Assembly: GCA_003252075.1 (NCBI GenBank) | Contig: QKDO01000041.1 | Span: forward strand, 1 to 48,794 | Origin: Nitrospirota bacterium | Lineage (GTDB): Bacteria; Nitrospirota; Thermodesulfovibrionia; Thermodesulfovibrionales; UBA6898 | Direction of reading: 5' to 3' | DNA length: 48,794 nucleotides | Part shown: positions 1 through 48,794 of the stretch, piece by piece | How the letters are laid out: the number at the start of each line of letters is the position of its first letter | Position numbering within the stretch: position 1 is the first letter of the stretch | Position numbers and translations under genes: made by a program | Notes under the pieces: generated by a model | The model's input: the letters and a program-made list of their open reading frames with translations, nothing else | Databases searched by the model: none | What the model was told of the DNA's origin: nothing

Positions 1-36
1 GAGACGAAACACGGCTTCGAACAGGACCTTCCTCCG

Positions 37-777
37 GTGAAGCAGACCAGGGATGCATCCCCGAAGCAAGCGGCACAACACGACAGGGATAGCTTCATCC
101 AGGAGATATTTGCAGCTATAGCATCGGATATCGATTTCCTGAGTTCATTTTTCAGCTTCGGCCTTGACCAGAGGTGGCGGAAACGGCTCGTTGCGCTCCT
201 GGACCTTAAAGGGGATGAGCAGGTCCTGGACGTATGTACTGGCACCGGGAAATTGGCGTTTCTGCTGTCAGGAAAGGTCGGGGAAGGCGGATCGGTCCTG
301 GGTGTCGATTTCAGCAGGGAAATGCTTCACGAAGCAGGCAGGAAGCTTGGCCCCCGGACATCCAGTGTCAGGTTTGCCTATTCCGATGCGAAAGATCTGG
401 ACTTTCCGGAAGAATCTTTCCATGCCGTCACCGTATCCTTCGGCATGAGAAATATTCCGGATACTGCAGCTGCCCTCCGACAGGCCCGGCGGGTACTGAA
501 GCCAGGCGGAAGGTTCTGCTGTCTGGAACTTACCCCTCCGACAAACCGCTGGGTCAAACCGCTCTATAGGGTATATTGTTTCAGGATCATGCCGCTTATC
601 GCGATGAAGGTCCTCAAGACAGCGGTTCCATACAATTACCTGCCCAGGTCGATTAAGGCATTCCCTTCTTCCGGCGAGTTTAAGCGCACTCTTGAGGACT
701 GCGGCTTCACGGATGTGACCGTGCATCCGCTGACCCTCGGCATTGCCACCATCTTTGCGGCCCGGAAGGCACAGTGA
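37..777 (+). CDS. ubiE: UbiE/MenG-family quinone C-methyltransferase
   Basis: SAM-dependent methyltransferase of the UbiE/COQ5/MenG family, which methylates the quinone ring late in menaquinone or ubiquinone synthesis. The protein has the family N-terminus (SFGLDQRWR, around residues 41-49), SAM-binding motif I (VLDVCTGTGKLAF) and the family signature FGMRNIPD followed by RVLKPGGRF. The 246-aa length is normal. The start is a GTG with an AGGA about 11 nt upstream; the frame is open to the window edge, so an earlier start cannot be excluded. The next gene is a UbiB-like protein only 7 nt downstream, which supports a role in quinone metabolism. Whether the substrate is menaquinone or another quinone cannot be told from sequence alone. 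Confidence 0.8.
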   Translation: MKQTRDASPKQAAQHDRDSFIQEIFAAIASDIDFLSSFFSFGLDQRWRKRLVALLDLKGDEQVLDVCTGTGKLAFLLSGKVGEGGSVLGVDFSREMLHEAGRKLGPRTSSVRFAYSDAKDLDFPEESFHAVTVSFGMRNIPDTAAALRQARRVLKPGGRFCCLELTPPTNRWVKPLYRVYCFRIMPLIAMKVLKTAVPYNYLPRSIKAFPSSGEFKRTLEDCGFTDVTVHPLTLGIATIFAARKAQ

Positions 778-784
778 GATACGC

Positions 785-2443
785 GTGAATAGGCAGCATA
801 CCGGTTCTCCGCCGGGTAACCGCATGGCAGGGTTCCGCTACAGGAGACGGTTCCTGAAGGGGTTATTCATAGCCCTGAGAATCCTGATCTCCTACAGGAT
901 CTTCAGGGCCGCCAACATTTTTCTTCCGCATGAAAGCGCGGAGGTGCGCCTCAGTGCGCTCCACAGAAGGAATGCTGCGCTCATACGGGAAAAGGCCCTG
1001 GAGATGAAAGGCGTGATGATCAAGGTCGGCCAGTTCCTGAGCTCGCGGAAGGACTTCCTGCCGGACGAATTTATTGAAGGGCTTTCGCAGTTGCAGGACC
1101 AGGTCCCACCCCATGCTTTTGCCGAAATCAAGCAGCGGATAATCGATGAGCTCGGCTCCGCCCCTGAGGAGATCTTCTCCGAGTTCGAGAAAGAACCGAT
1201 AGCTGCTGCGTCGCTGGGCCAAGTGCATAGGGCCGTGTTGAAGGACGGTCGGGAGGCGGCAGTCAAGGTGCAGTATCCTGGCATAGAAGAGATCATCGAG
1301 ACGGACATCAGGATGTTCCGGGTACTCATAGGGATCCTGCGCGGCAGGATGGGCTGGATCAACCTGCGGGTGCTCCACGAGGAGTTCTCTAAGATCATAC
1401 GCGCAGAACTGGATTACGTCCAGGAGGGGAGGAATGCCGAACGGTTCAGGCTGCAGTTCAGCGCAGACGAGCGTGTCGCCATTCCCCGGGTCTACTGGGA
1501 TTTTTCCCGTGGAAAGGTGCTTACCCTCGAGTTTGTCGGAGGGATCAAGATAACGGAATGCAGCGTAATCAAGGCATCAGGTATGGACTGCCGGACGCTG
1601 GTCAGCCTTCTGGTGGAAACCTATGCAAAGATGATCTTTGTCCATGGTTTTTTCCACTGCGATCCCCATCCCGGCAACATTTTTGTGCGTGAGGGGCCGA
1701 CCGTTGTTTTTGTCGATTTCGGGATGATGCAGCAGATAACCGACGCTACGAGGAGAAACCTGCGGCGGTATGCCAATGCCGTTGTCGAGAACGATGCTGC
1801 CGGCATCGTCGAAGCGCTCGAAAAGATGGGGTTCCTGATAGAAGGCGCCGACTATGAGGCCATTGTCGCTGTTACCCAGGATCTCATCGACAAATACCGG
1901 TACATGACGCCGGAACAGCTGAAGGCCCTGACGGTAGACGACATCGGCGAGGAGATCGACAACATACGAACGGTCATCAATAATTTTCAGGTGCCCAACT
2001 ACTTCATTCTTCTCGTGAGGACGATCGGCATGCTGAACGGCATGGCATACCGTCTGAACCCTGATGTGAACATCATCGAGATCGCCAAGCCCTATGTCAA
2101 AGAATTTTTCCGGGGCGGCGAGCAAGAGGGAATAAACCAGACCCTTGTATCCCTGAGAAACAAGCTGCTGGAACTGGCCGATATCCCGTCCCAGGCACAT
2201 GCATTCCTCCGGAAGGCCAACAGGGGAGACCTCTCTTTCAGAATCGGCAAAGCCGACATGCAGGGGTTGGCAAACCGGCTCACATCACTGTCGGACGCGC
2301 TGCTCCTGGTGATTCTAACAGTGAACGCATCCACGGCCGCGCTCTTCTTTGCATTTCTGGGGAACCAGGCGGCATCGGTCGTTGCAGCCGGCTCTGCTGT
2401 GCTGCTCAGTCTCATCTCGGTCTTTCGGCTGCTGAAGAGGTAG
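785..2443 (+). CDS. ubiB: UbiB/ABC1 atypical kinase-like protein
   Basis: Member of the UbiB/ADCK (ABC1) family of atypical protein kinase-like ATPases, needed for quinone synthesis in bacteria and mitochondria. Visible motifs: the KxGQ motif (KVGQ, residues 80-83 from the chosen start), the alanine-rich nucleotide loop (AAASLGQVHRA), VKVQYPG, the catalytic-loop-like HCDPHPGNIF, and VDFGMM in place of DFG. Two C-terminal transmembrane segments (LLLVILTVNASTAALFF and the following hydrophobic stretch) match the usual membrane anchor. I chose the GTG at 785 because it lies just after the ubiE stop; the in-frame ATG at 824 is a plausible alternative, and a longer frame from 743 would overlap ubiE. 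Probably co-transcribed with ubiE. Confidence 0.85.
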   Translation: MNRQHTGSPPGNRMAGFRYRRRFLKGLFIALRILISYRIFRAANIFLPHESAEVRLSALHRRNAALIREKALEMKGVMIKVGQFLSSRKDFLPDEFIEGLSQLQDQVPPHAFAEIKQRIIDELGSAPEEIFSEFEKEPIAAASLGQVHRAVLKDGREAAVKVQYPGIEEIIETDIRMFRVLIGILRGRMGWINLRVLHEEFSKIIRAELDYVQEGRNAERFRLQFSADERVAIPRVYWDFSRGKVLTLEFVGGIKITECSVIKASGMDCRTLVSLLVETYAKMIFVHGFFHCDPHPGNIFVREGPTVVFVDFGMMQQITDATRRNLRRYANAVVENDAAGIVEALEKMGFLIEGADYEAIVAVTQDLIDKYRYMTPEQLKALTVDDIGEEIDNIRTVINNFQVPNYFILLVRTIGMLNGMAYRLNPDVNIIEIAKPYVKEFFRGGEQEGINQTLVSLRNKLLELADIPSQAHAFLRKANRGDLSFRIGKADMQGLANRLTSLSDALLLVILTVNASTAALFFAFLGNQAASVVAAGSAVLLSLISVFRLLKR

Positions 2444-2487
2444 TGAGCAGCCGTGGGCGGACGGTCCGTTATAACGGATGCCGGCGC

Positions 2488-3378
2488 TCAGTTGACCATG
2501 CGGTATATCATGAAGAGGGCCAGAGGATCGAGGTGCCTGATCGCAGCCCGGTACAGGGGGATGCTCGCACAGCCGCAGAGACTGCAATCAGCAGCATGTC
2601 CATACGTGCAGGGCTTCGGCGTTCCGTCGGCGTTGTAGCAATTGCACACCTTGGTGACCGGGCATTTTTCGATGCTGTTCCACGCTGAGAATTCACCGTC
2701 CTGCCGGAACTGATTCGCCATCGTGGCGGTCAGGCCCATGATCCGCCAGTACTTTTTTCGCAGTCCCAGCAGTTCGTCCAGGATACGGCCGCGTTCGCCC
2801 ACAGGGATGGAGAGACTGTCCTCCGTGCTGTTCTTATGGGGCGTGTAGAAACTGAAGCCGACCCCTTTGATCGGCAGCGCGCTTAACTCTTCCAGAAACG
2901 CTTCGAGGTTGTTCCGATTCTGCCGGGTAATCGTCGTATGGACAACCGGTTTGCGCGGGGCTTTTTTGAGGTTGCTCACTGCAGCATCGTAGGCCCCGTT
3001 CCCCCGTATGCTGTCGTGGATCTCCCGTGTCCCGTCGAGGGAAAGGATCCACTGGGCGTCAATGGAGGAAAAGCCCTGCGTGCCGTTGGTGAAGATGAGA
3101 GGGTGGTCAAAAATTTTTGCGGCTGCTGCGCACATTGCGGGGCGCATCATCGGCTCTCCGCCGTAGATGATCGCTGCGGCCATTCCCTGCGCACGCAGGC
3201 CTTTCATGAAGGAGACCATCGCATGGTCATCAAGTTCTGGCGGACGCTCCTCCTTCCACCAGTAGCAATGAGAACATTTCAGGTTGCAGCTGTTCGTTAT
3301 GTCGATGGCGGCGGTGGTCTTCGTGCCGGTACATGCCCAGGTATAGAGGAGCCGTGCCTTTTTGTAGAGCTTCATCAT
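2488..3378 (-). CDS. radical SAM protein
   Basis: Radical SAM enzyme of unknown substrate. The [4Fe-4S]-binding CxxxCxxC is present as CNLKCSHC (Cys31, Cys35, Cys38), followed by YGGEP (the GGE-like SAM-binding motif) and FTNGT. The C-terminal third is Cys-rich (CPVTKVCNC, then CTYGHAADCSLCGC), suggesting an auxiliary cluster of SPASM/twitch type, although the spacing is not classical SPASM. 296 aa. The ATG overlaps the stop of the upstream gene (3375-4055) by 4 nt, so the two form a translationally coupled pair. It converges on ubiB. The substrate is unknown; a role in peptide or cofactor modification would be a guess. Confidence 0.8.
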   Translation of the reverse strand: MMKLYKKARLLYTWACTGTKTTAAIDITNSCNLKCSHCYWWKEERPPELDDHAMVSFMKGLRAQGMAAAIIYGGEPMMRPAMCAAAAKIFDHPLIFTNGTQGFSSIDAQWILSLDGTREIHDSIRGNGAYDAAVSNLKKAPRKPVVHTTITRQNRNNLEAFLEELSALPIKGVGFSFYTPHKNSTEDSLSIPVGERGRILDELLGLRKKYWRIMGLTATMANQFRQDGEFSAWNSIEKCPVTKVCNCYNADGTPKPCTYGHAADCSLCGCASIPLYRAAIRHLDPLALFMIYRMVN

Positions 3379-4055
3379 GAAGGTGCCAACTGCGATGCGC
3401 CTGGGTCGATGCCTGACGAACCGTTATGTTCGAATACACTGCGCGCATAAGCACAGGAAACCTCCCTGGCGGTCCTTTCCATGGCAGCGAAGATTTTCTC
3501 TGTGAAAAGGTCTTTCATTCTGCCCGACGGGCCGGGGAAGGTAATGGCGTTGCCCAGGAGCCTGGTCTCGACATTGTACAGATGAAGGATCTCATGGAGA
3601 AGGCGCCTGTAGTGCTCTTCCGTGTAGGTGCGTTGTGCAACAGCAGCGAACGGCGACGCATCATACCAGTTGCCGAGCAGGTCGAAGACCATGGCAATGA
3701 AAGAGAGCATTCTGTTCTTTCGTATCTCTGCGAGAGCGTCGTACCTGACCTCCAGGGAAAAAAGGGGATTTGACAATGATCTCAGGAATGCGCTGTCAAT
3801 CTCTTTTGTTATCTCAAAAAGTCCGTCCAGGTCGATCTCCGACCGGTCATGTCCCTTTTCAAATTCACCCGCAGCGTGTTCTATGAACAACCGGTCCTTC
3901 TCGATCTCCTTGAGAACATTGGCGTCGAAGAAACGCTGAAAGGGGGCGAGGACGAGCTTGAACGGAAGGGGTATATCAAGGCGCGCGACACACTGCCTGC
4001 TGAATGACAGCATCATCTCCCTGTCCATATCGCATAGTATGTCGATCCTGCTCAC
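3375..4055 (-). CDS. hypothetical helical protein paired with radical SAM gene
   Basis: A 226-aa predicted soluble, mostly helical protein with no signal peptide or transmembrane segment. I do not recognise the family. It contains an HEILHLYNVETRLLGN segment in the second half and Arg/Glu-rich helices throughout. Its stop overlaps the start of the radical SAM gene in an ATGA-type junction, which implies translational coupling and a shared job, for example as a partner or substrate carrier of the radical SAM enzyme (inference). The real start may be this ATG; no strong competing start is visible. Confidence 0.6.
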   Translation of the reverse strand: MSRIDILCDMDREMMLSFSRQCVARLDIPLPFKLVLAPFQRFFDANVLKEIEKDRLFIEHAAGEFEKGHDRSEIDLDGLFEITKEIDSAFLRSLSNPLFSLEVRYDALAEIRKNRMLSFIAMVFDLLGNWYDASPFAAVAQRTYTEEHYRRLLHEILHLYNVETRLLGNAITFPGPSGRMKDLFTEKIFAAMERTAREVSCAYARSVFEHNGSSGIDPGASQLAPS

Positions 4056-4222
4056 GCTTCACCTTCAGCTGATTTTAGCTCAATTATAGCAGGCCGGAAG
4101 GAAGGTGAATACCAAAAAGCACCATGCAGGCCTCTATGGTTTCAGCTGTTCAGAAGGGGTTTTTCCACGGTACCGGAACAGGTGGTCGGCATGCTGCATC
4201 GGTGTGCCTGCAGGGGAAAAGA

Positions 4223-4704
4223 TCAGGGCAGGAAAAGGGAATCCCACGGCGGCGAGTTGCTGCGGTATGTCTTCCCGCGTATCGAATACCTGCCGGCCAT
4301 GAGGCCATAGGCAATATGAAAATGCTGGTACTGACATACCGTGGCGATGAGTCGGTGGTCCTGCACGGGGGAAAGCAAGGCCGTATCCGTTCCCCGGTAA
4401 CCTCTGCCGCTGTGAGTACCCTTGTCTCTGAAGACCGCTGGTACCCCGTGTCCACACGAAGTTTCACTGGCCGCTGAAAAAAAGTCATACCTGCCCTGTC
4501 CCTACGCATATATGCTTCTCTATCGCCAGACGCATGCACGCCGCTCATCCCCACGACAGCGGCTTTCCTGCCGCTGGCAATAATGATCTTTCCGACAAGC
4601 GGCGCGACTTCATCATCCGCAGTGGGGACGTCAGCTAGTGCAGCGGGATAAACAAAGAGCGACAGAGAAAGAAAGGCGATCATGACGTAAAAGATTCGCG
4701 TCAT
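4223..4704 (-). pseudogene. frameshifted remnant of a secreted protein gene
   Basis: The first 100 or so codons encode a clear signal peptide (MTRIFYVMIAFLSLSLF, cleavage near ALA-DV) followed by a segment (VGKIIIASGRKAAVV, then GD and VKLRVDTG) that loosely resembles a FecR-type domain. After about position 4440 the original frame becomes proline/arginine/cysteine-rich and unnatural. The more protein-like reading moves to another frame (DTALLSPVQDHRLIATV, then HIAYGLMAGRYSIRGK) and stops at 4223. At least one frameshift is therefore needed to read the whole gene. Identity is unknown; the FecR resemblance is weak. Confidence 0.4.
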
Positions 4705-4901
4705 GCTCCATTATATCCTGCAGTGAAGAGGATCAGCTTCTCTTTTTCCGGCAGAGAACCGGTTGAGCAGCTGACAGGTTCCCGGCATCCCCCGGGAAAG
4801 GCAGGGTATCGGAGATGCGCACGAACAGATTTTGTCTGCCGACCCCGTCATGGGGATGTCAGGAGGGATTTCGGGGACAGTGCAGCGCTTCCATGAAGGA
4901 A

Positions 4902-5774
4902 CTAGCTCTTGCGCTTGAGCACTTTCTGTTCGAGCATCAGCTTGTCGGCCCGGGTCAGCAGCGTGTCGAGAGATCCGCTCCCCTCCGGGGTGAAGCCCGT
5001 TATGCCGAAGCTCAGGGAAAGCGCATGTCCACGCAAATTGGATTTGTTGAGATTGTGAACGTTCTTCTGCAGACGGGCCGAGATGCTTTCTAGGCTGTTT
5101 TCATCAGACCCGATCGTGATGACGACGAATTCGTCGCCGCCGATACGAGCGATTATATCAGAATCCCTGAATGTTGTCCGCAGCAGATGGGCAGTATCTG
5201 TTAACGCGATATCCCCTTCCTGGTGTCCCAGCCGGCTGTTGATCTCCTTCATGTTGTCGATATCAACATATATCATAAAGATCTCCTGGTCATTGCGGCG
5301 TGCTAATTTCAGCTGCTGCTCGGCCAGATTAAAAAATCCTCTTCTATTGAGCAGCCCGGTTAGTTCATCCGTGATCGCCATCACGCGCAGCTTCTCCTGC
5401 TGCCAGACGTGTTTGATCCGCATCAGGAGTTCAGCCGCGGTAAACGGCTTTTTGATGAAATCCGATGCGCCCGACTCGATTGCCTTGTCATATGTAAACT
5501 CATCAATAAATCCGGTCATGATGATGACCGGCATGGACGGGTTAAGTTTTTTTGCCAGCTCCGTAAGTTCCAGGCCCCCGAGGCCCGGCATGACGATGTC
5601 CGTGATCATGATGTCAAACGATCTGGTGTTGAGCATGGCAATGGCAGCATCGCCGCTCGCCGCTTTGCTGCACTGGTACCCCTCCAGTGACAAGGTCTCA
5701 TGGAGAATCTCCCGGATGGACGTCTCATCGTCAACAATAAGGACAGTTATTGCTCTGTTCATGCTGTCATGCAT
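4902..5774 (-). CDS. response regulator with GGDEF diguanylate cyclase output
   Basis: Two-domain signalling protein: an N-terminal receiver domain (acidic pair D15/D16, phospho-acceptor D59 in ITDIVMPG, conserved Thr in IIMTG, Lys in FIKKPF), then a GGDEF domain (about residues 130-288). The active-site motif is intact (GGDEF, residues 212-216), and an RxxD inhibitory site (RDSD, 203-206) sits five residues before it, as in product-inhibited diguanylate cyclases. It is expected to make c-di-GMP when phosphorylated. No sensor kinase gene is adjacent, so it is an orphan regulator. The start could also be the internal ATG four codons later. Confidence 0.92.
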   Translation of the reverse strand: MHDSMNRAITVLIVDDETSIREILHETLSLEGYQCSKAASGDAAIAMLNTRSFDIMITDIVMPGLGGLELTELAKKLNPSMPVIIMTGFIDEFTYDKAIESGASDFIKKPFTAAELLMRIKHVWQQEKLRVMAITDELTGLLNRRGFFNLAEQQLKLARRNDQEIFMIYVDIDNMKEINSRLGHQEGDIALTDTAHLLRTTFRDSDIIARIGGDEFVVITIGSDENSLESISARLQKNVHNLNKSNLRGHALSLSFGITGFTPEGSGSLDTLLTRADKLMLEQKVLKRKS

Positions 5775-6383
5775 GCCATGTCTTCCCCGTCGCAGCTGTT
5801 TTGACCTTCATCTTATTTTCCAGTATATCACGAGAACGGTAGGGATGAACCAATCTCTCTTCGAACCGGAGGGTGCCAGCCGGTTTGAGCAGTGGTTTCA
5901 TGAACAGGTCCATTAACTCGGGGGTACACCGTTCCTTTATGGTAGATGCACCACGGTACGATGATCTCAAACGCACCGAGATCCATGGGTGACGTCATGA
6001 TCAGGCGGATGACCGGTGCACGCAGGGCAATGATGGGCTGAACAGGCTACAGGTCATACACAACAGTATTGATTATCGTGAGGGCGAGAAGGTGCTCAAG
6101 ATGATTCACGGCGAATATCTGCCCTATACCGCCGCCGAGATCATGTCCGACAACATGGAACTTTCCTATGCCGAGACAGTCAACGAATTCCTGATGGAGT
6201 TCAGCATGAGCCTTGATCGCATACGAGACATCAAGCGGTTTGTCAGCATCGCCTCGACCCAGCAGCTCAACGGCAATCACGTCATAATGCGGCGTCAGGA
6301 TGGGGATTATCTTCCGGCCTGCGTAAGTTCCCATGAGCTCATGGTATCCTGTTTTGACATGAAGCGGCATGAAATCCCGGGAG
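5767..6383 (-). pseudogene. alpha/beta hydrolase pseudogene
   Basis: Remnant of a haloalkane dehalogenase/epoxide hydrolase-like alpha/beta hydrolase. Reading leftwards, the first frame gives PHYDVIAVELLGRGDADKP and a nucleophile-elbow-like motif (VVGHDLGGG). It then meets a TAG at 6047-6049 exactly where a Trp is usual (VVYDL-TAG-PVQP, probably a TGG to TAG change). The same frame continues beyond the TAG (ALRAPVIRLIMTSPMDLG, then WCIYHK). A frameshift near 5950 moves the reading to the frame that encodes RCTPELMDLFMKPLLKPAG and RSRDILE. The N-terminal oxyanion region is missing, replaced by the upstream gene, and the tail runs into the start of the REC-GGDEF gene. The damage makes it non-functional. 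Confidence 0.75.
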
Positions 6384-6794
6384 CTAAAACTCTTTGAAGA
6401 CCTTTGCCAGGGAATCGCCGGCCACATGCATCCTGAACTCGTTGAAATAGCCGAAGGGCGTCTGCATGACCGTGTACCCCGTGCGTTCGAGCCGTATCAC
6501 GACGTCGTCAAGCAGGAGTCGTGCAAAAGCGGGCGATGACTTGCTTGAGGAGAGATGGTTGAAGGAATGGAGCACGATGTTCCTTGTCTTGAACTTACCT
6601 GCCAGCCATTTCACGTTCTTCACGAACTTCTCACGGATGCTGTCGGGCCGCGATTCGTCCTCAGCCTCACTGTGGAAAAATATGACGACGGCATCATGCA
6701 TGGACTCCTCGATCTCTCTGTCAGGGGCGGTCTCAAGCGTCTTTGCAGCGGTCTTATACCACCATTCCTTCGTATAGAACATGAGGAGCTTCAC
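6384..6794 (-). CDS. free-standing threonyl-tRNA synthetase editing-domain protein
   Basis: 136 aa, resembling along its whole length the archaeal-type N-terminal editing domain of threonyl-tRNA synthetase (tRNA-Thr_ED family, D-aminoacyl-tRNA deacylase-like fold), which removes serine mischarged on tRNA-Thr. Recognisable blocks: an N-terminal MKLLMFYTKEWWY strand, a central VVIFFHSEAED strand, IVLHSFNHLSSSKSSP (the archaeal domain has a VVLYPYAHLSS-type block here) and the C-terminal TPFGYFNEF block. No synthetase domain follows, so it would act in trans. The GTG start directly follows the TAG of the Nif3-like gene, with no intergenic base. Function is inferred from family resemblance; the substrate could differ. 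Confidence 0.65.
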   Translation of the reverse strand: MKLLMFYTKEWWYKTAAKTLETAPDREIEESMHDAVVIFFHSEAEDESRPDSIREKFVKNVKWLAGKFKTRNIVLHSFNHLSSSKSSPAFARLLLDDVVIRLERTGYTVMQTPFGYFNEFRMHVAGDSLAKVFKEF

Positions 6795-7571
6795 CTAGAG
6801 GCCTGTCGGGTGGTCTATGAACTCTGTCCGGAGTCCAAACTTCCTCTGCAGCATTTCCCCTACCGCCCTGACGCCGAGGGTCTCGGTAGCATAATGACCG
6901 GCGAATACGAGGTTTACCTGCATCTCCTCCGCAAGGGTGAAGGCGCTGTGCGATGGTTCGCCGACAAGCAGCGTATCGATGCCGAGCCTTTCCGCATCGT
7001 AGATGGCAGACCATCCCCCTCCCGAAACAACCCCGATGTTCTTCACCTTCCTGCCAAAACCGATTGCCGTTGCCTTTGTGTCCAATGTCCTTTCCACAAG
7101 GCTGGCGAACTGCTTCAGGGAAAGTTCGTGGGCAAGTCTGCCCCAGTAGCCGATCCTTTTACCGTGGTATTCGCCGAACTCCCCCATCTTCCTTATCGAA
7201 AGGACCTTCAGAATCCTGCTATTGTTGCCATATGCGGGATGCCAGTCAAGCGGCAGGTGACAGGCGTACAGGGAGATTTCGGCATCAAGGAGGGTCTTGA
7301 TTCTTTTCTTCATGACACCGCGGATAGATCGGATTCCGCCCCAGATAAGGCCATGATGTACGATCAGGAGATCCATGCTCCGTTCTGCAGCCACACGAAA
7401 GACATAGTCGCAGGCATCAACGGCAATGCCGACCTTCTGTACGCTTCCTTTCCCCTCCACCTGCAGGCCGTTAGCACTTTCGTCCCCGGGGAATGCGGAG
7501 AGCTTCAGTTCTCCGTCAAGAAAGGATATGAGCTTCGTGAGAGAAAGGGGCTTCATGTGGGATTCATGCAT
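6795..7571 (-). CDS. Nif3-like dinuclear metal-centre protein
   Basis: NIF3/YbgI (DUF34) family protein, annotated in some databases as GTP cyclohydrolase I type 2-like; the cellular role is not settled. The metal ligands are visible: HHGLIW, CHLPLD, and the C-terminal GHYATE that supplies the last His and Glu. 258 aa is the short form without the inserted PII-like domain. It lies 25 nt downstream of the LapAB-like gene and abuts the editing-domain gene, so all three probably share one transcript. The start could also be the second Met, five codons in. Confidence 0.88.
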   Translation of the reverse strand: MHESHMKPLSLTKLISFLDGELKLSAFPGDESANGLQVEGKGSVQKVGIAVDACDYVFRVAAERSMDLLIVHHGLIWGGIRSIRGVMKKRIKTLLDAEISLYACHLPLDWHPAYGNNSRILKVLSIRKMGEFGEYHGKRIGYWGRLAHELSLKQFASLVERTLDTKATAIGFGRKVKNIGVVSGGGWSAIYDAERLGIDTLLVGEPSHSAFTLAEEMQVNLVFAGHYATETLGVRAVGEMLQRKFGLRTEFIDHPTGL

Positions 7572-7596
7572 TTTCGCGACTGATCACGGCACGTTC

Positions 7597-8910
7597 TTAC
7601 CTTTTGCAGGTGCCGTCAAGGTTGAACTGATAGGTCGACCAGTTCCTGCAGGCGGGGCAGCGTCCCGACCAGTCATCGGCCCGGTATCCGCAGCGGCTGC
7701 AGCAGTACGGGAGCCGGAAAGCGGTTTTGATATCGGCTGCCTTCTTGAATTCCACTACAGCCTTTTCGAGCTGCTGTTTCCTCAGGTTAAGGTTGCCCAC
7801 GAGCATGTGAAGCTCAGGGTATGATGTGCCGCCGGTATCTATGCCGGAAAGCATATCAAAGGCGTCATCTATCATCTCAAGCCGGTAGAAGAGCTTCCCC
7901 AGGAAGAACTTGGTGACCGGGTCGTTCGGACTGCGCGATATGCCGGCCCGGTATATACGGATCAGCCGGGACGGTTCACCTAAACTGATGAGCAGGTCCT
8001 CGAGGCGCGCCAGAACGATTTTGGAGGCTGTGCTCTCATAGCTTTTTTCCAGCACGTTGATTGCCTCTTCGCTTTCTCCCTTCTGAAGGAGCACCTCTGC
8101 GATCCCGAGCGTTGCAGGGATGAAATCCTTATCCGTCCTCAGGATGCTCTTGAAGGCCTTTTCCGCCTTTTCCAGCTGACTGTTCTCGATGCTGTGGCGG
8201 CCGTACTCATATTCGAATCCGACAAGGTTGTGCTGCTCGCGCTTCTTGTCCTTTTCCGAATGCTCGTGCTTCAGGATCGATTTCTGGAGGGAAACGACAT
8301 CGTCCCAACGGCCCTGTTTTTCGAGGATTTCCCGCTTCCGGTACATGGCAGTGAGGTTCGCGTCATCAAGGTCCAGGACCTCGTCGAGATACCGCAGAGC
8401 TTCCGACCATCTGCCCGCCTTCTCCATCAGCCGTTCGAGCGCAAAGAGCGTTTCACTCCGTTTTGGCTCCAGTTCCCGCGCACGCTGGTAATGGGAGTTT
8501 GCCTTCTGAAAATCATCATCGAGCGAGGCAATGTCGCCGAGGCGCAGGAGGGTGTCGATGTGATCAGGCTCTTCCCTGAGGATGTCTTCCAGGGCCTCAC
8601 GGGCGGCTTCTTCGTTCTTTGCGAGAAGGGCATTCAAGGCTTTTCCATAGAGTTCCTGGACTTTTATATCCTGCCGCTGTTTTTTTTGATATTGCCAGTT
8701 GTCGATGAATTTCTTGGTATCCCGGATGACGAAAAAGATGAAAGCGATGAAGGCACCGATTGCGATCGAAAACAGTATCAGTGCAAACTTCTGGATCTCG
8801 TATACCGGGCCAAAGGGAACAGCAACCGTGACCACACCGTGGTTGGCGAACGAAAAGAGAGAAAGCGCAAAAAGAAAGAGCACGAACAGGATGACCGATA
8901 ACTTGCCCAT
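7597..8910 (-). CDS. lapB: LapA-LapB-like fusion: two TM segments, TPRs and rubredoxin-type zinc ribbon
   Basis: 437-aa inner-membrane protein. Two N-terminal transmembrane segments (about residues 4-25 and 42-64) form a LapA/DUF1049-like hairpin. They are followed by a charged linker, about eight tetratricopeptide repeats, and a C-terminal zinc ribbon with CxxC pairs at 404-407 and 418-421 (CSRC and CPAC). In enterobacteria LapA (YciS) and LapB (YciM) are separate, adjacent proteins that organise LPS assembly and control LpxC turnover. Here both parts are in one chain. The start overlaps the stop of rlmH by 1 nt. The Kdo genes elsewhere in the window show that the cell makes LPS, which fits this role. 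Confidence 0.82.
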   Translation of the reverse strand: MGKLSVILFVLFLFALSLFSFANHGVVTVAVPFGPVYEIQKFALILFSIAIGAFIAFIFFVIRDTKKFIDNWQYQKKQRQDIKVQELYGKALNALLAKNEEAAREALEDILREEPDHIDTLLRLGDIASLDDDFQKANSHYQRARELEPKRSETLFALERLMEKAGRWSEALRYLDEVLDLDDANLTAMYRKREILEKQGRWDDVVSLQKSILKHEHSEKDKKREQHNLVGFEYEYGRHSIENSQLEKAEKAFKSILRTDKDFIPATLGIAEVLLQKGESEEAINVLEKSYESTASKIVLARLEDLLISLGEPSRLIRIYRAGISRSPNDPVTKFFLGKLFYRLEMIDDAFDMLSGIDTGGTSYPELHMLVGNLNLRKQQLEKAVVEFKKAADIKTAFRLPYCCSRCGYRADDWSGRCPACRNWSTYQFNLDGTCKR

Positions 8911-9350
8911 CAGTGATGATACCCCTTCTTCTGCTGAATGGTAAAGGCCCGGTAGAGCTGTTCGAGCAGGATGAGACGGGACATCTCATGGGTAAAGGTC
9001 ATGGTGGAGAGCGCAATCTTCTTTGTTGCCTTTGCTTTCACCTCTTCAGATACGCCATAGGCCCCTCCAAGGAGAAAAGTGACCGACATGCCCTGTTTTT
9101 CGATAAAGCGGGAGAACGTTTCCGAATCAGAGGTCTCGCCTTTTTCATCAAGAAGCACATAGGGTGTCCTGAGTCCTTGTATGCGTTCTCTTTCCTTGTC
9201 GAGCATTCTGCTGATGTCCTTTACCTTCTCTTCGCGGATCTCTGTTATGACGACATTCGCATAGGGCTGCAGGAGCTTCAGATACTTCTGTATCCCTTCA
9301 AGAATGAACCGCTCTTTTGTCTTTCCCACCCACACCAGGTGTATCTTCAT
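8910..9350 (-). CDS. rlmH: 23S rRNA (pseudouridine1915-N3)-methyltransferase RlmH
   Basis: SPOUT-class methyltransferase that methylates pseudouridine 1915 of 23S rRNA on assembled 70S ribosomes. It matches the family from the N-terminus (MKIHLVWVGKTKE) through the SAM-binding knot (TFLLGGAYGVSEEV) to the C-terminal THEMSRLILLEQLYRAF and GYHH tail. 146 aa is close to the usual ~155. The 5' end overlaps rsfS by 53 nt in another frame; the N-terminus is well conserved, so the overlap is probably real. The rsfS-rlmH pairing is common in bacteria. Confidence 0.95.
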   Translation of the reverse strand: MKIHLVWVGKTKERFILEGIQKYLKLLQPYANVVITEIREEKVKDISRMLDKERERIQGLRTPYVLLDEKGETSDSETFSRFIEKQGMSVTFLLGGAYGVSEEVKAKATKKIALSTMTFTHEMSRLILLEQLYRAFTIQQKKGYHH

Positions 9351-9693
9351 GGCATTCTATGGTCCTGGCATCCATCCAGAGCTTTTCAAGTCCGTAATAT
9401 GCGCGTGTCTCTTTCTCAAAGATATGTATGATCACGTTTCCATAATCGAGCAATACCCAGTGGCTGAAACGAATCCCTTCCCTTCCGATGGGCGCGTTGC
9501 CGGTTCGGGCAAGTTCACGCTCAATAGATTCGGCGATCGTCCTTACCTGGGTCGTGCTTTCGCCGGAGCAGATGACAAAATAGTCGGCAATGACGGTAAG
9601 CTCCCCGAGTTCGAGGATGATAATATCCAGAGCCTTTTTATTGCGTGCCGCTGCTGCTGCCGCGAGGGCTAATTCTCTGCTCTTCAGCGACAT
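9298..9693 (-). CDS. rsfS: ribosomal silencing factor RsfS
   Basis: RsfS/Iojap family: binds ribosomal protein uL14 and blocks subunit joining during starvation. The core is typical (LDIIILELGELTVIADYFVICSG, read in two parts; then STTQVRTIAESIE, and FSHWVLLDYGNVIIHIF near the end). 131 aa is slightly longer than usual because the C-terminal tail extends across the start of rlmH. The start overlaps the end of nadD by 10 nt. Part of the proA-nadD-rsfS-rlmH operon. Confidence 0.94.
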   Translation of the reverse strand: MSLKSRELALAAAAAARNKKALDIIILELGELTVIADYFVICSGESTTQVRTIAESIERELARTGNAPIGREGIRFSHWVLLDYGNVIIHIFEKETRAYYGLEKLWMDARTIECHEDTPGVGGKDKRAVHS

Positions 9694-10379
9694 TCCCTCG
9701 TTACAGCCCTATGCCTTCTTTTGCCGGATCCATACAGGTTTTCAAGAATTATATAGGATTCAACCTCAGCTGGCAACAGGTATTTTATGCTTTTCCCTTG
9801 TGCTGCAAGGGTCCTGATATCTGTTGCCGCAATGGCGACCGGCGTGACGTTCAGCAGGGTGACCGCGTTATTGCCCTCAAACGGGATGGTATGCGATGGC
9901 AGGGTCCTCGCATCGAGACTCCTGAGAATATTCTTGTTTATGGAAAGGTAGGGGGAGGCGGAAAGGTCTGCGAACCTGCATCCGGGCCGCGAAAGGATAA
10001 GGAAGTCCGTATGCCGAACCAGAATGTCAGGCTGGTACCAGTTCGGAATATCAAGGAACGCGTCGATGCCGAGCATGAAAAAAAGGCGGTCGAGCGGGTA
10101 GATTTCTCGCAGCTTGCGCATCGTATCTACGGTATAGGATTTGTGTCTTCTCCTGCATTCGATGTCAAGCACCTCGAAGAACGGGTTTCCCTGTACGGCA
10201 AGACGTGTCATTGTCAGCCTGTGCCGTGCAGCAGCTATGTCGCCTGTTTTCAGCGGTGGATTGCCTGAAGGGATGAAGATTATCCTGCTGAGGTCCGCAG
10301 ACTGACGCGCCTCTTCAGCAACGCGCAGGTGCCCGAAATGAACCGGATTGAAGGTGCCGCCCAAAATGCCGATGTTCAT
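9684..10379 (-). CDS. nadD: nicotinate-nucleotide adenylyltransferase NadD
   Basis: Adenylates nicotinate mononucleotide to deamido-NAD in NAD synthesis. The nucleotidyltransferase signature GGTFNPVHFGHL is at the N-terminus (residues 7-18), with the family's FIPSGNPPLK block and the C-terminal TDIRTLAAQGKSIKYLLP block (an ISSTxIR-type motif). 231 aa. Lies 108 nt after proA and overlaps rsfS, the arrangement seen in many bacteria. Confidence 0.95.
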   Translation of the reverse strand: MNIGILGGTFNPVHFGHLRVAEEARQSADLSRIIFIPSGNPPLKTGDIAAARHRLTMTRLAVQGNPFFEVLDIECRRRHKSYTVDTMRKLREIYPLDRLFFMLGIDAFLDIPNWYQPDILVRHTDFLILSRPGCRFADLSASPYLSINKNILRSLDARTLPSHTIPFEGNNAVTLLNVTPVAIAATDIRTLAAQGKSIKYLLPAEVESYIILENLYGSGKRRHRAVTRECR

Positions 10380-10487
10380 ATGATCATGATGCAGGATAAC
10401 AACTGAAGGTGTTCCATGCTATCTCTTTTTCGTGCATTTGCTATCCAGCATCCCGGATCTGACCGCCGGCATCGGGCATCCTGCCGG

Positions 10488-11744
10488 TCACTCCCGCAGC
10501 TGGCCGCTACCAAAGACAATGAACTTTGTGCAGGTCAGTTCCTCAAGCCCCATAGGACCGCGCGCATGGATTTTGTCTGTGGAAATGCCAATCTCGGCGC
10601 CCAGGCCGAACTGGAAACCGTCGTTCAGGCGGGTCGAGGCATTGATAAGCACGGCAGATGAGTCCACTTCACGCAGGAATCGCAGGCCTTTTGCGTAATC
10701 CTTCGTCACGATCGCGTCAGAATGTGCCGAGCTGTATTGGGCGATATGTTCCATGGCGGCGTCCATGTCCTTCACGACCTTCACATTCAGGATCAGGTCG
10801 AGATATTCATTATAGAAATCACGGTCCGTGGCCGTCTCGACTGCGGGCACAATTTTTTTCGTTTCAGGGCATCCCTTGACCACGACACCCGCATCTCTGA
10901 AGCGTTTGATCATTCCCGGCAGAAAGCGCCTGGCGATCCCTTTATCGATGAGCATGGTCTCCATGGCATTACAGGTCCCCGGCCGCTGCACCTTAGCATT
11001 GAAGCAGATGTCCTCGGCCATCTGCAGGTCAGCGTCCCTGTCGACAAAGACATGGCAGACACCCTTGTAATGTTTGAGCACCGGTATTCGGGAGTTTTCC
11101 GTCACGGCCCGGATAAGACCTTCACCGCCCCGCGGTATTATGAGGTCAATGATCCCCTCGAGCTTCAGCATCTCCATGACCGCGGTCCTGTCCACCAGAT
11201 CGATGAAGGAGATCGCACCCTGGTGGATACCGTGCTGTTTCGCGGCATCACGAAGTATCTTCACGATTGCCTTGTTCGAGTGTACGGCTTCAGAACCGCC
11301 GCGCAGGATGACCGCATTGCCTGCCTTGAGGCAGAGGCTTGTTGCATCGGCCGTTACGTTCGGCCGCGACTCATAGATGATGCCGATCACACCGATCGGC
11401 ACCCGCATTCTGCCGACGGTCATGCCATTCGGCCGCTGCCACATTCTGATCACTTCCCCGACAGGATCGGGGAGGGCCGCCACCTCGGCAAGCCCCTGCG
11501 CCATCTCATTGATGCGCTTCGAAGTGAGGGTGAGCCTGTCGATCATGGCGCGGGAGAGACCTTTTTCACGGGCAAAGGCAATGTCTTTTGCGTTTTCCCG
11601 GATCAGCTCCCGGGAACGCTTCCTGATTGCTCCTGCCATACCCAGGAGAGCGTCATTCTTCTGCTGCGAAGAAGCTTTTGCGAGTGATCGGGCGCCTGCA
11701 CGCGCCTCCCCGGCCTTTGCGAGCACATATGCCTTTATGTCCAT
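10488..11744 (-). CDS. proA: gamma-glutamyl phosphate reductase ProA
   Basis: Second enzyme of proline synthesis, reducing glutamyl-5-phosphate to the semialdehyde with NADPH. Aldehyde dehydrogenase fold with the catalytic cysteine in QRPGTCNAMETMLI, the Rossmann region with VILRGGSEA, and the C-terminal RGPMGLEELT block. I place the start at the ATG at 11744 (MDIKAYVLAK), which has an AGGGAGG about 8 nt upstream; the frame runs 51 codons further but that extension has no resemblance to ProA. 418 aa is the normal length. No proB is visible next to it. It is divergent from mutL across about 170 nt that must hold both promoters. Confidence 0.95.
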   Translation of the reverse strand: MDIKAYVLAKAGEARAGARSLAKASSQQKNDALLGMAGAIRKRSRELIRENAKDIAFAREKGLSRAMIDRLTLTSKRINEMAQGLAEVAALPDPVGEVIRMWQRPNGMTVGRMRVPIGVIGIIYESRPNVTADATSLCLKAGNAVILRGGSEAVHSNKAIVKILRDAAKQHGIHQGAISFIDLVDRTAVMEMLKLEGIIDLIIPRGGEGLIRAVTENSRIPVLKHYKGVCHVFVDRDADLQMAEDICFNAKVQRPGTCNAMETMLIDKGIARRFLPGMIKRFRDAGVVVKGCPETKKIVPAVETATDRDFYNEYLDLILNVKVVKDMDAAMEHIAQYSSAHSDAIVTKDYAKGLRFLREVDSSAVLINASTRLNDGFQFGLGAEIGISTDKIHARGPMGLEELTCTKFIVFGSGQLRE

Positions 11745-11912
11745 CAGAACAGCCTCCCTTATGGGCAGAGATTTTTTCATGTCCGCTGCGTTTAGCATAC
11801 AAAAATGCAGATCCTTTTGAAAAGACGCAACAGGGGATGCAGGGACGCCTATGCTAGGACTGCGCCGGTATGTGCTCTTGCGAAATGGACATGCCAATCC
11901 TTACAATGTCTT

Positions 11913-13568
11913 ATGCCGCAGATCAGCATCCTTTCCCCGGAACTTTGCAACAAGATAGCTGCAGGCGAGGTTATCGAACGACCAGCCTCGATTGTGAAGG
12001 AACTTATTGAGAACGCGCTCGATGCCGGCAGCACCGAGATAACGGTCGAGGTGGGCCACGGGGGCAAGCGCATGATCCGGGTGACCGACAACGGGACGGG
12101 CATGGACAGGGAAGACGCCCTCCTCTGTTTCCGGCAGCATGCAACCAGCAAGATCCGGGAATATGACGATCTTTTCAATATCAGGACGCTCGGGTTCCGC
12201 GGTGAGGCGCTTCCTTCGATCGCCGCGGTATCGCGCATGAAGATCATTACCGGGCGAAAAGGTGCCGCGGGTACTGCCATGGAACTTCAGGGGGGGGAGC
12301 TCAAGGAGACAAAGGATGCCCCCGCAGCAGGGACGTCCGTGGAGGTGAGGGACCTTTTCTTCAATACCCCGGCGCGCAGGAAATTCCTCAAGACAGAAAG
12401 CACAGAGCTTTTTCATATTATTGACGCAGTGACGAAGGAGGGGCTGTCGAACCCCGAGACAGCGTTTTCGCTGATCGTCGACAATAACGAGACGGTCAGC
12501 CTGGCAAAGGCAGCCGGACTCAGGGAACGGATCATGCAGGTGTACGGCGAGGAGTTCCTTGCAGGCCTGACAGAGACCGCAGCTGCCACGGAAGGCCTCG
12601 AGATGCAGGCGTTCGTTTCGACCAGCAGCAGCTTCCGCAATACCCGGTCACACCAGTTCATCTTTCTGAACAGGAGGCCGATAAAGGACCAGTCTGTGTC
12701 CCATGCCGTGTACCGGGCATATGAGGGCATCCTTCCTCCTGACAAGCACCCGCTGTATTTTCTCTATCTCCGTCTTGATCCGCAAAAGGTCGACTTTAAT
12801 GTGCATCCGACGAAACGGGAGGTACGATTTGAGGATAAAGAGGCCGTCTACCGCTTCATTGTCGCTCACCTGCGCGATGCGGTGAAACAGGAGCGCAGGG
12901 AATATGTCCGGGAGTTCAGCCAGCCGGGTGCTGATGACAGGGAAATCGACGCGCAGTCATTTTCTGCGGGAATGCCGGCAGTCTCCGAGAATCTCGAGTT
13001 TGCCTACCGGCCGTCGCTTCCCTACATCTATCTGGGAGGAACCTTCATTGCTGTTTCCGGCAGAGGCGGCCTTACGGTCATTGACCACCATGCCGCGCAC
13101 GAAAGAATCCTCTTCGAGCGGCTGCTGAACAGTGGGGAATCATCATCCCGGCAGCTCCTGTTCCCGCGGCAGGTGCAGGTCACAGGAAAGGAATACGGGA
13201 TCCTTATCCGAAACAGCGAGCTGCTGAAGACCCTAGGCTTTGAGATCGATGAATTCGGGAAGAACACGATCCTGGTCAGGTCTGTTCCTGCAGAGATCGA
13301 GGACGCAGATATCCCGGGCATCCTCCCGGATATCGCGGCCGGGCTCCTCGACGAGCATACAGCGGCAAAGCCGCTCCGTCACGACCTTGCTGCGCGGATA
13401 GCCTGCCACAGTTCCGTGCGGGGCAGAAAGATCCTTTCAGCAGAAGAGGTGACCCGGCTTCTGGAAGACCTTGACAGCACCAAACACCCTGACCAGTGTC
13501 CGCACGGAAGACCTACGCGGATCTTTTACTCTCTCCACGACCTGGACAAGCTGTTCAAGCGAAAATGA
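11913..13568 (+). CDS. mutL: DNA mismatch repair protein MutL
   Basis: N-terminal GHKL ATPase with KELIENALDAG, DNGTGM and GFRGEAL motifs, and a C-terminal dimerisation/endonuclease domain. The metal-binding endonuclease motif DQHA(x)2E(x)4E is present as DHHAAHERILFE, together with CHSSVRG and the CPHGRP motif near the end. This is therefore a nicking-competent MutL of the type found in bacteria without MutH. The start at 11913 (MPQISILSPE) fits the family; the frame is open 36 codons upstream but that part is not MutL-like. 551 aa. Its stop overlaps the start of miaA (ATGA), so the two are coupled. Confidence 0.95.
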   Translation: MPQISILSPELCNKIAAGEVIERPASIVKELIENALDAGSTEITVEVGHGGKRMIRVTDNGTGMDREDALLCFRQHATSKIREYDDLFNIRTLGFRGEALPSIAAVSRMKIITGRKGAAGTAMELQGGELKETKDAPAAGTSVEVRDLFFNTPARRKFLKTESTELFHIIDAVTKEGLSNPETAFSLIVDNNETVSLAKAAGLRERIMQVYGEEFLAGLTETAAATEGLEMQAFVSTSSSFRNTRSHQFIFLNRRPIKDQSVSHAVYRAYEGILPPDKHPLYFLYLRLDPQKVDFNVHPTKREVRFEDKEAVYRFIVAHLRDAVKQERREYVREFSQPGADDREIDAQSFSAGMPAVSENLEFAYRPSLPYIYLGGTFIAVSGRGGLTVIDHHAAHERILFERLLNSGESSSRQLLFPRQVQVTGKEYGILIRNSELLKTLGFEIDEFGKNTILVRSVPAEIEDADIPGILPDIAAGLLDEHTAAKPLRHDLAARIACHSSVRGRKILSAEEVTRLLEDLDSTKHPDQCPHGRPTRIFYSLHDLDKLFKRK

Positions 13569-14494
13569 AAAGCGTCATTGTCCTCCTTGGCCCGACCGGT
13601 GTTGGCAAGACCGGCGCAGCGATGATCCTTGCCCGGGAACTCCATACCGAGATCATAAGCGCTGACTCTATGCAGATATACCGGCATATGGATATCGGAA
13701 CAGCGAAACCATCACCGGCGGAACGGGCCGCGGTGAGACATCATATGATCGATATCGTCGATCCCGTAGTGTCTTACAGCGCCGGGCGGTATATTGTCGA
13801 GGTCCGGCCGATAATGGAACGTCTGCATCAGGAGGGGAAAACGCCCCTTGTTGTGGGCGGCACAGGGCTGTATATCAAAGCAATGACGCGGGGACTGTTC
13901 ATCGGTCCTTCAACAGACGCAGAATTACGGGATGGCCTTCTTGCCAGGGAACAGGAGCAGAAGGGCTCCCTGTACGAGTTCCTGTGCAGCATCGACCCTG
14001 CTGCAGCTTGCAGGATCGAACGGAACGACCTGCGCCGCATCATACGCGCCATTGAGGTTTGCATAAAGAGCGGTAGTACCATTTCATCCTTTCAAAAAGA
14101 ACTTACCCAGCCGCTGCCGTATAATTTTGTGAAGATCGGCCTTACGCGGGAGAGAAAAGAGCTCTATGCCATGATCGACGAACGCGTGGACTCCATGTTG
14201 AAGCAGGGGCTGATAGAGGAGGTTGAAAAAATCCTCGGCATGAAGCCGGACAGGACCCCGCTCCAGGCGATCGGTTACAAAGAGCTTGCGCGTTTTCTTG
14301 GTCATGAGATAGGCATGGAGGAGGCAGTGCGCCTGATCAAGCGCAACTCGCGGAGATATGCGAAGAGACAGCTTACCTGGTTCGGACAAGAAGCCGGCAT
14401 TCACTGGATCGATGTGACTGGCCTGCACGACAGCAGGAGCATTGCCAGCCAGGTCAGCGCTGCACTGATGGTGGTACGGGGACGCGGGGATTAA
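13565..14494 (+). CDS. miaA: tRNA dimethylallyltransferase MiaA
   Basis: Adds the dimethylallyl group to N6 of A37 in tRNAs that read UNN codons. P-loop LLGPTGVGKT is near the N-terminus, followed by ISADSMQIYRHMDIGTAKP and the VVGGTGLYIKA block; RRYAKRQLTWF near the C-terminus is diagnostic. The start at 13565 overlaps the mutL stop. 309 aa. The TAA stop (14492-14494) lies inside a 19-bp sequence duplicated by the insertion of the element at 14501-15452, so the coding region is intact although the DNA directly after it has been interrupted. Confidence 0.95.
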   Translation: MKSVIVLLGPTGVGKTGAAMILARELHTEIISADSMQIYRHMDIGTAKPSPAERAAVRHHMIDIVDPVVSYSAGRYIVEVRPIMERLHQEGKTPLVVGGTGLYIKAMTRGLFIGPSTDAELRDGLLAREQEQKGSLYEFLCSIDPAAACRIERNDLRRIIRAIEVCIKSGSTISSFQKELTQPLPYNFVKIGLTRERKELYAMIDERVDSMLKQGLIEEVEKILGMKPDRTPLQAIGYKELARFLGHEIGMEEAVRLIKRNSRRYAKRQLTWFGQEAGIHWIDVTGLHDSRSIASQVSAALMVVRGRGD

Positions 14495-14500
14495 TCCGCT
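14482..14500 (+). repeat. 19-bp target-site duplication, left copy
   Basis: The sequence acgcggggattaatccgct at 14482-14500 is repeated exactly at 15453-15471 and directly abuts both ends of the inserted element. It contains the last codons and stop of miaA. The two copies differ from each other in no base, and the match ends exactly at 19 bp on both sides. Confidence 0.9.
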
Positions 14501-15452
14501 GTAACGCCGAAATGAAAATGTCCTAAATAGGCAAAGTAGAAATGTCCTGATATTGAGAAGCTACCATGCTGAAACGAAGGAGGCATGGATGGCGGGAAAG
14601 GACATAATCATGGCAAGCCAGAGGGAACTGAAGCGGCTGCAGATCGTAGAGAAAGTCGTGGAAGGATCGATCAGGCAGGCAGAAGCATCAGAGATGCTTT
14701 CATTGGGCGATCGGCAGGTACGGAGGGTGGTAAGGCGGATAAGAGAGGAAGGAGCTGCCGGGGTCGTGGGGCAGAGCATCGAACCGAAAGTATCCGGAAG
14801 AGCTCAAAGAGCGAGTATATAGAACTTTACCGGCAGAACTACGAGGGATTTGGGCCGACCCTGGTCCAGGAGAAGCTTCTTGAGAGAGATGGCATCAGCA
14901 TAAGCGATGAAACCCTTCGTATATGGCTGATAGCGGCAGGGCTATGGTAGAAGCGTAAAGGCAGGCAGCACCGTCAGTGGCGGCCCCGAAAAGACCGCTA
15001 CGGGGAAGCCGACCATTGCAGATGAGCTAAACGGTACAGAGCCCCTGAGTGGATTTAACAGGGCTGGGGGTAGGAGACTGATCCATGCCCACGCACCGCA
15101 GGCAAAAGGGAGGGTTGCGCGGCTCTTTGATACCCTTCACAGGACCGTCTGGTCAAAGAGATGCGGCTCAGAGGCATAAGCAGCATCGCCAAAGCAGCAG
15201 TCCCCAAGGGATTGAATCTCAACAGGATCCTCTGCATCAAGACGGAAAGAACAGTCCGTAATGACTGTACGATTGCCCATAACCGAGAAATTATCATAAG
15301 AACGGAGAAACCTCAGAAAGAAGCTCACCAACTGCCCCGGAGGAAGGCCATCCCGCTACCCAAAGATCACCCCTGGAGAAGACTGCTCTATGTGAGCAAT
15401 AAACGGAAAAAGGTTGTTGCATGAATATCGGACATTTCTACTTTGGCTCGAC
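14501..15452 (+). mobile_element. degenerate insertion sequence (ISNCY/IS1202-like), 952 bp
   Basis: Bounded by imperfect terminal inverted repeats, 14501-14523 against 15430-15452 (16 of 23 positions match, both starting GT and ending in ATGTCC). A second inward copy of the repeat at the left end (14532-14547) matches the right end over 16 of 16 bases (caaagtagaaatgtcc). The flanks carry a perfect 19-bp target duplication. Inside are fragments of a DDE transposase in shifting frames. The family assignment rests on my recognition of the transposase style (helix-turn-helix start, then QAKGRV and LFDTLH-type integrase-core text) and on the long duplication. The element is shorter than a full IS of this kind and the middle of the catalytic core is missing, so it cannot move by itself. 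Confidence 0.85.
14585..15424 (+). pseudogene. broken transposase of the 14.5-15.45 kb element
   Basis: Pieces of one transposase can be read in order. First, an HTH region in the frame of ATG 14553 (SQRELKRLQIVEKVVEG, then LGDRQVRRVVRR). Second, after a frameshift near 14810, ELYRQNYEGFGPTLVQEKL and SDETLRIWLIAAGLW, ending at a stop at 14948. Third, after a stretch without a good frame where the catalytic core should be, HAPQAKGRVARLFDTLH around 15090-15145 and, in another frame, LRGISSIAKA and LNLNRILCIKTERTVRND from 15161. At least two frameshifts, a stop and an internal deletion separate these parts. Confidence 0.8.
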
Positions 15453-15471
15453 ACGCGGGGATTAATCCGCT
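15453..15471 (+). repeat. 19-bp target-site duplication, right copy
   Basis: Exact copy of 14482-14500, directly following the right terminal repeat of the insertion element. Its last base is also the first base of the candidate -35 box of hfq. Confidence 0.9.
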
Positions 15472-15499
15472 TGAATAATTAGCGCAAATAATTTATGGT
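15471..15499 (+). promoter_or_regulatory. candidate sigma70 promoter of hfq
   Basis: TTGAAT (15471-15476), a 17-bp spacer, and TATGGT (15494-15499), in AT-rich DNA about 50 nt upstream of the hfq start. Four or more of six positions match consensus in each box at ideal spacing. It lies just outside the insertion element and would let hfq be transcribed despite the element separating it from mutL-miaA. Confidence 0.45.
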
Positions 15500-15545
15500 A
15501 AAAGAAAATATCATATATTAAATATAAACTTAAGGGAGACAGGGG

Positions 15546-15782
15546 ATGTCCACAACGAAAAGTCAGAGTCTGCAGGACAATTATCTCAATCAGCTCCGGA
15601 AGGATAAGATGCCGGTCATCGTGTATCTCACCAACGGCGTTCGTCTGAAGGGAACGATCAAGGGCTTTGACAGCTTTGTCATACTTCTGAAGGACGTAAG
15701 CCAGCAGCTTGTCTACAAGCATGCGGTCTCCACGATTGTTCCGGAACGGGACCTCGACATCAGGTTTGAAGACCAGCACTGA
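15546..15782 (+). CDS. hfq: RNA chaperone Hfq
   Basis: 78-aa Sm-like hexameric RNA chaperone that pairs small RNAs with mRNAs. Sm1 motif: [21 protein letters not shown] (read in two parts). Sm2 motif: [11 protein letters not shown], with the KH pair of the proximal uridine-binding site. The N-terminal [12 protein letters not shown] helix is typical. A GGGAGACAGGGG purine tract precedes the start. In many bacteria hfq directly follows miaA; here the insertion sequence separates them. Confidence 0.97.
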
Positions 15783-15847
15783 GCCGGGAATCTTTTCATC
15801 CCCGACCGCAGCATAATACCATGATCAGGTTTGGAGGTAGTAAATAG

Positions 15848-16513
15848 ATGCTCAAAACGATGCGGTACCATGCCAAATACTTCTATGTACTTTTCTTTGT
15901 TGTCATCCTTTCGTTTATTTTCTGGGGCGTGGGCACGGTTGACAAGTCGAGCAATGCCGAGACCATTGCAGAAGTGGGGAAATACAAGATATCGGTCCGG
16001 GACTATGCACGGGTCTATGATGGCATGTATAAGTTCTACCGTGATCTCTACAAGGACAAGTTCGATGAAGAGATGCAGAAGAAGCTGAAGATCAAGGAAA
16101 AGGCGATCGATAGCCTCATCAGCCAGACGGTGCTGCTTATCGCTGCCGAGGAGAACGGGATTACGGTAAGCGACAATGAGTTGCAAGAGGCGGTCATGAA
16201 CGAGCCTGCGTTCATGAAGGATGGCGTGTTTGACAGCGGTGTTTACCAGAACGTCCTGCGCTTTTCCCAGCTCTCGCCGGGGGCCTATGAAGCGAAAAAG
16301 CGCGAGGAGCTGGTGATCGGAAAGATGACCCGGCTTATCCAGACATCGGCACCTGCCGCTGATGCAAACCTTGACGCCGTCTCTGCTGACGAGCAGACAA
16401 AGAAGATGATCAGGGACGCTATGATGAACGCCGCAAAGGAAAAGATCGTTCAGGCGTATGTGGAAGGCCTCAAGACGAAGATGAAGGTCAAGATCAACAC
16501 CCAGCTGCTCTGA
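15848..16513 (+). CDS. SurA_N/PpiD-like membrane-anchored chaperone lacking a PPIase domain
   Basis: 221 aa: a short cytoplasmic start, one transmembrane helix (about residues 11-29, YFYVLFFVVILSFIFWGVG), and a periplasmic SurA_N-type helical domain. The domain matches the start of PpiD closely (KYKISVRDYARVY, KEKAIDSLISQTVLLIAAEENGI read in two parts, then NEPAFMKDGVFDSGVYQNVL). In PpiD a parvulin domain follows; here the protein ends with a short helical tail. It probably works as a periplasmic or translocon-side holdase without isomerase activity (inference). A GGAGG lies about 10 nt upstream of the ATG. Its stop overlaps the start of the next gene by 1 nt. Confidence 0.75.
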   Translation: MLKTMRYHAKYFYVLFFVVILSFIFWGVGTVDKSSNAETIAEVGKYKISVRDYARVYDGMYKFYRDLYKDKFDEEMQKKLKIKEKAIDSLISQTVLLIAAEENGITVSDNELQEAVMNEPAFMKDGVFDSGVYQNVLRFSQLSPGAYEAKKREELVIGKMTRLIQTSAPAADANLDAVSADEQTKKMIRDAMMNAAKEKIVQAYVEGLKTKMKVKINTQLL

Positions 16514-17481
16514 TGAAACAGCCTGAAAGGAGGAAAGACCTTCCCTGGCTAAGGCAGGTGTCTTCCTTCTTTGTCTCCCGCGTGATCCTCACCGCAAACA
16601 ATCTCCGGGTCTTTGACCGCCTTGCCGCCCCCGGCAAAACAGCACTGGTGCTTTCACGAACGCTCCCGGCAGATGTCCGCGCAACAGAGCTTCTGCTGAA
16701 CAGCCTCGTCGCCATCGGCCTTCTCAAAAAAAAGAAGGGCGTTTATCAAAATGCAGCTGCAGCATCCCGTTACCTTGTTTCCGGTAAACCCGAATACCAG
16801 GGCGATATTATCCGCCATTACAGCACGCTCTGGGATAACTGGTCAGAACTCGATACGGTCATGAAGACCGGGAAACCCTGCCGGAGGGCACATGACCACA
16901 GGGCTTTCATCCTCGGCATGCATAATCTTGCCCTTCTCAAGGTCGCGAAGGTATTGGCTGCCCTTGATCTGCGGGGCGTAACAAAAGTCCTTGACCTTGG
17001 GGGAGGCCCGGGCACCTATGCCATGGCCCTTGCGCAGAAAGGCATACAGGTCACGATTATGGACTTCCCCGACACCCTGAAGATCGCGCGGAAACTCATT
17101 CTTCGGTCAGGCCTGTCCAACAGGGTCAGATTTTTGCCGGGCGATTTTACCCGCGATGACATGGGGAAGGGCTATGACCTCATTTTTATCTCGCAGATCT
17201 TTCATGCGTATGATGACGCAGCGTGCATAGCCATGCTCAGAAAGAGCCATGAGGCGCTGGATCCCGGCGGTAAGGTCGTAGTGCAGGAGTTCCTTCTCGA
17301 TGAGACGCGCACAGCTCCTCCCTGGAGCGCCCTGTTTGCCATCAATATGCTGGTCAATACCCCGGGAGGGAGGACCTATACACCCCGGGAGATGATAGGC
17401 TGGATAAAAAAGGCCGGATTCAGAGAGGCTAAACGCACGCTTCTTGATGAAACCGTTCTGATCTCGGCAACGAAGAAGTAA
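16513..17481 (+). CDS. SAM-dependent O-methyltransferase, acetylserotonin/CrtF type
   Basis: 322 aa: an N-terminal winged-helix dimerisation domain (residues 10-90), then a class I methyltransferase domain with motif I VLDLGGGPGTYAMALA, acidic residue in TIMDFPDTL, and the family catalytic region FISQIFHAYDD with LDPGGKVVVQEFLLDE. It belongs to the family of acetylserotonin/hydroxyneurosporene O-methyltransferases, which act on small aromatic or isoprenoid hydroxyls; the substrate cannot be read from sequence. Coupled to the preceding chaperone gene by a TGATG overlap, although the two products have no obvious shared pathway. Confidence 0.82.
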   Translation: MKQPERRKDLPWLRQVSSFFVSRVILTANNLRVFDRLAAPGKTALVLSRTLPADVRATELLLNSLVAIGLLKKKKGVYQNAAAASRYLVSGKPEYQGDIIRHYSTLWDNWSELDTVMKTGKPCRRAHDHRAFILGMHNLALLKVAKVLAALDLRGVTKVLDLGGGPGTYAMALAQKGIQVTIMDFPDTLKIARKLILRSGLSNRVRFLPGDFTRDDMGKGYDLIFISQIFHAYDDAACIAMLRKSHEALDPGGKVVVQEFLLDETRTAPPWSALFAINMLVNTPGGRTYTPREMIGWIKKAGFREAKRTLLDETVLISATKK

Positions 17482-17611
17482 ATTCTCTTATCAGGAAGCA
17501 ACCGCTTTTTTTAAATGAGCGCATTGATAAATCCTTCTGTCCCGCGCTGGAATTAAGCATAATCTGCATGCTAAAATAGCAAATCTTTTTATCCCACGGA
17601 GAACAACCGTA

Positions 17612-18868
17612 ATGGCTGAAGCGATCCCTTTCAGGGGGATTCTGTTCAATGTTCCAAAGGTGTCAAGAAGCTCGGGAGAGGAGCTTCTTGCGCCTCCGTA
17701 CGATATCATCACCCCGGAGTATCAGCAGGAGCTCTACGAAAAGAGCCCCTATAACATTGTCAGGATCGACTTTGGAAAGAAAAATCCCGGTGATGATGGG
17801 CAGGAGAACCGGTACTCAAGGGCGAAGGCATCCCTCGAACGTTGGCTGAAGGACGAAGTCCTTGTCACGAGCAGTACTCCTGGGTTCTATGCATATGAGG
17901 TGGCCTATACCATGCAGGGGAAATCGCTGACATTACGAGGATGCCTCGGCCTGGTAAAGCTGGAGGCTCTGGGAAAAGGCAATATCCATCCGCACGAGTA
18001 TACCCACTCCAAGCCCAAGAAAGACCGGCTGGATCTGATGAGATACTGTGAGGCTAATATCAGTCCAATATTTTCTCTTTATAACAGTCCGGAGAAGAAG
18101 ACGTCGACGCTGCTTGAGGAGAAGGCAGGAACAAAGCCGTATATCGAGGCAAGGGACAATGGCGGGGCTGTTCATAGCCTCTGGAAAATAGAGGAGACAG
18201 AAGCAGTCAAGACGATATCGGCTGAACTTGCCGGCAAGGCGATCTTTATTGCCGACGGCCATCACCGCTATGAAACAGCCCTTGAGTATCAGCGGGAGAT
18301 GCGGAATACGGCAGGATTCTCCGGGAGACCTATGCCGTATGATTATGTGCTCATGTTCCTGGCGAACATGGCTGACGAAGGGCTTACCATTCTTCCGACA
18401 CACCGATTGGTGAAGGATCTTCCTGAAGATGCCCTCGATCAGCTCTCCGCTGATTTTGACCTAGAGAAAATGACCATGAGTGACGATATCCCTGCGGCGA
18501 TCGCTGGCAGAAGGGATGTGTACGGTTATTATGCCGGAGGAGATGTCTGGTATCGACTCAGCTACCGGGGAGAGGGTATCCATGGCGTGCCGCCGGCGCT
18601 TAAGGATCTCGATGTAACGGTGCTGCATGATTTCATCTTCAAGCAGCTCCTGGACATCGAGGCGGTCTCTTACGAGATGGATGTGCAGAAGTGTCTGCAG
18701 GCGGTGCGTTCCGGAGAGTTCAAGGCGGCTTTTTTCCTGAACCCCACAGGTGTTTACGATGTTGAGCGGGTTGCGCTTGCCGCATTGCGGATGCCGCCGA
18801 AATCGACCTATTTCTATCCCAAGCTCATGACCGGAATGGTTTTGAATATCTTTAAATATGCTTTCTAA
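17612..18868 (+). CDS. DUF1015 family protein
   Basis: 418-aa soluble protein matching the DUF1015 family along its length: PFRGILFN, LLAPPYDII, NIVRIDFGK, HPHEYTHSKPKKDRLDLM, the highly conserved FIADGHHRYETALEY, and HRLVKDLP. The biochemical role is not firmly established. It sits 12 nt upstream of gap, suggesting joint expression with glycolysis/gluconeogenesis genes, and members of the family often neighbour central carbon or serine genes. No signal peptide or membrane segment. Confidence 0.88.
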   Translation: MAEAIPFRGILFNVPKVSRSSGEELLAPPYDIITPEYQQELYEKSPYNIVRIDFGKKNPGDDGQENRYSRAKASLERWLKDEVLVTSSTPGFYAYEVAYTMQGKSLTLRGCLGLVKLEALGKGNIHPHEYTHSKPKKDRLDLMRYCEANISPIFSLYNSPEKKTSTLLEEKAGTKPYIEARDNGGAVHSLWKIEETEAVKTISAELAGKAIFIADGHHRYETALEYQREMRNTAGFSGRPMPYDYVLMFLANMADEGLTILPTHRLVKDLPEDALDQLSADFDLEKMTMSDDIPAAIAGRRDVYGYYAGGDVWYRLSYRGEGIHGVPPALKDLDVTVLHDFIFKQLLDIEAVSYEMDVQKCLQAVRSGEFKAAFFLNPTGVYDVERVALAALRMPPKSTYFYPKLMTGMVLNIFKYAF

Positions 18869-19888
<1,020 letters not shown>

Positions 19889-19891
19889 CCA

Positions 19892-21133
19892 ATGGCCAAG
19901 ATGAATGGGAATCCGATGCCGATCAAGGACGTGTTAGGAAAGCTCTCGATCGATGAGCTGCGGCTAAAAGGAAAGAGGGTATTTATCCGTGCCGACTTCA
20001 ATGTCCCTCTTGACGAGCACCTCCGGATAACAGACGATAGCCGGATCCGCTCAACCCTTACCACGATCAACTATGCGATCGATGAGGGTGCAAGGGTGAT
20101 CCTTGCCTCGCACCTCGGCAGGCCCAAAGGAAAGCCGGATCCGCGGTTCAGCCTCGCCCCGGTCGCCAAGAGGCTGCAGCGGCTTCTTGACAAGGATGTG
20201 ATCTTCTCCCCCGACTGCATCGGCTCCCAGGTAGAGCACCTTGTCGCGAAGATGAAGGACGGCGACGTTGTTCTCCTGGAGAACCTGCGATATCATCCCG
20301 AAGAAGAGAAGAATGATGAGGAGTTCTCGAAAAAGCTCGCTGGCATTGCCGATTATTTCATCAACGACGCATTTGGGGCAGCGCACAGGGCGCATGCCTC
20401 GACCGTCGGCATCACGAAGTTCCTTCCGTCAGCAGCCGGCTTTCTCATGAAAAAGGAGATCGAATATCTCAAGGGTGTGGTGGATAACCCTATCCGGCCC
20501 TTCGTTGCAATACTGGGCGGTGCAAAGGTCTCAGGGAAGATCGGTGTTCTGGAGCACCTTGAAGATAAAGTGGACAAGGTCGTTGTGGGCGGCGGTATGG
20601 CATTTACTTTCATCAAGGCCATGGGAAATGAGGTGGGAGACTCTCTTGTTGAGACCGAAATGATCGAGACCGCGGAGCGGATCAGAAAAAACCTCAAGGC
20701 AGCGGGGATCAAGTTCTATCTCCCCGTTGACTGTGTTATTGCGCATAACCTGGAGCCGGGTGCAGAGACCAAGATCGTCCCGACGCTTGAGATACCGAAG
20801 GGCTGGAAGGCGCTGGATATCGGTCCTGCTACGGTAAAGCTTTTCTCCGAGGCGCTGGAGAACGCCAAGACGATCCTCTGGAACGGCCCTATGGGGGTAT
20901 TCGAGGTTGACGCTTTCTCGCGTGGCACCTATGCGATCGCCAATGCTGTTGCAGATGCCTATGCCCTCACTATTGTGGGCGGCGGAGACACGGCCCTCGC
21001 TGTTCACCGGGCAGGTGTGACCAATGCTCTTTCGTTTATCTCTACCGGGGGAGGTGCATCCCTGCAGCTGCTCGAAGGCAAGGAACTGCCCGGCATTGCG
21101 GCACTTACCGACAGAAGCACGGCCGCGGTCTAG
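19892..21133 (+). CDS. pgk: phosphoglycerate kinase
   Basis: Interconverts 1,3-bisphosphoglycerate and 3-phosphoglycerate with ADP/ATP. Family blocks in order: RVFIRADFNVPLD, HLGRPKG, VVLLENLRYHPEEEKND, FINDAFGAAHRAHAS, LGGAKVSGKIGVLEHL, and GGGDTALAVHRAG near the C-terminus. 413 aa including an N-terminal stretch a little longer than usual; the ATG at 19919 (MPIKDVLG) is an alternative start. Followed by a clear terminator. Confidence 0.97.
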   Translation: MAKMNGNPMPIKDVLGKLSIDELRLKGKRVFIRADFNVPLDEHLRITDDSRIRSTLTTINYAIDEGARVILASHLGRPKGKPDPRFSLAPVAKRLQRLLDKDVIFSPDCIGSQVEHLVAKMKDGDVVLLENLRYHPEEEKNDEEFSKKLAGIADYFINDAFGAAHRAHASTVGITKFLPSAAGFLMKKEIEYLKGVVDNPIRPFVAILGGAKVSGKIGVLEHLEDKVDKVVVGGGMAFTFIKAMGNEVGDSLVETEMIETAERIRKNLKAAGIKFYLPVDCVIAHNLEPGAETKIVPTLEIPKGWKALDIGPATVKLFSEALENAKTILWNGPMGVFEVDAFSRGTYAIANAVADAYALTIVGGGDTALAVHRAGVTNALSFISTGGGASLQLLEGKELPGIAALTDRSTAAV

Positions 21134-21148
21134 GCGGGAAGACAAAGA

Positions 21149-21186
21149 AAAAGGCAGGGTAAGAACAGCTACCCCGCCTTTTTTGT
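21149..21186. terminator. bidirectional rho-independent terminator between pgk and speD
   Basis: AAGGCAGGGTA (21151-21161) and TACCCCGCCTT (21170-21180) form an 11-bp stem with one A/C mismatch and an 8-nt loop. It is followed by a T run on the plus strand (21179-21184) and preceded by an A run that serves as a T run for the minus strand. It ends the DUF1015-gap-pgk transcript and the convergent speD transcript. Confidence 0.85.
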
Positions 21187-21229
21187 TTCCAAAAAAGCCT
21201 ATCTATGTTTTCCTAAGACTTCCCGGAGA

Positions 21230-21652
21230 TCAGATCGCCACGAGCGCAGTATCCGTGATCTTGTGCGGGAGCTTTTTGTTCGCCGGTGACAGGATGCCCC
21301 TCTTGAGCTCCACGATCGACGGCGTCCTGCTCTCGAACTCTTTTATGAGAAACGATGCTGCCACCTCAGGCTTGATCAGGTCACCGCAGGTGAAGATGTC
21401 CACGGCTGCATAGGAGTATTCCGGCCATGTATGGATCGAGAGATGGGATTCGGCAATGATCACCATACCGCTTATCCCGAAAGGGTTGAACTCATGGAAG
21501 GAGATGTCTACGATCGTGGCTTTTGCTTCTTTCGCTGCTGAGACCAGTGCATTCTTGACTTTAGCGAGATCCTTGATAATCTTAGGGTTACAATCCCTCA
21601 ATTCCACCAATAGATGGGTACCTAAAGCATGCAATCCTTTACCCCCCTTCAA
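21230..21652 (-). CDS. speD: S-adenosylmethionine decarboxylase proenzyme SpeD
   Basis: Pyruvoyl enzyme that supplies decarboxylated SAM for spermidine synthesis. The short bacterial/archaeal (class 1B) form, 140 aa. The self-cleavage site is the Glu-Ser bond in AESHLSIHTWPE, where the Ser becomes the pyruvoyl group; YAAVDIFTCG and the conserved Cys follow. No speE is adjacent. Convergent with pgk and sharing its terminator. Confidence 0.95.
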   Translation of the reverse strand: MKGGKGLHALGTHLLVELRDCNPKIIKDLAKVKNALVSAAKEAKATIVDISFHEFNPFGISGMVIIAESHLSIHTWPEYSYAAVDIFTCGDLIKPEVAASFLIKEFESRTPSIVELKRGILSPANKKLPHKITDTALVAI

Positions 21653-21741
21653 TGATTGAATTCGGCATTAATATGCCCTCTTAAGTCAAAAAGTTTACCG
21701 TAAAACCTTGATACTTGTCAATGAAAATCCCGGGAAAAATG

Positions 21742-22626
21742 TCAGGGAATCACCTTGTTCAGCTGATATTCTACAATGCCCGAAGCACCGGCTTTTTTCA
21801 GCTTCGGGATAAGCTCACGGACCTTTTTTTCGTCTATCACAACGTCGAGATCATACCATCCTTCATCGGACAGGAGAGATATAGTCGGCGAATGCATTGC
21901 GGGCAGAAGGCTCAAAACCCGCTTGAGATCTGTCTGCCGGACATTCATCTTCATGCCGACCTTCTCCTCTGCCGCCAAGGCACCCTTGAGAAGCATGACA
22001 AGGTTTTCCATCTTCTGACGCTTCCATGCATTCTGCCAGGCTTTCTTGTTAGAGATGAAGCGGGTGCTCGACTCGAGGATAGTTTCCACGATCCTGAGGT
22101 TGTTGGCGCGGAGGGAAGATCCCGTTTCCGTAAGCTCTACAATGGCATCAGCAAGATGGGGTGGTTTTACTTCAGTGGCGCCCCAGGAGAAATCGACTTC
22201 TGCCCGGATCTTTTTCGCCTTCAGGTACCGTTTGGTAAAGCCGACAAGCTCGGTAGCTATTCTCTTGCCATTCAGGTCCTTGATGGTCCTGATCCGGGAC
22301 TCATTCGGAACGGCGATGACCCACCGTACAGGACGAAGGCCCTCCTTTGCATAGTTCAGCTCAGCCACTTCTTTGACATCGGCGTTCTGTTCCCTGATCC
22401 AGTCATACCCTGTCAGGCCGCAGTCGAGTATCCCGTTTTCGACATAGCGTGCCATCTCTTGAGCCCGAATGAGCATGGCCTCGACCTCTGCATCATCGAA
22501 TACCGGATAATAGGAACGGCCGGATACCGAGATATGATATCCGGCTTTTCTGAAGAGTTTTAATGTCGACTCCTGAAGGCTTCCCTTTGGCAGCCCGATC
22601 CGGAGTGTCTTTTTGTTATTCTTCAT
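21742..22626 (-). CDS. hisG: ATP phosphoribosyltransferase HisG, long form
   Basis: First enzyme of histidine synthesis. Catalytic domain with [10 protein letters not shown], the GLTGYDWI block, and the PRPP-binding region [17 protein letters not shown]. The extra C-terminal domain of about 80 residues ([16 protein letters not shown], then [15 protein letters not shown]) is the ACT-like histidine-feedback domain of the long form, so no HisZ partner is needed. 294 aa. Its start overlaps the hisD stop by 4 nt (ATGA), so the two are coupled in the order hisD-hisG. Confidence 0.95.
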
Positions 22627-23945
22627 GCTCTTTTCCTTCCTGTCTGTTTTTCACGTTTTTGCTTCAGAAGCTGCTCTTTTCTCACCCTGATGGTATTGCC
22701 ATGCGCTTCCAGCCCTTCAACGTCCGCTATGGCCTCAACGACGCCGGCGAGGCGGAAGAAACCTTCCCGCGTAAACCCGAGCATGCTCGACCGCTTGTAG
22801 AAGTCGTATACCCCGAGGGGAGATGAAAATCGTGCCGTTCCGCCTGTCGGCAGCGTATGATTAGGACCTGCAGAATAATCTCCCAGCGCTTCAGGACTCC
22901 AGGGGCCGAGAAAGACTGCCCCTGCATTCTCTATCATGGGCACGATATCGATTGGCTTTCTGGTCATGACCTCCAGATGTTCCGGTGCTATGGTGTTCGA
23001 GAGATTTACCGCATCCCTGATGTTTCGGGTGACAATAATCGCACCATAGGCATCTAAAGAGGCCTTTGCTATCTCTTTGCGCCTGAGTTGCTTGAGCCGG
23101 ACCCTGATCTCTTCGGAAACTGCTGCGGCGAGCATGCTGGTATCAGTGACAAGAACTGCTGAGGCGAACTCGTCATGTTCGGCCTGGCTCAGCATATCTG
23201 CTGCGACAAACGAAGGCCGCGCTGAGCTGTCGGCGATAATGAGGATCTCGCTCGGGCCGGCAACCATATCGATGTCAACGATGCCGAAGACCATCTTTTT
23301 TGCCGTGGCCACGTAGATGTTGCCGGGGCCGACGATTTTGTCGACCTTAGGGATGCTCTTGGTTCCGTATGCAAGGGCAGCGACTGCCTGTGCGCCGCCG
23401 ATCCGGTAAACCTCGGTTACGCCGAGCATCTCTATCGCGGCCATAACATAGGGGTTCATGTAACCTTCGGGCATTGGAACGCAGACTGCGACCTCTTTAA
23501 CGCCGGCAACCTGAGCAGGAATGACGTTCATGAGAACGGTGGACGGATAGGCGGCCTTGCCTCCCGGAATGTATGCGCCGATTCTCTTGAGGGGCCGTAT
23601 TGCCTGACCAAGAATGGTGTCGCCTTCCGTAAAGGACCAGGAGCGCTCTTTCTGCATCTCATGAAAGCTCCGTATGCGCCGGGCAGAAATTGCGAATGCC
23701 TTCATGATCTTCGGATCAGCTTTGCGGGCAGCGCGGGTGATCTCCGAAGCGCTTACCCGGAGCCGGGCTGCCTTCCTATTGTCGAATTTGCGCGTATACT
23801 TCAGGACCGCAGCGTCGCCGTTGCGCCGCACGTTCGAGAGGATGTCCTCAACAGCGCGGGTGATGGCCCTGTCAACGGTTGCATTCCGAGACTCAAGTTT
23901 CCTGAGAAATGCATCAATTTCGCTGCGTTTGCCGATGATTTTCAA
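22623..23945 (-). CDS. hisD: histidinol dehydrogenase HisD
   Basis: Zinc-dependent, NAD-linked four-electron oxidation of histidinol to histidine. Family blocks: [61 protein letters not shown] (zinc-ligand region), and APEHLEVM with [15 protein letters not shown]. 440 aa including a Lys/Arg-rich C-terminal tail. Adjacent to hisG only; the remaining his genes are not in this window. Confidence 0.96.
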
Positions 23946-24032
23946 GGTGATTCATTCTATCGTTAAGGCGACAAATATTCAAGCAGGAGCATGACGCCGG
24001 CAGAGCATGCTGCTTCAAGAGGTAAGGTGAGC

Positions 24033-25370
24033 CTAGTATTTCAGATCAGCTTTATCAAGATTGCCGACGACGACCAGAACATAATTGGCGGGATCCAGAT
24101 ATTGTTGCGCCACCCGCAGGATGTCCTCTTTGGTGATTGCGTTGATGACGGCAGGATACCGGTCGACATAATCGAGGCCAAGGCCGTAATATTCGACGGC
24201 GAGATTGAAGCCGGCTATCTTACTATTCGAGTCGATGCGCAGCGGGAAACTGCCGGTGAGATAGGATTTGGCATCGGCAAGCTCCTTGTCACTTACCGGT
24301 TCTGTCTGTATTCTCTTCATCTCTCGTATGACCTCTCCGATGGCCGTGTTGGCAGATTCATTTTTTGTCTGGAGACCAACCTGGAAATTTCCGCCATATC
24401 TGCTCGCGGAAAAGTAGCTGTGAACATCGTAGGCGAGTCCGCGATTGTCCCGGATGTTGTCCATAAGGCGGGACGCAAAGCCTCCTCCCCCCAAGATATA
24501 GTTCATCACCAAGACCGCGTAGTAATCAGGGTTGCCGCGGGCAATGCCGAGATGGCCAAGGATAATGTTCGTCTGCGTAAGATCTTTGTCGATCTTGATG
24601 ACAGCAGGGCCCTTTTTCTTTTCTGCGGCGGGCAGGGCATTCTCTGCTATCTTCGCTTGCTGCCAATCACCGAAATATCGGTTCAGCAGCAGCTTCAGTT
24701 CGTCCTTGCTGATATCCCCGACAACCGAAACGATCGTGTTGTTCGCCGCATAATGGGCTTCGTGGAAATCGACCAGATCTTGGCGGGTTATGGAAGGGAT
24801 GGTCTCGATCGTGCCCTGCACCTGCCTGCTGTAGGGATGCTCTCCGAAGACAGCCTTTGAAAACGCGATGGAGGCAACGGCGCCGGGGTCCTCGTTCTGC
24901 TGGATAAGCCAGTTCACGGTTATCGTCTTCTTTCTGGTGATCTCTTCCTCCTGGAATGCCGGATGCAGGACGATATCGGAGAGAAGATCGAAGCCGAGCT
25001 CGATATCCTTTTTCAGTACGGTAAGCGAAACCGTGGTATAGTCAGCACCGGCAGATGCGCTGAGTGAACCGCCGACAAACTCGATCGCTTCACTGATCTC
25101 CCGGGAAGAACGCTTTTGTGTACCCTCGGTCAGAAGGGCAGCGGTGAGATAGGCAAGACCTGCCTTTGCGGCGGGCTCAGAAATGCTGCCCGCCTTGATT
25201 GCCATGACGACCGATACCATCGGGACCGAATGCCGGCCGGAATGAAGGACGACCATGCCGTTGGGAAGGATTTCCCGCTCTGCAAGCTGCGTGGCCGGAG
25301 CCGGTGCTGCAAGAGACAGGATCAGGATACCTAGTGCGGCTATGCTGGTGAGGACGCGGTACTTGTTCAT
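24033..25370 (-). CDS. M16-family peptidase-like protein, non-catalytic partner
   Basis: 445 aa with a signal peptide (ISIAALG/ILILSLAAPAPA region) and the two-lobed M16 (pitrilysin) fold: VLHSGRHSVPMVSVVMAIKAG, then GLAYLTAALLTEGT where an active M16 enzyme has HLLEH. The HxxEH zinc motif is therefore absent. The C-terminal lobe is intact, with GGGGFASRLMDNIRDNRGLAYDV and an RxxRG-like region. Coupled to the upstream catalytic M16 gene by a 4-nt overlap. Such pairs are known to form heterodimers in which only one subunit binds zinc. Confidence 0.88.
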   Translation of the reverse strand: MNKYRVLTSIAALGILILSLAAPAPATQLAEREILPNGMVVLHSGRHSVPMVSVVMAIKAGSISEPAAKAGLAYLTAALLTEGTQKRSSREISEAIEFVGGSLSASAGADYTTVSLTVLKKDIELGFDLLSDIVLHPAFQEEEITRKKTITVNWLIQQNEDPGAVASIAFSKAVFGEHPYSRQVQGTIETIPSITRQDLVDFHEAHYAANNTIVSVVGDISKDELKLLLNRYFGDWQQAKIAENALPAAEKKKGPAVIKIDKDLTQTNIILGHLGIARGNPDYYAVLVMNYILGGGGFASRLMDNIRDNRGLAYDVHSYFSASRYGGNFQVGLQTKNESANTAIGEVIREMKRIQTEPVSDKELADAKSYLTGSFPLRIDSNSKIAGFNLAVEYYGLGLDYVDRYPAVINAITKEDILRVAQQYLDPANYVLVVVGNLDKADLKY

Positions 25371-26686
25371 GAGCCTTTTTCCTTGGGTGTAGGGATCAGG
25401 ATGCCGGTGGTCTTCTGATCATCAATAAGATATTTCTGCGCAACGCGGCTGACATCTTCTGCAGTCACTTTGCGTATACCTTCCAGATAGGAGTCAACGA
25501 ACTTCCAGCCCATGGTCATCTCGAACGTGCCGATGGTCCTGGCCTGCATGTAGATCGAGTCCTGCTGCATGACGAAGGATGCCTCTACCTGGTTCTTCGC
25601 CCGCTGCACCTCCTGCCCGGAGGGCGGTGTCTTCTTAATCTTTTCGATCTCTTCCAGCAGCGCCTGCTCTACATCCTCGATCTTCTTTCCCTGTGCAGCG
25701 GTTGCACCGGTAAGGAAGACGAACGGGTCTTTGTACAGGCCCTCATAGCTTGCCCAGGCAGAAAGTGCTATCTGCTGGTCGTATACGAGCGCACGATAAA
25801 AGCGCGAACTCTTACCGTCAGACAGGATGCTGCCGAGCACGTCAAGCGCAAAGCCGTCCTCATGGGAGAGGCTCGGCACCTTATAAGCTGTCATGATATA
25901 CGGAAGCTCAGCCTCTTTTTTCACATAGACCCTGCGTTCGCCCTTCTGATCGTCCTCAGTAGAGGTGACTGCCGGGACGGGCGGGCCGGCAGAGATGCTG
26001 CCGAAGGACATCCTGATCTTCTCCAATATCTTCTTTTGGTCGACATCGCCCACAACAATGATTACGGCGTTGTTCGGCGCATAATAGGTGCGGTAATGCT
26101 CCACCAGGTCATCAGGGTTCAGGGTCCTGAGATCGGACATCCATCCGATGACCGGCCAGCGGTAGGGATGGTTCTTGAACGTCGCAGCCATGACCTCTTC
26201 GAAGACAAAGCTCTGCGGATCGTCCTCGGTGCGGAGCCTGCGCTCTTCCGTGACCACATCCCGCTCGGAAAGAACGGCATCCCTGGTCAGGACGAGATTC
26301 TGCATGCGGTCTGCCTCGAGGTCAATGGGCAGGGTGATGCGGTCAGAGGCGAGCAGTTCGAAGTAGCCGGTGTAATCCCGCGAGGTGAAGGCGTTGTCCA
26401 TTCCCCCTGCCCTCTGGATGGTCTGGGAAAAGGTCTTTGGCCCATGTTCCTTTGTACCCTTGAACATCATATGCTCCAGAAGATGACTCAGGCCGGTCTT
26501 ACCGCTTCTTTCGTTGCGGGAGCCCACGCGGTACCAGATCTGGAAGGTGGCGGTCGGTGCCTTGTGGTCCTCAAGGATCAGCACCTTCAGACCATTGTCG
26601 AGCAGGTATTCATTGACCGGCAGGGAGAATGCCGCAGTAACGGACAGGAGGACAAAAAGGACAGGTATAACGATAATTTTTTTCAT
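25367..26686 (-). CDS. M16-family zinc peptidase, catalytic subunit
   Basis: 439 aa with a signal peptide (about residues 1-22). The inverted zinc motif HxxEH is present as HLLEH (residues 68-72), with the distal glutamate expected in TEERRL about 75 residues later. The second lobe carries GSILSDGKSSRFYRALV. Expected in the periplasm, degrading peptides. It precedes and overlaps the non-catalytic M16 gene, which probably forms the other half of the enzyme. Substrates are unknown. Confidence 0.92.
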   Translation of the reverse strand: MKKIIVIPVLFVLLSVTAAFSLPVNEYLLDNGLKVLILEDHKAPTATFQIWYRVGSRNERSGKTGLSHLLEHMMFKGTKEHGPKTFSQTIQRAGGMDNAFTSRDYTGYFELLASDRITLPIDLEADRMQNLVLTRDAVLSERDVVTEERRLRTEDDPQSFVFEEVMAATFKNHPYRWPVIGWMSDLRTLNPDDLVEHYRTYYAPNNAVIIVVGDVDQKKILEKIRMSFGSISAGPPVPAVTSTEDDQKGERRVYVKKEAELPYIMTAYKVPSLSHEDGFALDVLGSILSDGKSSRFYRALVYDQQIALSAWASYEGLYKDPFVFLTGATAAQGKKIEDVEQALLEEIEKIKKTPPSGQEVQRAKNQVEASFVMQQDSIYMQARTIGTFEMTMGWKFVDSYLEGIRKVTAEDVSRVAQKYLIDDQKTTGILIPTPKEKGS

Positions 26687-27176
26687 GCGTATATTTTACT
26701 CATTTAACGAACGACTTTCCAACACTGGGGCCTGACCAAACAGCTAATCCGTCCGGCAGCAGCGCCCCCTGCGGTTCGGATGTAGGGAAGAGTCTGCCAC
26801 ATGATGTCGGCCTGGTGCTGATGCTGCCGTCGAATGTCCGGCGCTAACCTCAAGCCTCTGTTCGTTATCCTTATAAGAACCCGGGAGGACTTAAAAAAGT
26901 GGTGCCCGCCTTCCCTTTCTTCTCAGCGGTTTTTGCATCTTGAGACACAGCATAAGACTGTTGCATCTGACTCTAGGCCCTGAGGCAGTAACAACCTTTC
27001 TGCTGAGTTCGAAGAGAGCAAGACCATCACTTTTTGCGTGCAGCTCTTCATGTGTTTGTATTCCTTTTTTCACCTGATGACGAGGGTTATTTTGCCTGCA
27101 AACGCTGCAGTTAACGTATACGCTCAGCGTGTTACCGGAAGGGCTCCATTCAATATCTGATGAAGCCGCATCAGCA
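26687..27176. other. 490-bp stretch without a supported gene
   Basis: Lies between the start of the M16 pair and the end of the cupin gene. The only ORF of note is a 60-codon minus frame (26891-27073) with no recognisable domain and no good ribosome binding site. The promoter of the M16 operon should lie near 26690-26740, but I see no convincing boxes. No tRNA, repeat or hairpin of note. Confidence 0.5.
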
Positions 27177-27500
27177 TCACAGGTAATCTTCCCTCAGAGG
27201 ATACCAGGCATCGACCGCTTTTGCAGGTGCTTTCAGAACTTTTGCGCGATGTTCCTGATTGGAGGAGATCACAACGCCGTCACCCTTTCCGAGGATCTTG
27301 GTATCCTCCCCAACGGTAAATTCGAGCTCTCCTTCAAGGACATAGGTAATCTGTTCATGGGGATGCCTGTGTGACGGTATCACGGCATCTGCTTCAAACT
27401 CAAAGAATGTCATCATTGTACTATCACCTGATACGGCCTTTACGGTGATTCCATCAAGGAGTTGCTTTGCCGGAAGACCCGATTCGCTGAAAAAGCCCAT
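27177..27500 (-). CDS. small cupin-domain protein
   Basis: 107-aa single-domain cupin. Motif 1 is PSHRHPHEQITYVLEGELEF (His44, His46, Glu49 region as metal ligands) and motif 2 includes GDGVVISSNQEHRAKVL (His84). Similar small cupins act as sensors, isomerases or dioxygenase-like enzymes; the function here is open. Strong AAAAAGGAGG ribosome binding site just before the ATG. Stands alone. Confidence 0.85.
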   Translation of the reverse strand: MGFFSESGLPAKQLLDGITVKAVSGDSTMMTFFEFEADAVIPSHRHPHEQITYVLEGELEFTVGEDTKILGKGDGVVISSNQEHRAKVLKAPAKAVDAWYPLREDYL

Positions 27501-27750
27501 AAAACCTCCTTTTTACGGGTGGTAACCTGCAGTATTATATCATGAGCCGCTGGTGTCGATTCCCGGGGATAACGAGAAAATCATCATGCCGCTGTGGTGA
27601 CAAAAAAGAGCTGGCCAGGTGGTAGTCTGTATATGCCCGTCTTTTCGGGGAATATAGTGTCCCGTGCGTTGATGTATGAAGAAATGCCCAGGGACCACGA
27701 CATGAAATCAGGGCGACTCAGAGCAAGACCAAAGACGATGGCTTTAGGAG

Positions 27751-28701
27751 CTAAGGTTTGCGTCGCAGCCTTTTCTGCTCATACATCATGTGGTCAGCAC
27801 GAGAAATAATTTCATCTACAGAACAAGGGTTTTCTGGGTCGCAATAGGATACGCCGCAACTGATCGACAGCGTATAATTCCTTATATTTGCTGCATTATG
27901 CATTTCAATGTTCTCTTGCAAACGGCTCGTAACTTTCGTAATGTCGTCTCTTGTAGCCCCTACGGGAATTACCGCAAATTCATCTCCACTCATACGGGCG
28001 ATAATATCGATAAAGCGATACGTTTTCTTGAGAATCTGCGCAATGTCCATGAGTGCCTGATCACCCTCGTGATGCCCCCACGAATCATTAATAGCTTTCA
28101 GGTCATTCAAGTCCAGATAGATCATCAGCAAGTCTTTTTTTTGCCGGCTGGCAAGACCCAGAAACTTCTCGGCCAGTGGAAGGAAGCCGCGACGGTTGTA
28201 CAGCCCGGTGAGGTCATCATACAGTGACAGGGATTTCAGTTTTTCCGCCATCTGTTTGTGTTCTGTTATGTCACGGACAATGCCCAGTATTTTGACAATT
28301 TTTCCATCCTGCACCAGCGGCGTTGTCGTAAACTCTCCTGTTAAGTAATTGCCTGACAACGAGATTGTCCGCAATTCAAACTTGGGAGAAGGGTCACCAC
28401 GAAGGGCTGACAGAAATTTCTCCAGGGCAAGAGGCAGATCATCGGGATGAATTATCTGAGTAAAGCTCTTCCCGATCCAGTCAGCACATGACAGCCCCGT
28501 GACCTTCTCGAACGCCGGATTGAGTGAAGTGATTATGCCATCCGACGAAAGGCTATAGATGACGTCTGATACATTATGCAGCAGCGTCCGGTAATGCTGG
28601 GCTGATTCATATTGTTCCTGTAATCCGGCCTCTGAAAGCTGCTGACGCAATGTTTCCGGTTCTTTGGGAAACTGTTCTACTGTTTTTCTGCTATCTTCCA
28701 T
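27751..28701 (-). CDS. PAS-domain diguanylate cyclase with SGDEF motif
   Basis: 316 aa, no transmembrane segment: an N-terminal coiled-coil stretch, a PAS domain (residues 38-148: VSDVIYSLSSDGIITSLNP, then ILGIVRDITEHK), and a GGDEF domain (158-314). The active site reads SGDEF (238-242) in place of GGDEF; a first-position Ser occurs in some active cyclases. An RxxD inhibitory site (RFID, 229-232) is at the right spacing. Expected to make c-di-GMP in response to a signal sensed by the PAS domain. No partner gene is adjacent. Confidence 0.9.
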   Translation of the reverse strand: MEDSRKTVEQFPKEPETLRQQLSEAGLQEQYESAQHYRTLLHNVSDVIYSLSSDGIITSLNPAFEKVTGLSCADWIGKSFTQIIHPDDLPLALEKFLSALRGDPSPKFELRTISLSGNYLTGEFTTTPLVQDGKIVKILGIVRDITEHKQMAEKLKSLSLYDDLTGLYNRRGFLPLAEKFLGLASRQKKDLLMIYLDLNDLKAINDSWGHHEGDQALMDIAQILKKTYRFIDIIARMSGDEFAVIPVGATRDDITKVTSRLQENIEMHNAANIRNYTLSISCGVSYCDPENPCSVDEIISRADHMMYEQKRLRRKP

Positions 28702-29152
28702 CCAACCTGCCTCTCCGATTGCGCGTTAATAGTACCATGAAGCATTGCCTGCTTGCCATTATCGGCTGAGGTTTTTCCTGCATAAACCCTAGCTCATGAT
28801 CTTCGGAATTTGCGGTGATTCAGATCATGTGTCATCAGAATAAACTGTGATATTGGCAGTGAGCCGCTCATTGCCCTTTTCATACATAAAGTTTTGAAGG
28901 AGATTCCATTATACTTTCAGCTCCTCTTGCCATCAGCTGGATGATTATTTCTTAGGTAACTCGGCCATGGCAGGCTTCAGTAATGCCACGGAGCGATAGG
29001 CATATCATTTCATATTGAAAGCCCCGGGCGCGGGTCCGGGGTTAGTTACATGGTGACGTGCTCGTGCTAGCGCGTATTTATGGAAATGTTGACTCCACCT
29101 CCAATTATTGAAAATTGATAGTGGATAAAAAGTGAGGAATACCAAAAGAAAG
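28702..29152. other. 450-bp stretch without a supported gene
   Basis: AT-rich intergenic DNA between the PAS-SGDEF gene and the attC-like site. It contains a GC-rich inverted repeat (CCCCGG at 29022-29027 and CCGGGG at 29036-29041) without a T run on either side. No ORF, tRNA or promoter that I can support. Confidence 0.5.
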
Positions 29153-29215
29153 GTTTAACGTGGGCATCAGCGGGACCCGGCTCTTTCGGCGACCCGCTGC
29201 ATGCCGAGGTTAGAC
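29153..29215 (-). other. attC-like integron recombination site
   Basis: 63-bp imperfect palindrome with the layout of an integron attC. Outer 7-mers GTTTAAC (29153-29159) and GTTAGAC (29209-29215) fit the R'' (RYYYAAC) and R' (GTTRRRY) rules in either orientation and pair with one wobble. 3-nt unpaired spacers follow on both sides. The inner arms 29163-29174 and 29193-29205 form a 12-bp stem with a single extrahelical base at 29200, then an 18-nt loop region. The stop codon TAA of the gene at 29210-29611 lies inside the R''-type box, as in real gene cassettes. The identity of the bulged base does not fit the classical rule perfectly for that orientation. No integrase gene is in the window. 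Confidence 0.6.
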
Positions 29216-29611
29216 CTTTCCGTTCTCACTGTGCCCTGGGATCTTCTCAATCCTCTTCCTTGCCTCTTCTCTTTTCCAGAAAAACAACGCTACAACAAAA
29301 CAGATCACCATCGTGACGCAGACTGAAAGAAGGGTCTTCCCAAGTATGTTCTTGTTGTTAAAATGAAATGCAGCCCATAACCCGAAAGGCAGAGGTAAGA
29401 AGATTGGCACATGTCCCTCAAGCAAAATGGGCGACATGAATGCAATCACTGTGAGGGACAGCAAGGATAGTTTCGACGCATACTTCAAATGGACATATTT
29501 GCGAAGGAGAAACAAAACGACCAGACCAGGAATGGAAAGAGGAGCAAATGCGGGCAAGCTAAACAGAAATAGTATCGGAATTGCAATCATGTTAAGGGGA
29601 GCATCAATCAT
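29210..29611 (-). CDS. small membrane protein, probable integron-cassette gene
   Basis: 133 aa with about four hydrophobic segments (residues 8-38, 48-62, 68-82, 92-112) and a charged cytoplasmic-looking tail (WKREEARKRIEKIPGHSENG). I do not recognise the family. Its stop lies inside the attC-like site at 29153-29215. A GTTAGAC core (minus strand, 29625-29631) lies 14 nt before its start, so the gene occupies the space between two cassette boundaries. Base composition is more AT-rich than the flanking housekeeping genes. Confidence 0.55.
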   Translation of the reverse strand: MIDAPLNMIAIPILFLFSLPAFAPLSIPGLVVLFLLRKYVHLKYASKLSLLSLTVIAFMSPILLEGHVPIFLPLPFGLWAAFHFNNKNILGKTLLSVCVTMVICFVVALFFWKREEARKRIEKIPGHSENGKV

Positions 29612-29893
29612 TAATCCCCTTCTGGTCTAACAATTACCATACGAACTGCCCGCTTTTCTGGTTCATTGGTCAAAATATAACATACTGAACTCTGTGAGTG
29701 AATACAAAACCAATAATATCGGGCCGGAATAAAAAGGGCATTTCGTATAATCTGATAATAAGGACTATAGGCGAACTTCGTATAATCCGTATAATTGGCA
29801 GTCGGTATCGATTACCAAAAGAAATCTTCACCATTTGGTAAGGTCTTCATACGCAACACTTCAGGAAGGATTGTTGCCCATCGGCCTCCTACC

Positions 29894-30127
29894 TTAAGGT
29901 TGCTGTCGCCGTATATATTCTCGTATCCCATTTATGGACCATCGCATAGAGACAAATGTCGTTACAATCATAATATGCAGTGAAATTGGGCCGGAGAGCT
30001 GAACAAACCATTCAGGGCCACTGTCTCCCCATCCAGTTAGAGCGTATATCAGGAAGCGAAATGAGGCTATTATCATCAGGCCGGTTATTAGCCCAAGACC
30101 GACACCAAAAAAAGACTCCAAAACCAT
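29894..30127 (-). CDS. small hypothetical membrane protein
   Basis: 77 aa with two predicted transmembrane helices (FFGVGLGLITGLMIIASF region and PISLHIMIVTTFVSM region) and a basic C-terminus (IREYIRRQQP). No recognised family. The amino-acid pattern is typical of a real small membrane protein, but support is limited to that. Neighbours are the cassette-like gene and a divergent secreted protein. Confidence 0.4.
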   Translation of the reverse strand: MVLESFFGVGLGLITGLMIIASFRFLIYALTGWGDSGPEWFVQLSGPISLHIMIVTTFVSMRWSINGIREYIRRQQP

Positions 30128-30420
30128 AGTAGACGATTTTTTATTGAATGCTTTTTCATTTGTGTCTTATCTTCATATCAACTCCCTTGTGGCTTTCCAC
30201 GTGTACTCCACACCATTGTATCACGCCCTTTGGCAGAGACTTACAGGAAGAATTATAGCCTGCCAGGTAGCCACTTCATCCATTGTAACATTAGCTAAAA
30301 AGCACGAGCACCACCTATCTCATTTTTCAACCTATTTTCCTTGACGCTTCCCTCAATTGCCCCTATAATTATGAAAATACACACGATGCATTAAAAACAA
30401 TGTTGGGTAAGCAGATAAAC

Positions 30421-31500
30421 ATGCATAAGCTCCGCATTCTTTCCTGGTTATTTATTATACTTCTGATTTTTTCTGCTACATCATATGCCAGTACTCCCAA
30501 GTCAGAAACTATTGCGATAAATGAAATGGAAAATACCTATGAACTGACGGTCCCCATCAGCAAGCTTTTCATGACTTTACCTAAGAAGGGCTTGTCGTTG
30601 AAACAAGGCAGCATCGGCGGGGGCACAGACAACCCACGGTACTTCTATTTTGAGGATAAGGCTCGCAACATCATCATTTCCGGCTGGTTTGAGTCGGATC
30701 TGAATTTTACAAACATCAACACCTTTTGGGAGAACGAAACTAAAGCTTGGAAGCGAGGAGGTCTCCCAGAGCCCAAGAATGTATTGTTTACGAAGATCAG
30801 CAACTGGGATGCAATCCTTTATGACATAACGGCGCCAGGCGGCAACAATACGCACATAAGGGCGCACTGGCTGCAGTCGGGGACATGGATCGATATTCAC
30901 CTTTCGATAACGTCCAATAGACCCGTGACTGAGTTAAAAGCCACTCTAGAGTCACTGCTCAGTGCTATTCAGGTGAAGGAAAAGAGTGTCCACGGCGATA
31001 GCGTTCAGGAAAGTGGGATTCGCCGATACTCCTTGCCTCGGCATGGAAGTCTGCAGTTAAGCGCTCCAGCCTCATGGTCCGACGATTATCTAGAGCCTCG
31101 CGACAACTTTCCCACTATCACCTATACGCAGTCAAACGGTGCTCCATTTAATATATTGATCACCCTCATCTGGTCCGGCAAAGGCAGATCTCCACTTCCG
31201 AGCGTAGACCAGCTCAAGCAAAGAGTTTGGCAGTCAGCGGAACAGGTCAGACCTCAGGCGGTTGAGAAGACTATCGGGGTGAAGGAGCTGAAGGGGACTG
31301 CAGCTAGCGGGTATTATTTCACAGCAACGGACCGTGCCCCAAAAGCAGGCGAATTTAAACACATGACACAGGGCATGATGCGCGTTGGGGACCTGATGGT
31401 AATTTTCACAGTTCTAACCAATGATGGCCAGTCGAATATTATTGATCAAGCGCTTGCGATGATGAAAAGTGCTTACCATACCGTTGGCAAGGGGATCTAA
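30421..31500 (+). CDS. secreted hypothetical protein with two related domains
   Basis: Signal peptide (MHKLRILSWLFIILLIFS, cleavage near SYA-ST), then two similar domains of about 150 residues each. Both begin with an ELTVP/YSLPRHG-type strand and contain a Trp/Gly-rich centre and an amphipathic C-terminal helix (TELKATLESLLSAI and IIDQALAMMKSAYHT). The layout resembles PsbP/DcrB-like periplasmic folds, but I cannot assign a family. I prefer the Met at 30421 because it starts the signal peptide; an ATG at 30400 is in frame. The TAA stop sits in ATCTAAC (31495-31501), which also fits an R''-type core, but no matching partner arm was found. Confidence 0.6.
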   Translation: MHKLRILSWLFIILLIFSATSYASTPKSETIAINEMENTYELTVPISKLFMTLPKKGLSLKQGSIGGGTDNPRYFYFEDKARNIIISGWFESDLNFTNINTFWENETKAWKRGGLPEPKNVLFTKISNWDAILYDITAPGGNNTHIRAHWLQSGTWIDIHLSITSNRPVTELKATLESLLSAIQVKEKSVHGDSVQESGIRRYSLPRHGSLQLSAPASWSDDYLEPRDNFPTITYTQSNGAPFNILITLIWSGKGRSPLPSVDQLKQRVWQSAEQVRPQAVEKTIGVKELKGTAASGYYFTATDRAPKAGEFKHMTQGMMRVGDLMVIFTVLTNDGQSNIIDQALAMMKSAYHTVGKGI

Positions 31501-32380
31501 CTATTGATTTGCCTCGGCGACGCTACCAGTTTGACCAAGAAAATGCATAGGCATAAAAAAGATGGCAATGGACCTGTTTACCACCGCGCTCGCATGGTCA
31601 CTTCTCAGTGTGCTTGTATTCGCAGTGTCAATTGTCGATTTTGCTTAAGGGCTTAAGAACAGAGATATTTTATCGGGCGAAACTTCCTGAACCTTGTGGC
31701 AACTTGATTTGTCATATTGGTGACTCGTGGGGCGTTTCCTCTCTTCCATATGGACTACGGCAAAGGCGCTCGAAAGTTTTACTCGGTGCATCAGGACCTT
31801 AACCATTTACGCTATCTATCCTAACAGTGATCGCGTTACGCAACGATTAATTCCGGGAAGCAATTCCCGCCAGGCGTCGTTCTGTTAGCTGCCTGCCTCT
31901 ATGCATGGCTGCAGAAGCGAGCGCTGAATTGATTGGCGACCAAAGTCGTTCGAGCGGACACTTAACACCATCGTTAACGATTTCTAGTAGAACTCCGCAC
32001 CGTTAGAGTATGCCGTCAGGCCGTTTAGTGCAGGAAGTAAGATTGCCTCCGGCCCTTTCATGGCAACCATTGTAACATTCACCCCTAAAGCTGCATAGCG
32101 ATTTTCTCTTGGCCACCGACGAGTCAACAGGTCTTACGAATCGCAACTATTACAGTATGCCAAAAGAAATGATGCGTAACGTCAGGGCTCACTGCATCGA
32201 CGGTTTTATTGGCCATCCAACAGAGCGGTTCGTTACGCATTCTTTCTCCCATTGGTAAGGTCCGTCAGTGTCTTAACCAAGAAGTCCGCATTGTACTGAT
32301 GTCCCTAAGGTTGCCCCTAGTGTCCCATGACATGTAACATGAAATTGGGCGCAGGATCAATTTCAGTCATACTGCGAACG
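31501..32380. other. 880-bp gene-poor stretch with CGTTACGCA repeats
   Basis: No ORF here looks like a real protein. The stretch contains three copies of CGTTACGCA or its complement (31834-31842, 32173-32181 inverted, 32231-32239). The last two form 10-bp arms (ATGCGTAACG at 32172-32181, CGTTACGCAT at 32231-32240) about 50 nt apart. Also present are CTAACAG (31811-31817) against CTGTTAG (31882-31888) with a CGGGAA/TTCCCG hairpin between them, and the 12-bp palindrome ATCGTTAACGAT at 31971-31982. These could be worn integron attC sites or remnants of mobile DNA. Confidence 0.4.
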
Positions 32381-33088
32381 CTATCCCGGTGTCCAGAAGG
32401 GTCCCGACTTGCCCAGCTTCTTCAGCGATAAGATCAGCTCCGATGCATACTCATTGAGTCGAGAGAGATAGTCCGGCTGTAGACGATTCCTGTGCAGAGG
32501 CCCGCTAAACGCCGTTGCCCAATTGGACAAGGACATGATGGACTCAGTCGAAACGGAATCATAAAGCGACCAACTCTTCACGTGCTCCTCCGACCGGAAG
32601 AGATTCATGCGGCTTCAAGCCGAGCCCCAAGTCACTTCTCCTGTTAAAGCCTTAGCGAACGGAATATTCATATGACCTACGGTCGTTGGTGGATTGACTT
32701 CGAGGATCTCCTCGTCACGCATACGGATGTGGATGGGTTGCCCACAGTCCAGGCAACTGGTGTTGATATGGATCTCCGTACCAGGGAAAAGCCAGCGCAC
32801 GGCCAGCACTTCGATTCCTCACTGTCCGTACCACTTCTGCTCCCCCTTGATCGTCACACGATGATGTGTCGGCACGTTGGAAAAAGGCGCCCATGACTCA
32901 ACGTAGTCTGTGTCTTTAACAAACCAGCAGGCTATGGAGGACTCGGCTGCTTTGTGCTGCACATGTCTGGCCTCGTCTGGTCTCACCCCGAGAATTCCCG
33001 CAAGCTCGGTATAGTGCGGTGACCGCCCAGTCTTTACAAAATGCTCCACGACAGCCGTGTAAGCTCGTTGTACCAATGCGTCTTGCAT
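32381..33088 (-). CDS. MerB-like organomercurial lyase with two in-frame UGA (selenocysteine) codons
   Basis: Continuous 235-codon frame ending in TAG, interrupted only by TGA at codons 90 and 158. It reads as an alkylmercury lyase (MerB) homologue: N-terminal helical domain (LAGILGVRPDEARHV, like LAGILDWPAERVAAV of MerB), then WYGQ-U-GIE where MerB has LYAW-C96-ALD99, then NTSCLDCGQP at the MerB Cys117 region, then GSA-U-SRMNLFRS where MerB has SFC-C159... aligned without gaps to FFAS. Both TGAs therefore replace the two catalytic cysteines that cleave the carbon-mercury bond; Asp99 is Glu93. The start has GGGAGG 9 nt upstream and a good promoter. SECIS-like hairpins follow the TGAs, and selB and selA lie just upstream on the same strand. 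Expected to act in the cytoplasm on organomercurials or another organometal (inference). The alternative is a pseudogene with two nonsense changes. Confidence 0.82.
32585..32602 (-). promoter_or_regulatory. SECIS-like hairpin after the second UGA
   Basis: On the minus strand, CUCUUCC and GGAGGAG form a 7-bp stem (one G-U pair) closed by a GGUC loop. The loop begins 20 nt after the UGA at 32617-32615. Bacterial SECIS elements are short hairpins directly downstream of UGA with a G-rich apical loop, and the E. coli fdhF element also carries GGUC in its loop. Stem, loop and distance all fit. Confidence 0.75.
32615..32617 (-). other. in-frame UGA, predicted selenocysteine 158
   Basis: TGA at codon 158 of the MerB-like frame, in the context GSA-U-SRMNLFRS. 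It aligns with catalytic Cys159 of E. coli MerB. The frame continues for a further 77 codons with good similarity to the MerB C-terminus. Confidence 0.8.
32794..32810 (-). promoter_or_regulatory. weaker SECIS-like hairpin after the first UGA
   Basis: On the minus strand, AGUGC and GCGCU form a 5-bp stem (one U-G pair) with a 7-nt loop UGGCCGU whose two G residues lie 15-16 nt after the UGA. This is at the short edge of the usual distance and the stem is brief, so the call is tentative. Confidence 0.4.
32819..32821 (-). other. in-frame UGA, predicted selenocysteine 90
   Basis: TGA at codon 90 of the MerB-like frame, in the context QKWYGQ-U-GIEVLAV. It aligns with catalytic Cys96 of E. coli MerB (LYAWCALD), and the acidic residue three positions later (Asp99 in MerB) is Glu here. 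Confidence 0.8.
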
Positions 33089-33141
33089 AACACTGCCTCC
33101 CTTCTGTGTGCTTACCGTACTTTATAATTCCCTCTAATATT

Positions 33142-33170
33142 CTTCTATCAAAAAATCATATACTTGTCAA
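33142..33170 (-). promoter_or_regulatory. promoter of the MerB-like gene
   Basis: On the minus strand: a perfect TTGACA (33170-33165), a 17-bp spacer and TAGAAG (33147-33142), about 55 nt upstream of the start. AT-rich surroundings. A GTACGGTAAG segment just downstream faintly recalls half of a mer operator, but the dyad partner is missing. Confidence 0.5.
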
Positions 33171-33364
33171 ACAACAACGGCAAAGACAGATAGGGATTAT
33201 CTGATGATATCCGGATGTTATGAATTCTGAAGAATTCCATTCGTTATATTTAGTCTTACAGTGCTTCTCAATGCTGTCAGCTACAGGAAGTATGTATCAG
33301 GATCTTGGGAGTCCCTGTCGATGTGGTATCGCATAACCTTCTGCCTACCGCACAATGTCAATGA

Positions 33365-33832
33365 TCAGTTTATCTTCTTGAACGAACCTTTCACATCGAT
33401 GCTGACACCGTGCCAGTTGCTGACGTTGCCCATGGTGCCGGTAAAGGTCACCTTGTCCCCCGGCTTGAGGCTGCTGCGGTCCTCCTGATTGACGATCAGC
33501 ACGACATTGTACCCCTTAACAGGCGTGCTCCCCGGCGCGAGAATTAGGACCTTGCCTTTGGACGAAGACGGTGAGCCGGCCAGATTCGTTACCGTGCCGG
33601 CACCGGAAACCTTTTTGCCTTTGATCTCATGCACATAGTCACGCTGGTGATCAATGAAATCAGGAGCAGCCCCAGGCTCCCGATAATTCGGTTGCCATTC
33701 TGTCTTACCCTTCAGAGACTCAAGGTTCGTGATAACCTGTTCTACATTCAGCGGCTCTTCCGCAGCAACGATAGAAACAAATGTGGGAATAAGCAATGCC
33801 GTAAAGAGCAGTGTGATATTCTTCATGGTCAT
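33365..33832 (-). CDS. secreted small OB-fold-like protein
   Basis: 155 aa with a signal peptide (MTMKNITLLFTALLIPTF, cleavage near VAA-EE) and a beta-rich mature part (GKKVSGAGTVTNL, then KGYNVVLIVNQEDRSSLKPGD and KVTFTGTMGNVSNWHGVSI, each read in parts) resembling tRNA_anti-like/OB-fold periplasmic domains. Function unknown. It lies between the MerB-like gene and selB on the same strand. Confidence 0.6.
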   Translation of the reverse strand: MTMKNITLLFTALLIPTFVSIVAAEEPLNVEQVITNLESLKGKTEWQPNYREPGAAPDFIDHQRDYVHEIKGKKVSGAGTVTNLAGSPSSSKGKVLILAPGSTPVKGYNVVLIVNQEDRSSLKPGDKVTFTGTMGNVSNWHGVSIDVKGSFKKIN

Positions 33833-33977
33833 CCCCCCTCAGGATGGTTTTGCCTCAATTATAGCTGAGGAAAAGAAAAAAGGAAGCTTTTTTCCGGCGA
33901 AGGCAGATGTCAAATCATCTGGGCTAATTCGACAGCAAATCACCACAGGCATGACCGTGGGCAGCCATAATCTCTGA

Positions 33978-35861
33978 TCAGCCTTTCAGTATGAACTTCC
34001 GCACATCACCGAGGCGGAGGGTGACCTTTGCGGCGTCGAGGTGCTCAAGGAAAGGCAGGGCAAATTTACGTGAGGTATTGAGCAGGTCACGGAACTCTGC
34101 CACGGTAAGCTCGGGTTTCTTTAAAAAAAACGTTCTGAGCAGGGATATCATCCGTTCGTAGGCTGCAGCTGACAGATAGACCGACTCATTGATCCTCACG
34201 ACACTCCGTTCCTTTGCAAGGATGGTAAGGATATCGGTTATCTGCTTCTGGTCCATCTTGAGGGTCTCAGCCATCTCCTGTTTGGTGGGCGGCTGAAACT
34301 CCCCTTTGGTGAGCAACTCAAGGATCTTTGTTTTATGAACTTCTGCAGCACCGGACAGTGCTACCGTGAACGTCTTCAGTCTGATCAGGTCCTTGTCAAC
34401 AATGACATCCTTCAGGGACGAGATCAGGAAGTTGAACAGCTTTGTATCCACGTTCAGATGAGCTCTCACCTCCTCTTTGACCATACCCGGCTTGAGCGGG
34501 TGTTCCTTATGGAAGGCCCTGAGCAGTTCCTGCACCCTGCTGTTGATAAGATCAAATGCATGAACATGAATGAGGATGTCTTCATGACGGATGAGTGCGC
34601 CAGTCTGTTCGAGGATTTTGAGCGCCTGCTGCATTGCCGGGCGGTCTGCATTGATCCAGCCAGTGAGCGCCGGAACCGAGATCCCGGTGAGACCTGCCTT
34701 CTGTATTTTTAGCTCGATCTTCTGTCCAAGCTGCCCGGTCCTGTATATGATAAGGTCCTCAATGCCGTCCTTTTTCCTTCTCCTGCCGGGCGTAGGGTCG
34801 AGGACCTCGCCACCTCCCAGTGTCTGGAGGGGCGAGAATCTCCTTATGATATAGCGGTCGCCTGCCATTGCTATCACGGGGTCCTGCAGCCGGAATTGGC
34901 AGAAACAGTGCTCTCCGGCTTTCAGCTCTTCGTGCTCATAAAGGATGACCCGTGCAACGGTCTCGGAGGTGCCGGTGTAAAAATGGACAAGGCTCCTGTT
35001 CTTAAGCGGAGGCACGTCCTTTAACAGATCAAGAGAGAGGTCGAGGGTCTTTGTCGGCGTAAAGCTCGAAGGAGCAACAGCAACATCTCCCCTTCTGAGC
35101 TCATCTTTATCCACTCCCTGCAGGTTGATAGCGACACGCTGTCCTGCGTATGCTTTGGTAATGGCCTTTCCATGGCTATGCAGACCTCTCACTTTGGTCG
35201 TTACGCCGCACGGAAGGATATCGAGCGGAGCGTCGACGGAGATCGCTCCCGAGACTGCGGTTCCTGTTACCACGGTACCAAATCCCTTGAGCGTGAAGAC
35301 CCTGTCGATTGGAAGCCTGAAGAGACCGCCGGATGTCTTGGGCGTAATGCTCAGGGCGAGCTCCCGGATCTCTTTTTTGAGGAGGTCGAGATTATCTCCT
35401 GTTCTTGAAGATACCGGGACAATCGGCGCATGTTCGAGGAATGTTCCCTTTACGAACGAACTGATTTCATCTGCAACAAGGCTGAGCCATTCTTTTTCGA
35501 CAAGGTCTGCCTTGGTGACCGCAATGAGCCCTGACTGTATGTTCAGAAGGTCGCAGATCGCAAGATGTTCGCGGCTTTGGGGCATGATGCCTTCGTCAGC
35601 TGCAATGACCATGAGTACCATGTCGATGCCGCCGGCGCCTGCAAGCATGTTGCTGATGAGTTTCTCATGGCCCGGGACGTCGACGATGCCGACTGTAAGT
35701 TCGTCATCCGGATATGCGAGGTCAGCGAACCCGATATCGATGGTGATGCCGCGTTCTTTTTCTTCTTTCAGGCGGTCAGGGTCAATACCGGTGAGTGCCT
35801 TCACGAGCGAGCTCTTTCCATGGTCGATATGGCCGGCTGTGCCGAGAATTACATAGCGCAT
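33978..35861 (-). CDS. selB: selenocysteine-specific elongation factor SelB
   Basis: Delivers Sec-tRNA to UGA by binding both the ribosome and the SECIS hairpin. N-terminal GTPase with G1 GHIDHGKS (10-17), G3 DVPGHE (61-66) and G4 TKAD (116-119); domains II and III follow, then the C-terminal winged-helix repeats that read SECIS (LLTKGEFQPPTKQEMAETL region and the final VAEFRDLLNTSRKFALPFLEHLD region). 627 aa, the normal length. It lies 123 nt downstream of selA, probably in the same transcript. Its presence means that UGA is decoded as selenocysteine somewhere in this genome. Confidence 0.97.
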   Translation of the reverse strand: MRYVILGTAGHIDHGKSSLVKALTGIDPDRLKEEKERGITIDIGFADLAYPDDELTVGIVDVPGHEKLISNMLAGAGGIDMVLMVIAADEGIMPQSREHLAICDLLNIQSGLIAVTKADLVEKEWLSLVADEISSFVKGTFLEHAPIVPVSSRTGDNLDLLKKEIRELALSITPKTSGGLFRLPIDRVFTLKGFGTVVTGTAVSGAISVDAPLDILPCGVTTKVRGLHSHGKAITKAYAGQRVAINLQGVDKDELRRGDVAVAPSSFTPTKTLDLSLDLLKDVPPLKNRSLVHFYTGTSETVARVILYEHEELKAGEHCFCQFRLQDPVIAMAGDRYIIRRFSPLQTLGGGEVLDPTPGRRRKKDGIEDLIIYRTGQLGQKIELKIQKAGLTGISVPALTGWINADRPAMQQALKILEQTGALIRHEDILIHVHAFDLINSRVQELLRAFHKEHPLKPGMVKEEVRAHLNVDTKLFNFLISSLKDVIVDKDLIRLKTFTVALSGAAEVHKTKILELLTKGEFQPPTKQEMAETLKMDQKQITDILTILAKERSVVRINESVYLSAAAYERMISLLRTFFLKKPELTVAEFRDLLNTSRKFALPFLEHLDAAKVTLRLGDVRKFILKG

Positions 35862-35984
35862 GATATGTTTCCTTTTGAGGAGATGAACTCCATTATAATA
35901 TGTTTCCGTGTAATCCGCTATTGCATACAGCCACAGGAGTGTTGCAGCTCTGACAACTGCGATATGCGTTGGCCGGTAAATCTG

Positions 35985-37394
35985 TCAGGCTTCGGATAGT
36001 GCTCTGGATACGATTTCCACCAGAAGCGGTATCTCGTTGTTCCTGACGGTGCGGGCGTCCAGCAGAAGCGCGTCTTCCCTGATGCGCGCAATGACGGGTC
36101 GTGAGCCTGATCGCAGACGTCTTTCCAGATCATTTACGGAAATGTTCAAGGGAACGATCGACACTGCATACGTATCGAAAGCGGCGTCCGGCAATGAGCC
36201 CCCGCCGGCCTTTGAGATGTCCTTGATGACCGAAATAGCGCCCGGGCTTCCCTGTTTGCGCAGTCCTGCTGCCAATTTCCTGGCCCTGATCCGTAGCGAT
36301 TCAACCGGTTGGAAGAGCATGTTCAGTACGGGTATGTTTTTCATCGCCTCGTCAGGGTCCAGATACTCCATCAAGGTAGCCTCAAAAGCGGCTATCGTCA
36401 TCTTGTCGACCCGCACTGCACGCGCAAGCGGATTTTTCCGGATCCTTTCGATAAGGTCTTTTTTCCCGACAATGATGCCACCCTGCGGCCCGCCCAGGAG
36501 CTTGTCGCCGCTGAATGTGATGATATCGACTCCGGACCTGAGGATTTCCTGCACCGAAGGTTCAGCATGAATGCCATACGGTTTCAGGTCAATAAGGTTG
36601 CCACTTCCAAGATCATACATGACCGGTACGCCCTGGTCATTCCCGAGCCGAACCAATTCGCTGATCGGTACATCTTCCGTGAAGCCGATCACTTTATAGT
36701 TCGACTGATGTACCTTAAGGATGAGGCCGGTCTTTTCGGAGACCGCACCGCTGTAGTCATGGAGATGGGTCTTATTCGTTGTTCCTATTTCGTGCAGTAT
36801 TGCACCGCTTGCGGTCATGACGTCGGGCACCCGGAACGAGCCACCGATCTCGACAAGTTCTCCCCGTGATACAATAACCTCGCGGTCCTTTGCCAGCGTG
36901 TTCAGGGAGAGGAACACCGCAGCCGCGTTGTTATTGACAATCAGTGCATCTTCTGCCCCCAGAAGCTGCCGGAGGATCCTGCCGGTGTGTACATGCCGTT
37001 TACCCCGCTTCCCAGCCTCAAGATCATATTCGAGATTGGAATAACCCCTGCTCACGGCAATGACGTTCTCAAGGGCACGTTCTGACAGCACTGCCCTACC
37101 CAGGTTCGTATGCAGCACGATGCCCGTTGCATTAATCACCTGCATCAGGTTGTATGAGGAAAGCGCGCGTATCTGCCCGGCAATGTCCGCGAGCAGCTTT
37201 GCCAGAGAGCTTACCGGCTTTTTTCCGTCAAGTATCTTTTGCCTTTCCCCGGCGATGACGTCCCGGACAGCCTGAAGAACAATGGCCCTCGGGAATGACC
37301 GAAGCCATGCTGATCCTTCGGGGCCTTTCAGAATCTCGTCAACGGAAGGAAGCCTTGAGAGCAGAGTGGACTGTTCGTCCTTTTTCTTACTCAT
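35985..37394 (-). CDS. selA: L-seryl-tRNA(Sec) selenium transferase SelA
   Basis: PLP-dependent bacterial enzyme that converts Ser-tRNA(Sec) to Sec-tRNA(Sec). N-terminal LPSVDEIL domain, then INATGIVLHTNLGRA, NNNAAAVFLSLNTLA, and the PLP lysine at residue 298 in SGDKLLGGPQGG. 469 aa. Its start overlaps the stop of the small upstream ORF by 4 nt. Selenophosphate synthetase (selD) and tRNA-Sec (selC) are not in the window. Confidence 0.97.
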   Translation of the reverse strand: MSKKKDEQSTLLSRLPSVDEILKGPEGSAWLRSFPRAIVLQAVRDVIAGERQKILDGKKPVSSLAKLLADIAGQIRALSSYNLMQVINATGIVLHTNLGRAVLSERALENVIAVSRGYSNLEYDLEAGKRGKRHVHTGRILRQLLGAEDALIVNNNAAAVFLSLNTLAKDREVIVSRGELVEIGGSFRVPDVMTASGAILHEIGTTNKTHLHDYSGAVSEKTGLILKVHQSNYKVIGFTEDVPISELVRLGNDQGVPVMYDLGSGNLIDLKPYGIHAEPSVQEILRSGVDIITFSGDKLLGGPQGGIIVGKKDLIERIRKNPLARAVRVDKMTIAAFEATLMEYLDPDEAMKNIPVLNMLFQPVESLRIRARKLAAGLRKQGSPGAISVIKDISKAGGGSLPDAAFDTYAVSIVPLNISVNDLERRLRSGSRPVIARIREDALLLDARTVRNNEIPLLVEIVSRALSEA

Positions 37395-37669
37395 TTCAGC
37401 CCCATGATCTTGAGTGCTTCATCAGCATTGCTCCCTCCGGGAGACTCTTCGGGCAGATAGGGTATGACCCCTCCTTTTACCGGCCGGATAACGATCTTCC
37501 CTTCCTGGGCGAGTATGTTGGTGACCCCAACGGGGTTTTCACCTTCAAAGTATTTCTTGATGGGCTCATTGAAGCCGGAGTATACCGCATGAATGCCCTT
37601 GAACCCCTCCTTTCTCAGGCTGACGATCGCATTCTTTACGAATTCTTCATGTGAGAGCCTTTCGTTCAA
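37391..37669 (-). CDS. small hypothetical protein coupled to selA
   Basis: 92 aa, soluble. N-terminal helices (LSHEEFVKNAIVSLRKEGFK), a central FNEPIKKYFEGENPVGVTN segment and a C-terminal stretch KIVIRPVKGGVIPYLPEE. I do not recognise the family. Its stop overlaps the selA start (ATGA), and it starts 33 nt after queC. The ATG is preceded by an AGGAGG, so it is very likely translated. Translational coupling suggests a link to selA, but conservation of the pair would need checking. Confidence 0.65.
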   Translation of the reverse strand: MNERLSHEEFVKNAIVSLRKEGFKGIHAVYSGFNEPIKKYFEGENPVGVTNILAQEGKIVIRPVKGGVIPYLPEESPGGSNADEALKIMGLK

Positions 37670-37702
37670 CGGGCACCTCCTGATTTATGGTTTCTCTGCT
37701 CC

Positions 37703-38512
37703 TCATGAGAGCAGCGGGTCTTCAATCCCTGCTTCTCTAAACCCTTTTTCCCTCAGCATGCAGCTGTCGCAGCGTCTACAGGGTGTGTATTCAGCAAGAA
37801 GTTTTTCATCCGCCGATTTTTGCACCGCCTGTTGTCCTGTGCCTTTTGATCCATGCCTCCTGACTGGCTGCGGATCATAGCAGCTCCAGGTGAGGCGATA
37901 GTCTACACCGAGCGCGAGACCCCTGCGTATCGTCTCGGCCTTGGTCATGGAGACGAGTGGCGCCTTGATACGGAAACGAAGCCTGCCGTCGACAGAGGCA
38001 CGGGTTGCGAGGTTCGCCATCCGTTCAAAAGCGGTAAGGTACTCCGGCCTGCAATCAGGGTATCCGCTGTAGTCGACCGCATTCGCGCCAAGGTAGATGT
38101 CCTCAGCCTCAAGTACCTCTGCCCAGCCAAGCGCAAATGAAAGGAAGATCGTATTGCGGGCAGGCACATAGGTGATGGGGATCAGCGAAGTGGCAGGGGC
38201 GCGGGGCGAAAGGTCAGTTTTCTTTGGCACTTTGCCGATAGCCTTCAGCCCGGACTTCGGGACTTCAATTTCCGATGTGAGCGCAGAACCGCCGATGTCC
38301 CTCAGATCGAATCCCACAACCAGATGTTTTGCCGAACCCGATGCGGCAGCCACTAATCGTGCCGAGACAAGCTCCCTGAAGTGCCGCTGACGATAGTCGA
38401 AGGTTATTGCATAGATCTCTTTGCCATCTTTTCGGGCGATCGCCAGTGCCGTTGCGGAGTCAATGCCGCCGCTGAGGAGGACGACAGCCTTTCCGGCGCA
38501 AGAGGAGGGCAT
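37703..38512 (-). CDS. queC: 7-cyano-7-deazaguanine synthase QueC, with an insertion in the zinc motif
   Basis: ATP-dependent conversion of carboxydeazaguanine to preQ0 in queuosine synthesis. PP-loop SGGIDS (residues 14-19), [14 protein letters not shown], and the [12 protein letters not shown] block are all typical. The zinc ligands are Cys211 and the CxxCxxC at 245, 248 and 251. The spacing of 34 residues between the first two is about 25 longer than in E. coli QueC (9); the extra segment is Gln/Lys/Gly-rich. 269 aa. It follows the DUF4388 gene by 2 nt. Other queuosine genes are not in the window. Confidence 0.92.
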
Positions 38513-38514
38513 GG

Positions 38515-39567
38515 CTAATAGATGTCGTCTTTCGTCCCCTCGGTCATGTCGGGGCCGGCGCTTTTCAGAATGAACGAGCTTTCTGATGCGCGGTAGATAT
38601 ACGGATTGCCCCAGGGGTCTTCCGCGTCGGTGAATGCCGAAAGGGTATGGGGATAGGCGCCCTGCTGCAGCTTATATTCCTCTATCCTGAAGCGCAGATC
38701 ATCGACCTTTTTTGCCGCGGTAAAAACCTTCATCATATCATCCTTCTGTATAAAAACAACGGAAAGAGACAGGAAAAGAGCGGCTGCAACAGCAAGATAG
38801 GGCAGATAGCCGAGAAAAGAGGGCGAAGCTTTCTCCCTTGTATGCATTTCAACTGCTGAAACGAGCGGGGCAACCACTGCTGACCTGATCAGTCCTTTTT
38901 CCAGGAGGGAGAGAAGGATCTTAGAGACCTCAAAATTGTCCTTTCCCGCCAGGTCGACGATGGTGCTCACATCATTCTCCCCGTCGACAAGACCCAGGAT
39001 ATCTTTTTCTTCGACGGAAAGGTCTGCACTTTCTGCAGATGTCCTCATGAAGAGCGTGTCGAGCGTGAGCTTGTCCTTTATGACGGAGAGTTCGTCAACG
39101 ATCCTGAGCCCCTCCATGAGAAGATGCTGCGTGTCGAGCGAAAACGGAAGGTCCTTGTCTTGGGGAACGCCCTGGGAAGTGAACTCATAGGCCCCCTGCT
39201 TCCAGCCGAAGAGCTGCAGGACGATCTCGGTTATCTGCGCATTAATGATATCCTGAATTTTTTCCTTTTCAAGCAGTTTTTTCTGAATGAGAATCGTACC
39301 AAGACGCGCACCTGAAGCGCGCTGCTCCTCAAGCACCGTCTGCAGGCTATCCTCCGAGATGAAACCTTTCTTCAGCAGGATCTTGCCGAGGCGGTTGTCT
39401 TCCATTCTCTTTTTCGATTCTGCCCCGACAATGTTACCGTCGACGAAGAGGAGCTTAACCCTATCCATTTTACCGTCAAGGGAGAGCACGCCGGTCTTGC
39501 GCTGGAAATAGATCAGCTGCAGGATGTCAGCGAGGCCGAAATCTTTCAGGGAACCTTCTAAAGCCAT
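38515..39567 (-). CDS. DUF4388 protein with C-terminal GspG-like segment
   Basis: Starts with a DUF4388 (PATAN) domain, [19 protein letters not shown] and [13 protein letters not shown], then a MshEN-like helical part ([16 protein letters not shown] and [16 protein letters not shown], read as two repeats) and a winged-helix-like region ([19 protein letters not shown]). A single transmembrane helix (about residues 272-290, [19 protein letters not shown]) follows. The last 60 residues resemble the C-terminus of type II secretion pseudopilin GspG (DPWGNPYIY, then [11 protein letters not shown]). 350 aa. I start at the ATG at 39567, which overlaps the upstream gene by 10 nt; the frame is open 53 codons further but that part lies inside the upstream gene and looks unnatural. 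Confidence 0.75.
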
Positions 39568-41231
39568 CCTTTTACTATCCTTCGTCGGGTAATGATATTC
39601 GAAAGAACATAGACACACGCCGCGAACAACAGTGAGAAGCTGTTTACCACCCAATGGGATATCAGGGGTCCTGATGACAGATATGTATTGGTGAAGGGGA
39701 TCAGCAGGAGAAAGAGAAACGGCCACATGAACAGGAACCCATAGAGGACCCTGCCTCCGAAGATCTGAGCAGCTCCGGGGAGCAGGAAGGACAGCCCCCG
39801 CATGATACCTCTGCGCCTTTTCTGGTATTCGTAGATGGATATGAGCCGGGTAACACGCTCCTTCACCTCCGTCTCATCGAGCTTGACGAGGGAGCGAAAG
39901 CACCGGGAGCACATCTGCCCCCACATAACATGCTTTTCGCAGCGCGGGCAGGATATGGAGTTGCATCTTCTACAGCGGTGAGCCTTGTTTCTTGAACGAG
40001 CGCTCAGGTAGTAGAGGGCGATGATTAGCATACACGCGGCGAAGGTATTTGCCCATGAGGAAAGCACAACAAGATCAAAGGTAGAGGTTACACCACGGGT
40101 TTCCCTTGCAAGGCTCCAGAGAGCCGGGAAAGAGAGCGTTTCATCAGCAACAATTCTGTTCGGTGTCCTCGCCGCCATAGACTGGTATCGGGATACGGCG
40201 TTTCGGTCAACCTCGACAGCTTTCCGGTAGTATTCATTCCCTTTTTCGTAGTCAAGGAGTTCGCGCGATACTGCTGAAAGATTGTAGTAAGCCGAGGCGA
40301 GCGGGTGCAAATTGATCGCGCGTTGATAACTCTGCAGCGCCTCTTCCAAATCATTCAACCCCACATAGGCATTTCCGATATTGACATATGCCAAGGGTCG
40401 GATATCGGGTTGCATCGTGAGAAGACGATGATATTCGGTAAGTGCTTCATCGTACAAACCCGCGCGTTTCAGTGCAAGTGCATAAGAAAAAAGCGCAGCG
40501 GGCTCTTCTGCGCCTTTCAGGGAGGTAAGCGCGTAAGTATTGTCACGGGACTCATTGACTGCGACCATCGCCTTCATCTCTCCTGATGAAGCCACCTGCA
40601 TGAAGCGTGAGGCCGCCCTGAAGAAGAAGGGAGAACAGAGCAGGGCGATCAGAAAAAGGTATACCACGATCCTGTCCATCCGGGACATGTACATTCCGAG
40701 GATGACCAGAATACCTGCCAGAAACAAGAGCGGACTGACCAGCGAGAGGAGTAAGAGAGCAATGAGGGGATAGATATTCTGTTTCGATTCGATAATATCA
40801 TGGGCAACAAGGGGGAGGTCGCTGATGCTGCGAATGGCAGCGATGATGAGCATAACGAGGATAAAAGACAGGACGAGGCTGTAGAACACGCCACCCGCCA
40901 GACTGAAGGACCACCAGAAGTTCCGCGCATAGGCATCAAAGCCGGCAATGATATAATCGACGCTCGTCAGAATACCGGCAGAGGAGAGCGAGAACTTCTC
41001 CTTTGCCAGGCTGAAATATACAGCTGGGAGGTCTGGCGAATACTTATTTGCCTTGCTGAGCAGGAACATTGCCTGATTCCTGTTGCTGCATGCCTCCTGC
41101 ATGAGGAGGGAGGAATAGACGTCGGTGTTCCGAATGCCGCTGTTGAGCTGGGACTCGAAAAAGTCCTCTGCACGGGACAGACCCGGCAACAGTATCAGGC
41201 AGAGCAGCGCAAGGACGGTTAGTCTTTTCAT
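39558..41231 (-). CDS. membrane TPR protein with zinc ribbon
   Basis: 557 aa: signal peptide (about 1-21), three or four transmembrane helices (about 105-215), a block of tetratricopeptide repeats (about 255-370, for example LAYVNIGNAYVGLNDLEEAL and YYNLSAVSRELLDYEKGNEYY in part), another transmembrane helix, a double CxxC zinc ribbon (CRRCNSISCPRC and a following CSRC), and two C-terminal helices. No known family as a whole. The start overlaps plsY by 4 nt and the end overlaps the DUF4388 gene, so it belongs to the envelope operon. A scaffold role in membrane or secretion assembly is a guess. Confidence 0.75.
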   Translation of the reverse strand: MKRLTVLALLCLILLPGLSRAEDFFESQLNSGIRNTDVYSSLLMQEACSNRNQAMFLLSKANKYSPDLPAVYFSLAKEKFSLSSAGILTSVDYIIAGFDAYARNFWWSFSLAGGVFYSLVLSFILVMLIIAAIRSISDLPLVAHDIIESKQNIYPLIALLLLSLVSPLLFLAGILVILGMYMSRMDRIVVYLFLIALLCSPFFFRAASRFMQVASSGEMKAMVAVNESRDNTYALTSLKGAEEPAALFSYALALKRAGLYDEALTEYHRLLTMQPDIRPLAYVNIGNAYVGLNDLEEALQSYQRAINLHPLASAYYNLSAVSRELLDYEKGNEYYRKAVEVDRNAVSRYQSMAARTPNRIVADETLSFPALWSLARETRGVTSTFDLVVLSSWANTFAACMLIIALYYLSARSRNKAHRCRRCNSISCPRCEKHVMWGQMCSRCFRSLVKLDETEVKERVTRLISIYEYQKRRRGIMRGLSFLLPGAAQIFGGRVLYGFLFMWPFLFLLLIPFTNTYLSSGPLISHWVVNSFSLLFAACVYVLSNIITRRRIVKGWL

Positions 41232-41812
41232 GACTTCCTGCCCACTTTTGGCTCAGTTCCCCTTATCAGACGATGGATATTATCCTTATGACGCATTAGC
41301 ACTATTATACTCATGATAAACGAAATGGGAAGCTTTTCCTTAGCGTCAAGAAGGTATAAGCTCAGCGGGAGCACAGAAAAGGAGATGATAGCACCGAGGG
41401 ATGATATCCGTGTGATGAGCACGGTCAGCAGCCAGATCATGACGGTGACCAGACCTGTCAGGGGGGCATAGACGATAAGAACGCCCAGGCTGGTAGCAAC
41501 CCCTTTTCCCCCTTTGAAATGCAGGAATAGGGAATAGTTGTGTCCGAGCACGGCTATGAGCCCGATCATGCCTTCATACCCATACCCAACCTCAAAATAT
41601 TGTGCGAACAGGACAGCAGCAGAACCCTTGGCCATGTCACCGATCAGGGTGAACAGAGCAGGCAGCTTGCCGGCGCTACGGAGCACATTGGTGGCACCGA
41701 TATTGCCGCTCCCGGTCTTCCGCAGGTCTATCCCCATGCCGCCCGCAATGATCTTGCCTGTAGGTATGGAGCCGAGCAGAAAACCGGCAAGGGCGATGAG
41801 GATGATCTTCAT
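41228..41812 (-). CDS. plsY: acyl-phosphate:glycerol-3-phosphate acyltransferase PlsY
   Basis: First acylation step of phospholipid synthesis, using acyl-phosphate from PlsX. Multi-pass membrane protein of 194 aa with the three conserved cytoplasmic motifs: GSIPTGKI, KTGSGNIGATNVLR, and HFKGGKGVATSLG. Overlaps pgsA upstream and the TPR gene downstream by 4 nt each. Confidence 0.96.
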   Translation of the reverse strand: MKIILIALAGFLLGSIPTGKIIAGGMGIDLRKTGSGNIGATNVLRSAGKLPALFTLIGDMAKGSAAVLFAQYFEVGYGYEGMIGLIAVLGHNYSLFLHFKGGKGVATSLGVLIVYAPLTGLVTVMIWLLTVLITRISSLGAIISFSVLPLSLYLLDAKEKLPISFIMSIIVLMRHKDNIHRLIRGTEPKVGRKS

Positions 41813-42351
41813 ATCCTCTTCCAGAAGGATACGGTATATTGGACCCCTGACACGACAGCCAGGATAAGGGCGATCCAGATAAAGACAATGCCGATGTCGT
41901 AAAGGTCAAAGGGAAGCCTGTCAAAGGCTGTGCCCACGAGGATGAGGCAGAGGATCGAGGTGATCTGTGCGCCGGTCTTGAGTTTGCCTCCGGTTTCCGC
42001 GGGAATAACGATATCCTTTGAGAGCGCCACAACGCGCAGCGCGGTAACAAGGAATTCACGCGTGATCAGGATTATGGCGATGAGGGCCGAGAGTCTCTCC
42101 ATGTCGACCAGGACAATAAGTGCTGATATTATCAGGAACTTATCTGCCAGCGGATCCATGATGATCCCGAACTTGGTGACCTGTCCTGATCTTCTGGCAA
42201 GGTACCCGTCCAAAAAATCGGTGATCGAGGCTATACTGAATACGAGAGCACCAATAACAGGATGATTATAGACTATCAGGACGAAGACCGGGATAAGGAC
42301 AATCCTGCTGAGGGTAAGCGCCGTCGGGAGGTTAATCCTCAAAGTATGCAT
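41809..42351 (-). CDS. pgsA: CDP-diacylglycerol-glycerol-3-phosphate phosphatidyltransferase PgsA
   Basis: CDP-alcohol phosphotransferase making phosphatidylglycerol phosphate. Start LPTALTLSRIVLIPVFV and the signature DG-x2-AR-x8-G-x3-D-x3-D present as DFLDGYLARRSGQ and FGIIMDPLADKFL. 180 aa with five or six transmembrane helices. Overlaps kdsC by 20 nt. Confidence 0.94.
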   Translation of the reverse strand: MHTLRINLPTALTLSRIVLIPVFVLIVYNHPVIGALVFSIASITDFLDGYLARRSGQVTKFGIIMDPLADKFLIISALIVLVDMERLSALIAIILITREFLVTALRVVALSKDIVIPAETGGKLKTGAQITSILCLILVGTAFDRLPFDLYDIGIVFIWIALILAVVSGVQYTVSFWKRI

Positions 42352-42910
42352 CGAACATTCCTTGCCAGAGGCCCTTTGCCTTGAGGATGAAGTCTGTCAC
42401 CTCACGGACAGCCCCCCTGCCTCCACGGTTTTTTGTGACCATGAAAGCGAACCTCTTGGCCTCTTCCGCAGCATCAGCCACAGCAACCGGCAGGCCTACG
42501 ACCGCCATGATCGGGGCATCAATGATATCGTCGCCGATATACGCAACCTCCTCTGCTTTCAGAGCGTACTGCTCCAGGAGGTGCTTATAGGCCACCTTCT
42601 TGTCAAGGCATTTTTGAAATACTTCCGTGATGCCGAGTTCATGGGCCCTGCGCTCCACCACCTTAGAGTGCCTGCCGGTTATGATGGCAACGCTTATGCC
42701 CACCCTGTGCAGCATCTTTATGCCGTGGCCGTCGCGCACATGAAAGGCCTTGTATTCATTGCCATTATTGTCCAGGATGATACTGCCGTCGGTAAGGACA
42801 CCGTCAACATCAAGAATGAGGAGTTTGATATTTTTTGCAATTCTTTTCGCAGCGATTTTTCCCTTGTCACCGGCTCGTGCTTCCTTCGGCTTGCGTCCCC
42901 TGTCTTTCAT
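42332..42910 (-). CDS. kdsC: KDO-8-phosphate phosphatase KdsC
   Basis: HAD-superfamily phosphatase that releases Kdo from Kdo-8-phosphate. Motif I LILDVDGVLTDG, then the KdsC-typical KAFHVRDGHGIKML and VAIITGRHSKVV, and motif IV region VAYIGDDIIDAPIM. 192 aa with a basic N-terminal extension. Directly abuts kdsD (no gap). Confidence 0.94.
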   Translation of the reverse strand: MKDRGRKPKEARAGDKGKIAAKRIAKNIKLLILDVDGVLTDGSIILDNNGNEYKAFHVRDGHGIKMLHRVGISVAIITGRHSKVVERRAHELGITEVFQKCLDKKVAYKHLLEQYALKAEEVAYIGDDIIDAPIMAVVGLPVAVADAAEEAKRFAFMVTKNRGGRGAVREVTDFILKAKGLWQGMFDAYFED

Positions 42911-43876
42911 TCAGACAATTCCCTGTTTCAGAATATCATGGAGGTGGATGACCCCGACGATAGAATTCATCTCGTCAGCCACGATCAGTGAGGTAATGGA
43001 ATGCTTTTCCATGATACCCAGCACTTTGGCTGCCAATTCATGTTCAGAAACCGTTTTAGGGTTTCTGGTCATCACATCACGGGCATGCATGTCAAAGAAT
43101 GCCTTTCCCCACTTCCCGATTCCCCGTCGCACATCCCCGTCAGTGATGACACCAAGGATCTTTCGGTCCGTGCCGACAATGACAGTCGTACCGAGCCGTT
43201 TGGAGGAAATCTCCATGACCGCTTCAGTAAGCGATGCCGCAGGTGAGGTGAGCGGAAGGGAATCGCCGCTGTGCATCAGATCCTTTACCCGGACGAAGAG
43301 TTTTTTCCCGAGGCTTCCCCGCGGATGGAAAAAGGCAAAGTCTTCCTCCCGGAAGCCCCGCTTAGTCAGGAGCGCCACGGCAACGGCATCCCCCATCGCC
43401 AGCGTTGCGGTCGTCGACGCGGTCGGAACGATGCCGAGCGTGCAAGCTTCTTCCCGGACAGAAATATCGAGATTCACGTCCGATGCCCGGGCGAGCGTTG
43501 ATCCGGGATTCCCGGTCAGGGAGATCAGGGTTACATTGAACCGCTTAAGGAAGGGTATCAGCGAAATGATCTCTTCCGTCTCTCCGCTGTTCGAGATGGC
43601 AATGATCACATCATCGGCCGTTACCATGCCGAGGTCCCCGTGGCTTGCCTCGGCAGGATGCATGAAGAAGGAGGGCGTACCCGTAGAGGAGAGCGTTGCC
43701 GCGATCTTTTTTCCGACAAGGCCGGACTTACCCATCCCCGTAATGACGATCCTTCCCTTGCTGGCGGAGATGATGTCAATTGCTTTTTCGAAGCCGCTGT
43801 CAAGTTTCTGCGTGAGAGCGAAGACAGCATCAGCTTCTATCATCAGGACCTTTCTCGCGATATCGAGGATGTTCAT
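42911..43876 (-). CDS. kdsD: arabinose-5-phosphate isomerase KdsD (KpsF/GutQ type)
   Basis: Converts ribulose-5-phosphate to arabinose-5-phosphate, the first Kdo precursor. SIS domain (RIVITGMGKSGLVGKKIAA, FFMHPAEASHGDLGM, SNSGETEEI) followed by two CBS domains. I start at the ATG at 43876 (MNILDIARKV), which has a GGGGAAGAG just upstream; the frame runs 21 codons further into the preceding gene. 321 aa. Part of the kds operon. Confidence 0.95.
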   Translation of the reverse strand: MNILDIARKVLMIEADAVFALTQKLDSGFEKAIDIISASKGRIVITGMGKSGLVGKKIAATLSSTGTPSFFMHPAEASHGDLGMVTADDVIIAISNSGETEEIISLIPFLKRFNVTLISLTGNPGSTLARASDVNLDISVREEACTLGIVPTASTTATLAMGDAVAVALLTKRGFREEDFAFFHPRGSLGKKLFVRVKDLMHSGDSLPLTSPAASLTEAVMEISSKRLGTTVIVGTDRKILGVITDGDVRRGIGKWGKAFFDMHARDVMTRNPKTVSEHELAAKVLGIMEKHSITSLIVADEMNSIVGVIHLHDILKQGIV

Positions 43877-43898
43877 GATCTCTTCCCCGGAGCGCGCA

Positions 43899-44365
43899 TC
43901 AGTCGACCTGACACCTGAGCCAGCCCGGCGGTATTCCATTCCGGTGGGCCTCGTTCTCGATGTCGTTCAGTGCCCCTTCTTCAACCGTGAGCTTTCTCTT
44001 TTCCCGTGCAAGCCTGTCCTGCAGCTGCTTGCTGTTCTTGGTGCCACGGAAGTCCTTCTCCTCTTCTCGCCGGATCGCCTTTTCTGTTGTCTGCACATCA
44101 TACTGCGCCTTTTCTATCTTCTTCTTCTGTGCTGTGGTCCGTTTGCACCAGCGCTCCCGTTCGAGATTGTCCTTTGCCGCGCGCGCATCCATTTTGCGTT
44201 CTTCCCGGGCATCTCTTTTCTTTATTTCGACAGGACGTGAGTCCGATGGCAGCTTATATTTTTCGATATCCCGGTTGGAATAGACAGGGGGCTGTTCCTG
44301 AGCGGATCCGATTAGCGGAAGTTGTGCGGCCGCGGCAAAGAGCAAGAGTCCTGCCAGTGCTCTCT

Positions 44366-44369
<4 letters not shown>
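43899..44369 (-). CDS. secreted coiled-coil hypothetical protein
   Basis: 156 aa with a signal peptide (MKRALAGLLLFAAAAQLPLIG, cleavage near GSA-QE in part) and a highly charged mature part rich in Lys, Arg, Glu and Ala, predicted to be a long coiled coil (EIKKRDAREERKMDARAAK, then EKAIRREEEKDF). One Cys in RERWCKRT and one near the end. No family recognised. Coupled to kdsA by a 4-nt overlap and located between kdsA and kdsD. Confidence 0.65.
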
Positions 44370-47666
<3,297 letters not shown>

Positions 47667-47768
47667 AAATATTGTTTGTAATTATATACTAATTCACGGA
47701 ATTACGGACAGAAGAATCAGCGTGCTGCGCTGATGCGCCGAGAGGCAAAGCAGTTCCCGAGCGGCTGC

Positions 47769-47797
47769 TTGTTTCAAAGCATGATAAATGCTACAAT
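47769..47797 (+). promoter_or_regulatory. promoter of the toxin-antitoxin pair
   Basis: TTGTTT (47769-47774), a 17-bp spacer and TACAAT (47792-47797), about 30 nt upstream of the antitoxin start, with GGAGG between them. Good consensus match and spacing. Confidence 0.5.
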
Positions 47798-47827
47798 TTA
47801 TATGCTAAATTTTCATGGAGGTTTATT

Positions 47828-48037
47828 ATGGCAAGAACTACCATAACGCTGCCTGGCGATCTGGTCAACGAACTGATGGCCGAGGTGGGGGCCAAGAGCA
47901 AGACAGAGGCGATCATAACCGCCATTCGGGATGAGATACGGGCGAGGAAAAAGGAAAAGATAAAGGCAATGGCAGGCAAGATGGAATTCACGGCGCCTGC
48001 AGATGAACTGAGACATAAGGACAGGCGTCTTGGATAA
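47828..48037 (+). CDS. vapB: VapB-type antitoxin (ribbon-helix-helix)
   Basis: 69 aa. N-terminal ribbon-helix-helix-like segment (ARTTITLPGDLVNELMAEVG) for DNA binding and autoregulation, followed by KSKTEAIITAIRDEI and a Lys-rich C-terminus (ADELRHKDRRLG) that should wrap around the toxin. Preceded by GGAGG 7 nt upstream. Overlaps the toxin gene, as is usual for such pairs. Confidence 0.85.
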   Translation: MARTTITLPGDLVNELMAEVGAKSKTEAIITAIRDEIRARKKEKIKAMAGKMEFTAPADELRHKDRRLG

Positions 48038-48422
48038 GGTGCTGGTCGATACCTCAGTCTGGATCGAGTTCTTTAGAAAAAAGGAGCCGCATTACAGGAT
48101 TGTATCTGAGCTGCTGGATGCTGATGCGATCTGTTGCGCCGGGGTTATCTACGCTGAGCTCCTGCAGGGTGCAAAGACGGAAAAAGAGCTTGCGACGATT
48201 AAAGAGTTTGTCCATGTCTTTGAATTTATTGCGGAAACGAGCACTTTGTGGGAAAAGGCAGGAGAGCTGTCATTCAATCTGCGAAGAAAAGGGATCGTCG
48301 CAGGGCTGTCAGACTGCTATATCGCAGTGGCGGCGCAGTCGGCAAACGCGAGCCTGCTGACGATTGACAAACACTTCTCGGCGATAAGGAAATTGAGCCC
48401 TGTGCGCATGTACGAAACATGA
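48030..48422 (+). CDS. vapC: VapC-type PIN-domain toxin
   Basis: 130-aa PIN-domain ribonuclease. Acidic active-site residues in LVDTSVWIEFF (first Asp), YAELLQGA (Glu) and GLSDCYIAVAA (Asp), followed by LLTIDKHF. The listed start is a TTG overlapping the antitoxin stop; a GTG at 48039, directly before LVDTS, is an equally good choice. Expected to cleave tRNA or rRNA when the antitoxin is degraded. Confidence 0.88.
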   Translation: MDKVLVDTSVWIEFFRKKEPHYRIVSELLDADAICCAGVIYAELLQGAKTEKELATIKEFVHVFEFIAETSTLWEKAGELSFNLRRKGIVAGLSDCYIAVAAQSANASLLTIDKHFSAIRKLSPVRMYET

Positions 48423-48504
48423 TGTGGCAAGGCTGCGTGCGCTGGGGAGCATTTGACGGCGTCTATTTGTCATTTTGCATAATTTCGTATAAAATTGGGC
48501 AATT

Positions 48505-48794
48505 ATGGACGCGCTCAAGGTAAATTTGGATGGCATTTCCATAGAAATCAAGAGACTTAAAATCCCGCTGTCGAAACTGATTCTGGATATAGAAAATCCC
48601 CGCATACAATACTTTCTCGACACCCGTCTCAACGACAATGTCACGTAGGAAAAGATACAATTTGCCCTGGCCGAAGGCAATGGCCAGAGATGACTTTTAA
48701 GCACCTCATCGGAAAATCAACGCTCAAAGAAGGCATCACAATCCACAAGAACTTCGAAAGTTTTTTTGAGAGTCCTGATCCTGGAAAGAAAAAA
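48505..48794 (+). pseudogene. ParB/Srx-domain gene remnant, cut by the window end
   Basis: From an ATG at 48505 the frame reads KIPLSKLILDIENPRIQYF, a typical ParB-like N-terminal start. It meets TAG at 48646-48648 (NVT-TAG-EKIQFALAEGN), with good similarity continuing beyond it, and TGA at 48691-48693. After that, a different frame carries the rest (KHLIGKSTLKEGITI). At least one nonsense change and probably a frameshift; the end is outside the window. Confidence 0.55.

Follow-up and report, generated by a model that had tools for sequence, protein, structure and literature searches.

The gene cassette at about 29 kb of contig QKDO01000041.1 (Nitrospirota bacterium, GCA_003252075.1) very probably lies in an integron platform that has no integrase gene of its own, where an IntI-type integrase would have inserted it at a true attI site. 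Sequence comparison establishes the identity of this attI, the cassette boundaries, the attC, the right border, and recurrence within the genome, the genus and the order. The window, i.e. the whole stretch of DNA that we analyzed, comprises 48,794 nucleotides; its source genome is called G000 and the other G numbers denote genomes of relatives. Positions of the elements are collected in Table 1.

Table 1 Elements of the integron platform in the window
Feature	Position	Strand	Basis
Right border B, starts G^TTAAACC	29096..29159	minus	16 copies spread over four genomes of the genus
attC site	29153..29215	minus	box grammar, bottom-strand fold, covariance model
Gene cassette, 472 bp	29159..29630	minus	delimited by GTTAGAC and attC R''; conserved flanks reach both ends
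Cassette ORF, 133 aa, hydrophobic, no family	29210..29611	minus	sequence; no Pfam match, no homologue
attI left part, ends ..GGCAGTTCGTATGGTAATTG^TT	29629..29689	minus	20/22 match to recurrent motif
Extended -10 resembling a promoter (TGTTATATT), presumably the cassette promoter Pc	29674..29682	minus	conserved position
A2 block	29735..29801	minus	also upstream of intI in G007:C54 (82% over 65 bp)
A1 block	29804..29878	minus	recurs ahead of further platform genes within the genus
C block, promoter-like repeat	32054..32099	minus	also upstream of platforms in the genus
Second attC-like site, then B-like border (to ~32105)	32174..32238	minus	20.3 bits, E 0.034

Read on the minus strand from 29215 to 29153, the whole attC is GTCTAAC CTC GGCATGCAGCGGGTC GCCGAAAGAGCC GGGTCCCGCTGATGCC CAC GTTAAAC. 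It is composed of R'' (GTCTAAC, 29215–29209) followed by the spacer CTC, L'' (GGCATgCAGCGGG) with one extra base, L' (CCCGCTGATGCC), and R' (GTTAAAC, 29159–29153) preceded by the spacer CAC. All positions of the outer boxes pair but one, the spacers remain unpaired, and the inner stem contains the one extra L'' base. The TAA stop codon of the 133-aa ORF is located inside R'', while GTTAGAC at the other end of the cassette (29631–29625), 13 nt upstream of the ATG, is the exact complement of R'' GTCTAAC (7/7). A first-pass annotation, made from the letters alone, had described a 63-bp attC with such boxes, spacers and an extrahelical base, a stop codon in R'', and a cassette of about 470 bp starting from a GTTAGAC core; each of these was borne out, the cassette measuring 472 bp and the core lying one nucleotide closer to the start codon than the 14 nt given there.

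As single-stranded DNA, the bottom strand of the attC folds at −18.6 kcal/mol (z −3.99; 0/200 shuffles), and the top strand folds more weakly (−15.9 kcal/mol, z −3.07). With a grammar score of 16.0, the attC outranks every other site on either strand of the window; one site in 152 one-strand dinucleotide shuffles of 48.8 kb reached this score. We also scored the site with a self-built covariance model of 16 attCs from relatives and other contigs, from which the attC under study was left out and in which seven of the 16 had long loops shortened for alignment. In agreement with the first-pass reading, the site ranked first in the window (30.4 bits, E 1.8e-4), and it ranked third in the whole genome (E 0.011). 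An Rfam scan of the window gave no match. The 133-aa ORF had no match in Pfam, no homologue among 396 genomes of the phylum, and none in plasmids. Both the attC and the cassette are judged to be genuine.

The insertion point falls between G 29631 and T 29630. At this 5′ boundary the sequence reads AGTTCGTATAGTAATTG^TT, with TGNTATANT about 51 nt upstream, and a search of relatives showed that the left flank is conserved elsewhere up to exactly G^TT at 29631. When the 176 genomes of the order were searched for the left-border end GGAAGTTCGTATAGTAATTG^TT, allowing up to three mismatches, 64 sites were found in 40 genomes; about 19 of the sites could be chance matches (the backwards-read control gave 19). 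The contexts of these sites diverge directly after ^TT. In G058, G167 and G341, 474 bp separate the motif from the start of an integron integrase gene in divergent orientation, and the integrases there are 73–74% identical to IntI of G007, a congener; five further loci with a G007-type integrase have attI-like sites (15–18/22) at 470–491 bp. The motif TGNTATANT was found at −50 to −54 in 36/49 attI sites, as against 0/49 with shifted controls. Because intI lies at a fixed distance from such sites, similar sites accompany related integrases, the A2 block occurs near intI, and TGNTATANT is fixed in position, we identify the left border as attI. TGNTATANT/TGTTATATT is presumed from its sequence to be the cassette promoter Pc. 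A second integrase type has a different attI, AATAACTG^GTT (e.g. L175), which was also found without intI, adjoining B borders, at G000:C97 and G007:C20/C121. At another attC in G000 (L224, G000:C94), the cassette start follows GTGTATAGTAATTG^TTATAT, an attI-like platform.

To the right of the attC, conservation of the flank begins precisely at the G^TT of 29159. Five of the 16 copies of this border, B, are in G000, and most copies are preceded by different attCs. The relatives in the genus that carry B are Nitrospiraceae bacterium UBA6898 and UBA6905 (Nitrospirota). The genes between the conserved borders differ by locus, being other cassettes with other attCs: the platform at G007:C79 holds a cassette for a hemerythrin-domain protein, that at G001:C199 holds two cassettes, and the attC at G005:C96 resembles the aadA type by eye. 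Since the same borders enclose other genes and attCs at other loci, the cassette in the window resides in a recurrent platform. From its position and conservation, B is presumed to be the displaced right half of attI; an empty attI^B junction was not found. We considered whether A and B are attC sites themselves, and rejected it since they show no attC-like pairing; instead, they border the point of insertion.

Several other loci showed arrangements of their own. At L038 (G007:C79, 12300–15300), a tandem of attI, cassette, B, C, A1, more genes, and a second attC with B lies on one strand. One cassette start is common to attI-like sites of two species, at L204 (G000:C64) and L101 (G005:C247); the G000 site is degenerate, and the L204 cassette in G000 encodes an Mrr-type restriction endonuclease. 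At L046 (G000:C97, 5493–6227), a tyrosine recombinase of about 280 aa, not an integron integrase, lies directly past a B border.

Across the 176 genomes of the order, an intact integrase adjoins only 3 of the 64 attI matches, and two sites in G180 have a C-terminal IntI remnant alone beside them. G058 (99% complete) combines an attI that has intI beside it with two that lack it. In G217 (also 99% complete) the motif matches at five places and the integrase search gave nothing at E 1e-40 or better, implying that some platforms may be inert relics. The complement of the site's own cassette-start 7-mer was present downstream at 19/48 sites, compared with 122/2198 (5.6%) of swapped pairs; none of 2000 permutations was as high, and the complements were found mostly where the attC structure is good. 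At 38/46 sites, an ORF of 45 aa or longer begins no more than 60 nt away, versus 415/980 random positions. Judged from these boundaries and ORFs, the integrase-less attI sites hold true cassettes.

No tyrosine recombinase was found in the window's contig, and no integron integrase scored over the cut-off in the G000 assembly (96% complete, 146 contigs). PF00589 has nine matches in G000, the best of which scored 74 bits against an integron-integrase cut-off of 265 bits. As candidates for the missing integrase these recombinases were rejected: the best two match the integron-integrase model at about 12–183 and 237–308 only, and since they miss its middle part they look Xer-like. An integron integrase is encoded in six of the seven congeners and in 18 of the 27 genomes of the family. 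Fragmented assemblies make up most of the genomes compared, and contigs with integrons are prone to breaking. The first-pass annotation had seen here a single cassette, with a lone or clustered attC and no integrase. The absence of the integrase agrees with our results, in the contig as well as in the assembly. The attC is not a lone one, as it occupies a conserved attI and ends on border B, several such platforms exist in the genome and the genus, and most congeners encode an integron integrase. Nor is it single; the covariance model also matches a second site in the window.

When an integron integrase recombines attI, at G^TT, with the folded attC of a circular cassette, the left half of attI ends up before the cassette and the right half beyond its attC. 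In the window, an IntI-type integrase would have inserted the cassette at the attI core TAATTG^TTAAAC, so that the left half with the promoter-like motif stayed at 29689–29631 and the right half, B, was displaced to 29159. R'' GTCTAAC mismatches the present R' GTTAAAC and has a perfect partner, GTTAGAC, at the cassette start, which is the pattern that insertion into attI would leave. The inserting integrase may have acted in trans, from a gene at some other place in the cell, or the insertion may predate the loss of intI here; the data suggest that the platforms are, or formerly were, served by an integrase produced from another locus. The promoter-like motif would drive expression of the cassette gene, and the platforms may have arisen via loss of intI, duplication of the attI module, or both. 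It is conceivable, if rather doubtful as a whole, that this Nitrospirota order has a distributed integron in which one integrase serves many dispersed attI-promoter sites, and that these docking sites are kept by selection, each able to express the cassette that it holds.

A serious competitor, to which we give somewhat less than an even chance, is that an ordinary chromosomal integron lost intI and is now frozen, and that the other copies are relics or duplications on which no integrase acts. The IntI remnants adjoining the two G180 sites and the lack of an integrase in G000 and G217 are consistent with it, as are the degenerate second copy in the window and one orphan cassette with its border that is common to two species (G000:C33 and G005:C75). 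However, an integrase coexists with orphan attI copies in G058 as well as in several further genomes, the orphan sites are occupied by differing cassettes whose boundaries are intact, and the attI motif has been conserved where its flanks have diverged. It seems improbable that the A and B blocks make up a non-autonomous transposable element which carries and spreads attI. Blocks C, A1, A2 and B are indeed multi-copy, dispersed and partly tandem in the genus, but the copies outside the genus have in common only about 100–150 bp, the attI and promoter region, and no terminal repeats, target duplications or transposase were seen in the copies inspected.

The remaining alternatives concern the insertion event and the attC itself. 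The cassette is isolated and away from any integrase, as would be expected of an off-target attG insertion at a chance GTT site, and such insertions are known, at least as cited in PMC12444791. We regard this as very unlikely because both flanks are conserved and repeated and the left flank adjoins IntI genes elsewhere; an attG target is neither attI nor attC, and the target here is a conserved attI. That the attC is a chance hairpin can practically be dismissed: a few shuffles come near its grammar score, but the independent covariance match, the exact boundary complement and the conserved borders at both cassette ends all speak against it.

The platform inferred here, with its cassette inserted at a true attI, resembles CALINs in that cassettes bounded by attC are found without an adjacent intI (PMC9024848), and CALIN cassettes are usable in trans (PMC9668308). 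It differs from them since CALINs are defined by attC alone, whereas here attI, the promoter-like motif and the right border B are kept and copies of this attI may occupy several loci of one genome. With a complete chromosomal integron it shares attI, promoter-like motif, cassette and attC, and the same attI stands beside intI in G058/G167/G341, but the platform has no intI and none was found in the G000 assembly. The attG insertions of Loot et al. 2024, as cited in PMC12444791 and PMC12901181, are likewise isolated cassettes away from the integrase, but the target here is a conserved attI. Xanthomonas has fixed-locus CALINs, integrase-less arrays at loci apart from the intI locus, but the sections consulted report no repeated attI-promoter module (PMC12444791). 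IntegronFinder 2.0 listed just two CALINs in Nitrospirota, both from Nitrospira inopinata; beyond class 1 integrons, attI sites are poorly characterized, and degraded integrons have been put forward as the origin of integrase-less arrays (PMC9024848). An integron without integrase is a known kind, of which dispersed attI platforms would be a new form; in the open-licence literature we came across no description of dispersed attI sites that lack intI. The attI at a fixed distance from the integrase, together with the promoter-like motif at a fixed position, gives an annotation rule for the whole order. Many integrase-less cassettes can thereby be assigned to genuine docking sites, and the idea that a single integrase fills many of them becomes testable.

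The second attC in the window is 3 kb from the first and has a weaker covariance score. Its R'' GCGTAAC pairs 7/7 with R' GTTACGC, and this second platform copy, near 32.2 kb, is degenerate. Just before it (32384–33088, minus strand), a MerB-like (alkylmercury lyase) sequence extends across three short ORFs; one piece of it matches Pfam at the cut-off, and it is probably a decayed cassette. The platform is held in a stretch of about 5 kb between a GGDEF gene and selB (28977–33970), which is absent from G005, where selB is 97% identical. No platform elements were found near selB in G001, G002 and G004–G007, and a 155-aa ORF near selB is kept in G001 and G007 and missing in G005. A 77-aa membrane-protein-like ORF adjoins the platform (29894–30127, minus strand), and similar DNA is found in G007:C20, preceded by an A1 block and an attI-like core; G005:C57 has a truncated copy.

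Follow-up and report, generated by a model that had tools for sequence, protein, structure and literature searches.

A MerB-like protein with predicted selenocysteine at both mercury-binding positions

The window (the whole 48,794-nucleotide stretch of DNA analysed here) carries on its minus strand a frame that is interrupted only by in-frame UGA at codons 90 and 158 and is closed by TAG. The features of this locus are listed in Table 1. An earlier note on this DNA had given the coordinates, the strand, the terminal TAG and the two UGA codons, all of which were verified when the sequence was re-read. It had also described a good promoter and ribosome binding site; the ribosome binding site stands, while the description of the promoter was generous, as the promoter-like matches upstream are weak (9 of 12 positions), with four observed against 1.6 expected over positions 32200–33370. 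Without read-through, the gene appears in ORF calling as three small ORFs, and ordinary annotation truncates it. Its GC content is 53.8%, compared with 52.7% for the whole window. The approximately 0.9 kb downstream of the gene (31501–32380) contain no convincing gene, and have a lower GC content of 48%.

Table 1. Positions of the gene, its internal features and the selenocysteine genes, in window coordinates.
Feature	Position	Strand	Remarks
selA, L-seryl-tRNA(Sec) selenium transferase	35985..37394	minus	TIGR00474 608 bits, cut-off 268
selB	33978..35861	minus	TIGR00475 367 bits, cut-off 242
Ribosome binding site GGAGG	33096..33100	minus	read from sequence; ends 7 nt before ATG
Double-Sec MerB-like gene	32381..33088	minus	235 aa, predicted U90 and U158, TAG end
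N-terminal helix-turn-helix-like domain, residues 1–67	32888..33088	minus	AlphaFold model; LexA-type matches, Z about 8
UGA codon 90	32819..32821	minus	column of E. coli MerB Cys96
Glu93 codon	32810..32812	minus	column of catalytic Asp99 of MerB
SECIS-like hairpin after UGA 90	32786..32812	minus	core stem 32791–32807, GU in loop
Cys112 and Cys115 of CLDCG motif	32744..32755	minus	Cys112 on MerB Cys117
UGA codon 158	32615..32617	minus	column of E. coli MerB Cys159
SECIS-like hairpin after UGA 158	32585..32602	minus	CUCUUCC-GGUC-GGAGGAG in window

The Pfam MerB domain (PF03243) matches residues 69–187 of the window protein (4.6e-21), and is matched by all 50 members of our 50-row alignment. When the profile of this alignment was compared with the sequences in the PDB, it matched MerB2 (5c17) at 1.4e-27 and E. 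coli MerB (3f2g) at 3.2e-12. The AlphaFold model of the window protein has a mean pLDDT of 95.9 and a pTM of 0.90. Foldseek gave 11 matches with E ≤ 0.001, all of them to MerB or MerB2, with TM-scores of 0.41–0.61 by query length. With VIA-align, MerB2 gave a Z score of 17.8 (rmsd 3.5 over 192 residues) and MerB 16.1, the next fold being LexA at 8.4, which covers approximately the first 67 residues. The solved MerB structures also align from near their own N-terminus, and the helix-turn-helix-like part is therefore not a special feature of this protein. The fold is common to the window protein and MerB (PDB 3f0o, 3f2f, 3f2g and 5c17) over some 180–190 residues; unlike MerB, the window protein has about 25–30 C-terminal residues beyond the matched part. 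Its NCBIfam scores are all far below the respective cut-offs, at 51 bits for SaoL (cut-off 140), 36.2 for PRK13239 (193) and 30.6 for lyase_MerB (200). The domain match and the predicted fold confirm the window protein as a MerB homologue.

In the alignments to PDB 3f2g and 5c17, residue 90 falls on Cys96 and residue 158 on Cys159. The earlier note had placed the UGAs on these two cysteines, and this placement is borne out, as is the spacing that it gave, with 67 residues between the UGAs compared with 62 between the MerB cysteines. According to a computational study (PMC4525700), Cys96 and Cys159 of MerB bind mercury and Asp99 assists proton transfer. The likeness to MerB comprises the two mercury-ligand columns, an acid residue three positions after the first of them, and a cysteine at the Cys117 column, where Cys112 lies according to the sequence alignment. 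The differences are that both ligands are predicted to be Sec, that Asp99 is replaced by Glu93, and that an extra cysteine follows three residues on, completing the CLDCG motif. A strict definition of MerB asks for Cys at 96 and 159 and for Asp at 99. At the first two positions we find Sec codons, which encode the chemical counterpart of Cys and not the same residue; at the third we find Glu, in a column that varies in accepted members, given that the solved MerB2 has Ser there. Among the rows that include site 1 (the Cys96 column; site 2 is the Cys159 column), the Asp99 column holds Glu in 39 of 40 and Lys in the other. Both cysteines of CLDCG are present in 39 of the 40 rows. They are not strictly needed, because one double-Sec member, L094 (genome G517), has DLATAE in their place.

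A scan of GTDB genomes found four relatives at 77–81% identity, three of which have UGA at both sites; the fourth ends with its contig after the first UGA. Whole-genome searches gave a match of any kind in 20 of 395 genomes drawn from the window's phylum, in 10 of 176 from its order, and in 41 of 395 drawn from the phylum of Desulforhabdus sp. TSK. The resulting double-Sec clade has 37 members, window included, for which both sites are readable, in 30 genomes and with no more than three copies per genome. Every one of the 37 has UGA at both sites, and none has a third UGA within the aligned core. The other 36 members are 36–91% identical to the window protein. The profile is covered nearly end to end by 35 of the 37, the exceptions being L097, which stops early, and L105, which has a run of N. 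For rows outside the tree, membership was assigned by score: the lowest of the 37 scored 268.8 bits and the best UGA-free row 91.9. L072 was dropped as a duplicate of L001, the locus of Desulforhabdus sp. TSK, and neither L098 nor L099, both frameshifted, is counted in the 37. These two (in G814 and G827) are copies of the double-Sec gene whose frameshifts reflect either decay or assembly error.

UGA occupies the site 1 column in 40 rows, and the remaining filled rows have Cys and lie outside the clade; inside it, no Cys orthologue was seen in the genomes searched. The sequence-level observations that the earlier note had named as refuting did not turn up: another residue at either codon occurs in no clade member whose frame is readable, and UGA is kept at both sites down to approximately 36–38% identity. 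The argument that two random nonsense mutations were unlikely to strike these positions is strengthened accordingly, with 37 members having UGA at exactly these codons, far above chance. When the window gene was compared with five close homologues (L100, L101, L001, L002 and L003), dN/dS was 0.06–0.18 in each of the three segments bounded by the UGAs, indicating that purifying selection persists 3′ of both; for a sixth homologue, L073, two of the segments had saturated dS.

The structure alignment and tree were made without the near-duplicates L086, L119 and L125, and also without L098, L099, L105, L108, L109 and L113. The resulting tree has 50 rows, and the 36 that are double-Sec group together as a single clade (support 92/95). 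Closest to them lies a clade of nine rows with Cys at site 1 (support 100/99); the node that unites the two is poorly supported (82/0), and long branches were flagged. This MerB-like clade, from the Desulforhabdus phylum (L111, L112, L115 and L121–L126), has Cys at both sites, unlike the window protein, except for one member, L110, with UGA at site 2. With the double-Sec clade it shares the motif W[YF]GEC[PA]VE at site 1 and, following site 2, FF-SE, and it is only 23–26% identical to the window protein.

Three relatives carry a single UGA. L110 (G796:C171) has Cys at the Cys96 column and UGA at the Cys159 column; its nearest relative, L122, has Cys at both, and on sequence comparison the pair represents a recent exchange of Sec and Cys. 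L117 (G695) and L120 (G566), both from the Desulforhabdus phylum, combine Cys at site 1 with the motif CU at site 2. Against the SaoL model (cut-off 140), L120 scores 141.2 bits, just over, L117 falls short at 125.6, and L110 reaches only 32. Sec is thus predicted at the Cys159 column in three places in the tree and at the Cys96 column in the double-Sec clade only (parsimony, three changes compared with one). The usual mark of a selenoprotein, UGA aligned with Cys of homologues, is found here: the UGAs correspond in the alignment to Cys96 and Cys159 of MerB and to the cysteines of a related clade, and UGA and Cys are swapped between L110 and L122. From the sequences, we regard the double-Sec reading as close to certain.

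Each UGA is followed by a SECIS-like hairpin (Table 1). Counting the U of UGA as 1, the site 1 hairpin (GCUGGC-nGUnn-GCUGGC) has its GU at nucleotides 22–23, and the site 2 hairpin (CUCUUCC-GGUC-GGAAGAG) at nucleotides 24–25. The hairpin alignments contain 38 of the 40 available sequences per site (37 distinct), with the frameshifted L098 and L099 left out. Pairing is found in 99.7% of the paired cells at site 1 and 96.1% at site 2, compared with at most 60.2% when the arms are slid; at site 2, 9 of 37 sequences lack the outermost pair. The covariation score is above all 500 shuffles at both sites (0.141 vs. 0.096 at site 1, 0.126 vs. 0.069 at site 2). Two pairs at site 1 and three at site 2 are changed on both sides. 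At site 1, the numbers of doubly changed pairs and of pair types are matched by 98 and 97 of 500 shuffles and hence do not go beyond them; at site 2, they are matched by two and two.

Since sequences that share ancestry can outscore shuffles even if no structure exists, we give synonymous constraint more weight than these shuffle counts. Among 29 non-redundant members, the constraint is highest at codons +4 to +8 and +5 to +9, and the top 12 of 224 five-codon stretches are all located shortly 3′ of the two UGAs or span them. Blocks of 13 codons dilute the signal, which is then equalled by 13 of 219 blocks for site 1 and 6 of 217 for site 2. Single-sequence folding of the window's two hairpins was no better than for shuffled sequences (z of −0.05 and −0.55), and no Rfam family matched the double-Sec gene. 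Taken over the alignments, it is well supported that each UGA has its own predicted downstream SECIS hairpin with GU in the loop. In L088, L090 and L107, both arms of the site 2 hairpin have changed together such that pairing is kept and amino acids are altered (Leu to Cys and Glu to Ala in L088 and L090); in these three, RNA structure may outweigh the local protein sequence.

The window also contains selB and selA (Table 1), and the SelD of the same genome is itself of the Sec type (GUAAK). No intact tRNA-Sec was found in the 146-contig draft, using either RF01852 or a tRNA-Sec query from the same genus: RF01852 gave sub-cut-off matches only, and the eight candidate loci are ordinary tRNAs according to ARAGORN. 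In related genomes RF01852 exceeds its own cut-off in at least 29 of 34. The same search gave a signal in 14 of 14 control genomes, and since it was over the cut-off in five of these, we set a bar of 60 bits; tRNA-Sec scores above this bar in at least 27 of the 34 related genomes, among them the single-Sec genome G796. ARAGORN called tRNA-Sec in one of the four related genomes examined. Two fragments of a tRNA-Sec 3′ end are present in the window's genome, one of about 41 nt (88%) at L150:1501-1540 (G000:C71:29678-29717) and one of 22 nt (95%) at L151:1501-1522 (G000:C123:31840-31861); they appear to resemble the attachment-site remnants of integrative elements.

The proximity of selB, some 0.9 kb from the gene, had been taken in the earlier note as support for the Sec reading. 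It holds in the window, and selB was not found by clustering near the double-Sec gene in the 40 other loci. The clustering took in 515 neighbouring ORFs of at least 80 aa, lying up to 9 kb on each side (many loci being shorter), and revealed no conserved neighbour; as no family is common to more than 5 of the 41 loci, the proximity of selB was dropped as evidence. The double-Sec MerB-like gene is stand-alone. An NCBIfam scan of selB, selA and the window gene's two nearest neighbours gave no Sao match, and these two nearest match no model. We recognised no mer operon context around the gene.

By its own count, a review of prokaryotic selenoproteins (PMC13188914) covers 119 families and subfamilies, and its Table 1 has SaoL as the sole MerB-like entry, with one Sec and the motif CU. 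SaoL (NF040728), which we compared by means of this table and the NCBIfam model, resembles the window protein in being a MerB-like selenoprotein, and the Sec of the SaoL-type L117 and L120 lies on the same column as U158. It differs in having one Sec only, with Cys kept at the Cys96 column in L117 and L120, and in its CU motif, where the window protein has two predicted Sec and Ala before U158. The SaoL cut-off is not reached by either the window protein or L001 (53 bits). A MerB-like or “MerB2” selenoprotein is also named in PMC9312934 and PMC7435645, with no count of Sec in the passages that name it, and a member of the double-Sec clade may sit unremarked behind these older entries. No double-Sec MerB was found in the open-licence papers to which our search was limited. 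The novelty proposed in the earlier note is thus to be narrowed: Sec in a relative of MerB is not new, SaoL having been predicted with one, and it is Sec at both positions that is new. As far as could be searched, a double-Sec active site is undescribed. Surveys of MerB have probably missed the clade, judging by the search rules that they describe: the screen in PMC8261052 used Cys at 96, 117 and 159 together with Asp99, with Ser99 and position 117 variants named MerB-like, and the MerB model in PMC9948709 was built on sequences with two conserved Cys.

We then compared the distribution of the double-Sec gene with that of mercury genes. In the Desulforhabdus phylum, HgcA is over its cut-off in 114 of 395 genomes. 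It is present in 17 of 24 double-Sec carriers compared with 97 of 371 others (odds ratio 6.9, Fisher p 1.3e-5, with kinship and genome size ignored), or in 19 of 24 carriers if two cut or split genes are counted. In the strict table, G497 and G517, in which hgcA is cut or split, are negative, and G459 (N-terminal piece only) and G590 (short pieces) are non-carriers. In an earlier set of 54 genomes, hgcA occurred in 22 of 34 carriers and 3 of 20 non-carriers. Within this set, it is over the cut-off in only two of the seven carriers from the window's own phylum, namely the window's genome and G285. The window's host is predicted from its sequence to be a mercury methylator; its hgcA lies at G000:C90:2110-3090 and scores 390 bits (cut-off 275). 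In G722, the only single-contig genome in which their positions were compared, the two genes are not close together. For MerA, 2 of 34 carriers exceed the cut-off of 454 bits; below it, matches of 300–408 bits, some of which may be true MerA, are found in many carriers, and that of the window's genome is 357. The 2021 survey PMC8261052 states, where it deals with genomes that have MerB only, that none of them encode HgcAB, and asks how MerB continues without MerA. The pairing of hgcAB with merB is as such not new, because PMC9948709 reports three MAGs with hgcAB and ordinary merB and also names Geobacter bemidjiensis Bem.

A lyase function, predicted from homology, is likely. Taking all the evidence together, we consider it rather probable that the gene encodes a MerB-related double-Sec selenoprotein, made by UGA/SECIS insertion, that works as a MerB-type demethylase of organomercury (or of another organometal). 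In the proposed mechanism, both mercury-binding catalytic residues would be Sec, each inserted at its UGA via its own 3′ SECIS hairpin. R-Hg+ would be bound by the pair of selenolates, and Glu93, which stands where MerB has Asp99, would pass a proton to the departing carbon, leaving Hg(II) between two Se atoms. Since MerA over the cut-off is rare in carriers, we speculate that sulfide or low-molecular thiols would then strip off the Hg(II), in the form of HgS or HgSe, with no reduction to Hg(0). We infer that Sec is inserted in the cell, that mercury is the substrate and that catalysis takes place.

Tight Hg–Se bonds could hinder turnover, which is a point against the lyase reading, and bis-selenolate binding of Hg(II) would indeed be very tight. 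This general chemistry would suit a protein of MerB fold that binds metals or metalloids without cleaving a carbon–metal bond, as a mercury sink, chaperone or sensor. The scarcity of MerA over its cut-off and the stand-alone gene fit such a role, and the resemblance of the N-terminal domain to LexA-type DNA-binding domains gives a hint of sensing. We nevertheless consider it unlikely: the acid residue near the first site, needless for a sink, is kept (as Glu in 39 of 40 rows), and the helix-turn-helix-like part, being matched in solved MerB, does not single this protein out as a sensor. Still less probable is cleavage of another organometal or organometalloid, such as methylated tin, lead, arsenic, selenium or tellurium, in place of methylmercury. 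It draws on the nearest NCBIfam model being the organometallic lyase SaoL (51 bits compared with 36 for MerB) and on the lack of a recognised mer context, and it is opposed by the enrichment of hgcA, and hence of mercury methylation, in the carriers of one phylum (kinship ignored; two of seven carriers in the window's own).

The reading of the UGAs as ordinary stops or mutations, in a pseudogene or in three small genes, is extremely improbable. Potential start codons (ATG or GTG) do exist for each piece, the draft yielded no intact tRNA-Sec, and two related copies are frameshifted; these points are set against the same two UGAs in 37 members as little as 36% identical to the window protein, the low dN/dS after both, the conserved hairpins, and a related clade that contains Cys and shows one swap with UGA. 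The conservation of the UGAs together with the low dN/dS rules out random nonsense.

A broader form of the demethylase reading can be put forward tentatively, and we rate it as possible and no higher: a widespread and unannotated selenium-dependent organomercury demethylase with a two-selenium site, mostly without MerA, that would serve anaerobes, many of them HgcAB methylators, and would pass Hg(II) on to sulfide or selenide. If true, this would be a missing route by which methylmercury is broken down where oxygen is absent; it would have been overlooked because gene callers end the frame at its first UGA and surveys of MerB seek Cys96 and Cys159. Two catalytic Sec acting on mercury would be a striking use of Hg–Se chemistry, and methylmercury breakdown by anaerobic methylators would become testable with a named gene. 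The double-Sec protein may be a hitherto overlooked means by which microbes living without oxygen deal with organic mercury.

The distribution of the gene does not follow that of the window's genus, most genomes of which have no match. Two that do (G217 and G433) have copies only 37–38% identical to the window protein, and copies of 81% identity occur in the phylum of Desulforhabdus. As possible carriers we considered phages, for which a pattern-based scan of viral contigs gave no relative, and plasmids, for which four plasmid records contained ordinary MerB only, at 23–27% identity; both were rejected. The phylum of Desulforhabdus presumably differs from that of the window, because the genome draws do not overlap, and if so the gene would have moved between phyla.
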